Assembly: GCA_015179125.1 (NCBI GenBank)
Contig: WHVA01000005.1
Span: forward strand, 1-64,000
Source: Gautieria morchelliformis
Taxonomy: Eukaryota; Basidiomycota; Agaricomycetes; Gomphales; Gomphaceae
Direction of reading: 5' to 3'
Length of the DNA stretch: 64,000 nucleotides
Positions 1-64,000 of the stretch are shown in pieces; the first letter of the stretch is position 1, and each line of letters starts with the position of its first letter. The notes below the pieces were generated by a model. That model made no database searches. It was given only the letters and a program-made list of their open reading frames with translations, and was not told the DNA's origin. Made by a program: the position numbers and the translations under genes.

Positions 1-15
1 AGGGTTGCCCTTACA
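1..15 (-). mobile_element. Terminal 15 bp of a Gypsy-type LTR
   Basis: These 15 bases match the plus-strand end of the LTRs that finish at 34841 and 39758 (AGGGTTGCCCTTACA). The break falls inside the gag-like reading frame that follows, so an LTR or element of this family was inserted there; the rest lies outside the window. The expected 5-bp target duplication would be GCGAG at 16-20, but the partner copy is not visible. Confidence 0.7.
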
Positions 16-939
16 GCGAGCTCCGCATCCATAATCCTCCATCCGGAATAATCTCCCTCACGCATCTCTGCCAGGCGGCGGTTATGGAACATGAAATGGT
101 ATTGGAGCACCGATGACCACTCGTATCTCGTATAAATTTGATACAGGATGCGCAGGTACTCCGAGCAACCGTGTGTCACTTGGTGTATGGCCGTAAAATT
201 TCCTGACGATATGATAAAAAATTGGAGCAGCTCGAAGTAAGTTACCACGGGGTCATAAAGAGCGCGGAAAGATGGGTAATCCCTGGGGGAGGCATCCCTC
301 TCCTGCTGTGTAAATTCTCCCTCGTCCGAAATCGCAAAAGTCTTTGGTTTGGGCTTCTCCTTCATGTTGGTATCCAATTTGAAAAGATGACCAGGTCGGA
401 ACTCATGCTAAGCAACAGCCAGCTGCAGCGCAGACTCGATGTGAGGGAAGGTTCGATCAAGAGACATACCTGATGCAGGGTTGAGGGATACGGGTGGCAC
501 AAAAGAAGATCCTTGCGGCAGTGAGGGCACTGAAGGAGGGAGAGACAACGAAATGTTGGGAGGCATCAGGGAGGCAAACGTGTGCGGCTGCGGCTGAGAA
601 GGCTGCTGCGGCATTGGGACCAACTGCTGTTGCAACGATGAGGAGGGCAGGGACTGCTGTGGCGTCGAAGATGTTGAAGGACTGCTGCTGAGGCGCCCCC
701 TGTGGTGCTTTCTGTGACTGCTGTAGTAATGAGAGCAGTGTCGCCATAGACGACTCCAGCAACGTAAGGTGTTGGTCCGTAGCGGACGTTGTTGGAAACG
801 GGGGAGTGGGCCCAGACCCGTCACCAGAAGGAGCATCAGGTTGAGGGGAAGGAGTGGGAATGGCGTCGGTAGCAGAGCAAGCAGGTTGCTTCTCCCTAGA
901 TCGAGAGTTGTGCGGTGCAGAGCCGTCGTGAGGAGTCAT
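16..939 (-). pseudogene. Broken retroelement gag-like gene
   Basis: On the minus strand a coding-like frame starts at the ATG at 939 (MTPHDGSAPHNS), runs through a Ser/Pro/Gln-rich stretch, shifts frame near 685, meets an in-frame TAG at 408-410 and then continues open to the LTR border at 15. The last ~65 residues (FTAIHQVTHGCSEYLRILYQ, then a segment containing EMREGDYSGWRIMDAEL) have the look of the gag-like proteins that are repeated in Agaricomycete genomes. One frameshift, one nonsense codon and the LTR insertion make it non-functional. The family assignment rests on recollection of similar fungal sequences and is moderate. Confidence 0.5.
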
Positions 940-1014
940 TGAGGAATGTTCTATTTGAAAGGATAGGACAGAACGGCAGAAAACGGTGCCACTGCGCAGA
1001 GCCACGGAGGTCAA

Positions 1015-1589
1015 ATACCTGCAAAAATCGAGAGCTCGAAGCCTTAACGGCTATCGAGCGCAATATGAGTGAGAAGGATGCGAAGAAAGGGGAGAGTAGG
1101 AATGGATGTGTATATACTATCAGGGACAATAGAACTCTGTGGACGGTGGACAATGCGAGCTGAGACCCACGTGACTCGTTGTCATCAAAATCAAAAAGTG
1201 AATCGCGCCCGTAACGGTGGTTGTGGGCATCGCTTATGTCATGATTGGTAAGCTTAGTCAGCCGACCAATCGCGAGCCAGCTCCACTTACCAGTCCAATC
1301 GCAAGCGAGCGGCGCAGCCGCGAGCCCGGTCTGTTTAGGTCAGCGCGGCACAGCCGCGAGCTACTAACGCTGCGCAGCAGCGTTCCAGGTCACGTGACCG
1401 GTTCGCGACCATACGCGAGGGTGGTCCGTGCACGACCCTTCGCTTGGTATAAAGAGAGCGATGCTGCAGAACCGCACTCTCCACTGGTGTCCTCCTGTGT
1501 TCTGGCTGTACTGGTGGGCTTACTATTGCTTTGGCTGGGGTCTTGGTGTCTTTCTGTGTGTCTCTGGGCTTCTTTGGCTGTGAACTGAC
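1015..1589 (+). other. GC-rich stretch without a clear gene
   Basis: No convincing gene is present. The 1290-1480 part is GC-rich with repeated GCGCAGCCGCGAGC-like words, and a TATA-like GGTATAAAG lies at 1447-1455, so it may be the remains of a promoter or LTR. Short open frames here have no recognisable content. Confidence 0.3.
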
Positions 1590-2090
1590 ATCAGCTTCTG
1601 CTTGAATGTCCTGTATATTTTTTGATATTTTTTCGCAAATAGCTATCAATACACCTAACTTGCTAACCTTAATAATAGCCAACTTAAATATCCTGTACAT
1701 TTTTTGATATTTTTTCGCAAATAGACATCAATAAATCTAACTTCCTAAGCTTAATAACAGCCAACTTAAGTATCCTGTACATTTTTTTGATATTTTTTCG
1801 CAAATAGATATCAATAACTTATTCTGACTTTGTTAAAGTTAATAACAACTTCTGTTTTAATGTAGTGTGTTTTTTTTTATCTGTTTTCAAAAAATAAATA
1901 TAGATCTCAATGAATTATCCTGACTTTGCTAAACTTAATACCAGCTTCAGCTTAAATGTACTGTACATTTTTTTGACATTTTTTCAAAAGGTAGATATCA
2001 ATAAATTATCCTGACTTTGCTAAAATTAATGACAACAGCTGCTTAAATGTGGTTTCTTTTGCTATTTTATATGTCACAAAATAGATACTG
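1590..2090. repeat. AT-rich tandem repeat, unit about 82-98 bp
   Basis: About six imperfect copies, each containing CTGTACATTTTTTTGA, a run of T, CAAATAGATATCAATAA and a CTAAACTTAATAACAGC-like segment. The word CTGTA(T/C)AT recurs at 1611, 1693, 1775 and 1961, giving an 82-bp period in the first copies and looser spacing later. It directly abuts the minisatellite that follows. Confidence 0.85.
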
Positions 2091-2103
2091 ATACATGTCC
2101 CTG

Positions 2104-2872
2104 ATATGTGTGAGGAGACGTTATGTGTGGGGACACGTTACATGTGAGGACACGCTACCTGTGGGGACACATTACATGTGAGGACATGCTACCTGTGGGG
2201 ACACGCTACCTGTGAGGACACGTTACATGTGGGGACACATTATGTGTGGGGACACCTTACATGTGAGGACATGCTACCTGTGAGGACACGTTACGTGTGA
2301 GGACATGCTACCTGTTGGGACATGTTACATGTGGGGACATGCTACATGTGAGGAAACCCTATGTGTGAGGACATGCTATGGGTGAGGACAGGGTATGTGT
2401 GAGGACACGCTACAGGTGAGGACACGCTATGTGTGAGGACACGCTATGGGTGAGGACATGCCATGGGTGAGGACATGCCATGGGTGAGGACACACTACGT
2501 GTGAGGACATGCTACGGGTGAGGATAGTGTATGTCTGAGGACACACTGCGTATGAGGACAGGGTATGTGTGAGGACACACTATGTGCAAGGACATGCTAC
2601 GTGTGAGGACATACTACGTGTGAGGACATGCTATGGATGAGGACACGCTATGGGTGAGGACATACTACATGTGAGGACACGCTACACGTGAGGACACGCT
2701 ACACGTGAGGACACGCTACACGTGAGGACACGCTACACGTGAGGACACGCTACACGTGAGGACATGCTATGGGTGAGGACACGCTATGGGTGAGGACATG
2801 CTACGGGTGAGGACACGCTACAGGTGAGGACATGCCATGGGTGAGGACACACTATGGGTGAGGACATGCTAT
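2104..2872. repeat. 17-bp minisatellite, about 45 copies
   Basis: Tandem copies of a 17-bp unit close to GTGAGGACACGCTACAC, with variants (GGGGACACATTACATGT, GTGAGGACATGCTATGG). The most homogeneous block is at 2670-2765. Since 17 is not a multiple of 3, the array cannot keep one coding frame, so the short open frames inside it are not genes. Strand asymmetry is strong: the plus strand is G-rich and carries one GAGGACA per unit. Confidence 0.95.
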
Positions 2873-3910
2873 CTACTGAGGTTATTAGCTGTTCAACTGC
2901 CTCTTTGGTCACCAGGCAAAACAGATCGCATAGATCTGACTTCGTACTATCCAGTCCTGGCATGTATAGTGGTTAGCTCACATGAGTGTGAGCGAGGGGC
3001 ACCCAGCCCTCAGATACAAAGGGATCAATTCACCACTCCCCGATGGATCAACTGCCTTTATTGTCAAGCTTGGAACACCGATCAATGAAGGCAACTTGGA
3101 TGGGAGTGCAGATTAAACTGAGGACACCCATCACAAGAGAAGGAAATGTCCTGCATATCATCACATCTGTCTGCCTTGGGACTCATGCTTGGGATTTACT
3201 CAACAACAACCAAGGAAGGGACAGAGCACATCAAATCCGACTGCATTTTGGGTCTTCCCCCATTTCTGATTTTGGTATTGTTTCTCACCGGAGGATCAGC
3301 TGGAATATCTATATAAAAGCATTGTCAAAATTAAGGATCCCCAAGGTCACTATTGGATCTATTTCACAATGCACAAGGGCAAGGAATTGCTACTGGAATG
3401 TAACATGTAAACTGTTCACTTTTGACATTTTGATGAGTCCTTTCATGGTGGATTTCCTGATGGCATTCCTGCATGGTTCCAAGACAGTGCAGTGACTCCC
3501 AAAGTGGCACATCAACCATGGAATGGAGCCACTTTTCTGTTCTATGAGATGAAAGCCTTCTCAAAGCTTTGAAAGCTGTGGATTATGACAATAGGCACAA
3601 TCTTATAATATCTGATGATTCAGTCAAGACCATGACCACTTTCATGTCTAGAGTTGCTGCGAGGACCATCACAGATGTAGAGAGGGAGGTCTGCATGTTC
3701 GCATCTAGTGTACGCACACTACACACCAGGGAACACCCTACGCATACTGGGTGCACTAGGAGAACCGCAGTGCAGGTTGCAGCACAGAAACACTTTATCA
3801 AAGCTCCTCAAGGCCCTTAAGTTGGTATCCCTGCACCTTGGGCAACCCAGCTGATAATGAGGTGTATGACCCAGACCTTTATGAAGTAGATGATAGGTAT
3901 ATATGAACAT
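2873..3910 (+). pseudogene. Degenerate coding remnants of unknown family
   Basis: From about 3290 the plus strand holds a decayed coding-like frame (DPQGHYWIYFTMHKGKELLL, later FHGGFPDGIPAWFQDSAV and HQPWNGATFLFYEMKAF) interrupted by stops and frame changes; a different frame is open at 3569-3820 (LIISDDSVKTMTTFMSRVAA). I do not recognise the family. Position between a minisatellite and a solo LTR suggests transposon-related or dead repeated sequence. Confidence 0.3.
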
Positions 3911-4121
3911 CCAATATGGTGAAAATGCTTATAATCATCACACCTTTTGAGGCTATACACACAGGGAGCACATGATATAAAGGGAAACATGAGAAGAGGA
4001 TATATTGTACATGCATTTTATTTACCCCAATGCATTCGACCTTACCGATGCATTTGACCTAAACCCCCGCGCGAAGCGCGGGCACCCACCTAGTAGACCC
4101 TGAACAAGGTGTCCCTTGTCC

Positions 4122-4344
4122 TGTTAGTAATCGGGACGATGACACTGCCGAGGCAGAGCCGGCACGCACTTAGCCAGAAGTTCGAGATCGCTCTCGACCC
4201 CGGGTTGCTGGTGCACCGGCATCGCATCGGCACAGCAGCTCGAAGATATTAGTAATGTAATGGACTTCATATTTTGTATATAAAGGCAGAACGATCTCAA
4301 GTAGATCGTAGAATAACAGTCTATCATTACTCCTTCGTTCCACA
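4122..4344 (+). mobile_element. Solo LTR of a Copia element
   Basis: A 223-bp sequence starting TGTTAGTAATCGGG and ending CTTCGTTCCACA. It is the same LTR family as those of the complete element at 10249-14742, but in the opposite orientation. A perfect 5-bp target duplication, TGTCC, flanks it (4117-4121 and 4345-4349). No internal element sequence follows, so it is the product of LTR-LTR recombination. It carries a TATA-like TATATAAAGG inside. Confidence 0.93.
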
Positions 4345-5568
4345 TGTCCATTCCAGCTTTGTTCGGTTAGATCTGTCGGCCGATGGGAAGCCGCAGGTCG
4401 GGTCTGGCTTCTGGCTTGAGTGGGTTGGAGTCATCTACCATGCGTGCCATCCAGTTCAGGACTTGTCTTGGGAACTCATTGCTAAGAACTGGGCACACAA
4501 GTTGTTGTAAGGTGACTAAGCATTGATTTTCATGATTGGAAGGGAATACGTGATCTTTCTGAATTCGCCGTGATTATCATCGAGTTGTACACACTGTAGA
4601 AAACTCCGACATTAGATTTCGGTACCTTTTACACAAACGGCAATAATCAGTACCTTTGAGCACTGACAAATCAGTGCTCAAAAATATCATTAAATGAACA
4701 CCAAAAATAAGTGCTTTTGAGCACTGATTTTCAGATACTAAGAAACATGCAGGTATGTGAAAAAAAAAAAAAAAAAGAAACACGATCGCCCCCTTCACTC
4801 CGCCGAGCGCATGTTAGACCATTAGGCGTACAGAGCAATTTACTCTTGTTATCGAACCGAGGCCGCCAAGTAATTAGCGCCGCCGCCACTATAGCATGAA
4901 ATAATTGCTCACCAACATCGTGGCGGCCAATGTACCTTGTACGCGCGTCCGAATTTTTCCCCCCAAGTAATTTGAATCTCCGACCCGTTTGAATTCTAAC
5001 TCGTCTCTTCCCACCATGACCACGGCCAACAGAAAACAAACTATAATGCTTTCCCTCATCAATTTTTTGATCGTGCCCAGTTATGATGGAGCGTACTAGC
5101 AGGAAAATGCGGAGTATGTGCACAATCGTGATGTTATCGCGTGATCCCACTCAACACCCGCATCAAAAAGCTCTTCTTACAAATAATATCGCGGGGTTGG
5201 GTAAAATCACGGTGGTTTAGAGGGTGCCTCCTGGTAAGCTACTCTTTCATTGAAAATACCATGCATATACTCAAAATATTATTGCTACGTGCCCCTCTGC
5301 TGCTCTCGCTCTTGCACTCTGGGTCTTGCTCTCGCACCATCTCCCCTCGCCTGCTCATTCTCACAATAGACCGCTCCCGCCCTCGCTCTCGCCATATGTC
5401 CCCTCGGCTGCCCTCGCTCTTACAATAGACCACTTCTGCTCCCACTCACATGGAGGTTGCGAGAGGTGAGTGTGGGGGCTGGGCTGTCGCAAGTATTGGG
5501 AACCATGTTGCATGCCTTATATGCCTACCTTCCTCATCGCTCACATGCTCACATTCCGATCCTTCCAG
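4345..5568. other. Intergenic stretch, no supported gene
   Basis: No gene can be supported. At 4640-4740 there is a cluster of self-complementary words (GAGCACTGA...TCAGTGCTC) related to a second cluster at 6590-6770; both share the word TAGATTTCGGTACC, so they may be two decayed copies of one small repeat. A 16-A homopolymer lies near 4760, and a CTCGCTCT-type low-complexity stretch lies at 5290-5430. Confidence 0.3.
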
Positions 5569-6457
5569 CATACGCAGTCCTATCAGACCCCCAGGTGCGC
5601 CGATGAACATCTCTACTATTCCTTAACTCAACCTGACCACTGTATTTCTTTTTTGTACAGAAACGCGGCCTTTATGATCGACATGGGGAGGTACGTGTTG
5701 CAATTCGCCCTTGTCATTGTTCTTTGAGCTCCCTTTATTTTACTTCGTCACTTATCATTTTATACTTGCCCGGATGTGAGCTGACAAATATTACCCTTCC
5801 CCCTCATCCAGGAAGGCCTGACACAACATCAAGGCGGTCAGCACCCCAATCCCTTCGATATGTTTTTGTCCTTCTTCGGTGGCGGCGGACGTGAGTCGTT
5901 TCATTGTGAATTTATCGTTCTGCATGCTCAAAATGATACTTTGCCGTATAATACTCCTCGTACTCATGTGCCATATCATCCATGACACTTGTGATCCTGT
6001 GACACTGCTGCAGCCCAACAACAGGAGGTCTGCCGCGGGCCCATGATGACAAGCGACTTTGAGGTGAACCTCGAGGATATGTACAAGGGTGTCGAGATCG
6101 ATATAGGTTCCAAACATCGCCTTTGCGTGATTTCTGCACTGACAATTATGCTTTCGAAGCCCATTCCGATCCTGCCTTTGGCTTTCATCTCCATTTCTCA
6201 TGATCCTGTGACTCGGTATCCAGTCCATGATTAACAAAAAGGTCCTCTGTGACCACTTCCGCGGCTCCGGAGGACTCGCACATCCAGACGTGTTCCACGT
6301 GCTCGTTCCGCACATGCAGCACTACACGCTCAATGTCCCCGTGGGCATTGCCAAGGGCAGTAAGTTCGTGTTTGAGGGTGAGGGCGACGAGAGCCCGGAC
6401 TCGGAGGCGGGCGACGTCATTATACGCGTCCTGGGCAGGAAGAACAAGGGCGGTTAG
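5569..6457 (+). pseudogene. Truncated DnaJ (Hsp40, Scj1/ERdj3-like) pseudogene
   Basis: Short exons of a type I/II DnaJ gene can be followed: 5569-5594 (AYAVLSDPQ, end of the J domain), 5661-5690 (KRGLYDRHGE), 5812-5890 (EGLTQHQGGQHPNPFDMF, the Gly/Phe region), 6014 onward (MTSDFEVNLEDMYKGVEID, start of the substrate-binding domain) and 6224-6457 (HYTLNVPVGIAKGSKFVFEG then ESPDSEAGDVIIRVLGRK). Introns between them have GT-AG borders and keep phase up to the 6014 exon. The first ~50 residues with the HPD catalytic motif are absent, most of the CXXCXGXG zinc region is deleted near 6270, the last intron no longer keeps frame, and the C-terminal half is missing. In an intact relative the product would be an Hsp70 co-chaperone, probably in the ER. 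Confidence 0.82.
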
Positions 6458-6958
6458 CGGCGGATGGAGACGAGTTTGTATAGCACCGAGAGCATTGGGG
6501 TTGAGGAGGTGTGTAGGGCGACGTTGGATGGGTTGGGACATAGCTTTCATTCTGTCTTTCAGTAATAGAAAGCACTGTTATATTGTGTTCTAAAGTACCA
6601 TTTATAAGTAACTTAAGAACTGAAAATCAGTGTTCTAGGGCACTGAAAGCGGACATTCTAGCTACTAGATTTCGGTACCAAGCTTATCGAGAGGAAGCGT
6701 CAAAAATCTGCTCCCTGGATACTTATTATCAGTAACTTGGGTACTGAAAAATTGGTGCGTAATGTACTTATATTAAGTGCCCCGAGTTACTGCAGTGTAC
6801 ATGTACCTGCGATTGGCTCCGATATTCGTCTCCGGGAAGTATCGTATCTCTCGGCGGATCATTTAGTATCGTCATTCCTTCGCCACCCGCGCAGACAATA
6901 GAATAAATTGGGGCATAGAACCAAATTAGTTATCCATCATTCCATGCGCGAAGTCCTT
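6458..6958. other. Intergenic stretch between DnaJ remnant and ATPase gene
   Basis: No gene seen. 6590-6790 holds the second cluster of self-complementary words (CAGTAACTTGGGTACTGAAA and relatives) that also occurs near 4620-4760. Confidence 0.3.
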
Positions 6959-9161
6959 TCAGATCATCGAGTCTGGCAAGTTTGGCCTGCCGCGATTCCA
7001 GTCGCTCACAACGTCAAGCACGGTGTCGATGTGCTCCGTCGAGAATGATGCACCACTCTCCAGCGCTATGCACTGCGCACTTCCGACTGCATTCTTGATC
7101 TAGGGACTGCATTAGCACTTCCATGTATCGTAAGGAAAGAAAGAATGCGAACCTGCCGCCCATTCATCGAGTGCCTTGCGAGGCGGTTGAGTTCCTCGTC
7201 GCTGATTTCGCCAGCACTCTCTGCTACCTTACCATAGAACGTTCTCCAGATCGCTTTGCGAGACTCAAAGTCCAGGTCGGGATATTTTATGGAGAAATGA
7301 ATCCGACCTACAATAGTAGTTAGTTGATCCAACAAGGTAAACAAAAGTTCAATCATCCAAACTTTCGAATGCCGCATCGCACTGCTCAATCATATTTGTT
7401 GTCAGTATCAAGATGCCTTGGTAATACTCCAATTGCCTGAGGAAAATCGAGACCAGAGCGTTCCGCTTAACATCCGTTCCACTCCTCTTCTGCAAGAAGA
7501 CCTCAGCTTCGTCAAGCAATAGCACCGCGTCCCACATCTGGGCTAGCTCGAGTATCTTTGCCAAGCGCTGGTCCAAATCACTGGGCTCAATCCCGAGCTC
7601 TCCCGCAGTGACTACGTACAAGGGGCGGCGAGTGATCTCGGCCACAGCTTCTGCTGTGAGGGTCTTGCCAGTCCCTGGGGCCCCGGACAAGAGCCCTATA
7701 ATCCCCTTCCCTTTCCCACGGACAACGTCATCAAAGTGCTTGGAGTGGGCTACGTGTTGTTTAACAAGCGAATAGATGAGTTTCTTTTGTTTGACACCCA
7801 GGACCAGCAGTCGGAAGGCTTCGTCTGTCCAGACAATGTCTTCTAAACGGTCCATGGCAAACCCACCTAGGTGTGGACGGCCGAAAGTGAGTATGCTGAC
7901 TATATGCGCGTATGAGGTTAGCACATACCCCACATCTTAACACCAAAACAGAAACCGAGCAAAATGGGTGTGCAGATCATGCACTGCTCATCGGTAAGCC
8001 TATCCGGGTCCAGTCGCTTGTAGACTGGGAGGTTAAAGGTGCAGTTCGGTTCGAAAATGCGAAACGCGGCGGGATCGATCATCACACGTCCGTATGTCTG
8101 AAGATCCCATACATCCATCAGTACCCATGAAAAGGGGAAACTGTAACTGCAGTCGCCTACATTGAATTTGAACCGTTTGGGTTCACCCTCTTTAGTCATG
8201 CTCTCGCCCTTCTCAATCCTGGTCTCGCGCATCGCCAGGCCGCTAATCTCGTTGTAGCTATGGCTAAGCTTGTTTAAGGTTACGAACTTCCTTCCCCTGC
8301 TGACAGCATGGCCGCAAATCGCGTCCTTATCCTTGTGATACTTGAGAGGGTACACTGTTAAATGCTGGATCCTGCGTGCTCCGACAAACGGGTCAATCTC
8401 GAGACTATTCCGGGCGAGCCCAAAGGATGTCCCATCGTTAGTGATGAAATCACACTCGATCGCAGTGTATCGGCTGAGGTCTCTTCTTTGCTTGGGTAAG
8501 ACGCTTCGAGCTATAAGTATTTGTGCCTGTTCCGTCATGTGATGGTAGTAATACACGAGAGTGTTTGGCGCGAACAGTGCCCATAAAAGGACGTATGTAA
8601 TCTCTTCGTGAGCGGTGAGTTTCTTGAAGTCAGCGATGTTGTTTCCATGATCCTCTTCGATGTATTGGAGTGCCACCTTGAGATCAGCGATGAGTGCGAC
8701 GTCCTGCAAGTCTTTCGATTGCTCCTTCTCCAGCCTATTCTCAAGGCCAAAGTGAGAGTAGAAGAATAACTTCGGATTGGCCTTAAAATGCACAATAGGA
8801 AGCGAGATTAAATCAACTGAAGGCAATTTCACTCACGAGTGGCGGGTTTCGATTGAGCTCCAAGCCTTGCACGTCACTGTTTATATCCATGAGCACATCA
8901 CATAACGCCTGGCTCTTGATCTCTATCTCTGTACGCTCGAGCTGTCCCTTGTGATTGATAATGCGCACAACGATGAGCGCAGGCTTCTTGTCGGACACTC
9001 GTTTCTTGACGGGTTTGTGTGTTTTTCGGAGGGTATCGGAAAATGTCCGTCTGGATGGGAAAAAGCTCAGTTGCAGGGCCGCATATCATTGCCGAAAAAT
9101 TAACGGACAGGTCAAAGCTGGTCAATTGCATATCGTTACAGTGAGAGACACGAGAGGTCAT
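6959..9161 (-). CDS. AAA-family ATPase (fungal DUF7025-type)
   Basis: Minus-strand gene with five consistent exons: 8998-8837, 8781-7929, 7866-7363, 7307-7153 and 7099-6959 (stop TGA). The four introns are 53-62 nt, GT-AG, and the exons sum to exactly 605 codons. Exon 2 encodes the conserved N-terminal region that precedes the ATPase core in this large fungal family (LTAHEEITYVLLWALFAPNT, FKFNVGDCSYSFPFSWVLMD). Exon 3 has Walker A GAPGTGKT, Walker B VLLLDEAEVF and LILTTNMIEQCDAAFESRIH around the sensor/arginine region. The start is the weak point: at 9000-9161 similar family sequence (LTSFDLSVNFSAM...GPATELFPIQ, from an ATG at 9161) is in another frame with no room for an intron, so either the copy is frameshifted near 9020 or a sequence error exists. 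Function beyond ATP hydrolysis is unknown. Confidence 0.83.
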
Positions 9162-9552
9162 AACGGGAGATGCTCACTATTGATCATAGCGAGCAATACG
9201 ATTTTGAGGAGGGGTCGGTTCTGAGCTCTGCTGATCCACTAAACTCATGTTGAGGCCTGCCGTTGCTGTTAGTTCGAGGTCAAAGGAGGATTGAGGCCTG
9301 AGAGGCAGCTCTTAAGCATGCCTATGTATGTCGACACACATAAAGTGGCAGTTAAGCCGTGGGGGCAGGGCTGTGGGCCGCAGCATGTTCATAAGCTTCA
9401 TGGCAATGAACTTCTACGCAGAGGGTCTGACCCCCAGGCTATCTCACAGCTGGCATCACATTCCGCCCAATCTGGACAGCAACCCCGGTGCAAAGTGGCT
9501 ATGCTATCACGCATGGCGGTCCCCACCTCGCCAAGTCGGATTCAATGCTCAA

Positions 9553-10248
9553 CGTTCATCATTCATGCGTGCCAGTGAATCTAAACCCTTGATGTCTACA
9601 CTTGTTCCATTTGGCGCAAGGCACTGTGGAGAACCCACCAATTGTTAGATTGACGAATAGCATAACTCAGTTGAAATATACACAGTCGAGCCCTAACGCA
9701 TTCATGCGTGCCACTGAATCTAAACACTTGATTTCTACACTTCTTCCATTTGGCGCAAGGCACTGTGGAGAACCCACCAATTGTTAGATTGACGAACAGC
9801 ATAACTCAGTTGAAACCTATACAGTCGAGCCCTAACGCATTCATGCGTGCCACTGAATCTAAACACTTGATGTCTACACTTCTTCCACTTGGCGCAAGGC
9901 ACTGTGGGGAACTCACCAATTGTTAGATTGACGAACGGCATAACTCGGTTGAAACATACACAGTCGAGTCCTAACGCATTCATGCGTGCCACTGAATCTA
10001 AACCCTTGATGTCTACACTTCTTCCACTTGGCGCAAGGCACTGTGGGGAACTCACCAATTGTTAGATTGACGAACGGCATAACTCGGTTGAAACATACAC
10101 AGTCGAGTCCTAACGCATTCATGCGTGCCACTGAATCTAAACCCTTGATCTCTACACTTCTTCCACTTGGCGCAAGGCACTGTGGGGAACTCACCAATTG
10201 TTAGATTGACGAACGGCATAACTCGGTTGAAACATACACAGTCGAGTC
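9553..10248. repeat. 139-bp tandem repeat array, left part
   Basis: Five copies of a 139-bp unit. The word CCTAACGCATTCATGCGTGC starts at 9692, 9831, 9970 and 10109, exactly 139 bp apart, and the first unit begins near 9553. Copies differ by a few bases, the last three being most alike. The array is interrupted at 10248 by the Copia element, and one more copy follows it at 14743. The minus-strand open frames of about 100 codons here are by-products of the repeat. Confidence 0.95.
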
Positions 10249-10469
10249 TGTGGAACGAAGGAGATATAATAATCTGATATTCTACGGTCTGTACAAGAGC
10301 ATCTGTCCTTATATACTAATTATGATGTTCCTATATTACCAATCTCTTCGAGCTGCTGTGCCGATGCGATGCCGGTGCACCAGCAACCCGGGGTCGAGAG
10401 CGATCTCGAACCTCCGGCTAAATGCGTGCCGGTTCTGCCTCGGCGGTGTCATCGTCCCGATTACTAACA
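10249..10469 (-). repeat. 3' LTR of the Copia element
   Basis: 221 bp, plus-strand ends TGTGGAACGAAGG and CGATTACTAACA, so it begins TGTTAG and ends CCACA in element orientation. The last 17 codons of pol lie inside it. Related to the solo LTR at 4122-4344. Confidence 0.95.
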
Positions 10470-13400
10470 CTCCCCCTCAGCGAGAAGTTCCTTCGGCAAA
10501 ATCCTAATTTCCCTAATAGATACCTGTGTTGGTGTAAATCCAATCCCTTTGTAAATATGTCCGCTATGTTCTCCTTCGTCGGTACGTACGTAAGTGATGC
10601 CTCGTGAGAGGCCACTTTCTCACGGATGAAATGATATGCGACATTGATGTGTTTGGTACGCGCATGATACGTTGCGTCATGCGATAGTGTAATGGCGCCT
10701 AGATTGTCTGATCGAAGTGACGTGGGCTGGGTTTGATCGATTCCAAGTTCCTCAATGAAACGCCTCAGCCAGATTAATTGCTTGGCGCCCTCGGTAAGTG
10801 CCATGTATTCAGCCTCCGTGGTAGATAGCGCGATCGTTCGCTGCTTCTTCGAGCTCCATGCAATGGTTCCTCCTCCTAGTATAGCTACATAACCGCTAAT
10901 AGACAGTGCGTCGTTTCTATTAGCATAGTCCGAGTCGACAAATATTTCGAGGTCGAGACCAGCGTCTCGTCGGAAGATTATGCTGTCGTCACGTGACCCC
11001 TTGAGGTACCTGAGCGCGTGCTTGATCGCCGTCCAGTGCTCGGTTCCGTAAGTAGTAGTGAATTGGCTCAAGTGTTGTACAGTAAAAGCCAAATCAGGTC
11101 GCGTGCTGAGTGCTGCATACATTAGTGATCCGATCGCTTTGGCATAGGGTACTTCGGCAGTTGGACCTGTTGAGTCCATGGGTGTCGTGAGTTTGATCAT
11201 TTTATGCAGAGGTGTAGATACTGAATGAGCCGTTGTCATGTTGAATCGATCGAGTATGATGTCGATGTAATGTCCTTGAGACATGATCAGTGTTCCCTCA
11301 TCCCTATTCCTCTCAACTCTAATTCCCAAGATTTTCTTCATTTCTCCTAAATCTGTTAAAGGGAATTTTCCATGAAGCTCCCCCTTGAGCTTAATCATCC
11401 CTCCTTTGGAGTCAGTAAATAGTCCGAAGTCATCCACATATACTGATATGACTTCGATTGAGTCCTTATCTTGTCTGATGTAGACACATTCATCGGCTGT
11501 ACTTTGATGGAAGCCGAGATCGAGTAGTAATTTGCATAAGCGCTGATGCCAAGCTCGCCCCGATTGTTTGAGTCCGTAGAGCGCTCTGTATATTCTTAGA
11601 ACGCATCCAGATCCATCATCAAAACCGTCGGGCTGGCGCATGTAGATCTCCTCATCTATGGTTGAATTGAGGTAGGCGCCTTTGACATCCATCATTTCGA
11701 TTTCCCAATCGAGTGTGTTTGCGATCGCTAATAGAACACGTAGTGAATCGAATTTGACCACGGGTGAGGTTATCTCGTAGTAATCCATCCCTGGCCTCTG
11801 TGTGAATCCTTGAGCCACAACCCTTGCTTTAGCCTTATCGAATTGTCCGTCCGGTTGTGTTTTGACAGCGTATACCCATCGGCAACCGATAGCTACTCGT
11901 CCGGGTGGTAGTTCTGTTAACTCCCATGTTCCTAACGTCTTGTGTTGGTCCATCTCAATTTCCATCGCTTTCTCCCAGATCGGCGCATCATCACGTGATA
12001 CCGCCGCTCTGTAATTCTCAGGTTCAGTGACAATTTCTTTCGTTATGTAAACCTGCTCGGTGCGTCCTGAATTATTCAGCTTCCAGTAATCCGGTCTTTG
12101 AGTGATACGTGCGCTCCGTCGAATCTGTGGAGCTGGCGCTTGTTCAGGTGGATCAGGAACGGGCGTTGTCTGGGGTGATGACGTCTGTGGGGTAGATGTG
12201 ATCGGGTCCGGCACATGCTCGCGCGGTGAGTGCTCCCCCTCGAGCGGTGCCATGTCGTCATCGTCGTTATCTGGGATAGGGTAGAGTTTGTTGTCGTTTT
12301 CGTCGAATGTAATATTTCTTGAAATTTGAACATGTTTTGAGGCTTTATTGTAATACCTCCAGGCTTTTGCATGTTCTGCTACTCCGACGAATATATGCTC
12401 TTCTGCCTTTGGATCAAGTTTGGCTCGACGTTGATCCGGCACCATAACCCAACAATTTGTCCCGAATTCCTCTAGACGTGCTATGTTTGGCTTCTTGCCG
12501 AATAGTGCTTGGAACGGCGTTGCGTCATCTCCAAGCGCTCGCGTGGGTGATCGATTTTTGATATAACATGCGTAAGCCACGGCCTCGGGCCAGAGTATTT
12601 TTGGCAGGTTCTTGGCAAATATCATTGCCCGTGCGTGCTCGAGTAAGGTCCGGTTGAGTCGTTCGGCGATTCCATTTTGGGCTGGGGAGTATGGAGCTGT
12701 GGTCTCCATGATAATGCCATATTTTGCACAAAATTCCTTGAAATTTTTATTGACATATTCCCCTCCATTATCCGAGCGAAACCTCTTCAATTTCTGACCT
12801 GTTTGGGTCTCGAGGAATGCCTTGTACGTCTCGAAGTGTTTGAGCGCTTCATCTTTGGTGCTCCCAAAATAGATTACGGTGTACCTCGATTTGATGTCCG
12901 TGAAAGAATAAAAGTATTTCTCACGCGATGGTCCCTTGGTCTGGGCAGGTCCCCATACATTGGATACTGTTAGGTCACCGACCTGTTCTACAGTGTCCTC
13001 GGCTCTTTTGGGGAACGGCTCCACATGCCGTTTGCCTTGTATGCATGCTTTGCATTGGCTCGGCTCGGTTGATTCGTCGATCTCGAGTCCAGTAACTAGG
13101 TCGTTAGATTTCAACAATTTTATGGAGTTTATGTTGACGTGCCCTAGTATCCTGTGCCATTTGTCCCATGACCGTCCTTTTGCCGCTGCGGCAAAGTCCC
13201 GTGCCTCGACTGATCGAGTGACCCGTGCCTTCATACAGAATAGCCGCCCACGCTTCTGTCCCTGTGCGAAGGTAACTCCGGCGCGTGATTTGAATTCGAC
13301 GCCGGTGCCTGAAAATGTGGCCGTGTTGCCCTTATCAGTTAAACGCCCTACGCTGATAAGGTTGTTCGGCGCATCCGGTGCATGCTTGACGTCACGTAGT

Positions 13401-13531
13401 TCGATCGTGTTCGTCTTGGCACCGATCTTGAATTCCATGTATATAGTGCCTCGGCCTTGTGTATGTAGTACCGCACCGGGTGAAATTCCTTCGATTTCAG
13501 ATGGTTCCTCGGCATAGCTAGCGAAATCGTT
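10418..13531 (-). CDS. Copia pol part: integrase, reverse transcriptase, RNase H
   Basis: Continues the gag frame directly after the TGA at 13532-13534; the total frame 14440-10418 is 1340 codons plus stop. In order: rest of the protease; GAG-pre-integrase with the H-H-C-C finger (ILGHVN...CKACIQGK); integrase core (FTDIKSRYTVIYF, FRSDNGGEYVN, SPAQNGIAERLNRTLLEHAR); a Pro/Thr/Ser-rich linker; reverse transcriptase (ARVVAQGFTQRPGMDYYEIT, active site VYVDDFGLF); Copia-type RNase H (IFVDSDYANRND, SSKKQRTIALSTTEAEYMAL, LRSDNLGAI). All catalytic motifs that I can check are kept. First ATG in this part is at 13438, but no independent start is needed. Only the one stop codon separates it from gag. 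Confidence 0.95.
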   Translation of the reverse strand, partial: NDFASYAEEPSEIEGISPGAVLHTQGRGTIYMEFKIGAKTNTIELRDVKHAPDAPNNLISVGRLTDKGNTATFSGTGVEFKSRAGVTFAQGQKRGRLFCMKARVTRSVEARDFAAAAKGRSWDKWHRILGHVNINSIKLLKSNDLVTGLEIDESTEPSQCKACIQGKRHVEPFPKRAEDTVEQVGDLTVSNVWGPAQTKGPSREKYFYSFTDIKSRYTVIYFGSTKDEALKHFETYKAFLETQTGQKLKRFRSDNGGEYVNKNFKEFCAKYGIIMETTAPYSPAQNGIAERLNRTLLEHARAMIFAKNLPKILWPEAVAYACYIKNRSPTRALGDDATPFQALFGKKPNIARLEEFGTNCWVMVPDQRRAKLDPKAEEHIFVGVAEHAKAWRYYNKASKHVQISRNITFDENDNKLYPIPDNDDDDMAPLEGEHSPREHVPDPITSTPQTSSPQTTPVPDPPEQAPAPQIRRSARITQRPDYWKLNNSGRTEQVYITKEIVTEPENYRAAVSRDDAPIWEKAMEIEMDQHKTLGTWELTELPPGRVAIGCRWVYAVKTQPDGQFDKAKARVVAQGFTQRPGMDYYEITSPVVKFDSLRVLLAIANTLDWEIEMMDVKGAYLNSTIDEEIYMRQPDGFDDGSGCVLRIYRALYGLKQSGRAWHQRLCKLLLDLGFHQSTADECVYIRQDKDSIEVISVYVDDFGLFTDSKGGMIKLKGELHGKFPLTDLGEMKKILGIRVERNRDEGTLIMSQGHYIDIILDRFNMTTAHSVSTPLHKMIKLTTPMDSTGPTAEVPYAKAIGSLMYAALSTRPDLAFTVQHLSQFTTTYGTEHWTAIKHALRYLKGSRDDSIIFRRDAGLDLEIFVDSDYANRNDALSISGYVAILGGGTIAWSSKKQRTIALSTTEAEYMALTEGAKQLIWLRRFIEELGIDQTQPTSLRSDNLGAITLSHDATYHARTKHINVAYHFIREKVASHEASLTYVPTKENIADIFTKGLDLHQHRYLLGKLGFCRRNFSLRGSVSNRDDDTAEAEPARI
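10470..10480 (-). other. Polypurine tract of the Copia element
   Basis: On the minus strand the 11 bases directly before the 3' LTR read CTGAGGGGGAG, a purine run in the expected place for plus-strand priming of reverse transcription. It overlaps the pol coding frame. Confidence 0.8.
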
Positions 13532-14440
13532 TCAGCTTCGAGCTATATGTGTTGTTGCCGCTGAATCGGCTAGCCAGTCGGATGCAGATATAGCACTGTA
13601 TGCTACCTCCTTAGATACAAATGCGAAATCCTTTTCTTCTGCTTGTTTGACTGTTTCTTTGTTCCCTGATTTGAACCATTTTGGCGCTTGGCCTTCTTTG
13701 CTGCCACCTTTCGCCCAACAGTCCTTCACGTAATGACCCTTCTTGCCGCAATTTCGGCACTTTCCCTTTGTTGCTCCTGAGTCATCTTTCTTGGGCCTGT
13801 GACGTTGTTGCGCCTTAAGTGCCGTCTGCCGTGCCGATCCAGCTTTCCGTGCTCGATCCTCATCGAGGACCCGAGCTATTAATATATCAGCTGTTGTCCC
13901 GGCTCCACTGGCGTTTACTGCCGTAATAAACGCCAACCAAGAATCTGGTAATGACATCAGCAACGTGTTCGAGAACTCGGTGTCACTGATGTAATGCCCC
14001 CGCGCATTCAATTCCTGTTGAATGCCGCAGAGCTTGCGTAGGTGCTCCTCCATGTTCGCGCCGTCCTCGGCAAGTGTCCGGAAGAAATCTCTTCGGAGAT
14101 TTACAATTCCCACTGCTCCCTTAGATTCGAATATAGCTTGTAGACTAGTCCATACAGCAAATGCAGACATCGTCTGATTGATGTAAACTAGTTGTTCATC
14201 GGCAACTCTGAGGCAAATCTCTTTTCTAGCTTTCTTGTCCTTCCTTCTCCAATCGTCGATCTCCTGCTGCTCGGTCGCAGTGACGTTGTCGGCATCTGCC
14301 GGTCTCGGTTCCGTCTCCCTGCCAATAGCCACGTCCCACAGATCTAAGTCATCGAGTATCCACTCGAGCCGCCGGCGCCACGCCGCGTAATTATCCCCGT
14401 TCAAGGGGTCGATCTTGTACGTGTTGTTGCTACTCGACAT
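13532..14440 (-). CDS. Copia gag and start of protease, ended by premature TGA
   Basis: 302 residues from ATG 14440. Residues 1-210 are the UBN2-type capsid region of Copia elements (FEWxx-like WRRRLEWILDDLDLWDV, LRRDFFRTLAEDGANMEEHL). A CCHC zinc knuckle CRNCGKKGHYVKDC follows near residue 232, then the protease active site WLADSAATTHIARS. The TGA at 13532-13534 lies just after that motif; the expected residue there in relatives is Arg (CGA), so a C-to-T change explains it. The stop is therefore past the gag/protease border and is better read as a mutation than as a natural gag terminator. Confidence 0.93.
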   Translation of the reverse strand: MSSSNNTYKIDPLNGDNYAAWRRRLEWILDDLDLWDVAIGRETEPRPADADNVTATEQQEIDDWRRKDKKARKEICLRVADEQLVYINQTMSAFAVWTSLQAIFESKGAVGIVNLRRDFFRTLAEDGANMEEHLRKLCGIQQELNARGHYISDTEFSNTLLMSLPDSWLAFITAVNASGAGTTADILIARVLDEDRARKAGSARQTALKAQQRHRPKKDDSGATKGKCRNCGKKGHYVKDCWAKGGSKEGQAPKWFKSGNKETVKQAEEKDFAFVSKEVAYSAISASDWLADSAATTHIARS

Positions 14441-14509
14441 CGTCGATCGGTCTTGAGTTTGTTGGAGTATAGAGCGTAGTTAGATTTGTAGTAGTTTTAG
14501 TTATGCGCG

Positions 14510-14521
14510 GGGCCCATAACC
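14510..14521 (-). other. Primer binding site of the Copia element
   Basis: Directly downstream of the 5' LTR the minus strand reads GGTTATGGGCCC. This matches the complement of the anticodon arm of eukaryotic initiator tRNA-Met, the half-tRNA primer known for Drosophila copia. Position and sequence both fit; priming itself is inferred. Confidence 0.75.
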
Positions 14522-14742
14522 TGTGGAACGAAGGAGATATAATAATCTGATATTCTACGATCTGTACAAGATCATCTGTCCTTATATACTAATTATGATG
14601 TTCCTATATTACCAATCTCTTCGAGCTGCTGTGCCGATGCGATGCCGGTGCACCAGCAACCCGGGGTCGAGAGCGATCTCGAACCTCCGGCTAAATGCGT
14701 GCCGGTTCTGCCTCGGCGGTGTCATCGTCCCGATTACTAACA
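14522..14742 (-). repeat. 5' LTR of the Copia element
   Basis: 221 bp, identical to the 3' LTR except for two substitutions in the CTACG(G/A)TCTGTACAAGA(G/T)CAT segment. A TATA-like motif (TATATAAGG on the minus strand) lies in its middle, consistent with a promoter. Confidence 0.95.
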
Positions 14743-14887
14743 GAGTCCTAACGCATTCATGCGTGCCACTGAATCTAAACCCTTGATGTCTACACTTCTT
14801 CCATTTGGCGCAAGGCACTGTGGAGAACCCACCAATTGTTAGATTGACGAACAGCATAACTCAGTTGAAACATACACAGTCGACTCC
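14743..14887. repeat. 139-bp tandem repeat array, right part
   Basis: The sixth copy of the 139-bp unit, restarting at the target duplication GAGTC and running to about 14887, where the next unit diverges after CTCCTAACGCAT. It shows that the array was continuous before the Copia insertion. Confidence 0.92.
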
Positions 14888-15598
14888 TAACGCATACCTC
14901 TCGGTATAGCATTGGACGCTGTCGGACCAAAATCTGCAATCTGCGGCTAATCGATCGACGACATCGCTCGGATCGGACTACATTTAGGCGCTGAGGCGTT
15001 ACAGTCGATTGCGGTTCGGGTGCCTGGCGCCTATCCTCCTTTGCATGCTGGTGAAGAGAGCTGTCACTGGCAGTGAAACCACCGAGAGGGCGCGCAAGCA
15101 AGAGCAAGCTCAGCGCAACTTATGTTGTGGAGTGTTCCGGGGGGACTTGTGCTGAAAATGACTCGATCGCCGCAACGGAGGATAGACAGCCATCGCCAGA
15201 GGCCCGAAGTTCGAACATCACTGGGCGCCGAGGAGGATCGACTATATGCCCTCACTTTTCGCCGGTCCTTAGGGTCTCCTTCTACCATTTGAACCTTGTT
15301 CTAAACATACAACTTTTTTCACGCGAAGCTGCTTTAGAACTGCGAGTTTACCATTTTAGGAGTAAATAGGTCACCGCTTGTCTCAGCTCCTGCATCGTCT
15401 CCCGGAGCTCTATCATGTGGCACTGCGGTAAGGCTATGGTCTCCAGCGCCACAGTAAATATAGGTCGGGTATTACACTTCATCCGTTCAAGAAACCGGTG
15501 CGAGTTCCTTGGCGATACGTATATCTAGTCAGCCAGGCAACTGCTCGTTCCCTCGTCGATCCTTGAAGTTCTATAGCGGTGTGTTGAAGGACTTACCA
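14888..15598. other. Upstream region of the STAND gene
   Basis: No gene supported. The stretch contains the upstream region and probable 5' UTR of the STAND gene that starts at 15599; short open frames on both strands have no recognisable content. Confidence 0.3.
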
Positions 15599-18500
15599 AT
15601 GACCGACTCAAATGCACCGTCCGGATCTACCACCTCAAGGTTCGTCTCAAACCCATGAGATCGTGCCTTCATCCTGATTCCTAACAGAGATGGACGAGAT
15701 TGTTCGGCCTTCCAACGTGCACTACGTCAATTCATCAATAACCTCCCCGAAAAGAGTAAGAAAGGAGCGTTGATACAAGCCTGCACTTCCGGAGGCAACG
15801 CAGTAACTGCCGAGTCCATAAATGAGTGTATTAGGAGGGTTGAGGAGAGGAGAACCTCGAGGCACAAGATAGAAAAATTTCTCTCCCCGGTTGTAAGGGT
15901 CCTGAGGGCGTATGATGGTGTCATCAATTCATTAGGTGGGAGAGCTTCGCTGCCTGCTCGGTATTGACAGAGTTCATGCGTTGTTGGGCAGTTTCAGTCG
16001 ATCCAATGCCTACCGCTCTTATTTGGGGAGCGTTGAAAGTGGTTATAGATGTAACTACAATGGCCGCGATGCTCGGCATGTTGGTTGATGTTCTTGATAC
16101 AGGGTGTGGATCGTTTCACGAGTCTCTTCGAGACCATCAGGACGGAGCTGGTAACGCTCACTGTTCAAATCACGCACATCAATGAATATGAGGATCTTTA
16201 CGGAAAGTCTGAGGAAATGCAAAATATCCTCTGCAAGTCGTACATCAACATGTTCCGGTTCTGGCACCAGGTCGATAAGGAATGTGGTCGATGCCGTAAG
16301 TTCTTCTACCCTGCCTCTCACTCGCCCGGCCGTTACTGAGTATACCTATGCCTCAGGCGCTATTGTTTTCTCCTTCAGGAACACCAAGCTGCAGAAGATC
16401 ATAGACAATCTCCAATCCAACGTTGACCACATCAAGGAGCAGGGATCTATCATCGAAGCGCGTAGAGCGGAAGATGAACGACAACGTGGGAGGGTGGAGG
16501 CAAGCAAAGCTGACCAGGGTAGAATCGAAACACGTCACTCCTTCCAAGAGGTGCGTGCGGAACAGCAGAAAGAGCGCCGTGGTATGCGCATTTTTGTATT
16601 GCCTTTAGCAGCCACACTGCTGACCCTTATCTTCCAGATTATTACTACAGCGCCACCCAGTCATGGATTGGTCTTCAAGAGTGGAATGAGGCCAACAACT
16701 GCATTCGACATCGAAACAACTTGAACGCTCGGCAACGTGGGACTTGCGACTGGCTTGCGAGGCATTCAGTGTATTCTGGATGGCAGAATGGAATTACAAA
16801 CCCTTCCATTTTTTGGTTGCACTCTCCTCCTGGATTCGGGAAAACCTTCCTCTGCTCACATGCTTTACAGCTGATCAAGGACTCCGACCCACACGTCGCC
16901 GTGACATACCACTTCTACCGGGAAGAGCACCACACTGGATGTGAGACGCTTCGCATCCTCGCCGGTCAGCTGCTAGAATGTTATGGCAAGCATTCAACCC
17001 AAGTCGATGAGAAGCTATATCTCCAGACGCAGCGTAGGACATGCTCGCTTGAGAACATACAGGAGCTCATCACGATTCTCGTTGAAAGTCTTCCCAGAAC
17101 ATATTTCTTCATCGATGGACTCGACCAAGAGGTCTCGCCTCACTCGAGATGGACAGAAGCCTTGACCGTACTGGATTTTCTGGTTCGCCTCAGCATGAAG
17201 TCGCCCGATAAAGTTCGTATCTGGTGCAGCAGTCAATCCCAGCCGTGTATCAGAGAGAAGCTCAAGGATGTAATCATGTTCGACATCAAGGACCAACTTG
17301 GTGTCAGGGATGATGTGACGCTGTACCTGTCCCGCGTTATGTCTCGCTACTATCCCGAGCTTGACCAGGAGGCAGACGAGAAGGATAGGTTGTTGGAGCA
17401 CTTGCAAAAGCGTGTAGATGGAAACTTTTTGTTTGCCAGCTTGATGATTGACGACCTGGAGGAGGAGGCCGGCAGTTTAACGGATCTGCAAGAATTCATC
17501 AAGCAGGGTGATCTTCCCAAGACATGGGATGACTTTTATCGCAAGAAATTCGAGAAAATCGCGCCCCCGATGCGTCGTCTCGCGTAGTGCGTATTGCTCG
17601 GGCAGTTGAAGGGTCATCCATGCTCACCTTTGTCATCGTAACCAGTAATGTTTTCGCCTTGGTTGCGTTCGCCCGACGACCCTTACGGGTGAAGGAGCTT
17701 CGCGAGGCTGTGGGATTGCTGCAGAGCAAAACTCCACACTCTCCTAAAGCTGCCGACATGCCGCTTATTCGCCGCTTACGACAGTTGTTCTCTCCAATGA
17801 TCGAGGTACAAATTGGCGGTTCTGATCACGATTTGGACGACAGTCCCTGTCGCCTCTTCCATTCCACCGTCGGAAATTTCCTGATGAAGAATTCTGATGT
17901 TCTTGGACATAATCTGCCTATCACGCGACGTATCATAGCCGACGCGTGCTTGGGTTACCTCTCACAATCGCGATATGCTGAATTATTGACAGTCTCTGGC
18001 GGGGAATGGTGCGACATACGGGGTGAGAACATGGATCAGCATCAATTTCTTCTCTATGCCGCTAAGTATTGGGATAAACACCTCGATCATGTTCCGGAAA
18101 GCGAGGAGTTGCACAGGCATGTCCAGACCTTCATTACATCGTCGAACTTTCAGACATGTATCCAAGTGCAAAGCCTGGGTGTTGAACACAAATTCGCAGT
18201 CTTCGGTCGTTATGGCGATGAAGACAATCAAGCCTACCCCCTGCGAGTCTTTCCACAATGGTTCACCAAGGATCAGAGCATACCCAGCAAACAAGGAGCG
18301 AAGCTCTGCAGGGACTATCATCGGTTCGTGCATGATTGGAGGCATCTCCTCGCCGGGGAAGTCGGGGAGATTGACAGATGTTGGTGGGCTGCGCTTGGCC
18401 CGCGGAATTTTTTGTCAAGGTGGCATGGACGATACACTAGCTTTATTTACCAGGCAGATGAAGATGCCCACCACGGGAGTTGGCAGGACTATGATGGTGT

Positions 18501-20466
18501 TAGCATGTCCAGTGACCAGCTCAAGAGGTTGCGACTGCAGTAAGGACTTCTGCTTTTTCACCAGCTACATTATTGACACCAATAATCAGCTCTAGATACA
18601 ATGACTCGCTCGAGTTTATATGTGAACATTGGTCCCTACCTGTCGGTGACAGAGCACCAATTTTGGAGAAGAAGCAAACCATTTCGGCTCACGCGAAAGC
18701 CACCAACTGGTTTCTGTATAGCAAATACTCCGGTGACGAGTCGACGTTGCGTATAGGTGCAGCCGCGCCCGCAATGTTCAGCCCCGACTGCAGGTTCCTA
18801 CGGATCGGTGCTCAACTCTTTGCGTTGGATGATCAGGGTACGTACGTTGCTATGCCAGGGCCTCATGTAGAGAGCGAGCCGTATCCTGCCGACGTCGAGG
18901 TGTTCGCCTTCTCTCAGCGTTATGCTGTCGTGACCAGGCGGAGGAACACTAAGAATACGAATCAGCGTGCCACCAGAGATAGGAAAAACAATGATTTCAA
19001 CAAAAGGATCAAGGAAGAAACCAATTCAGTGGCACCTGTGTCTGAGGGTGGAGACGACGAGGAAAGCTCTGCAGATAGCGAGTCTGATTTTTCGTATGCG
19101 TCGTCGGTGGACTCGGCAGACCGAGCCTACGAGACTTGGAGCGAGTGTTCTACCGAGTACGAGGACGACTTCGAGGATGACGTCATCGCGCCATGGACCG
19201 TACCAGTGGATGGGGACTCTTCAGACTCTTCAGGGTTGGAGTCCGAAGGGAATATGTCGGATGCCGACCAAAGCGAGGAGCCTGGTTCGGAATCGGTCTC
19301 GGAAGATGCAGACTTTCCGACATCTGCGGTTGTTGGATATGGCCACTGGCACAGCGACGACGAAGATTATGACTTGGAAGGCGAAGGCACACATCATCAA
19401 ATCAGACTTGCCAGGCGTCCTTGGACTCGGGGGCCGAGAGACCCGCAAGTATCTCTCACGGTGTTCAATACAGAATGTTCTCCACCAAGCAGAATATTCT
19501 ATTTCTCATACAAGGTGTCGTCCATGATATTTGCCTCTCCGCCTGTGGTACATCCATCGGAGCCCCTGGTAGTATGGCCCCTGGGTGGGGGTGAGGTGTT
19601 GTTCGCTGACTTCGTGGCCAATACGTACTTTCTGAGGAAGTTGAGGCCTTCTACCCGATACAGTGAGTGCAGCCAGTAAGCAGCCCGTGTCTGCGCGCTA
19701 ATGGCAATATCTAGCGAAGCATGTCTTCATGAAATGCCATTTTTCCTCCTGTGGACTATACCTGCACATGGCTTCTCTCGAAGTACAGCGCAAACCTGCG
19801 TCAACTTCTCAACGTAACGCGGAGCGGGATCCACTTAAAATTGCGCTCTTGGTCTCAACATATCGCATCTGTGGTCATAAAACCACCAAAAGCCCACCAA
19901 CTCTTATCCATCGCGTAAAGGTCCACATGGGATTTGCAAAGTCGCTGTCGGTATCGGAGCTACCTTACACGTTAACTTGGATGCCAACCGAACTGTATTT
20001 CACCTGCAGCTCCAAGGTTCTTCGGGTCTATCGAATACGTCTGTTCAAAAACCCCGACCGCTTGGATAAGACTTGGGGTGAGCATGATGTGCTAATGCCA
20101 AAGAGAACAATATTTTTGCCTGGCACTGCATCCCAGCGGAAGGTTTATTATTTCCCCCCCGTAGTGGGGAGCACAAAAGCACGAGTTATTGTTGGGAGTG
20201 AAGTAAGGGCGTATGATGTGGAAATGGATGAAAACCTCTTTGGTGGGCAGCATGACAATATCCCTCGAGGTGTACCCGAGCAAGTCGATGCGCTGGGAGT
20301 GGATTTGTCGCCGCCTATCGGGTGTTACTTGGACGAGACTGACGACTTCGGGGGCTGGGCAAACTCGAATAATTGTTTGGATATTCCAGAGGCTCTGGGT
20401 ATCGGGAAGCTGGACCGTCGTCGTGAGAGATTCGACTACGAGGATGATTGTGATTGTAAGTGCTAG
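15599..20466 (+). CDS. NACHT-domain STAND (NLR-like) protein
   Basis: Nine exons, 15599-15639, 15688-15935, 15992-16050, 16103-16295, 16357-16581, 16638-17583, 17646-18539, 18590-19662 and 19715-20466, sum to exactly 1477 codons with GT-AG introns of 48-62 nt, so the gene looks intact (1476 aa). Residues ~15-200 form a helical N-terminal domain with the signature PTALIWGALKVVID, close to the fungal DUF7708 type. Residues 255-560 are the NACHT NTPase: Walker A WLHSPPGFGKTFLCSH (~320), Walker B YFFIDGLDQE (~410). The middle holds a winged-helix-like part (VFALVAFARRPLRVKELREA). Residues ~1020-1135 are a long acidic Ser/Glu/Asp insert. The C-terminal third (FSPDCRFLRIG, EPLVVWPLGGGEVLFADF) resembles degenerate beta-propeller blades. 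Fungal NLR-like proteins act in non-self recognition and regulated cell death; the ligand here is unknown. No transmembrane segment seen. Confidence 0.88.
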
Positions 20467-22329
20467 TGGTTCAGGACTATTTATTATCAGTATTGATTGC
20501 TCAATCCTTCTATTTTTTAAGTGGAAAGGTTCATCTTCTAATCTTGATGACCCGACCCCTTCTTTCAAGCCTGTGACTGCCTGGATATGCAGCAAATAAC
20601 ATATATGAAATCGAGGAAAGTACCGTATGTCATGGAGGTTGTTAGACTAAATAAGAGGTTCGAGTCGTCGGCCCGGACTTAGTCGTCAACCCCCACGTCC
20701 TGCGTATATACTATGAGAGCTACGAATATATATGTATATCTGGTACCTATTGCATGCTAGACCTTCCTTGGCAAGGCTACATACATGGCAGCTTCTGGAG
20801 GCTCCGCCATTCGCTTCTCTGTCGTCAGATTAAGTTGATCCTTCAATTATTGGTTAATCGTGAGCAAGCTGAAGCATAAAGGTCTCTCGTCCATGGCGGC
20901 GCATGGACGTACACCGGCACCGGGGCCGTGAACATGTCTCCGTTAAAGGCCTGGTGTGCTGATTTTTTCCAAGTTATAATGGTCAACCAAGCTTTGGACG
21001 GGGCCCACCATGGCTACTAGTACTTATATCGATACATCTTGATTCTTGTCCGGATGAGCCTGAGGCTTGTTTAGCGGTGGCATTAGTCACTTGTCGAGGC
21101 GGCGGTGTCAGACTAAAAACTATGACCGTCTCGGCACCGCCCCATGCAAATCGGGTAAGTCTTCAATGCCCTTCCTCTAAAACAATTCTCTCCCCAATCC
21201 ATGTCATACATCGAAAGGAACGGGCCCTCTGTTGCATCCGGACCAACTCATTGACTGATACTTTTCCAGCCTGATTTCAGTGTTTCCGTCATTGTAGCAA
21301 GCATAGAACAGAGGCCTGAGCTCTACTTCCCGGAGATAATGACGGCACAGTTTCTCGTCCAATCGCAAGGGGACAGATACTAGAATGTTCCTCGGGGGCA
21401 GAGCGTTTCAGAGTGATTATGGTTGGGGCATGGCTGTGGAATCGATGCCTAAGAGCCGAAGCGAGCGACTCTGAAGACTATTATCGTCTTGATAGGCCTT
21501 TCGAAGAAGCCGCAGCATTGTAGTGCTATAATTTGGAACAAGAAGAATACTACTACTTACCGTAGCCAGTCCATTCCGCCGGTGGGAACTTGTCGGCCAT
21601 ACAGTGACGCGCGTGACCGACTCCACGGTCACAAAAACTTATACTCGCCGAATACTCTTATCTAGCTGATGCCGCTCATCGAGCACGATGGAGAGCCTCC
21701 AGTTTTAGGGAAAACCCTTCTTGTGTTCTATTGTAACTGAACCCGGACACATCCTCAGAGCAAATGACCATGCTGACTTGACATCGTTTTCATAGCGAGC
21801 AGAGACGAAGCAGGGGATCTATGGTGTCCAGTAATTAAGGCAACATTCATCTTGGTCGAGTGTCGACTCAGTTGGTGAATGAGACAGGATTGCCGTGATG
21901 TCGAGGACCGTGTTCAGAAAACATTCCAAGGGAGTTCCGAAACGGGATTGATCATCTACGTAGGGCAGAAACCAGAGTATGCACTACTTCCTTACCTATA
22001 TTCCATGACACTGAGCGACGAGACCTTTGTTTAAGATGGAAGTCTTCGACTAACAAATATCGTAATTCTCACAATATTGAGTCAATCCCTACGATCGTAC
22101 GGATCAACAACGTACGCTGTCATGGGGTTATTTAATCCATTATTTCTAATATCGCCTGCGCAGGGCATCGAAGAAGCCAGACTTGTGGGAGACGAGATAT
22201 CGCGGCCTGGAACGCTGGAGCAATTCATTCGAGACTGAGAAGAATCTTCGATAGCGGAAGTTCAACTTCCGCTATTAGAGTCTTGAGAGAAAGTGATAGC
22301 ACCTGTGATACAGCATTATCGATAAAATG
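20467..22329. other. 1.9-kb stretch with no supported gene
   Basis: I find no coherent gene on either strand. The last exon of the STAND gene could splice at GTAAGTGCTAG (20457), so its 3' end may reach slightly into this region. A perfect hairpin (GATAGCGGAAGT/ACTTCCGCTAT) at 22250-22277 lies just downstream of the CTR gene stop and may mark its 3' end. Confidence 0.3.
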
Positions 22330-23184
22330 TTATGCAGCGTCGTCCTCATCAATAGCAAATATGGTCGTGCCATTTTCGTTGCTGTTTGCAGCACCAGAAT
22401 CGTTAAAAGCCTTTGCTGCCGCCTTTTTCCGCGGTGGATAACTGGATGTTGCAAGTGGACGGGTTGTCGTACTAGTCGATGGAAGGTCGAGATACTCAAC
22501 ATGACTTTCTAACCCTTCCTGGCTAAGCAAGGGTGCGCCCTCCAATGGATTGCTTTAACAGGGAATTTCAGGAGACACACTTATTAAAAAGTATAATGAT
22601 CTTACGCCTTCAAGTGAGGGTGCCGTGTTTCCACATACTCAATAGCAAATTGGCCCGCACTAAGTGTGGTCACCTGCCATGTACGATTAGCGATGTATTT
22701 GTGAGGGCTGCCGCTCTGAACTCACCACCACAAGAATCAACCTTGCACTACTGTCAGCGCTTGTGAAATTTCAATGACGAGCCTTACCCAACGTGGAAGG
22801 TCATAGCGAGTAACATATAAAGGCTAAATTAGATTGGTCAGAGTATTTACGTGTTGATATGACGGTTTAATCGTACAGCCGAATTAGGGTGAGAACCCAG
22901 TAAATAGCGGTGCGAAATGCAGCGTTGCCCAAACGAGAATGGCGAATTGAAATAGGATTGTACTTAGAGGACAACAGATACGTGAGATACCTAAAACACA
23001 AATATCAGCTGTGCACCCATCATGACACGCGATAGGAAGCAAACTTTTCAAGAAGACACAAGAAGACGGTGAGCACGGAGGCTACCAGGAAAGTAAATCC
23101 AGAGGAGAGGCGCAGGGAAGAGAAAAGAACATGTTCCCCGTGGAAATCGAAATGCAAGATGTCCCTCCAGCCATCCATGTCCAT
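22330..23184 (-). CDS. CTR-family copper transporter
   Basis: Minus-strand multi-exon gene. From the ATG at 23184 the protein opens MDMDGWRDILHF, a Met-rich head typical of the family. TM1 is VLFSSLRLSSGFTFLVASVL plus VFLCLLEKF; TM2 and TM3 follow in later exons (TAIYWVLTLIRLLYMLLAMT, GLILVVVTTLSAGQFAIEY). YMLLAM supplies the MxxxM pore motif of TM2. Exons join in frame across GT-AG introns, including a 16-nt exon at 22726-22741. The tail (from NPLEGAPLLSQ to DEDDAA) is cytosolic-like and ends in acidic residues. Members form trimers in the plasma or vacuolar membrane and move Cu(I). An upstream frame extends the reading to 23325 (VEWEASVSIHV), so the true start may be earlier. Confidence 0.8.
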
Positions 23185-24110
23185 GTTCAAGTTTGAATGA
23201 GCGACTAATAATTTGAACTCCGACAACCCGCTCACTGTGCAATATTTGCTGTTGCTTCTGCCAGTGGTCACATGGATGGAAACTGAAGCCTCCCATTCCA
23301 CTGGAAGTCCCAAGATGACAGGCACAATTTAAACATATATGATCTGGAAGCAGCGCGGTAAGGCATTTGATGGAAGAACTTTGCCACTGAGTGATCTCAG
23401 CGATTACTGTTCTAGGTAAGTCCCAAACCCAGACATCATATAAAAAAACTCAAGATTGTCATTTGATTGACTTCCAAATCTTAGTTGTCTCTCGTTTTCA
23501 AATCGTCCGGCGCGGGGCTTTCAGCGGTTCACCGGAAGCTTGAAGATCCGCGAGTCTCGAGCGCGTAGTTGTCCTTGCCTCAAGCTTCAAGTTTGAGTAA
23601 ATTTTGCGTATGCGAGATCTCTGTGGACACAGTGTCTTGAAGCCCAGCTCGACGAAGGAGTCCCTGACATGAACTGTACTGGATATCCACTAGTTTTTAT
23701 ATACCTATTACATAAGACATCCATCTTCCTCAAGTACGGTTCCTGACTTCTCGCCCTTGTTTTCCTGAGTCGGGCCGGGGCAGGCGTTATTTCTGTGATC
23801 AAATGTCACTGGCTCGCGACTAAGTAAACACCCCCAGCATATGTTGCGTACTCAAGTACAGTATGAGCAGGTATGGACATATCAGTCTCGACCCTAGCGA
23901 AACAAGTAATCGTTGCCGTAAATAGGGCGCTGACTAAGGGCTTAATTCCCGCTTGCATGATCTTGAGATCACAACGCCGGCCTCGAGTCCGCGCCAAATG
24001 AAAGTTTTTGGGCGGGTAAAAATGAAGTCAGCGCCGTTGTCCCTCTTCCCCCCTTTCCTCGTCTCTCCTTTCCGTAGCTTGGATATCACTCTCTTTGACA
24101 ATATCTAGCC
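23185..24110. other. Divergent intergenic region, CTR versus multi-pass gene
   Basis: Contains the promoters of both flanking genes. A minus-strand frame at 23806-23997 (63 codons, MARTRGRRCDLKIMQAGIK then a hydrophobic segment) starts close to the plus-strand gene and could be the first exon of a small membrane protein, but I do not recognise it. Confidence 0.35.
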
Positions 24111-25501
24111 ATGTCTGGTGTTGCACTGGACAAGTGTAGCTTGCTCTCTCTCTGCATAGAATCAATCTTCTGGGGTGAGTCCAGCTCCTTGATGAAAAAA
24201 GGCACCGTTCTCAGTGGTATCGGTTCCTCACAGGTCTCCTGCTCTGTCTTTGTATGATCACGGTCTTCTTGCTTTTACAAAAGAAATCCAGTATAAGGAA
24301 ATATGTTCCGCGTCTGGTGCTGGTGACTCTTATGTTCATACTATGCACCATGGTAAGAGTTCCACTATTCAGCAGAAACAAGGTCTAACTTAATTCCTGT
24401 TTCAAGCATGTTGGTCTTGATTTTGCTCGAGTTAGCAATGCTTTCTTCGAGTTCAGCTCCCAGGGCCCGATCAGCTATCTTGAGAATATGACGGATACGC
24501 TCTACCGGTTTAAGTACGGCGTGCTCTTCGTCCAGATATTTCTGGGTGATCTCCTGATTGTGCGTCGAGTCATGCTTAACTGATGTTCGTTGCCTTGAAG
24601 TCTTCATAGATTTCCCGATCATTTGTCTTATGGAATAAGAACTACTACGTCGTACTCGGCCCTACTATTATGGCTGTTGGCACTCTTGGTAAGGAGTTTC
24701 CTGTCCGTTCATGCGACTTCTACTAACCTATTCTTATTGGCTCGTATAGTTGCCGCTGGAGGCGCATTACATGCAATGTCTGATTCCCCAAGTAACCTTA
24801 CGTTTGACCAGCAGGTGCAAATGTGGATTACCGCAAGCTATACACTTGCATTAGCTACAAAAACAACTTGCTTGTGTAGGTTATTATACGCCTTGGACGA
24901 TTTCATCCTACTGACGCCTTTTTGCTGGCAGTCCTAGTAATGTTTCGAGTCCGGCAAATACATTCGACGATCACGGCCAACGTGAACCGCCATGTAACAG
25001 TTTACACGCTCATGGTGGTTTTGGTCGAGTCTGGATTGGCCGCATTGCTTGCTGCCATGATTCTTCTCATCACATTTGTGTCACGACTCAACGCACATGT
25101 CATCATGTGTGATGTTGTAAGTCTTGATCATTCGCTCGACTTGGCGCCAGCTGATACACTTTTTTGTAATCGTCAGCTTTCACCCATAACGGTACCCGAC
25201 CCCTTGTCCCTTCTACCCCATGCGCTTACATCTTCTTAAGGGTCTCACAGTTACCGCCATCGTCTTGGGTATGACGACCAAACTGTCTACGCCCAACCCC
25301 CCCGCATCACCCACCCGCCCAAACTGGAATCGTTACAGTATGCCACGATCACCTGTTACACCATCCCGCACAAAGGGCTGGTCCGATTTCGATGACGATG
25401 CGGCTGCTACAAGCCCCAAGTCTCCTACGATGTCTCGTCCCGAGAGTCTATACCACTTGAACCAAAGCACGGGTACTCTCAATATGGCCATTGTCATCTA
25501 A
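24111..25501 (+). CDS. Multi-pass membrane protein, basidiomycete family of unknown function
   Basis: Starts MSGVALDKCSLLSLCIESIF at 24111; about seven exons with short introns. Successive hydrophobic segments: LLLCLCMITVFLLLQKK, LVLVTLMFILCTMHVGLDFA (the CTMHV motif is common in this family), FKYGVLFVQIFLGDLLI, NKNYYVVLGPTIMAVGTL, WITASYTLALATKT, LMVVLVESGLAALLAAMILL and a last one before the tail, giving seven predicted helices. The cytosolic tail is Ser/Pro/Thr-rich (PNPPASPTRPNWNRYSMPRS) with several SP sites. This architecture recurs in large numbers in mushroom genomes; no function is established. Exon borders in the middle were placed from open frames and splice consensus and may be off by a few codons. 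Confidence 0.72.
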
Positions 25502-26236
25502 CGTGCCGCAGGTATACCACCACTATAGCGCGGGCGCACTCGCCGTATGCTTAGACGGACACGTACGACTGGAACACGGTCCGCCGTGACGTCTCAGCTC
25601 TACGTGTATCTCCCATGAAGTTTGCTCTTAGAAAGGAATCTTACAGGTCTTTGCGTAATTGTATCCTTCGTTCCCGGACTTGGAACGTATATTTTTGACG
25701 GGGACACTTTTAAGTATCTGAGCACCTTCACGGCACCCAGTAGTTTTTGCGCACTTCCACGACAGAGTCCAACTGCGCCACCGGTACATTATCAAGTGAA
25801 AGTATATGTGCGCACCCTTGAACTCGGTTGAAGCCATCAACGGAGAAGTGTTGCCTGAACCTATCAGAATTTGACTTGACTAATGAGTGGCTGGGTCGTG
25901 GAGTGTTCCGAGTTATGCGCAGCGTGCGGTTAGGTAGCGATATCAAGGGTTTGGCTAATTACAATGTCCTCGGCAGGGCAGATCTCTTCTGCAAATTCGG
26001 AGAACAGTGCATGGCTCATCATGAGCGGATGAACCACCTATGGCTGTTCAACGCTTGAATAGTACTAGGGCGCTGGCTGAAAACAGCTATTCCGTGTCCG
26101 TAGGCGCCTCGAACGCCCAACGGCGGTCGGGTGGCACGCGACCATATACGCGATCATACCGTGGAAGACCTCGGGTTTTGCCGATATATAGTCCCACACC
26201 ATCAATCAGACTTGACTTCCACCACCGCGCAAGGCC
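25502..26236. other. Intergenic stretch upstream of the F-box gene
   Basis: No gene supported. Short frames on both strands show no recognisable motif. Confidence 0.3.
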
Positions 26237-27552
26237 ATGGAAAGGTTGGCACAAGAGCTCATTGATGCAATTATCGACCACTTCCACGCCGACCGCCAGG
26301 ACCTACTGGCGTGCTCACTGGTTTGCCGTTCATGGCTTCCCTCTAGTCAGCGTCACCTGTTCCACCGTATCACATTCTATCCGACTCCGAGCATGCCTGA
26401 CAGTAGAGGTGCAGGAGATGTACCATACAGCAAGCGACTTGATAGGGTTTTACTCAACTCTCCTCATCTTTCCAATTATATCCAGGTGCTAAAGTTGTAC
26501 GGAGGCCCAGCATCCAGGGAGCAGGATCGGATTGTAACAGATCCAACGCTCCCCCAAGTGTTACGCAAGCTCGGGAGGTTGGAGAGACTAGAGATTCGAC
26601 GTCTGTATTGGAACATTTTGACAGAAGACCTCAGATGGTCCCTTTGCTGGATACTCCAGCTGCCGTCGATTGCGAGTGTGGAAATCGAGAAGGCTGGCTT
26701 TGGCAACATGGACGACTTTGAGCACTTTTTATCTCACGCCAAAGGCCTTACCGGTCTCTCCCTAACTGATGTTAACACCGCGTATCGGTTTCGGGCACCC
26801 TTGGTCCCAGGGGAAACGAAAGGTACACAATGTCCCGATTTTCGAAACCGGAGACGCCTTTCAGACCTGCGTTTGACATTACACAACTATTCCGTGTTCG
26901 TCGACTGGCTTCTTGGCCCCGGATCGCCTTCGAATGTATCGCACATTCATACTCTACATATCTTGACTCTCGACCAAACTAGCGGAAATGCAATCAACCG
27001 GCTGCTCCACGCCATTGGCGGCTCACTCGAGCATTTCCGACTCCGTGTGCCAAATAATCGATGGCGTGAGTAGCAATCAACCTATATTACACTCACTCAC
27101 ATCAGCCGACGTATACTGACGTTAATTGTTCAGCTTCATTTGCGGATCAGAGACCAGTTGTCGACATCAATCTGGAATTCAATCCAAATATCAAATCCCT
27201 ACATTTGACCAATGTTAGAATGTTAGCCAACACGAATATATGGGGCACGCCCGTAGACTTTTCGCTGTCCTGGCTTCGGCGCTTGCTTTCTAGCATCAAC
27301 ACGTCCAATCGGCTAGAACAGATCAAGCTGGAGGTAAAGGTACCAAATTATGAATTTGGGCTACCGGACTGGTCAACTTGGGAAGATATCGATCTCATCC
27401 TTTCGGAAACTCATTTCAAGTTTCTGCGGAAGCTGGAGGTCGAGCTTTGGCCGCGCCATGGGGGTCCAGGTTTATTTAGCGAGACATGCAAGAGTCTGGT
27501 TGCGGCGCTTCCGTTAATAAGGGAGCGAGGCATATTGGTGTATGTTGACTAG
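26237..27552 (+). CDS. F-box protein
   Basis: Two exons, 26237-27065 and 27134-27552, joined by a 68-nt GT-AG intron, sum to 416 codons (415 aa). The N-terminus, residues 2-45 (LAQELIDAIIDHFHADRQDL then ACSLVCRSWLPSSQRHLF), is a standard F-box, the segment that binds Skp1 in SCF ubiquitin ligases. The rest contains weak leucine-rich stretches (LERLEIRRLYWNIL, LTGLSLTDVN, RRLSDLRLTLH, IKSLHLTNVRML) of the irregular LRR kind seen in the hundreds of F-box proteins of Agaricomycetes. It ends with LPLIRERGILVYVD, a common ending in that group. Target unknown. Confidence 0.9.
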
Positions 27553-28064
27553 CGGCTCGATGTCGCTTTTCATATTCTTATCCAGGTTTGTGATTCACAC
27601 ATGGAAACGGGGGCAGCACGCTCATCTTCATTACAAAGTCATATTAGATTCCCGTCGAGTTCAACGCGACGGGCAGGAAGGTTACTTATCGTCCTCATCA
27701 ACTTTACGACCTTCTGACTGTATTACCACTTTCCTCGAGTTCGTCGTTTGATTTTGAACGATGGATTTTATCGGGCGGCGGCGATTGCGCCTTGTGAACC
27801 TGGTATCGACATATATCACTTCCCTGAGCACGAGAAGGGGATGTCCCCACTGACAACTGCCCTGGTATTCACGCAAGCGGCGTAATCCGGTCCCTCACGA
27901 TTTCTGTAAATGCCCTCCACTCACCCCCCCTCCCCTATGTATTAATATTGAAATGGGAATTTGATTGTTACAGGACGTATGTACGTCCGCTCCATGCCTA
28001 TAACGTGAAAGCCAAGGTCAATGGCAATCCTATGATATGAGTAACAGCGTAAAATGAAGTGAAT
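27553..28064. other. Intergenic stretch, no supported gene
   Basis: Nothing recognisable beyond the 3' flank of the F-box gene. Confidence 0.3.
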
Positions 28065-28992
28065 CCGCATGACCCAAGATCTCACGTTGTAGGGCCGTCA
28101 TGGGGTCAGCGGCGACTGCTATAGGAAGAAATTGAATTTATTAGACCAGCCACGGCAGATGTCGGCAGTCCGATTGGCCTCCAAAGCTGGAGCAAGACTG
28201 TTCTTGCACGACTGCGAAGTTGGATCGCGTGAGTGCGTTGTATGAAATAAATCAATTGGCCAATATCGGAATTCCCCTACGCTGGACCAAGAGTAAATGT
28301 GCCTGCCTACCTTCGAAGTTCGAACTCATCGAGCCGAGTGGAATTGGCATTAAAAGAAGTACATTCGAATGAAGTTCCTTAACTTAACTAATTCGATCGC
28401 GTCGCATTACTCTGAAATTCAAGCCCGGAGACGAGGAATAGAACAACCTAAAGGTGCCCTGGAGCTTGAGGCCGTCAATGTTGAGATGTGAGAGTACCGC
28501 AAGGGGAAATGGCTTCGTCGAGGGTTTCGATGCTCGATGGTGGGTACACGATGACACGTGAATGTGCGATGTATAACTTGCACTCTAGGTTCTGGTACAG
28601 CCTGAGCATCATTGGAGCTTGGAGCCTCATAGAACTCTGCGTCAGGGGTTGCGTCGATCCCAGCTTAGCCATGTGATTGCTGAATTTTGCTGGCTGCAAA
28701 GATCTCCGAAAGGCTTGAGGCTGATTTGGCACCAGACTTCCAGATTAATACTCGTACTGGTACCCACAATATGACGAAGAGTCGTCGGAGCACGCTATAT
28801 CCAACAGCATACTTAGAACGACCACCATTACCGTAACAGAACCCCGTGATAGCATGCAGCCATGTTCTGGCGCTCCACTGGCAATGGATATGAACCCTGT
28901 AGGAGGATGTATAAAAGAACCCCCAACAACATCCACTATCCACCATCCCCTCAACTTTTCAACATCTCTGTGACTGCTTTGAAACGATCACA

Positions 28993-30212
28993 ATGTCTGT
29001 TAAAACATCGTACCAAGACCTCGCCAGACTGGGCCACACCAGACGCGAGATTTTCCTGATCTGTAACGCCAGGAGAGGGGGCACTATGACGAACGAGTCT
29101 CATATGCACCTCAACAATGAGTTTGTTGACCAATACGGGTAGGTACTGGGTCGTGTAATGGTGTTGGTTGCCTCATAAAATCCGCAGATGGTGGTCCTAT
29201 AACACCATACTGGGCGATGCGGTCCTGATGGGAAGTGTTCCCCAGAACATTGAAGATACCGTGGTCAGTGTCGAGTACGACAACACCTTCAACAACCAGT
29301 CAATTTCCGAAGAATGGACAGAACAGGTCGTTGTCGGCACCAGATCCACGCTGGGCTTCAGGAACTCGTCCCTTATCGAGCTTTCCCAAACCATTACCAT
29401 CGGGAACGTTGCTTCAAGTGGATTTTCTATGCAAATCGGCACGGAGACAACCAGTGAGCAAGTGGTGGACCGAACGACTACCACTACGCGCAATTTTACA
29501 ATTCAGTGGGCCGTTTGCGATCTGTCTTCTACCTCCTACTCACTTCTCATAGCGTCGGCCCGCACGAGAGTGTCAGAATTCTCAGGACTAGGACAGAAAT
29601 CGGTTCAATCGCCACTTACCACGTGGTAAGAGTCCGGGCTTTTCACGACTTTGATTCCATTTTTATAAGCTGTTTCCAGCCGTATGGTCTCAATAGCACT
29701 GCGATGATCGGAAGTACGTCATGCTTGCTATGCCTACGTATATATAAAGCTGAGACGTAGCCGCCTTCCAAGCGCAAGGGCGGAGGTGAGTACCGTCCTT
29801 TTGCATCAATGTCCATGGACTCACGGTTGATTGCAGGTGGAACGGGCATTATCACTGGGTATGTTTTCAGCGCAGCTTCTCACCTGGAATTGTCCAGCTC
29901 AGTCATGATGGCAACATCTAGGGCTTCAGGCTCAACGGTATTTTGGGGAACCCCCGGGCAAACATGGTACTCAACGGTACATCGAACAACACAAGCTATC
30001 TCTTCCGGGTTGTTCGCGTTCTCCCTGAGGGGGCAAAGTCATCAGGGGTATCCAAGGTCTTTGCCCACGACCCCAGCACTGGGGAATCTCTGGAGCTTCC
30101 CATTGAAGATGAAGTGGCCCCACTTAAAGATGCAGTGGCCCCACTTAAAGATGAAGTGGCCTCACTTCAAGTCACCAACGCCGCCGAGGCGATCGGTTGT
30201 CCCGGAATATGA
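28993..30212 (+). CDS. Putative aerolysin-type beta-pore-forming protein, left copy
   Basis: First exon starts MSVKTSYQDLARLGHTRREI and joins, over a 46-nt intron, a Ser/Thr-rich region (residues ~55-150) with alternating polar/hydrophobic residues (SSLIELSQTITIGNVASSGF). Another intron (29510-29551) leads to FTIHVGPHESVRILRTRTEI. This pattern, a receptor-binding head followed by long amphipathic Ser/Thr strands, resembles the aerolysin/ETX-MTX2 fold. The downstream exons end with a segment containing TGESLELPIEDEVAPL and three repeats of a 24-base unit around 30107-30160. I cannot prove that all exons stay in frame. Fungal proteins of this class are lectins or cytotoxins directed at animals or competitors; family assignment here is inference. 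Paralogue at 56464-57639. Confidence 0.5.
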
Positions 30213-31133
30213 GCCAAGTCCCAAATTGTCATCCCAGTCCTCAGATATGTTCAAATGTACAAGCACCGTCTGCCATCTTTTCTGTAACACTGTGTCCTAT
30301 GGAATTCATCTGTGCTGGAGCCTATTTCATGAGCCCGCGGCTAAGAAAGCTTGAGCTTCCCCACGATTAAATTATTGTGAAATTCCAAAGTACTTAAGGT
30401 TGGTATGGGTCAGATGATGACGCTCAAGTCCCGCTGGCAGCCCAAGGATGAATCCTACGTCCAAGTAGGAGACATTAACAAAAAGCACACGAAAGCTCCG
30501 GTCTGATTCTGATACTTTGGCATGATCGAGTGGATTCTGAGTCGCCCCTGAGGCTCTAGCAGCATTCGAGGAGTAGGACAAACAGAGTTTGAGCCACATT
30601 ACTTACAGCACATATGACACAGATGAATGTGCAGAAGTTATCTCACCAGTGCAGGAATTAATATCGGCCAGTTGGCAGAGCGTGTTGCAGGGCGTCGAGG
30701 CAGGGTTGTAGCGATGCGACTCCAGGGGGCCGACCAGAGAAATTAGTACCGGTTATTCAGACATGGTTCTAGGAGATGAGGAGGCCCGATCAGAGAAACA
30801 GTAAAGCAAAAGTATGAGCCAACCACCACAGCTGCTTGAGTATGCCTACGAATTTGCACCATGAAGATCCACCCGTCAAAGAAGTGCCACTGTGCAAGCT
30901 GGTGACCGGGACTCAAGTACTCAGGAATGGAACGCACCGCACATGGATGGCTCAAGGAGGGTGAACCTGAGCGAGCTCAATTACCTGACTGCAATGGCGG
31001 ATAAAAGTCACGTGTGCACTTACTTAAATTAGTAACTACTGCCTATTCGGGCAGTGATGGGACTACATGGTCTGTGCACGCCTTCTTGACGCCTGGTATA
31101 TAAGGCGGACTCCGCCCATCACAGAAGTTCTTT

Positions 31134-31372
31134 ACCACTCTGGCCTTTTGGTACGTGTACATCATGATTTGGTTACGAGACGAAACTAACGGTTACTTTG
31201 TTACAGGCTTAGATCAAGTGTAGTATCTGTTCTTTTTAGTTTAACCACTAAAATGACCGCACCGCGGTCATCATTGGTTAGCCAATTTTTGCCGCCCTCG
31301 TCCTTTGGCCTCTGCTTGCACGTCGGAGGACATGATGACCTTGCTATTGCAGTACCGGCTTGCGTCGTCAGG
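31134..31372 (+). ncRNA. U2 spliceosomal snRNA gene with an intron, left copy
   Basis: Exon 1 (31134-31150, ACCACTCTGGCCTTTTG) and exon 2 (from 31207, GCTTAGATCAAGTGTAGTAT) together rebuild the conserved U2 5' end. Exon 2 carries the branch-site recognition segment GTAGTA (31220-31225), TCTGTTCTTTTTAGTTTAA of stem II, an Sm site AATTTTTG (31284-31291), a stem III-like hairpin and the conserved stem IV loop TATTGCAGTAC. Between the exons, 31151-31206 is a 56-nt mRNA-type intron: GTACGT donor, CTAAC branch site at 31195, TTACAG acceptor. It splits the loop of stem I. TATATAA at 31097-31103 lies ~33 bp upstream of the inferred 5' end. Mature length would be about 180 nt, close to the usual 188. 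The 3' end is approximate. Confidence 0.92.
31151..31206 (+). other. mRNA-type intron within the U2 snRNA gene
   Basis: 56 nt, GTACGTG...GAAACTAACGG...TTACAG. The donor, branch site and acceptor fit the fungal consensus. Removal joins CCTTTTG to GCTTAG and restores the stem-loop I sequence GGCCTTTTGGCTTAGATC expected of U2. mRNA-type introns in U2 are known from a Rhodotorula species, so this is rare but not without precedent. Confidence 0.88.
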
Positions 31373-32109
31373 GGATTTCTCTCCTCTTCTCGTACATTTT
31401 GCTATTCTGTGACCCGGTGGTTCAGTATAACCACCGACAACAGCGCAGCAAAAGTAGAGATCAGAGTTTATTTGAATACGATAGTTACCCTTCAGCAATG
31501 CAAACACTTTGACTTGTAAATATGGATGGAGAGAAATTGATAATGTGGCAGAACACACTTGAGTAGCAATTGTTTTGCGCGGCACTGTACGCCGTGGGGC
31601 TCCTCTCTGCCACCCAGGCAAATCCTCAAAGAAGCAGAAGCGAAGACCATTTTTTGACTACCGTGTAAACACGGGGCGCATCGAATCTGCATGTGTATCG
31701 CACCTTTAGGTATACTCGCCCATCAGACAAGACTGCAAAGCAGCGAAGTTGTTTCAGGCCGCCGGTAAGTATCCCAAACACCTTGGTAGGGCAACGGGGA
31801 TGCCTGATAGTATCACGTCACGCCGCCTGGGAGAACTCCCGCATTCACGGTTATCTCATCGATTAATAGACCTACAAACTGGAAGAGCTTCGAGGCAGCA
31901 GAGGGCAGGGATGCCGCTAAGGTGGCATGCCAGTGGTACCTTCAACGAAAGGATATAGCAACGTAGGGTAAGGCGAAAATACTTACGCTTGACATCCTCG
32001 CCATACTTCCCAGCAAGGATGTCCTTACGCTCGAAAACGGGTGTGTCAAGCCTCGTCCCGCCAGCCGATGTGGGATCGATGCCATCTCTTCAACGCTCGA
32101 CCCTAGGCT

Positions 32110-32441
32110 GCTTTGAGGAGTAGTCGGTCCTTCTTCTTCCCATCTGCCTTATCTCGCTCCTTTACAGCAGAAGAAACTTATCCCAACGCCCGTCTCATAT
32201 CTCTGAACTCCTTGTGGGCTTCATCGACTCGGATACTAGCCGACTCCGCTGCTGCCGAGGTTGTAAGTAATGCTGATTGGTCCCGAATGGATTGGTTAAG
32301 TGCATCCAACTCTGTGGTGGAAATGACGAGAGTCGAATAGAAAAACCTTTGGCTGAAAATCTTCGAGTGAAGAACACAGACTTGGTGATTGAAGTAACGC
32401 GTTGTGAGTGTGACTCAAGGATGCTAACAAGCGCCCTACGA
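32110..32441 (-). pseudogene. Coiled-coil protein remnant, left copy
   Basis: Minus strand, reading TTELDALNQSIRDQSALL, then SASIRVDEAHKEF and DMRRALG, followed by an in-frame TAA and then VSSAVKERDKADGKKKDR to a stop near 32115. Heptad-like and lysine-rich. The other arm's copy has its own, different stop codon, so both are dead. No family recognised. The 5' part is missing at the arm border. Confidence 0.45.
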
Positions 32442-32474
32442 ACTGAATGGCTCATGCAGTTTGATAATATAATG

Positions 32475-32752
32475 TGTGAGACTTAGTGGAAGGGTCATTA
32501 GAGTTTGAATGATCCCTTTTATGGGCGAGAGTAATGGTCAAGCATATACGGGGGAATCAGGGTGAGGTCAATATACTAATGATGCATGATGGAATGGAAT
32601 AGGTAACTAAGGGGACTCAGGCATGGGATCAAGCTCGGGTATGAGCTCGGGCTCGGGCTTAGAATCACAGTACTTGGGCACCAGTATCACAAGGCTCAGG
32701 CTTGGAAAAAGGCTGTACTGGTAGGTAACTGGCCTTTGGCCGGGTCCTTACA
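32475..32752 (-). mobile_element. 3' LTR (family A/B) with adjacent polypurine tract
   Basis: About 278 bp, plus-strand TGTGAGACTTAG...GGGTCCTTACA; in element orientation it starts TGTAAGGACC. The bases just outside on the plus side (32753-32765) read AAGGGGGAATAC on the minus strand, a polypurine tract, which makes this the 3' LTR of a minus-strand element. A related LTR lies at about 41620-42656. It begins 33 bp beyond the inner end of the left duplication arm. Confidence 0.65.
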
Positions 32753-34033
32753 GTATTCCCCCTTATGGCCGAGACCCTCGAGGCGGTAATATGAACAAGG
32801 TTTGCCTATCCTTGAATCTAGATCCTGGCCCAATGTTAAGTAGCCGGAAAGGTGAAGCTTAAATCGTAGTCGAGGTTAGATAAAAGAGGTTGGGTAGGAG
32901 GTAGCAAACCAAGTGCCAGCGAGTATGGTGCGCCCTCAAGCTCTCTTCAACTCTGCTGTCGATGTGGACAGCGCCAACTCTTGTTCTGTAATAAAAGCCT
33001 TTTAATAAATTGGACTGTATACTACGTATTGTAGTGTACAAATATCTCGGTAGACTGTTCCACTTAGGCTGGAGCGGCAGTGATCACAACAAAGGGCCTT
33101 AGACTGGGAATAGCACGGAAATGGACAGGGACAACTGTCTGATTGTTCAATGTACATGGGTATGTAAGGGCAACCTTACCGCTCGTGGAAAGTCACACAG
33201 AGCACTGGTAAGGGGGATCCAAAGTTATATAAGACACTACTTAGTAACTACATAGGCGACCTACACACCTGGTAAGGGGGATCCAAAGAGAATCGGGTGA
33301 GGATCCCCTTACCTAAGCAACTAACTATACAACTACTGAGCAGGCCAGACTACCGGACATGAACATAGGTGGGGGAGTATGGAACTCAAATTTAAGGAAA
33401 GGGAGGAACAGGCAAGGACAAGCAGGCGAGGAAGGCAGAAGATAACAGAAGATAAAGGAAATAAGAGGAACCACCAGGCTGTCCCCTGACAGGGTAGCTA
33501 CTTTATACTACTCGGAACACTAGCTAGTAGGTATTGAGATCGACTGTGGAGCGTGGGGGGATGTGTACATGTAAGTGAATGGCAGAATGGATGGGGATCG
33601 ATGCCCGGGGTTATGGCCAGGGTGGAGTTGAGTCATGGGGACGTGTCATACCTAAATATACAGGTATATACTATGGAACTAGTGGGGCATATGGGGATGG
33701 AGTGGGAAGATGGAGCCAAGCAATGGGTTGAGTATCAGCTAGGAATGAGGAGCAGGGGAAGTGGTGTGTAAGCGTGCGTGCGGGATCGGTTCGGGGCCGC
33801 TGATTCGTCTCGGGTTTCACAACACCAACAATGTGTTCAACCAGACTCTTCTCTCATAGGAGGATAGTTCCTCGGGTGAGGTATTGCCCGAGGTTCGTCA
33901 CAAGATAGCTCCGAGGCTCAGTGAGGCTGAGGCCATAGATATGCAGAAACCGTGGCAGGAAGGGCCAAAGGGCAAAAAAGTGAGTGTCCTCAGGATCCGT
34001 AGAGAACTTTGCTGACTTGAGTAGTACAAGTGT
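32753..34033. other. Transposon-derived spacer without a clear gene
   Basis: No coding region supported; presumably internal or flanking sequence of the LTR element at 32475-32752. GGTAAGGGGGATCCAAAG occurs twice near 33210 and 33268. Confidence 0.35.
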
Positions 34034-35357
34034 ATGCTCTTCGCGTACCACCCATCCAACCTGTCACTGTACAGGTACAAGCTCGCTGATGGCGGGCCTC
34101 ACAAGTGGCAGCTCGCGAGCAAGGCCGAAACGAGGTGCGCACGCTGCGAGGAGCGCAACTACACATGTCTGCGTGCCGTGAGCCTCGACTATGGTCTCAA
34201 CGACCTTGGGGCTTGCGTGTGGTGCTGGACACAGTTGTTGGGCTGTAGTATAGCCCATGGCCGCCACGGGGGAGGGCAAGGCGAGCGAGGGGAGAAAACC
34301 TGCACAGAGCGAGGAGAGCGAGGATGAGCCGAGGCCCAGGAAGGAGGCCAATGTCAGGGGACACCCTGTTTTCCATTTCCAGTTCCGACACCACACCCAG
34401 TTCCGACTCCATTTCCAACTCCACTTCCGGTTCCGATTCCATATCCGCCTCTGCTTTCGGAAATGATTCCGCTTCTGGGAGAACTTCCACCAGTTCTGTT
34501 CGCCTTGCCAGTTCCACTCCAATTTCCGACTTCCACTCTCGGAACAGTGTCGGAAATCAAGCGACTCACGTAATAGGTGGCATCAAGGGTCAATCAAGGG
34601 TCAGGGTGGTCAGGGAGATGCAGGGTTGATGGCGGGTGCCAAGTGTTGTCCCTGGCTGCACAGCGTAGTATAATACGGGCTCGCTGACATTGGGGGTCCT
34701 TAGACTTTTCTCTTTGGATTTCCCCTTGTCAGGTGAGAATCCCCTCTCTTGTATACTCTGTTCATTTATACATACTTTGGATTTCCCCTTGTCAGTTGTG
34801 TGGTAGTGTGATCTCCACAACCAGCCAGGGTTGCCCTTACAGCCAAGGTGCGGGATGAGGTTGAGGACGGTGACTCCAGTGACTGGGTTGAGCAGAATTT
34901 GGAGGTGAGGGTGGAGAGGATGGAAGCAAGGCAGAGTGAGGAGAAGGGAAGAGAGGTTCGGGAAGTGAGGCAGAGCGAGGAGAAGGGAAAGGAGGTTGAG
35001 GAAGGTTGGAAGCCTAAGAAGGAGAAGAAAACTAAAAGGTCGGAGCGAAGTGCGGAGATGAGGGTGTTGATAGCGGTGGTGAGGGATGTGGGGAAGAAGG
35101 TTGGCGAGGTTGGGGAGAGGGTGTGCGAGTTGCTGGGGGAGTTCAGGGCGGCGAATGACAGGATGAATAGGGAGGATGTGGAGTTCATGAGGATAAGGCG
35201 GAGGAGGAATTATTTGAAGCGGATGCAGGCAGCGAGGGACTTGGAGGAATATGGAGGGACTGGGGGCTTAGTGGAGCGGAGTAGTAGTAGTAATGAGGAG
35301 GAGATGGGCGAGGATAGCGAGGATAGTGAGGTGGAGGATATGAGGATGTTGGAGTAA
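34034..35357 (+). pseudogene. Cys-rich/coiled-coil gene disrupted by a solo LTR
   Basis: The first part (34034-34327) encodes a zinc-cluster-like pattern CARCEERNYTCLRA...GACVWC. A frame from 34257 (MAATGEGKASEGRKP...) runs to the LTR at 34352 and resumes in the same frame at 34847 (VRDEVEDGDSSDWVEQNLEV), through a long Glu/Arg-rich coiled coil (VEERMEARQSEEKG-like repeats, then FRAANDRMNREDVEFM) to a stop at 35357. Excising the LTR and one GCCAA copy restores the frame exactly at the join. The Cys-rich part is in another frame, so an intron or shift separates it. Genes with a Cys-pair head and Glu-rich coiled coil are common repeated ORFs in Agaricomycetes; function unknown. Confidence 0.6.
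34352..34841 (-). mobile_element. Solo LTR, Gypsy family C
   Basis: 490 bp, plus-strand ends TGTCAGGGGACACC and GGTTGCCCTTACA, flanked by a perfect 5-bp target duplication GCCAA (34347-34351, 34842-34846). The plus-strand right half matches 39498-39758, and its end matches 1-15. The left part holds degenerate TTCCGATTCC/ACTTCC-type short repeats. The segment GGATTTCCCCTTGTCAG occurs twice (about 34716 and 34779). Confidence 0.92.
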
Positions 35358-35480
35358 ACTAAAACTAATGTGGAGGAATAATGAAATCTTCTTGGTTTTA
35401 TCGGTGTTTTTGTTGATGGATTGTGAGGAACTTTTGTTATCTAACTACTGGGGGTCATGGGGTTAAGGCAAGGAAATTTA

Positions 35481-38400
35481 TCATAGCGCGGTCAAAGGTC
35501 CCGGCTTGCCCCGATAAGACTCGTGAAAGTCTGTGACCAGCTCCAAGGCATGATCAAGCTCGGAGGCGAGGATCCACGAGGTTTCTTCGTCGGTACCCTT
35601 GTAACCAGTCCACCTAACGAGGTAGAGTAACTTGCAGCTCTTCCGTCTGTTATCGATTTTAGAGTCAAGGATTTCCGGGAATTCAAACTTGGGCTCGCCA
35701 TCAATAACGACTGGGGGCAGAGGAGGCTGAACTCAGTTTGGAATGGTGTTGGGCAAGGCTGGTTCGAGCATGGATACGTGGAATACTGGGTGGACTGAAT
35801 GCATGTGTTCTGGAAGTTGAAGGGTGAAGGAGTGAGTACCTGCTTGGGAAATGATCTCAAAAGGACCCAAAAACTTCTCGGCGAGCTTCTTAGTGGGCTG
35901 AGTTGTTTTGAAGTACTGTGTCTTTACAAAGGCAAGGGATCCTACTTGGAAATCAGGGGCGGGCTTGTGACGAACACCAGCTGAGACTTGGTAGGTTTTC
36001 TGAGTCTCGAGGATAGCTCAGTGAAGTTCTTGGTGAAGCTCATCCAGGTCAACCACGAAGTCTCGAGCTCATGCCGAGGCGAGGTCACGCTCGGGGTGAA
36101 CCGCGAGGTTCGGGTGGTAACCCTTGTTAGCAAAGAATGGAGAGATGCCAGTGGTTGCGCTAGGCGCATTGTTGTAAGTGAACTCGGCGAGGGGAAGGAG
36201 TGAAGCCCAATTGGACTGCTGATAGTTGCAATAGATTCTGAGGTACTGTTCCAAGGTTTGGTTAGCATGCTCGGTTTGACCATCACCCTCGGGATGGTAT
36301 CCCAAGGTGAAATGCAACCGCATGTCCAAAGCCTTCCCTAGAGAATGCCAGAAGTGGGAGACAAACTCGGAACCCCTGTCCTAGGTGACGTGTGAGGGGA
36401 CTACATGCTTGGAAAAGACATGAAGGACGAAGAGGTGAGCGAGCTCTTGCGAGGTTATCTTGTCCGTGGTTGGGATGAAGATAACCTGCTTAGTGAAATG
36501 GTCAACAATCACTAGTATCGAGGTGAACTTGGATGAAGGTGGGAGCTGCTCAATGAAATCCATAGAGATGGAATTCCAAGGCTTCTTGGGAACGGGAAGT
36601 TGTTTGAGGAGACCATAGGGCTTGTGATGTTGTGGCTTGCTTCACATACAAGTGGTGCAAGTCTTGAAATACTCTTTGACAAAGGATCTAATCCCTGGTC
36701 AAGTATAGTCTGGTCGGATCAGCTCCAAGGTCTTATTGACCCTGAATTGTCCCGAGAGAATGTGGTCGTGATTGTACTGAAGGATGTGAACTCGAAGATC
36801 TTGGACCGCTGGAACATAGGTTCGGTTGTCAGGCTTGAGGAAGCCCTCGGGGTCTGTGGTCCATCTCGGGTCATTAACCAAGCCGATGTGCAACTTGGCT
36901 ATGGGGTCCGAGGAAAGGTTCGCTAGGATGTCAGCTCGGATCTGCTCGGTATCAAGCAGTGAAGCAGCTCAGAGTATGACAGGAGTGAGGTTAGTAGCTC
37001 TAAGGGACGATGCCAACTGGTGTTGAGTAAACACTGGTTGTAGGTTCTGTGGGTTTATGGTGGCATAGTCACTATTCCCCTCTTTAAGGTAGACGTCCCA
37101 TTGTCTAGTGAGTGAGTCAGGCTTGGTTCTGAGGTGGCCAGGTCGGAAACAGATGGTGAGGTTGAACTGAGAGAGGTATTCTGACCAACAAGCTTGTTGA
37201 CGGGTCAAGAGCTTTGTTGTTGAAAAGTGTTCGAGGTTCTTGTGATCAGTTATAATGTTGACAGGGTTGCCAGAACCCTCAAGGTAGTGTCTCCAGCGTT
37301 GAAAGGCTTCAAAGATTGCCAGGAGCTCCTTGTTGTGAACATCGTAGTTGAGCTCGGTAGAGGTGAACGTGCAGGAGTGGAAGGCGGCGGGATGAAGTTC
37401 GCCTTCCAAGGTTCACAATGATAAGATCGCTGCTAGGGTGTAATCTGAAGCATCAGTTTCTATGATTAGTGGGAGGTCAGGAATCCAGTGAGTAAGGATA
37501 GGAGCAGTGGTGAATGCCTTTTTCAACAAGTTGAAGGCTTGTCGACAATCCTCGGAAAAGTTCCAAGGGGTACCCTTGCGGGTAAGTCGGGTTAAGGGAA
37601 TGGTGATATCAGAGTAGTTGTGAATGAAATGTCGGTATAAATTAGCAAAACCAAGGAAGGATTGGATGTCGTGAACTTTGTGAGGTTCAGGCCAGTCTTG
37701 AATGACCTTTACCTTATCGTCCGCCATGGTGAGGCCCTCGGGAGAGAGAATGTAACCGAGAAATTCAACTGAGTCGTGATGAAACTCGCACTTGTCCTCC
37801 TTTGCAAAGAGGTTGTTGAGTCATAGTTGTCGCAGGACTTCCTTGACATGTTCAATATGTTTGGAGGGGTCACTAGAATAGATTAGGATGTCATCCAAGT
37901 ATACCACCACACAAACATCCAAAAGGTTGGCGAAAATCTCGTTCATGAATCTCTGGAAAGCAGCAGGGCCATTAGTGAGACCAAATGGCATAACCAACCA
38001 TTCAAAGGACCCATAGCGAGTCCTGAAGGCGGTTTTCCATTCATCACCCTCAGCCACTCATACGAGGTGGTAAGCATGACAAAGGTCAATCTTCGTATAG
38101 ATGTGAGCGTTCTTTGGAGCATCAAGTAAGTCAGCAATCAATGGCAATGGATACCAATCTTTTTTTGAAATTTTGTTTAAACCTCGGAAGTCGACGCACA
38201 ACTGAAGTGAGCCATCTTTTTGCGGACAAACAATACCGGTGCACCATGAGGTGAGCGTGAAGGTTGGATGAAACCGATGTTCAAATGCTCGTCAATGAAC
38301 TCGCGGGGTGCCTTGAGTTCGGAAGCGGAGAGGGAGTAGATAGGACTGATAGGTGGCGAGGTCCCTTCTTCAAGGTTAATCTTGATGTCGTGGGGTCGGT

Positions 38401-39490
38401 GGGGAGCTAGAGTGTCAGTGCATGATTTGCTGAACACATCTGCAAATTCGTGGTATACTTCGGGAACATGTTGTTTAATGTTCTCAGAAAGCTCGGGGGA
38501 GCCTTCTCCTGACATTGCTCCTCTGGCGAGGAGCTCAGGCGAAGCCAGGTTGAGTTGAAACACTTCAGATCCTTCTAATCTGGATGTGCACAGAAAAGTG
38601 GGTGCATTGATTAGGGAAACGAGTGGTGCTTGTAACTTCAGAGGTGAGGTCGAAGGTGGGGGCGAAGATGCCGTAGGCGAAGTTGAGGTCGTAGCCGAAG
38701 TGCAGTCGCCGTGGTCGCTGGAGTCGCAGTCAAATCGATGGTCTTGAAAGTAATACTGCCCAATACCCAGTCAATCAACAAATTGTAGCGGGTGAGCCAG
38801 TTGTGGCCAAGTACCACCGAGCAACTTGAATCGAGCGAGGTTACATAGAAGGTAACCCATTGTTGTTCGCCGGTCAGAAAACAGATACAGAGGTCTAGAG
38901 CTTGAGTAATGGTAGTGTTAGTACTACCGTCAAACAGTTTCAGGGGTATAGGAGAGACAGGATAAGCAGGCATAGAGTACTTCTGGACAAATTTGGATTC
39001 AATAAAACAATCAGAAGACCTGCAGTCAACTAATGCAACAAAAGAGACGTTGAGAAGTGAAGGCGAGGTTAGATCTACGTTAAGGGAATCTTTGGACAAT
39101 GAATGGGAAGCAGAACTGAGTCTGAGTACATGGGTGAGGTTACTGCAATCCTCAGATCATGTGGTTCTGAGGTTGCTACTTATTTTTTCACCTCCGTAAT
39201 GGAGGCCGAAGTTCCCTCGTTAGAGGTCTTCGTTGCCCGCCCTTTGGAACCGCTACCGTTGGTAGACTTGTTCTTCGGGCAGTTCTTGACTATGTGGCCC
39301 TTGGTGCTGCAGAGCAGGCAAAGGGGCCTTGGTTGATCCGACATTGGCGTTCGTCGGGAAGCAATTTACCGTCTTTCCTGAGCTTGCTTGAGATGTCGGG
39401 CTGCCTTTTGATGTTGGCCGAGGAGTTGTTGTTGGTCTTGTTGCAGTTCTTGTTGTTGCTAGAACCGCTGGAAGACTGATTGTTGTTAGC
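35481..39490 (-). pseudogene. Degenerate Ty3/Gypsy chromovirus gag-pol
   Basis: Minus strand, in order: C-terminal gag with CCHC knuckle CLLCSTKGHIVKNC (~39300); retropepsin with mutated active site ([12 protein letters not shown] instead of D-S/T-G); reverse transcriptase ([20 protein letters not shown], active site [11 protein letters not shown]); RNase H (LNYDVHNKELLAIFEAFQRW); integrase HHCC (HILQYNHDHILSGQFRVNKT), core (ILVIVDHFTKQVIF, DRGSEFVSHFW, LGYHPEGDGQTEHANQTLEQ); and a C-terminal chromodomain (LYLVRWTGYKGTDEETSWIL) ending at 35481. At least five stops or shifts break it, including a TAG just before DRGSEF. Most of gag, the PBS and the 3' LTR are missing. The chromodomain places it in the chromoviruses, which target histone marks in heterochromatin. 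Confidence 0.92.
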
Positions 39491-39497
39491 GGGTGAC

Positions 39498-39758
39498 TCC
39501 ACTCTCCGACTTCCGCTCTCGGAACAGTGTCGGGAGTTAAGCGACTCGCGTAGTAGGTGGCATCAAGGGTCGACCAAGGATCAGGGAGGTCAGGGGGATG
39601 CAGGGTTGATGGCGAGTGCCGAGTGTTGTCCCTGGCCACGGAACGTAGAATAATACGGGCTTGCTGACATTGGGGGTCCTTAGACTTTTCTCTTCGGATT
39701 TCCCCTTGTCAGTTGTGTGGTAGTGTGATCTCCACAACCAGCTAGGGTTGCCCTTACA
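39498..39758 (-). mobile_element. Truncated 5' LTR of the Gypsy element
   Basis: About 260 bp homologous to the right half of the solo LTR at 34352-34841. Its plus-strand end GGTTGCCCTTACA at 39758 is intact; the other half is lost and runs straight into gag C-terminal sequence, so a deletion removed the LTR 3' half, the primer binding site and most of gag. Its outer edge interrupts the LINE that follows. Confidence 0.8.
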
Positions 39759-41175
39759 GCAGTAGTGGTGTCTGACTTATGGAGGCAGGCAACTCACCAG
39801 GCTCACTGCTGTCCCCTTCAGCTGCAGCTTTGGCTTCTGCATCCACCTCATCATTCCCTTTCACATCATCATGCCTGGATACCCATGCCATGCTACTTTG
39901 AGCTCAGTGCAGCACCGCTGTGTTGGCTTGGCCATCCTATTGGCCATGTTGTGAATCTGCTCCATAATATCCTGGGCTGGTCTGGACCATATGTAGCCGA
40001 TCGACTGCATCACTGCCTGGTTTTCCAGAAGAATTGTTGTGGGGTTGACCCTTTTCTCCTTTGACAGCAGCTCCAGTGCCAGAGTCACCCCCCCTGCTTC
40101 TGCCTCATACATGTTGTGGTCAGCAAACAAGCACAGGTGGTACTTTAGAGCTGCTACCTGCTTCCCGCTCCTGCACAGTACTGCCACAGCCCCCGCTTGC
40201 CTGCCTAACCCTGTCCCATCTGCATAGAACCTGACACCTACTCTGTCACCCGCTTCACTCTCTTTGGACTCCTCCCTGGACTCTGCAATTTCTGTGACAA
40301 AGTGCTGCTCTGCATCAGGCGGCTGTAAGGTAGGGTGAATTGTCTCAAAGTTATCTGGCGGGAGCTGGAAGCTGTGGAGAAGCACGTGCAGGGGGGATGG
40401 GTGTTGCCTGACCAGGTGTCTGGGACAACACTGGCCAGTGCAGTGGGTGGGACCTTGGGAGAGTGACTAGGCAGGTGGCCACCGGGTGACAGACGTCTAA
40501 CATGAGCAACTCTATAGGTAGTACATTGGCATGGGCCTCCAGGACATCAGTAGCTGTCGTTTGCATTGGCCCCATGATGGCTATAGTCACTATTCATTGT
40601 ATGGAGGTCAGCTTATGTACCACCTGTACTGACCATTTAGTCTTTTTTGCCTTCTCAGTGGAGTGAACCAAGCATCCACTGCATAAGTGAACTTAGGTAT
40701 TGCCACTGCTCAGTAGAGTTGCCTCATTAGGCTCGCACAAACACCTGTGGATGGTTTAGATAGCCTGCAAAATAGCAACATCCACTTAGCGGCTTTACTG
40801 ATTGTTCTACCTGCACATTCCAACACAGCTCCTCATCCAGAAGCACCCCCAGGAACTTGTGAGCCAGTGTGGGCCTGATGACAGTGCCTTCATAGAGGAA
40901 GTGGGGCCTTGCCGTGGGCACTGTCTTTCCAGGTCTGGTCAGGTCTTGGATGCATCTCCTTGAGAACCCTACTGCTAGCCTGAGTCCACTCTTCAGCACT
41001 GCCCCTTTTCAACAGCATGGCCCTCAGGCCATCATAAGCCTCCTCATACATGTCACCCTCCATGTACAGATTAGCATCATCCACGGATGCCACTGCAGCC
41101 TGTCCCTTGCCATAAGGAATGTCAACAAGGTCAGCATTGTAGTACAGATAGAGGATCATGGACAGGGGGTCCCCC
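39759..41175 (-). pseudogene. Non-LTR (LINE) retrotransposon fragment, RT to RNase H
   Basis: Minus strand. 41175-41050 has EQGDPLSMILYLYYNADLVD and SVDDANLYMEG, the end of a reverse transcriptase with the FxDD box as ASVDDA; 40920-40730 has the conserved HKFLGVLLDEELCW. A stretch with several stops leads to an RNase H domain (YADGTGLGRQAGAVAVLCRS, YEAEAGGVTLALELL, ending DDVKGNDEVDAEAKAA at ~39800). Tad1-like order. Both ends are missing; the right-hand Gypsy LTR was inserted in its C-terminal end. Confidence 0.82.
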
Positions 41176-41619
41176 TGTTCCTAGGCTCAGCTGGGTCTGC
41201 AAGGGGTATGCCCAGTGATGGGGTGAATCGTCAGGAACATCAGAGAAACAGTGTTGTTCTGAGGTACCCATAGGGTGCAGGAACGAGTTATCATAGACAT
41301 AGCAAAAGATAGGGATACGTAGGGCATGTACAGTCTGAATATACTGTTACAACACAATCCATCAGAGGGGGATTGACCAAGCTCAGGAGCAAGACCCAAG
41401 GTGAGGTCTCAGGTTACAGAACAAGATTCTGGGAGAGAGGTTGGGAAAGGACTAGGCTTCAGCTTATGTGCTGTGCCGGCCCTACATACCAGTCCCAACT
41501 TCTTAGAGAAATGAATAAGAGGCAAGGTTTAGTTCAAGAGATGAAGGCTTAGAAACTAGCTAAGGATCAAAGGTGTACAAGAGTCAATATTCAGACTGAG
41601 GAGTAGGAGTGCATCCATG

Positions 41620-42656
41620 CAGGCTTGTATATGGGTGAGGGTAAGGGTCAGGGGTGAGCATATGCGGGGATAGTGGTGAGGTAAATATAACTAAGATAGA
41701 AGTCGTTTAAATGCGGCACCTTTACGTAATATGGGCGTCTATGTCACGTGATGCGCCAAATCTTCGATTTTGTGAAAGAAAAAAAAAAAAACCTTGGTTG
41801 AGACAGCATTTTGGTGAACCAGACTAAATAGACTCTCTTTTTATAATGCCTTTCCAAACTAGGATATAATTTTTGGAGGTGAAATATGATAGCTGTGGAA
41901 TGCCATGCAATAATATAATCTCTAAGCACTGAAAGCTGTCCAGAAGCAGCATCACCTCCTTCAGCTGCAAGTGAAGTGTGCTCCTTAATGTAAAGTATGT
42001 ACTCATCATCTGAATCCTCTGATTCCTCTGCAACCGTGACTGCAGTCTTTGGTGACCTTTGACGCATGGATTTGAGATTGTGGACTCGAGAAGCTTTATT
42101 TTTAGATTTTCGTCCCATCTTGTGGCTCAGATTGTTCAAATATAACTATTTTGAGAAGCGGAGGCCTAGGAGTGGTGGTGCGTTGTTTTTTCTTCGACCT
42201 CTGCAGCTGACAAATGTATCACGTGATCCGTCACGTGACCGCCAAATTCTGCGGTTCAAATATCGAAATTGCGTGGAATCACTCTAGGACATCAAAAAAT
42301 AATTTGGAATTTTTGTTGGGTCACACTTTGAACATCATATTTCTCCTCCAGTAATGTAGATATTTCCCAAGTCTCTCCTAGAAGTTGTAGCTATGCATAA
42401 CCCAAAGAGAATGTAGGAAGCATTTTGGCAAAAAATTTCTGCCTTCGAGAGTTATTGAGTTCACCGTTGGATGGTCCTGAGCTTACGTAAAGGTGCCGCA
42501 TTTAAACGACTTCTATCTTAAGTGATGCATGGTATAATGGAATAGACAGATAAGGAAATAGACCATGTGCTTAAGCTCATGCATGATATTCACAAGCCTC
42601 AGAAGGATGGCTAGGGTGTAACTGGTAAGTAACCGGCCAGAGGCCAGGTCCTAACA
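41620..42656 (-). mobile_element. LTR (family A/B) split by a DNA transposon
   Basis: The flanks of the 41694-42518 element, AGGGGTGAGCATATGCGGGG...AATATAACTA and AGTGATGCATGGTATAATGGAATAG...GGCCAGGTCCTAACA, join to a sequence homologous to the LTR at 32475-32752 (AGCATATACGGGGG...AATATACTAATGATGCATGATGGAATGG...GGGTCCTTACA). In element orientation it starts TGTTAGGACC at 42656. The far boundary below 41620 is unclear. Confidence 0.6.
41694..42518 (-). mobile_element. DNA transposon with 36-bp perfect TIRs (Tc1/mariner-like, non-autonomous)
   Basis: 825 bp between inverted repeats that begin AGATAGAAGTCGTTTAAATG and match perfectly over 36 bp (41694-41729, 42483-42518). TA flanks both ends (41692-41693, 42519-42520), and the paralogous LTR at 32475-32752 supplies an empty site with one TA, confirming the target duplication. 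One minus-strand frame, 42118-41744 (MGRKSKNKASRVHNLKSM..., then EESEDSDDEY), looks like the N-terminus of a transposase; the catalytic DDE part is absent, so it is a deletion derivative that would need a helper. TA target and TIRs fit the Tc1/mariner superfamily; family name is inferred. Confidence 0.85.
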
Positions 42657-42689
42657 CAAGCCACCACTTGATTAGACAGTCCTTTGTTC

Positions 42690-42910
42690 AGTTGTCAGAG
42701 ACAACCAGAAGGACTGGGCAAACAGGTGCCCAATGGTTGAGGTTGCCCTCAACAGCAATGTCAGTGCAATGACAGGGTTTGCACCCTTTGAGCTGAACCA
42801 TGGCTACATGCCATGGATAGACCTGCCCATGACCATGGACACTCCCTTCAGGGGAGTCTCCCAATTCACTCAACAGGCCCATTGGAACCTGATGACGGTC
42901 CAACACAACT
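42690..42910 (+). pseudogene. Gypsy integrase fragment
   Basis: Plus-strand segment VEVALNSNVSAMTGFAPFEL, NHGYMPWIDLPM and GVSQFTQQAHWNLM matches the end of the integrase core of another Ty3/Gypsy family, in opposite orientation to the chromovirus at 35.5-39.5 kb. Both ends are lost. Confidence 0.75.
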
Positions 42911-43085
42911 CACTAACAACTATGAGTGCTCATTTTCTACAATGTCATGATCATTGATTTTCTGTGGTCCTTGATCTACGCATCTCATGTCGAGGGCGTG
43001 GTTTCATTAAATTTATAAACAAACAAAACACGATGTAGTAAGGCATGTGATATAAGTTACAGAACCCGCCTCAAGACAGATAGAA
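42911..43085. other. 3' flank of the VPS45 gene
   Basis: Short spacer with no gene; border between the transposon block and the conserved gene block. Confidence 0.3.
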
Positions 43086-45585
43086 TTACTGCAATCCAAT
43101 ACGATCGACACCTTGCCTGACCTTGCCAATCAAATTTCGCATTCCGTCGCGTAAGCCATCGGATTGCACGCCCACACCACCCTCGCCGGTTGTACGGTAC
43201 ACCCCCGATGTAGCGCCACCAAGATTTACGTTCAAATTCCCTAGCTGAAGATTCAGCGCAGGCGCACTCGACGAAGTATCTGGTGGGGGGGAATAGATTG
43301 ACGACGGGAAAGTCGAGGCAGCTGAGGAAATCATCTCCAGGAAACTTTGGCATCATGAATAAACTAAACCGAAAATACCAAAAACTATAGCACACCTTGA
43401 TGAATTGTGTACACACGTTCCTCCCAAGAGGATGCGTGTCCCCGAAGATGGTGGGGCGGGTGTACCACTAGGAGATGCCGTTGATGGTCCGGGTACTGAA
43501 ACAGGATCCTGATTGAGGACAGCCACAGTTCTGGCTTCTTCGTACGTTGTTCCACCAATCATGAATACGATCACATCCTGTGGTCTGCACATTGATGACT
43601 GTAAGTGTATCGTGAAGCCAGGCCCATGGTATGAAGTACCGTTGTAACGATGAATTCGGGCCAACTCCCTGTTGTCCTTCCACAAACGGGTAGCTCGTGT
43701 CTTTCAGCCGACCTCGCAAGAGATGCTCCAATGTCTGAGATAGATGCGGCGCGTGCTGAGTGTACACATTCTCCACCCCCTGGATGCACCTGTGAATATG
43801 GCTAGACCCGATGAAATAATTAGAGTACCTTGAGGCCTTTGAGCGCGCTCCGGCCTTTAGCGAGTAGAGTTTCGTTCGAAAATAGATCGTCCTGTCGCTG
43901 ATCTGAGCCTGCTAGGTTCAAAATTGCATACACGAGCTAGCATTGTATTAGAACCACGGCTCATAATGTGCCGACAGAAACCACACCTTGGCGTCCTCGC
44001 GGGAAACGCCTCTCTCCAGGAGCGAATTGATCAAAGCTGCCACATTACCCGCTGCTGTCTTCTGGTATCGCAAGGCGTATAACATGACCAGTCGCAGTTT
44101 ATTCGCCGGCGGAATGGACGGGTTGGCGATCTGGGCCTGCACACTCTGTGCATGTCGCTCGTACTCAGTCATATTCTCACAAGCACGAGTGGCTGCGAAC
44201 CTTCAAGTCCCCACCAGAAGCTGTTGCGAGACCCTGCTCGACTTCTCCCACTTCAAGAAGTTGATCGCGACCAACAATTCTACTCAACTCTCCCACCAAA
44301 GCAACGTGCTTGCTGACGTTTCCACCAAGCTTCCGGAACTCCGGATAGTCTTCTACGAAGCGCTTCATGTCGGAGATTGAATTGATGGCTGAGGGTGAGA
44401 TTGTTTTAGATTGATACGATTGCACATAAGTCTTGAGTGAAGATCCAAGGTCTCCGAAGGTACTCAGATACTGTGATGCGAAGAAGGGATCTGTCTGGGC
44501 TGTGAGTGTTATCTCCTGTGAAAATATTAGTAAGATTTTGGTACGCTGAACTGCGGATAGGACGAACCCGTAGCTCTGGACGGATATCAGGTACAAGTGA
44601 AAGGTCAACACGTCCATTTTGAATGTTGAGTAATTCATGAACCATGGCTTGATAGGTCCATTGTGATAGGAGAGGCGTAACAGGGTCGTTCCGGCGATCA
44701 AGAATTAACAATAATGGCGGTACTTGTGTCAACCGAAAATCGAACAGGGTGGCTTCCGACTGTATTCGGTGCTGTCGGAGGATGAGTTTACGGCAAGGTG
44801 AACATTAAGACACGGTAATAATTACCAGAACTTCCACTCCTAGCTTTTTGGCCAATGAACTCATCCGCTCATAGCGAATGATAGGTTTTTTCTTGAGGCT
44901 GAGGAGTACAGCGATGATTCCCTGTACGGAGCGTTCAAGTGCGGCCTCATTCCAGCTGTTGGGCGTCGATCCCCAGAGAGGGCGTGCCGAGGTGGGGTGA
45001 TGATTCAAAGAAAACAAGGAAGGCAAAAGGGGAGCATAATCGGCAAAGTATTCCTGACAACAGATGAGGTATAGATAGGCGGTGTTTGTCACTAGCTTAC
45101 CTGCACTTCTCGGACGACCTCGTACTCATCCACCTCCGCCAGGCGCTCAATAGCAACTTTTGTCAATATATTGCTGAAATCTGTAAGCAACCGGTAAGCT
45201 GAAGTTCACTGACTGAGAGTGGGAGAGACGGCGTGATTCACCCACTGACAGAGATAGTACTCTCCATACTTTGGCTCCTTGAGTTCATCGGCCAAAGCCT
45301 CAAGACTCTCTACACTCGGCTGTAAGAAACAGACGCATTTAAGGTGAGGCATGCGGTCTCGCTTTTTGTTGTCTATTCGGTCTGTGAGATAGACCTGATG
45401 TGAAAGTAGGGTAGACTGGGTGGAGGCAAGTGAGATGATGGGTGTCTGAAGCAAGGTCAGAGACACAAAGAGAGGTACGAATGCGCCTGACGGACTGTGT
45501 GAGAGTCGAGCAGAAGAACTTTAATGGCAGAAGGCTCGGAGACCATCTTCGTAACGTAGGTTTCTATGGCTTTTGTGACATCCAT
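43086..45585 (-). CDS. VPS45: Vps45-like Sec1/Munc18 (SM) protein
   Basis: Minus-strand gene of roughly ten short-intron exons from the ATG at 45585 ([14 protein letters not shown]...[16 protein letters not shown]) to TAA at 43086-43088. Recognisable SM segments in order: [73 protein letters not shown]-type segment [20 protein letters not shown] with [57 protein letters not shown], and [18 protein letters not shown]. The last exon (Ser/Pro-rich, then QGVDRIGLQ) is less conserved. SM proteins bind syntaxin-type SNAREs; Vps45 acts with Tlg2 and Pep12 in Golgi-to-endosome and vacuole transport. Divergent from the DUF6533 gene. Confidence 0.9.
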
Positions 45586-46148
45586 ATTAGAGGAAGTCTG
45601 GTGCGCAAATGACTTGAGGATCTGCTCAGAGGGTCAGAAGTAGCCCGCAACCTGCAATATTCTTCTTTTATCAATACGTATACGGGGCTGCAGCGAAGTT
45701 GGAGAGCGTTATAATGCGCTGTCGAGGCGGATGCGTGGGTGAGGGTCACGTGACTCTCCAAGGGCGGTAAATTGTGGGAAAAGGCACCAGGCACACAGTA
45801 CATACTTATTTGGAATCATCCTCTGCTTGAGTGATGGCTTGAGTGACGAAATTATGACCTTGAATTGGCCAGTTGGGACGACGGCTCCACGTGCAACATC
45901 GCAGACACTTTCCGTACCTGTGGTACATATCAGCAAACGGTATATTCCCAATCAAGCACTACAATTATCTGTATCTCTTGTGGCGACCAATGGCTAAAAG
46001 ACTCGTGCTACCGTAATTCGCACACGAATATCGTACCAGAGTGCATGTACCATTCCGCTAACCGACGCTAATATGCACTCCTGGGTATAAAACACGCTCA
46101 GATTCCTCTTCCCTAGTCGACCATCACCTCATACGCTGATACGCATCC

Positions 46149-47741
46149 ATGCCACTATTCCATGACGGAGAGACATTGGATGAGGAGATCATAGAAAGGC
46201 TAGTTCTTCTAAGCCGACACAGCCATTCATTGACTTCAACGTTTTTCACTCTGTTCCTCGCAGAGTTGGTGTCATATGCGTCAACGTTTCAGTTTTAAGT
46301 TCGAAATCATTGCTGTCTCTTTCTTTCTTTTTTTCTCACACCGTGTAACCCTAGCTTTGTTCACCTACGACTACTTTTTGAGTCTTGCTAGGGAAGTACG
46401 GCTAATGTGGCACCGTCCATATCAGTTTGCCTCGATCCTCTTCTTTCTGAGTCGATACCTCCCTTTCGTCGGCATGGTATTTGACCTTGCAACTATGGGC
46501 TTGGGCACAACCAATAAGGTATTCCTATCATTCCTCTGACCATCCTCCGTACTCACCCACATGAATGTTCCCCGGAATCTAGTATGGATCTGCACTTGAC
46601 GTTCCAAGCCACGTTGAATAAAAAACTTAGAACCTGTAATCTGTTGTTGCATTTGGTGGATGTGACCCGACTGTCGGTTATGACAACCAGTATAGGTGCT
46701 TCAAATCGGCGTCCTCCTCGTATTCACCTAATCCAGTCATCAGTGGTTCTGGTTATCCAGACGTATGCTTTCTACAACCACAATCGAGTTATTCTGGTTA
46801 CTCTGAGCGGCCTTGGACTGGCAACAATTATTGAGGGTGCAGTGAGCGCGTCTTGGTGATATTCACCCCGGTCTACCTGTTTACTGTTTGTTGACAGGTT
46901 GAAAAGGCCACAAACACTTGCTCTTTGGATCCACCAGACTATCGGCCTTTGTAAGTTTGTGTTGAATATTTTTACACTGAATTTAATGTTTTCAGGCGTA
47001 AGCAACTCTGATTACTGCCTGTGTGGCCAAATAAAACGCTTCTTAAGGAACCGCTATATCTGTGGTTGCCTCAACGGTGTTTCCGACCATCGTATTGCCC
47101 CTGACACTCTGGAAAACCTTTGTCATTGTCAGGCAGAGAGGAAAATTTCAAGGGAACATCCGAGGAGCTGAATTAACAACTGTATTAGTATTTCAAGGTG
47201 AGAATGTCCGACCTTGCCAACTTCACGCCACAAATGTTTGGGTGTATGCATAGGCTTCTGCATGTCGTACGTAACACTGAGGCGGCAATGGATATATATC
47301 AATGATGTCGTTACAGCGGTGTATGTGTCCTTCATCTCTTAAACGTGCTGTGGTATTTTGTGAGTTTTCCTCCACTCTATATTCACAATCGCCAGTTGAC
47401 GCAGCCAAGCTTGCATCGGTAATTCCTTTCGTTTTTTTGATCCGAAATAGGCATTATCAACCCTTATAGACGGATGTTAACCTAGGAGTTAACCCATTTA
47501 CTTCACCGTGAGTGACGGTTTTCGCATATGATTTCTTATCGATAGGATATTCAGGGTCGCGGCCATATTCACGGCCCATTTGCTCATGTCACTTCGCGCC
47601 GTCAGCGCTAGGCCCGACAGACTCACCCCGTCGACGAACCCGTACCTCACAACCGTCCTATGTACTAGTAGCATGAATGCTGGTGCATCAAACATCCAAC
47701 CTGTCAGGCATGCGGCCTCCACGGACCCCGAGGCTGACTAG
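46149..47741 (+). CDS. DUF6533-type multi-pass membrane protein
   Basis: Putative start MPLFHDGETLDEEIIERLVL at 46149. The conserved N-terminal DUF6533 segment is clear: LFTYDYFLSLAREVRLMW, then RPYQFASILFFLSRYLPFVG. Further exons supply helices around VVLVIQTYAFYNHNRVILVT, LGLATIIEGAVSAS, FPTIVLPLTLWKTFVIVRQR and VAAIFTAHLLMSLRAV, and the last frame ends in TAG at 47739-47741. The protein should have about seven membrane segments. Basidiomycetes hold dozens of these; no function is known. Several internal exon borders and the first exon are uncertain. Confidence 0.7.
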
Positions 47742-48567
47742 TCAGCAACTGCCGGGAGGACATGACACTTTCTTTCCCGCGCCACCAGCCAATCTTGAAA
47801 ACTTCGCTGCTATCATGTAGATAAAGTGCACCATAAGCGCTCAGCGCTTCGAGCACAATAAATGACACTCTCGGGAACTTCATCAGCTTGGCACTTTCAG
47901 GCAAAATCGCGCCTTCACTGGTCAGACGTATAGATAGGCGTGGTAGCTGATTCATGTATTTATTGAAATTGCACGTAACAAGGAACGGTAAAACTCAGCT
48001 CTTTTGCATGACGGCGCAGCTGGTGGGCCGATGCATCAGTGGCGCCTAGATAATTAAACAACCTTAATTAAGCTGGACCTGGTACCAGAGTTCTGCTAAA
48101 CGTCATTGATCAACCGAGAGGCCAAGTATAATGTTATAAAGAAATCTCGTTATATCCTTTTGCGCCGCGAGGCTATTGCTCCCAGTGCCTTCGCTGATTC
48201 TCAATGATACTTCAGAAGACTGGAGCCTCTACTTAATGCTGCTGTCGCGGCATCTATATACTCAATAGAATCAAACTGCGATCACCTTCATTTCCCAGGT
48301 ACTTATATGGCGCGCATCGTCAAGTACATCTAGGAACAGCCGTCGAACTAAGCAAGGTTCATGATGAAGTCTAAGTACCTTCGTGCCTTCGTAATAAGCG
48401 TTATTTGATGAAACTTAATTCCTCAGAACTCAATCTAATGCCCAGACATACTATTCACCTTGAGATGGCACCAATAACAGTGATAAAATATGTAACTGTA
48501 GGTTTTAGGGAAATACAACAATCCCAGGTAAGGAGGAACAGCAGTACAAATATCAAATCAGGCGTTG
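47742..48567. other. Intergenic stretch, no supported gene
   Basis: No coherent gene. It lies between the 3' ends of the DUF6533 gene and the ankyrin gene, i.e. in convergent position. Confidence 0.3.
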
Positions 48568-49436
48568 TCACTCATCGTCTGAATCTGAATCAGATCCGTC
48601 GTCGTCGTCGTCATCATCTGCTAGAGGTCAGGCGAGTCGAAATAATAAACATGATGACATGACAGACCGTCAGCAATGTCGCCTTCCGGCATACTCGCTA
48701 ACGCTTCAGCTTTTCGAATTGCAGATCGAAGTTCGTCATCGTGCGTGTTGGACGAAGAAGAGACCAGGTCAATCACAATGTCCCCATTCTTGTCCTTGAT
48801 CCTATGGCAATCATTAGATCATTGCACACGTGACCCACTCGACAGCATCAATAATTCATGCTACATACCTAGTGTTCGCCCCAGCTTCGAGCAGATTCTC
48901 TACAATATAGTTGCGCAGTTCGGGATCATCCAAGTTCTTGATGGCAGCGTGAAGTGGCGTATCATGTTCAAGGCGATTTTGGAGGTCCACGTCACAGCCC
49001 TCGCATGATAATATATGTTCCAATACAGCTGTTGAGCCCATTTGGGAGCTATAAGCCTGTGTCAGTTATCAAATTGTTCGTCCCTTAAGGGACTCACGCA
49101 TAGTGGAGGGCTGTTTTACGAATGTATTCAATATCGGCACTGAGTGGCGAGGGCCAGGGTCTACAAACGCACCAGTGTTTCCCAATCTATCGCCTCAAGC
49201 AACAAGAAGAAGTTGGCCTCGAACGGGACATGAACGTGCCTTGACTATGCACGCACCCGTCTTTAAAGTTGATATCGAACTGGTCGGGGTGCTTGAACAC
49301 CTCCAAGAGCAAGTCCTCGTTGTCAGATCGCGCCGCAGAGATTAATTGTTCATCTACCAATCTCAAAGATTAGGTAGCAAACTGAGAATGCGATGTACTA
49401 CATACTATGGCTAGCACCTTCGTGCTGTTCTGCCAT
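48568..49436 (-). CDS. Small ankyrin-repeat protein
   Basis: Minus strand from ATG 49436 (MAEQHEGASH) to TGA 48568-48570. Exons join as NEQLISAARSDNEDLLLEVF, then LGNT over a 14-nt exon (49173-49186), LHYASQMGSTAVLEHILSCE, a full ankyrin repeat DTPLHAAIKNLDDPELRNYI with LLEAGANTR, KDKNGDIVIDLV and an acidic tail DDDDDGSDSDSDDE. Introns are about 50-65 nt and keep phase. It resembles the short fungal ankyrin proteins related to yeast YCR051W, which are soluble and of unclear role. ATG lies 96 bp from the divergent pyrophosphatase ATG. Confidence 0.85.
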
Positions 49437-49532
49437 TGTGAGAGGTAAAAGTGGCAAGAGGTGGTGGTTGCTTAGGCCGGGATTTGCCGCGTGGCGCAGC
49501 GGCTGTCAGACAGATCTTGGGGTTTTCGTACT

Positions 49533-51727
49533 ATGCCTCAACCCAAGCACAAAGAGCCTGAGACGGAGGAGCGTGAAGGCTTACTCTCGGGAGAGACCTC
49601 TAAGAAGGAGGTCTTAGATGATGTTCCTAGGGGCTGGTCTCGAAAAGCACTGGTCATCACCTCGGTCTCATTCATAGGAATCCTGCTCTGTGCGAGTCTG
49701 TTGCCGCCATTCTTTGGTTATCACCCTGGCAGTCGGGAGAAGGATGGCACGGACAAGGTGGATGGCGATAAGATCGGATTTTCGCAAGGCGAAACCTTGA
49801 GGTCGAATGGAACACACGACTTCAAGCGTACTGTCTTGATGGTCTCCATCGATGGTCTCCGTGCCGACTACTTAGACAGAGGGCTCACGCCACACCTCCT
49901 CCAGATAAGTAGAACAGGTCTGCGTGCCAAGTGGATGAGACCCATTTTTCCAGTGAGCTACCTTGAGCACCACCTCAGTGTGTTTTGAATTTGTCTCACT
50001 CATGGCATGAACTATTATGATAGACATTGACCTTCCCGTGTGTGAATATCCCCTTTTTCGTCTTTCTACTGATCTCGTTTATCAGGAATCACTGGGCGTT
50101 ATTGTCAGTTTTAATTTTGAACGCATGAGGCGTCGCTGATGCTGAGTGTCAGGACCGGTCTATACGCAGAATCCCATGGGATAGTCGCTAATGTGCGCAT
50201 TGGTTCATATCTTGCACCCCACTGATACTGTTGTCCTCGGATGATCCATCGCTTACTTATGGGTTCTTCCTCAGAACTTTTGGGATCCCGAGACAGGCTC
50301 AGTTTTCTCGTATTCTGACCCGAAATTGTCGTGGAATGCTTCGTGGTGGAGCGGCGAGCCAGTAAGTGTCAATTCCTCACTTGTCACCCTTTATCCATGT
50401 ATTATGTATGCCTTCGTTGTCATCTTTTGCCATACTTGAACTCACTGTTCTTACATTCATTGTCGCGCTACAGATATGGGAAACAGCGTCTAAGGCAGGG
50501 CTAATCACTGCAAATCTCATGTGGTAACAACCATATACCTTCATATTGATATCATTTACCGACTCTGTATATTGAGGCCCGGGCCACCCGAGACACGAAC
50601 TGGTGTGAGCCCTACCTACTTTGTTCCGTGGAAAGTAAGTGATACTAGCTGTACATCCCTTGAACAATTAGTGTCCAACTTCTCCATAGGATAAGGTACC
50701 TCTCACGGAGAAACTCGATCAGCTCATGGCCTGGATTGACCTTCCTTTGGACGAGCGGCCACAGCTCCTACTTGGTCTGTCAGAATGCCACGGTGACATT
50801 GCATGCTCCATAGCTAACGAACATAACTAGCGTACGAGCCTTCATTGGATCAAGCGGGTCACAAAGCAGGGCCAAATTCCAAGCTCGTCAATGACACGCT
50901 AGCTTACGTTGATCGTTTCGCCCGCGATCTCCATATGGCTCTTGGCGTGCGGAATCTAACGAATATCGTAGACATTATCTTCGTGAGCGACCACGGAATG
51001 ACAGACACTCAGCATGTCGAGTTCGTCTATTTGGAGGACATTATTGGCACGGATTATGTTGATGCTATTGAACATGAAGATGGTAACGTACCAGAGGCCT
51101 ACTATCGGTGTTACCCCGCTCATAATTATGTTACCATGGTAGGATGGCCGTCCATGGGACTGCGTTTTAGCCCCGAAACCAACACTTCGCATGTTCTTGA
51201 GCTTCTTACTGCTGCATCAGTAAAAGCTCCGGAGAAGTTTTCTGTGTTCACTCATGAAACTATGCCGTCTGCCTACCATTTTTCTCATAACCCTCGAATA
51301 GCGCCTATATATGTCGTTCCCGAGATCGGATACGCGCTGACGAATCGGAACGAAGGCGACGCAAGGTACACCAAAGGGGTGAGCATGACCGCACCGCACA
51401 TGAACTTTACTGATGGGGGAACGGTGACAGAACCATGGTTATGATAATACCCAACCGTCCATGTATGCTATGTTCGTCTCTGATGGTCCTTTCTCTGGGA
51501 AGGCGAAACAAGGACGCCGAATGCGCGCTCGGTCCACGTCGAACTTGTTTTCACGATTAATCAGACGTTTGAACGGCCATGATGGATGGCATACCACAGG
51601 AGAAACGTATGTGATGCGCGGCTTCCAGAATGTTGAGTTGTATGGGCTTGTCACCAAACTTCTGGACATTGAGGCGTACGCGGCTAAAACTAATGGAACT
51701 TCTGGTTTCTGGGATCAATACCTATGA
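49533..51727 (+). CDS. Type I phosphodiesterase / nucleotide pyrophosphatase (NPP)
   Basis: From ATG 49533 (MPQPKHKEPETEEREGLL); about ten exons. Residues ~35-60 (ALVITSVSFIGILLCASLLP) are a single membrane anchor after a cytosolic head, giving a type II membrane protein. The alkaline-phosphatase-superfamily catalytic domain follows: MVSIDGLRADYLDRGLTPHL, the nucleophile Thr in an exon encoding TLTFP, NHWALLTGLYAESHGIVAN, FWDPETGSVFSYSD, AYEPSLDQAGHKAGPNS and the metal site IIFVSDHGMTDT. The end is HGYDNTQPSMYAMFVSDGPF...GFWDQYL. An apparent stop at 51442 is inside a 52-nt intron. Members hydrolyse nucleotide di- and triphosphates or phosphodiesters at the cell surface or in the secretory path. 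Confidence 0.88.
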
Positions 51728-51929
51728 TTGACTTTTGGAGTGCATTCCTACATAGACATAGGCTAAAGCTTGTTTTTTTGCTGTATCGCGTATATTCATC
51801 ACTATAATTTTGTATGTACGACGGTGTGACTACGCGTCTGGTCACGTTCGCCTACAATTAGTTTATCCACTCACTAACCAACCAAGTTGTTCCTTTCAGC
51901 TCCAGGTAAAAGTATATGTCGTTTAACAG

Positions 51930-54037
51930 TCAGAGACCTTGCCAGCTCACATCAAGACCTTCCACGATGACGAAAGGCTCACCACCAAGCCACCTGCTCA
52001 CTCTATCCAAATCTCTGTCCTGCAGTCCTTTTCCCTCATCGTCCGATACGCCCTCTACGCCTTCTGCGACCCCTAAGCATGCCCATCCAACAACCATCAT
52101 GCCAGGCGGCCTCTGCGCACCCACTCGCGGGTCAGACATAGCTTCTACTATCCCCCCTAATGTCGATCGTACTACGCGCTGGTCAGGCATCGTCCCTCGC
52201 TCAATAATACACGTCGGTAGATAGCTTGGGTATGTTTCCTCCAGCATTCCTCGCACGATCTCCGCCAGTCTCGCGACGCCCATCAGCACTAGCACGGTTG
52301 TCGCCCGCTCGTAAGAGGGTACGCGCCCGCTCTTCCCGCCCTTTCCAACGCCAGTGCATATAGCGACGCTTTCCGCCACGCCACGTGCTGTTACAGGGAT
52401 TCCGGCCGCCAGAGGTGCCGCCAGCGCGGAACTTAGTCCAGGAATGACGGTGGGGGGAAACCCGTGGGCAGTGAAGTATTCAATTTCGGACGAAGCTCGA
52501 GCATAGAGCATGGGGTCGCCTTGCTTGAGCTGGATACGAATAAGAACGTAGTATGGGCGAAAAAAAAAGGCGACGCACCCTCACAACCACTTTTCCCTGC
52601 CGTGCCCCTTCCAGAGCTGCATGCATGAGTTCTTCCTGGGCTCTGTCTGCGTTGCCAGGAAACTTGCGCGCGATTCGTAGTTCAATATCTGATGCAAGGT
52701 CATTCTTACTTTTTAGGATCAAGACGCTATACTCACGTTTGGGAATTGTGTGAAGGACTCCTTCAGGTACTAGCTTGTCGCTCAATACCAGGTCTGCAAT
52801 TCTCAAAGCACAAGAAGTTGCGAGCGTGACCAAAGATGGGTGGCCTGGGCCAGACCCCAGAAGCAAGATGCGGCCATCAGCCGCGGTGGACTGTTGTGGA
52901 GCTATCGCCGGCAAAGTATGGCGAGTTGGCGCGGATGGAATAACATCCCTGAACGATTGTGTGGACTCCCCAGCCATGATAGCCCTTGGAAGTGCTTTTG
53001 ATGTCCCGCTTAGTATGCCATCAATCCCTTCATCGTCCAAGGATGCCAACGACTCGAGCGGCCAGTACTCACTGACTTGAGCAACCCACCGCATCCGTCG
53101 CTGTGTTCTCGTCTGTGACGTCTCGTCCGACTCTAGAGCCAAGCTTGCCAAAGGCACCTGGGGCACAGGCTCGTTGGGAGTCGAGGGTAAGTTTTCACCT
53201 TCGTCTTCACGTGCCAGGTCCTCGAGTCCATTCTTTACATGACCCAACGAGTGGATTGGCATCGATCCTTCAATTCGGTGCGCTTGCTCGTCTGCTTTTG
53301 CCTTGTCACGCAACCGTCCGACATTGTCGACGGCGTTGCCAATGCCTCTGGGTAATCGCGCGATAATTTCACGGGTTATGCGAGACGACAGACGACATCC
53401 CTTCGAATTGGTCACGATACCGATCTAGGGAGGCTTGGTCAATCTTCGACACTCGAGCGAAGAACGCCCAACGGAGAAGAATCTCCACCTGCAGAGCCGT
53501 TGGTTCGCTGTTCTCAGCACTCCTAAAACGATGTGTGGCTGGGAATGAGAAGTCACATAAGGACGGCATATCCGTGGTGTTCGTTGGAATTCGGTATGTA
53601 CGACTGGCGATGTCGTACAGGCGCGATGCAGACGCCTTGGAGCGAGACGTCAGAGCAAGATTGCTCCTTGAGGTAATCATGGTGTCCGTAATGCAAACAA
53701 ATGACACGGAGGGCACTCTCGAAAGCACTGAATGCAAAGCGGCCTCATCATCGTCGATTTCTGTGGGTGGCCCAGCAGGCCAAAGCTCGGCCTCATCCTC
53801 AATTGTCCTCCATTCAAGCTGTCTCTGTTCAACTCTCCATTTCACTTCGTCGCACGCACTTTCTAACCCGCCCCGTCCAAGAAGCACGACATGAGCATCG
53901 GCTTCTAAACATGAGAATGCACGGCTTGCCGCAAGCTTGCCAGATCCTACAATGACCACGGTGCGCGAATATAGGGGAAATGAGACTATAAGTGATGCAC
54001 CCGGCGTGGGATTCGGAAAACTCGCTGGGGTCTGCAT
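51930..54037 (-). CDS. Siroheme synthase: Met8-like dehydrogenase fused to uroporphyrinogen-III methyltransferase
   Basis: Three exons, 54037-53489, 53424-52579 and 52529-51930, sum to exactly 665 codons (664 aa), with introns of 64 and 49 nt. Residues 15-200 are the NAD-dependent precorrin-2 dehydrogenase/chelatase module (RTVVIVGSGKLAASRAFSCL, SVSFVCITDTM, DFSFPATHRF, GIVTNSKGCRLSSRITREII). Residues ~370-650 are the SAM uroporphyrinogen-III C-methyltransferase: ILLLGSGPGHPSLVTLAT, LKQGDPMLYAR, PGLSSALAAPLAAGIPVTAR, TVLVLMGVARL, and PPGMMVVGWACLG. This order is the reverse module layout of yeast Met1/Met8 as separate genes, but like bacterial CysG. The product makes siroheme for sulfite and nitrite reductases. 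The right duplication arm begins ~50 bp upstream of the ATG. Convergent with the NPP gene. Confidence 0.93.
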
Positions 54038-54106
54038 AAAATCCCCTTGCTCTGCGAGGGCTCGAAAAATTTGCAGGACAAAAATCTATGGGCGCTTGTT
54101 AGCATC

Positions 54107-54419
54107 CTTGAGTCACACTCGCAACGCGTTACTCAGTCGCCAAGTCTGTGTTCCTCACTCGAAGAGTTTCAGCCAAAGGTCTTTCTATTCGACTCGTCAT
54201 TTCCACCACAGAGTTGGACGCACTTAACCAATCCATTCGGGACCAATCAGCATTACTTACAACCTCGGCAGCAGCGGAGTAGACTAGTATCCGAGTCGAT
54301 GAAGCCCACAAGGAGTTCGGAGATATGAGACGGGCGTTGGGACAAGTTTCTTCTGCTGTAAAAGAGCGAGATAAGGCAGATAGGAAGAAGAAGGACCGAC
54401 TACTCCTCAAAGCAGTCTA
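54107..54419 (+). pseudogene. Coiled-coil protein remnant, right copy
   Basis: Plus-strand frame SVFLTRRVSAKGLSIRLVIS, TTELDALNQSIRDQSALL, TTSAAAE, in-frame TAG, then SIRVDEAHKEFGDMRRALGQ and SAVKERDKADRKKKDRLLLK to TAG at 54417-54419. The stop here differs from the one in the left copy. Its 5' end runs into the arm border only ~70 bp from the siroheme synthase ATG on the other strand. Confidence 0.45.
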
Positions 54420-55175
54420 GGGTTGAGCGTTGAAGAGATGGCATCGATCCCACATCGATCAAGGATGTCTCCACATCGGCTGGCGGGACGAGGCTTGACA
54501 CACCCGTTTTCGAGCGTAAGGACATCCTTGCTGGGAAGTATGGCGAGGATGTCAAGCGTAAGTATTTTCGCCTTACCCTACGTTGCTATATCCTTTCGTT
54601 GAAGGTACCACTGGCATGCCACCTTAGCGGCATCCCTGCCCTCTGCTGCCTCGAAGCTCTTCCAGTTTGTAGGTCTATTAATCGATGAGATAACCGTGAA
54701 TGCGGGAGTTCTCCCAGGCGGCGTGACGTGATACTATCAGGCATCCCCGTTGCCCTACCAAGGTGTTTGGGATACTTACCGGCGGCCTGAAACAACTTCG
54801 CTGCTTTGCAGTCTTGTCTGATGGGCGAGTATACCTAAAGGTGCGATACACATGCAGATTCGATGCGCCCCGTGTTTACACGGTAGTCAAAAAATGATGT
54901 CTTCGCTTCTGCTTCTTTGAGGATTTGCCTGGGTGGCAGAGAGGAGCCCCACGGCGTACAGTGCCGCGCAAAACAATTGCTACCCAAGTGTGTTCTGCCA
55001 CATTATCAATTTCTCTCCATCCATATTTACAAGCCAAAGTGTTTGCATTGCTGAAGGGTAAACTATCGTATTCAAATAAACTCTGATCTCTACTTTTGCT
55101 GCGCTGTTGTCGGTGGTTATACTGAACCACCGGGTCACAGAATAGCAAAATGTACGAGAAGAGGAGAGAAATCCC

Positions 55176-55413
55176 CTGACGACGCAAGCCGGTACTGCAA
55201 TAGCAAGGTCATCATGTCCTCCGACGTGCAAGCAGAGGTCAAAGGACGAGGGCGGCAAAAATTGGCTAACCAATGATGACCGCGGTGCGGTCATTTTAGT
55301 GGTTAAACTAAAAAGAACAGATACTACACTTGATCTAAGCCTGTAACAAAGTGACCGTTAGTTTCGTCTCGTAACCAAATCATGATGTACACGTACCAAA
55401 AGGCCAGAGTGGT
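55176..55413 (-). ncRNA. U2 spliceosomal snRNA gene with an intron, right copy
   Basis: Exon 1 55413-55397, intron 55396-55341 (56 nt, same GTACGT/CTAAC/ACAG signals), exon 2 from 55340. Compared with the left copy I see only one change in exon 2 (TTTGGCCTC to TTTGACCTC, in the stem III region). GTAGTA, the Sm site AATTTTTG and the TATTGCAGTAC loop are intact. TATATAA lies at 55444-55450 on the minus strand at the same distance upstream. Probably functional. Confidence 0.92.
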
Positions 55414-56463
55414 AAAGAACTTCTGTGATGGGCGGAGTCCGCCTTATATACCAGGCGTCAAGAAGGCGTGCACAGACCATGTCATCCCATCACTGCCCGA
55501 ATAGGCAGTAGTTACTAATTTAAGTAAGTGCACACGTGACTTTTATCCGCCATTGCAGTCAGGTAATTGAGCTCGCTCAGGTTCACCCTCCTTGAGCCAT
55601 CCATGTGCGGTGCGTTCCATTCCTGAGTACTTGAGTCCCGGTCACCAGCTTGCACAGTGGCACTTCTTTGACGGGTGAATCTTCATGGTACAAATTCGTA
55701 GGCATACTCAAGCAGCTGTGGTGGTTGGCTCATACTTTTGCTTTACTGTTTCTCTGATCGGGCCTCCTCATCTCCAAGAACCATTTCTGAATATAACACT
55801 GATTCCTCTGGTCGGCCCCCTGGAGTCGTATCGCTACAACCCTACCCCGACGCCATGCAACACGCTCTGCCAACTGACCATCAGGGTATACTAGTTCCTG
55901 TCACCCTTTTGGCTGTGTTTCGCACTGTACCGGCAATAAAGTAATCTGTTATGACAGGTTGGGCGATAGTTGACAGTCGACTCTGCTTGCTGGTCTCTGG
56001 TTGGAGTGATATTAATTCCTGCACTGGTGAAATAACTTCTGAACATCCATCGACATCTCTGTGTGATCTGTGCTGTAAGTAATGTTGCTCAAACTACGTT
56101 TGTACTAACTACCCCTTGAATGCTGCTAGAGCCTCAGGGACGACTCAGAATCCAGCCATGTCAAAGTATCAGACCGGAGCTTTCGTGTGCTTTTTGTTAA
56201 TGTCTCCTACTTGGACGTAGTATTCATCCTTGGGCTGCAAGTGAGACTTGAGCGTCACCATTCGATCAATACCAACCTTACATCAGTACTTTGGAATTTC
56301 ACAATAATTTAATCGTGGCGAAGCTCAAGCTTTCTTAGCCGCATATTCATGAAACAGGCTCCGACACGGATGAATTCCATAGGAGTGCTACAGACAAGAT
56401 AGGAGACGGTGCTTGTGCACTTGAACATATCTGAGGACTGGGACGACAATTTGGAACATTAAC

Positions 56464-57639
56464 TCATATTCCGGGATAAGCGATCCGCAAGGCGGCGTCG
56501 GGAAGTGAGGTCACTTCATCTTGAAGGGGAAGCTCCAGAGACTCCCCAGTCCTGGGATCCACGGCACAGACCTTGGTTAACCCTGACTTTGTCGGCCCAG
56601 TGCGAATAACTTGGAAGCGATAGTTCGTGTTCTTCGATGTACCGTTGAGTACGACGTTTCCGCCGGGGTTCCCCAAAATGTCGTTGAGGTAGTAGCCCTA
56701 GATGTTGCCACCATGATTGATCTGAACAATTCCAGGTGAAAAGATGCGCTCAAAACATACCCAGTGATAATGCCCGTTGTACCTGCAACCAACTGTGAGT
56801 CCATGGACATTGATGCAAAAGGATGGTACTCACATCGCCCCGTCCGCTTGGAAGGTGGCTACGTCTCAGCTTCATATATACGTAGGTAGAACAAGCATGA
56901 CGTACTTGCGATCATCGCCCTGGTATTGAGTCCATACGGCTGGAAACAGCTTATAAAAATGTAATCAAAGTCGTGAAAAGCCCGGACTCTTACCACGTGG
57001 TAAGACCACGTGGTAAGTGGCGATTGAACCGAGTTCTGTCCTAGTCCTGATAATTTTGACATTCTCGTGCGGGCCAACGCTATGGGAAGTGAGTAGGAGG
57101 TAGATGACAGATCGCAAACGGCCCACGTGATGGTAAAATTGCGCTTAGTCGTAGTCAATTGCTCCACCGACTCCTCACTGGTTGACTCCGTGCCGACTTG
57201 TATAGAAAATCCACTTTCAGCAACGTTCGCGATGGTAATGGTTTGGGAAAGCGTGATAAGGGACGTGTTAGTGATTCTCAGTGTGGATCTGGTGCCGACG
57301 GTGACTGTGTCTTCCCAATGTTCGGTAATTGGCTGGTTGTTTTGGGTGTTGTCGTACTCGACAGCGACCACGCTGTCTTCAACGTCCTGGGGAATACTTC
57401 CCACCTTGACCGGATTGCCCCGTATGGTGTTATAGGAGAGCCATCTACGGATTTTATGAGGCAACCAACACCATTACACGACGCAGTACCTACCCGTAGT
57501 GATCAGCGAGGCCACGGTTGAGGTGCATATCATTCTCGGTCCCCATAGTGCCCCCTCTCTGGGCGTTACAGGCCAGGAAAACCTGGCGTCTGGTTTTGCC
57601 CATTTTGTTGAGGTCTTCGAACGATGTTTTGATAGACAT
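56464..57639 (-). CDS. Putative aerolysin-type beta-pore-forming protein, right copy
   Basis: Minus-strand paralogue of 28993-30212, ATG at 57639 (MSIKTSFEDLNKMGKTRRQV). The Ser/Thr-rich middle (TSLITLSQTITIANVAESGF) and the following Val/Arg-rich strand are clearly homologous but diverged, by far more than the neighbouring U2 genes. The last exon has NVVLNGTSKNTNYRFQVIRT and TGESLELPLQDEVTSL and ends in TGA/TAA at 56464. At 56993-57018 the splice-donor area GTGGTAAGA is duplicated as a palindrome (CTTACCACGTGGTAAG), which may disturb splicing. Whether it is expressed is unknown. Confidence 0.48.
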
Positions 57640-57834
57640 TGTGATCGTTTAGCAGTCACAGGGATGTTGGAAAGTTGGGTGGATGGCGGATGGCAGATGC
57701 TGTTGAGGGTTCTTTTATAAATCTCACGTACCGTTGTTCCTGCCTCCATCCCTTTTTGAGCAATTGTTCGACCCCCATCATCGGAGGGCATCGCATCACC
57801 TGGTGAATTGAGCAGGATGTGCTCAATGCACCTT

Positions 57835-58066
57835 GTTTTATTCAACGCACTCGGCTCCGAGCGGTGCGTTCGAACTGTCAGGCAGACACATTCCTTCCGA
57901 TATCGGCCAATTAATGTATTTTCGCAGTCATGCAAAAACGGTCTTGCTCCGGCTTTAGCGCCAAGTTCCCTCGGAGCCGAGTGCGTTGATTAAAACAAGT
58001 ATATTCGAATAAAGTTCCTCATGTAATTCGAATGTACTTCTTTTAATCAACGCACTCGAGGTTTCA
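57835..58066. repeat. Foldback element with three alternating inverted repeats
   Basis: A 27-bp repeat (GTTTTATTCAACGCACTCGG...) at 57835-57861 is inverted at 57970-57996 with one mismatch. From there an 86-bp near-perfect palindrome (57979-58064; arms CGAGTGCGTTGATTAAAACA... / ...TTTTAATCAACGCACTCG) follows, with a loop of AAAGTTCCTCATGTA. A related half-copy (TTAAAAGAAGTACATTCGAAT) lies at 28352-28372 in the other arm. Confidence 0.8.
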
Positions 58067-58589
58067 CCAAGGACACAAATTTGAAGTGAATTCGGTCATG
58101 AAATCGGGTTTAATTTGAACCCCTGCCGCGGAGTTGAAGTTGGAATTCACACCGGTTTCGAGACTGAATTCACGTCGAATTCGCCTTCGTGAGATGCAAG
58201 TTTTCGAAGCCGCATGACCTCAAGATGTCACGTAACCACGTTGCAGGGTTATCATCATGATGAGGCCACCGGCGACTGCTAATTCTAAATTGATTAGGTC
58301 AGTTACGGCAGATGTTGGCAGTTAGATAGAAAGGTAGGCAGACACACTCACTCTTGCGTGCAGTCACGCCAGCGTAGCGGAATTCCAATACTGACCAATT
58401 GATTTATTTCATACAACACACTGGGAGGACGCGTTCGAACTTCGCAGTCTGGCATGCAAGAACGGTCTTGCTCCAGCTAGTGATGTGCACGGCTCCGAGG
58501 CCGGAGGCCCAGGCCCAAGCCGTTGGCGCATCACCTTCTCTAGCTCCTGCTATTATGTAATAACTACCTACAGCTCCCGGCTCAGCTTT

Positions 58590-58870
58590 TGACAAGCTGG
58601 TCAGAAGGTCGTGAAGTTGATGAGGACGATACATAACAGTACTGCTTTCTCTGGTCGGTCCCCTGGACTCTGGAGTCGCATCGCTACAACCCTGCCTCCA
58701 TGCCCTGCAACACGCTCTGGATCAACTGACCATCAGGGTATACTACTTCCTATCACCCTTTTGGCTGTATTTCGCACTGTACCGGAAATAAAGTAATCTG
58801 TTATAATAGGACGGGCGATAGTCGACAGTCAACTGCTGGTCTCTGATATTAATAACTGCACTGCTGCAGT
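58590..58870 (-). repeat. Extra copy of an arm segment
   Basis: Homologous to 55790-56050 of the right arm and in part to 30640-30760 of the left arm (GTCGCATCGCTACAACCCTGCC, ACCATCAGGGTATACTA, CGCACTGTACCGGAAATAAA on the plus strand). It lies ~1 kb from the third U2 copy, so a further, partly deleted unit of the duplicated block once stood here. Confidence 0.75.
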
Positions 58871-58884
58871 AAGGCGACACCCCG

Positions 58885-59331
58885 TTGCTGGCTTCAATGA
58901 TCCCAACTGGACTCTCTGGCTTTACTCTACACCCCGCTTCGGATGTTGAATCGTTGATGAACGATATCCTGCTCTCCGAAGAGCAATCTCGACGACGGCC
59001 TTCCGCATCTGACAAGGCCTTAGCACAGAAGCAGAAGAAGCTACAGAGCAGTCGTGCCCGGCACGGTCATTCTCCAGTTTCCCCGACTCTGTTTCTCGCC
59101 GGCGCCGGTGCTAAAGTGCCCAGGCAGGAATATCCCCATTTGAAATCATTCTCGACTCCGAGGACTTCCTAGCAGCTCGTGATTGGCTTGCCGCTAGCAT
59201 GACCCAGGTGGTGTCCAACCAAACACATCGACGGTTTGCTTATGGGCCTATCGTGACGGAGGCCACGTGTACCGTTTACACGTTCCATCACTCGGGCGCG
59301 GTCGCATCCCTGTCATTCAACTACCTCTAAC
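58885..59331 (+). pseudogene. Coding remnant, possibly FunK1 kinase N-terminal part
   Basis: A frame from 58885 (SGFTLHPASDVESLMNDILL) shifts near 59135 to FEIILDSEDFLAARDWLAAS, QTHRRFAYGPIVTEATCTVY and FHHSGAVASLSFNYL, ending in TAA. The RRFAYG...VYTFHHSGAVAS part resembles the pre-kinase region of fungal-type kinases (RRFVLGFTLCG...FDRSGAIAS), but no kinase domain follows. Either a truncated FunK1-like pseudogene or an unknown short gene. Confidence 0.35.
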
Positions 59332-59852
59332 ATTCCGCGCAATTCTGTGCATAGTCATATCCGGGCCGGGGTATGACCATGGGCGAACGTGTCGGTTCTG
59401 ACCAGAGGCACATGTTCCCGGGTAAAAGGTGCTTTCGGCTTCGTACTTCAGTGAACTCGGGAGGGAAGTGGTCAAATGAAGTCCAATGTCATTCGAGAAG
59501 TGCCTTTCCATTTCCCCAGCCTTGTTGGATACTAGGTACGGTTTTAGTCACCAAACGTTTTTCCTGATGTTACTCGGACATCAAATCGATATCAACAGCA
59601 GTAGTGTACTCATACTGACCTCGATATCTGACAGATCATAGAACACAGCGATGTTCTTTCAAATACAATACTACATCAACACGCAATCGTGAATCCCGAT
59701 CATGACAAACTCGAAAAGCCTTCGAAGCTCTAGTCCAATGAAAATATATCCTTCTGAGAGACGTCTCCTTGCTTCAGATATTTGCTAGGCTATTGTAGCT
59801 GTTCAAGAACAGAATACTCAAGCGACAGCAAAATAGTGAAGAAAAGGATTCC

Positions 59853-60090
59853 CCTGACGACACAAGCCAGTGGTGCAATAGCAAGGTCACCATGTTCCCC
59901 CGACATGCAAGCAGAGGTCAAAGGACGGGGGCGGCAAAACTGGCTAACTAATGATGGCCGCGTGCGACCATTTTAGTGGTTAAACTAAAAAGAACAGATA
60001 CTACACTTGATCTAAGCCTGTAAGAAAAGGTAAGCTTGTGCAAGAGTGTAAATGAGGCTACTAGCTACTCACCAGGGAGGCCAGAGTGGC
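59853..60090 (-). pseudogene. Third, diverged U2 snRNA copy with its own intron
   Basis: Exon 1 (60090-60073, CCACTCTGGCCTCCCTG), intron 60072-60018 (55 nt, GTGAGT...TTACAG, a sequence unrelated to the intron of the other two copies) and exon 2 from 60017 (GCTTAGATCAAGTGTAGTAT). The GTAGTA segment is kept, but the Sm site reads AGTTTTG, the stem IV loop is TATTGCACCAC instead of TATTGCAGTAC, and no TATA box lies at the usual distance. Likely a pseudogene or variant; a functional role is not excluded. Confidence 0.7.
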
Positions 60091-60097
60091 TGACAGG

Positions 60098-60157
60098 GTA
60101 GGTCCAGCTTGTGTCAGGTAGGTCCAGCTTGTGTCAGGTAGGTCCAGCTTGTGTCAG
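60098..60157. repeat. 20-bp direct repeat, three copies
   Basis: GTAGGTCCAGCTTGTGTCAG is present three times head to tail without change, immediately upstream of the third U2 copy, where the other copies have their promoter. Confidence 0.95.
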
Positions 60158-60649
60158 TTCAGAAATCAGCTGCCAATGGATCAGACATCCAGACACGTGA
60201 CCTAGCCTCCCGCGAACCCTGTGAGTCCTGACCGATGACGTATAAAAACTTCGAAGCACTGCGTTCTCGCTCTCGCCTCCATCTCGAGCTTCAACGTTAC
60301 TGGCATCTAGCCTTGCGTCACTTGGGCACTTGGGTTGAAAGCCTCGCTCGTCGTCTCGGAATAAATCAGCTGGAATACTAGTTACTCACTGCTCTCGTCA
60401 GGCTCACCAGGACCGTCGAACTAGTTGCACTGGTTGATCTCCTAAGCGGTCACCTGAGCTCTGCGTTGGTTGCACTGTTACTTCACCCAAGTTCTTTCTT
60501 TCTCCCCAGACCGCTGTTCCCACTGGTGTGGCGAGCATTCGACGTGACTTTCTTTCTTCCTTGAAGTCGTACTTTTGAGATCTCTTGCGTGAGGCTTCCA
60601 TTTGATGTCACTACGGCTAGCTGACAGATAGTTGCCTCATTTTTAGGCC

Positions 60650-61309
60650 ATGTTTACGTTCAAAAATCCCCTTGCCGCCTCGTTGGAGTCTTGGGTGTCG
60701 CGAGTCAAGTGCTGGCTTCGACCTGTCCACTGTTCTTTTGAATCGCAGGGCGATATCAGTCATGTCGAACAGACATCCCCTGCTGTGCTCTCTCCTCCCA
60801 GTCTGATTTCCATCGACATACCTTCACCGACGGTGAGTTTCCCACACGAGTTGTCGAGTCGATATAATTCTCAACGTTCTTAGTTAAATCTCAGTTTTGA
60901 CATTGACCCCGAATCGACGAGCACAGCGAGTTCCCGGTGTCACGCTCTATGGCTTTTAGCGAGAAAATACTCATTAAAGTGTTATGGAGATAACAAAGTC
61001 TTCCGTCACACAACAGGGCGGTCTATTTCTAAGAACTCCGAGGTGCTGTCTACCAACTCCACCACTACTCTGAACGTCAGGATAGATACCCTCCTTTCCG
61101 AGTATTCTCGCCAGGAGCTTGTTCTGCTTGGGTATATCACGCTTACATCCGACGTGCAAGACATCGACGACCTCCTGCTCAGATACCCGCCTGGTTTTTC
61201 ACGTGTGTGTCGCTGTGCTGGCATGGTGGAGGACCTTTGTGAAGCGTGTCAGTTATGGGAGGTATACATGGAATACAGCCGGTTCCCGGGGACGAGTTCT
61301 GCGGCGTAG
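60650..61309 (+). CDS. Conserved-looking small protein of unknown function
   Basis: Two exons, 60650-60832 and 60884-61309, around a 51-nt GT-AG intron, give 203 codons (202 aa) without internal stops. Starts MFTFKNPLAASLESWVSRVK. Residues ~95-150 (HALWLLARKYSLKCYGDNKV, TGRSISKNSEVLSTN, STTTLNVRIDTLLSEYSRQE) contain no motif that I recognise; a Cys-rich stretch VCRCAGMVEDLCEACQLWE is near the end, before a short tail. No signal peptide or membrane helix. A TATA-like TATAAAAA lies at 60241, which would imply a ~380-nt 5' UTR. Confidence 0.55.
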
Positions 61310-61972
61310 AATGCGTATGACATAGTGCTCGATATCAGTTTTGTACTAGAGGCCGGCGTTGCCGGCAGCCCCTTGTCGAGGACGTTGAAATATTACAGTA
61401 GGTGTCGTTTAGCTTTATGATAACAATAATGTAGTAGTATATCTGTATGTATCAATACAAGAATGTGCATGGGAATTCGATGACGGAGGTAGGGTTCGGT
61501 CGATCGTCATGTATAAAGCTCGCGGAAAGGATGAACGTTGAGCGATGGAAGGTGAATGTAGTTAAATATTCATCATCGGATGAGCTTAAGGGAGGTTTGG
61601 ATTCAAACGCTGCCTCTTCGTTTTTCGTCTTGTCAAAGGTAACGGAGGAGCTACGGTTATGTGGCCAGCGGGTGTCGGTGCACAGACCAGGCCCAGGGCA
61701 TGTTGCCGAGGTGGCACGGGCGGCCACGGTAAATCGCTTAGTACTCATTAGGCTGTCCGAATGATGACTCGAAGCCGTCATCAGGCCTCAACTTCAACAT
61801 CAATCCTTCTAGCTCTGCAGCAAAGTTGACCATAATTGATAGAAGTGATTTACAGTCGAAACAGTAGAAAGTATAGCATAAGGCAGAGAGTGGAGGCCGA
61901 GGCACCAGGAAGTACTACGGTGCTGTCACAGATCTTGTCACAGATCCACGACCACCACCGCCATGACTGACG
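61310..61972. other. Spacer with an unassigned minus-strand frame
   Basis: A 109-codon minus-strand frame at 61452-61781 (SDSLMSTKRFTVAARATSAT...) has no recognisable features and is probably chance or a UTR. Otherwise it contains the upstream region of the sirtuin gene. Confidence 0.3.
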
Positions 61973-63571
<1,599 letters not shown>

Positions 63572-63956
63572 ATTCGCGTTTCACACGGACTATAAGTTTT
63601 TGCAGATGTATAGTGTAAACAAGGGCTTTTTTGAAACTTGGGTGTGGCAAGCGTTCGCATTTGTACCGTGGGACATGAGAACTCCCGGCATTACCTCGGA
63701 CTCTCGGAGGTACGTAGAGAGAGCTGTGCACGGCGAGTATAATGAAAGGCTTCGGGTTGGCATGGTTTGCGGGTTGGTCATTTCGTGTGAGCCTGACTCG
63801 CGCCGGCGCTATTACTTATCAAATGTGAGCCTCGCGCCGGCGCTATGACTCGGACTTATGAAATGTAGCCTGACTCGCGCCGGCGCTATTACTTATAAAA
63901 GAGCTAGATATGCCGCCTAACTTTTACAACCCACGGTCACTATATATCAGACTAGT
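63572..63956 (+). promoter_or_regulatory. Repeat-bearing promoter of the last gene
   Basis: Three direct copies of a ~30-bp unit with CTCGCGCCGGCGCTAT at about 63797, 63832 and 63871, followed by CTTATAAAAGAG (63890-63901, a TATA box) and TATATATCAG, then the ATG at 63957. The identical GC-rich words spaced ~35-40 bp apart look like binding sites; the factor is unknown. Confidence 0.55.
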
Positions 63957-64000
63957 ATGGCTGCCGTCCTCGCATCCCCACCTGGAGACGCATGTTGCAA
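63957..64000 (+). CDS. Start of an unidentified gene, cut by the window end
   Basis: ATG at 63957 opens MAAVLASPPGDACC and runs off the window. It lies ~60 bp downstream of a TATA box. Too short to identify. Confidence 0.5.
   Translation, partial: MAAVLASPPGDACC

Follow-up and report, generated by a model that had tools for sequence, protein, structure and literature searches.

The window, a stretch of 64,000 nucleotides of DNA from Gautieria morchelliformis (Gomphales, Agaricomycetes, a basidiomycete), holds three U2 snRNA genes, here called U2a, U2b and U2c (Table 1). In U2a, exon 1 carries the U2 5' end, the helix II strand and the 5' arm and loop of stem-loop I; exon 2 carries the helix Ib GCU, the GTAGTA stretch for branch-site recognition, the Sm site and stems II-IV. 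The Rfam U2 model (RF00004) matches 31189-31376 at 98.6 bits, with a gathering score of 46. Because the model is blind to the intron, it took intron letters for the 5' end of U2 and misplaced that end, an error that a standard covariance model can make with a gene of this sort. The first-pass annotation had proposed a U2 gene with an mRNA-type intron at this locus, and this is borne out on a larger scale than claimed, as 20 of 20 copies carry the intron, three of them in the window, two of which the annotation had overlooked. Its 56-nt insert, starting GTACGT and ending ACAG, is confirmed at 31151-31206; the CTAAC that it put 12 nt before the end lies there only if the final ACAG is left out, the full distance to the intron end being 16 nt. 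U2b lies about 24 kb from U2a and, together with its flanks, nearly repeats it in inverted orientation (97.6% over 1033 aligned positions). U2c is probably a decayed or variant copy, and neither a TATA-like box nor a GCGCC element was found in its promoter region.

Table 1 Coordinates of the U2 genes in the window and of their parts.
Feature	Positions	Strand	Remarks
TATA-like element GTATATAAGG of U2a	31096-31105	+	TATATA starts 35 nt 5' of TTACC
U2a, whole gene	31132-31376	+	copy C559a
U2a exon 1, TTACCACTCTGGCCTTTTG	31132-31150	+	putative 5' end, +/- 2 nt
U2a intron, 56 nt	31151-31206	+	GTACGT...CTAAC (31186-31190)...TTACAG
U2a exon 2, begins GCTTAGATCAAGTGTAGTAT	31207-31376	+	RF00004, 98.6 bits
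U2b, whole gene	55171-55415	-	split at the U2a site
U2b exon 1	55397-55415	-	sequence reading
U2b intron, 56 nt	55341-55396	-	one base differs from the U2a intron
U2b exon 2	55171-55340	-	RF00004 match 55171-55355
U2c, whole gene	59848-60089	-	split at the U2a site
U2c exon 1, loop diverged (CCACTCTGGCCTCCCTG)	60073-60089	-	sequence reading
U2c intron, 55 nt, own sequence group	60018-60072	-	GTGAGT...CTTAC...TTACAG
U2c exon 2, body diverged, Sm site altered	59848-60017	-	RF00004 match 59848-60031, 93.9 bits

We searched the whole Gautieria morchelliformis assembly (122,073,039 bases in 1113 contigs; all match counts are lower bounds) for further U2 genes. RF00004 gave 20 matches, every one above 46 bits (67.2-100), with three inside the window. 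An exact 19-mer from the U2 core returned the same 20 sites, with none added at one or two mismatches and 12 at three (9 for the reversed control). The intron occupies the same insertion site in all 20 U2 bodies of the assembly, and the acceptor falls at one same place, being CAG followed by GCTTAGATC in 19 copies and CAG followed by GGTTAGATC in C873. The signature of the site is GGCCTTTTG, then GT...AG, then GCTTAGATC, and the joined form would read ...CTTTTG followed directly by GCTTAGATC. The sequence TTACCACTCTGGCCTTTTGG precedes the U2 bodies in 16 exact instances and in one with a single mismatch (C384a); exon 1 of C559c is more diverged and brings the copies with a short intron to 18 in total. 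Six further matches to exon 1, two at two mismatches and four at three (two overall for the reversed control), are probably due to chance, and no intron donor followed any of the three that were inspected.

An intronless U2 elsewhere in the genome, the outcome that the first-pass annotation had set against its own reading, was looked for across the assembly with the model, the core 19-mer and a 20-mer spanning the spliced junction. None was found, since the junction 20-mer, at up to three mismatches, gave only four sites, every one at three (control 4), and one of these is the acceptor in C318, which carries the intron. A junction with at least four changes would elude the 20-mer, but one would expect the 20 cores to include the body that goes with it. 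Copies have flanks in common, as seen for C427 and C1096 (99.7% over 1198 positions), so the U2 genes appear to have multiplied, intron included, at the DNA level and not by retroposition. Some of the copy pairs may be alleles.

The introns are short in 18 copies (44-56 nt) and about 6 kb long in the other two. All 18 short introns run from GT to AG with R at +3 and G at +5, their donors being GTACGT, GTACGC, GTATGT or GTGAGT, and a YTRAY branch motif is present in 17 of them. We used a tighter grammar, GTRNGY...YTRAY...YAG over 44-60 nt with the branch 6-16 nt before YAG, and a wider one in which the branch lies 2-16 nt before YAG. It was found that 15 of the 18 short introns fit the former, at 1.1e-4 per base in Markov-random sequence, and 17 of the 18 the latter, at a chance rate of 1.8e-4 per base; the intron of C559c fits neither, with TTTAC and CTTAC as its only branch-like motifs. 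Such a fit proves little by itself, because the tighter grammar also matches 17 strings in the window, 10 on one strand and 7 on the other; the proof of an intron lies in the place of the insert and in its return in all 20 genes. Minor, U12-type introns have an RTATCCTTT-like donor, and no donor of this type occurs among the short U2 introns. A U2-type, mRNA-type spliceosomal intron within U2 is well supported by these features. For comparison, three coding introns of a gene near 51930-54085 on the minus strand were placed by means of the annotated protein: two have 48 nt (GTGAGT...CAG) and 49 nt (GTGCGT...CAG), and the third coding gap starts GTGGAG, unlike the U2 introns. A protein query taken from 52483-53424 on the minus strand has as its best match a G. 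morchelliformis protein named tetrapyrrole methylase (93% identity over 91% of the query).

The 18 short-intron copies fall into seven intron groups, which allowed identity to be averaged over 131 between-group pairs, with gaps counted as differences. Mean identity is 0.921 for exon 1, 0.973 for nt 1-60 of exon 2 and 0.874 for nt 60-165, as against 0.404 (range 0.222-0.705) for the intron without its ends, 0.327 for the 5' flank and 0.401 for the 3' flank. The intron has therefore diverged like the flanking DNA, while exon 1 has not. These numbers also bear on the reading that the insert is never spliced and is retained in mature U2 as an expansion segment. This is hardly credible, as no short intron among the 18 has lost GT or AG and 17 of 18 retain YTRAY while length and inner sequence vary, and two of the three coding introns near 51930-54085 look alike.

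The place of the intron within U2 was examined by way of the U6 pairing. Exon 1 contains CCACTCTGG, an exact 9-nt complement of CCAGAGTGG in U6, in 18 of 18 copies, and CCAGAGTGG sits near the 3' end of both U6 matches found in the genome. The longest complement to U6 within the introns is 7 nt. As controls, 230 of 20000 shuffles of exon 1 attained 9 nt, and so did 86 of 20000 21-mers drawn at random from the window, where any that contained the motif itself had been passed over (0.4-1.2%). In human spliceosomes, U2 nucleotides 3-11 and U6 nucleotides 88-95 form helix II (excerpt of PMC5354520), and the U6 complement of exon 1 falls where this helix would be expected. The 5' end of U2 itself is putatively near TTACCACTC.

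Uninterrupted U2 sequence for alignment came from an exact 24-mer of the U2 core, which elsewhere occurs in no stretch of viral contigs and in four stretches of genome contigs (five sites) from records labelled bacterial; these are probably eukaryotic contaminants. Three of the five sites are informative (L043, L044 and L046), and all three run uninterrupted across the insertion site, with no intron. On L045, which together with L046 makes up pieces of a single contig, the plus-strand sequence begins past the junction and the minus-strand sequence is not a U2 5' end. By-eye alignment to the U2 of L043 places the Gautieria intron between G19 and G20 in human numbering. According to the available excerpts, a C14-G19 pair closes the loop of U2 stem-loop I (PMC5354520), and G20C21U22 is juxtaposed to the AGC triad of U6, poised for helix Ib (PMC13332222). 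Given the G19/G20 site and this facing of the triplet to U6, the alignment puts the intron end directly before the triplet predicted to pair with the catalytic AGC. With the intron placed there, one can test whether the active site is where snRNA introns originate, through reverse splicing.

Among U2, U4, U5 and U6 of the Gautieria genome, an interruption is seen in U2 alone. U6 gave two matches, each spanning the entire model uninterrupted, with 115 nt for its 105 positions, the two being identical over 122 nt with differing flanks; U5 gave two whole-model matches, and U4 gave 11, nine of them above the cut-off. In searches of the assembly run without a positive control, U1 had no match to its model at E 0.001 or at E 10, and U12 and U6atac had no model matches. 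Rfam also gave no U1 at the 11 exact sites of a 12-mer from the U1 5' end, and U1 is possibly diverged or interrupted. As U1 did not turn up and the genome counts are only minimum values, the assembly or the models may be incomplete. As a separate observation, snRNA gene dosage is uneven, with 20 U2 bodies against two U6 and two U5 matches, to which alleles kept apart in the assembly may contribute in part.

The integrity of the copies was assessed element by element. In 14 of the 18 short-intron copies a TATA-like box precedes TTACC by 32-35 nt, the Sm site AATTTTTG is present in 16 (altered in C559c and C634b), and the 33-nt stretch around GTAGTA is intact in 17, with C873 retaining GTAGTA and differing after it. 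In C384b and C634b, 11 nt are missing around the stem-IV loop. Taken together, 13 copies have the TATA-like box, GCGCC or ACGCC, the Sm site, the branch-recognition stretch and the stem-IV loop, and C559a (31132-31376) passes all element tests; C559c, C196, C384b, C634b and C873 each fail at least one functional element. These data allow us to weigh the proposal that all 20 U2 genes are relics and that the expressed U2 comes from an intronless gene absent from the assembly. The 1113 contigs, the counts being lower bounds, the missing U1 and the five copies lacking one or more elements would all agree with it. However, the other 13 hold every promoter and body element tested, U4, U5 and U6 were found in the same assembly, and exon 1 (0.92) and nt 1-60 of exon 2 (0.97) have been kept despite flanks at 0.33-0.40, which would not be the case in relics. 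We regard wholesale decay as very unlikely.

Viewed as a whole, the observations are best explained by 31132-31376 being a real U2 gene with an ordinary U2-type spliceosomal intron that is removed in trans, and from the sequence we consider this highly probable. A pre-U2 would be transcribed from the TATA-type promoter, and spliceosomes in which U2 is already present would excise its intron in trans. The 19-20-nt exon 1 would in this way be joined to exon 2, giving a normal contiguous 5' domain made up of the helix II strand, stem-loop I and the helix Ib/Ia strand. Self-splicing of pre-U2 in cis through its own GTAGTA was set aside by reasoning, because the start of exon 2 would have to be the 3' exon and the catalytic core simultaneously.

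The effect of joining on stem-loop I was assessed with minimum-energy folds of the 5' domain, which comprised exon 1 from TTACC onward and 28 nt of exon 2. When joined, stem I forms in 18 of 18 copies, with five of the six tested junction-crossing pairs in 17 copies and three in C873. When unjoined, C559a, C559b and C563 retain five stem-I pairs and C873 retains three, while the other 14 copies have no stem-I pairs across the intron. The claim in the first-pass annotation that stem-loop I cannot form before splicing is hence too strong, as four of the 18 unspliced 5' domains keep stem-I pairs. Full-length folds were computed for six copies. In the joined form, stem-I pairs reach 0.13-0.94 in five of these and 0.01 in C559c, and stem I competes with other pairings even after splicing; in the unjoined form they stand at 0.00-0.01, apart from a loop-closing pair internal to exon 1 (0.01-0.91). 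For C559a, the full-length values are 0.00-0.04 unspliced and about 0.15-0.28 spliced. Splicing is thus predicted to favour stem-loop I, yet a naked-RNA fold is no proof of this, because the C559a pairs are low unspliced and reach only about 0.15-0.28 when spliced.

These folds bear directly on how strictly U2 maturation depends on splicing. In a leaky arrangement, unspliced pre-U2 would be partly functional, and splicing would improve U2 without being strictly needed. Partial function is plausible because the intron lies next to the loop of stem-loop I and the helix I strand, the branch-recognition stretch, the Sm site and stems II-IV, that is everything from GCU onward, lie within exon 2, and the four unspliced 5' domains that keep stem-I pairs include that of C559a. 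Against this, the remaining 14 unspliced folds keep none, the C559a pairs all but vanish in the full-length unspliced RNA, and GT and AG are intact in 18 of 18 copies despite drift of the inner intron, which argues that removal matters. We judge a leaky arrangement to be nearly as probable as not; it is compatible with trans-splicing of an ordinary intron as set out above and weakens the idea of a closed loop.

A U2-type spliceosome requires U2 at the branch site. As all copies found carry the intron, U2 is apparently needed to make U2, and on the sequence evidence the maturation of U2 very probably requires a spliceosome that contains U2. If all known U2 copies depend on the spliceosome in this manner, they represent a natural case of a machine needed for its own core part. 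The strict form of this dependence would have no functional U2 gene free of splicing and no activity in unspliced pre-U2, so that each U2 is matured by an earlier one. Strict self-propagation is a possibility to which we give rather less than even weight. If true, U2 would be inherited via the cytoplasm and spores, and the genome alone could not restart it; judging by the divergence of the introns and flanks of the copies, such a state would also be old. The intron further makes it possible to test whether pre-U2 is able to bootstrap itself and how far stem-loop I tolerates an insertion.

The first-pass annotation had read the closed loop as autoregulation. If the intron is spliced, U2 maturation is indeed U2-dependent, as a role of the intron in controlling the U2 level would call for. 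This dependence is, however, positive feedback that has no set point by itself, and it is not regulation because, when precursor is supplied at a constant rate, supply and decay alone fix the level. If s is the supply and g the decay of precursor, k the splicing and d the decay of U2, reasoning on a one-step scheme gives a steady state of U = s/d - g/k. Between groups, moreover, the inner introns are only 0.40 alike, and no regulatory element emerged from the tests made here. Autoregulation is unsupported on these grounds, and we think it improbable that the intron serves this end.

Rhodotorula hasegawae belongs to the Pucciniomycotina, whereas Gautieria is a member of the Agaricomycetes. An mRNA-type intron interrupts the U2 gene of R. 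hasegawae (Takahashi et al. 1993, Mol Cell Biol 13:5613; cited in PMC2586383), and going by the title of that paper alone, the two are alike in being basidiomycete U2 genes with a spliceosomal intron. Introns are also found in fungal U6 snRNA genes (Canzler et al. 2016, as cited in an excerpt of PMC5832005); those of S. pombe lie near nucleotides of the catalytic core, and reverse splicing has been proposed as their origin (excerpt of PMC10484740). Gautieria U2 resembles these U6 genes as described there, with a spliceosomal intron in a spliceosomal RNA near catalytic nucleotides, and differs from them in that another RNA is concerned and the U6 of Gautieria itself is intronless. The reasoning put forward for the U6 introns would fit U2 here: by analogy, reverse splicing may have put the intron into U2 close to the active site, a more tentative step of our account, which would explain the place of the intron.

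Fungal U3 snoRNA genes provide a further parallel. Their mRNA-type introns lie in the 5'-most stem-loop, have recurrent positions and are widespread in Basidiomycota (excerpt of PMC5832005). In both U3 and Gautieria U2 an mRNA-type intron thus interrupts the 5'-most stem-loop of a structured RNA. There is no self-dependence in the case of U3, because U3 acts in rRNA processing. According to the same excerpt, U3 paralogues within a species may differ in the presence of the intron, whereas the 20 Gautieria U2 copies do not. No U2 intron of an Agaricomycete was found in the literature searched, which covered few subscription papers. As far as these searches go, the lineage, the presence in 20 of 20 copies, the pattern of divergence and a LINE within two of the introns are new; the same holds for the place of the intron relative to the catalytic triplet, with the R. 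hasegawae gene known by title alone.

The two long introns belong to C1045 (35-5960), with 5926 nt, and C1097 (3531-9711), with 6181 nt (loci L021, L022, L075, L077, L108, L109 and L116). In both, exon 1 and the start of the intron lie upstream of the U2 core on the same contig and strand. The possibility that these two U2 genes are truncated copies which have lost exon 1 was rejected, as exon 1 lies 5926 and 6181 nt upstream. Both introns hold an antisense LINE, with domains above Pfam cut-offs for RNase H in C1097 and for reverse transcriptase and endonuclease in C1045, where the LINE frame is broken by stops and the pieces were scanned separately. A 15-nt target-site duplication, CAAGTTAAGCGAAGA, flanks the LINE (left end in C1097, right end in C1045). 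The exon 1 sequences concerned are among five more exon 1 sites with one mismatch (TATTGG; TATTG as against TTTTG elsewhere), each with an exon 1 that leads into the beginning of a group-3 intron, followed by a (GA)n run and other DNA. The promoter is visible at the sites on C292, C952 and C1097, and the C845 and C1045 sequences start 15 nt before the motif. A single LINE insertion followed by duplication is likely, because the left-end pieces of the five sites are 92-99% alike. The remaining three sites, C292:150440, C845:16 and C952:23873 (L104, L106 and L107), show exon 1, the intron start and LINE-side sequence. The core 19-mer search found no U2 core on contigs C292, C845 and C952, and these sites are either orphan 5' halves or assembly gaps.

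Two minor observations concern the window itself. Around U2c (59720-60240, minus strand), tandem repeats of about 20 bp (ACCTACCTGACACAAGCTGG) occupy the place of the promoter, and the hairpin past the branch-recognition stretch, read by eye, shows paired changes relative to U2a. At 10418-14479 on the minus strand, frames resembling those of a Copia-like retrotransposon, judged from their translations alone, comprise a gag-like frame at 13532-14479 and a pol-like frame at 10418-13531.
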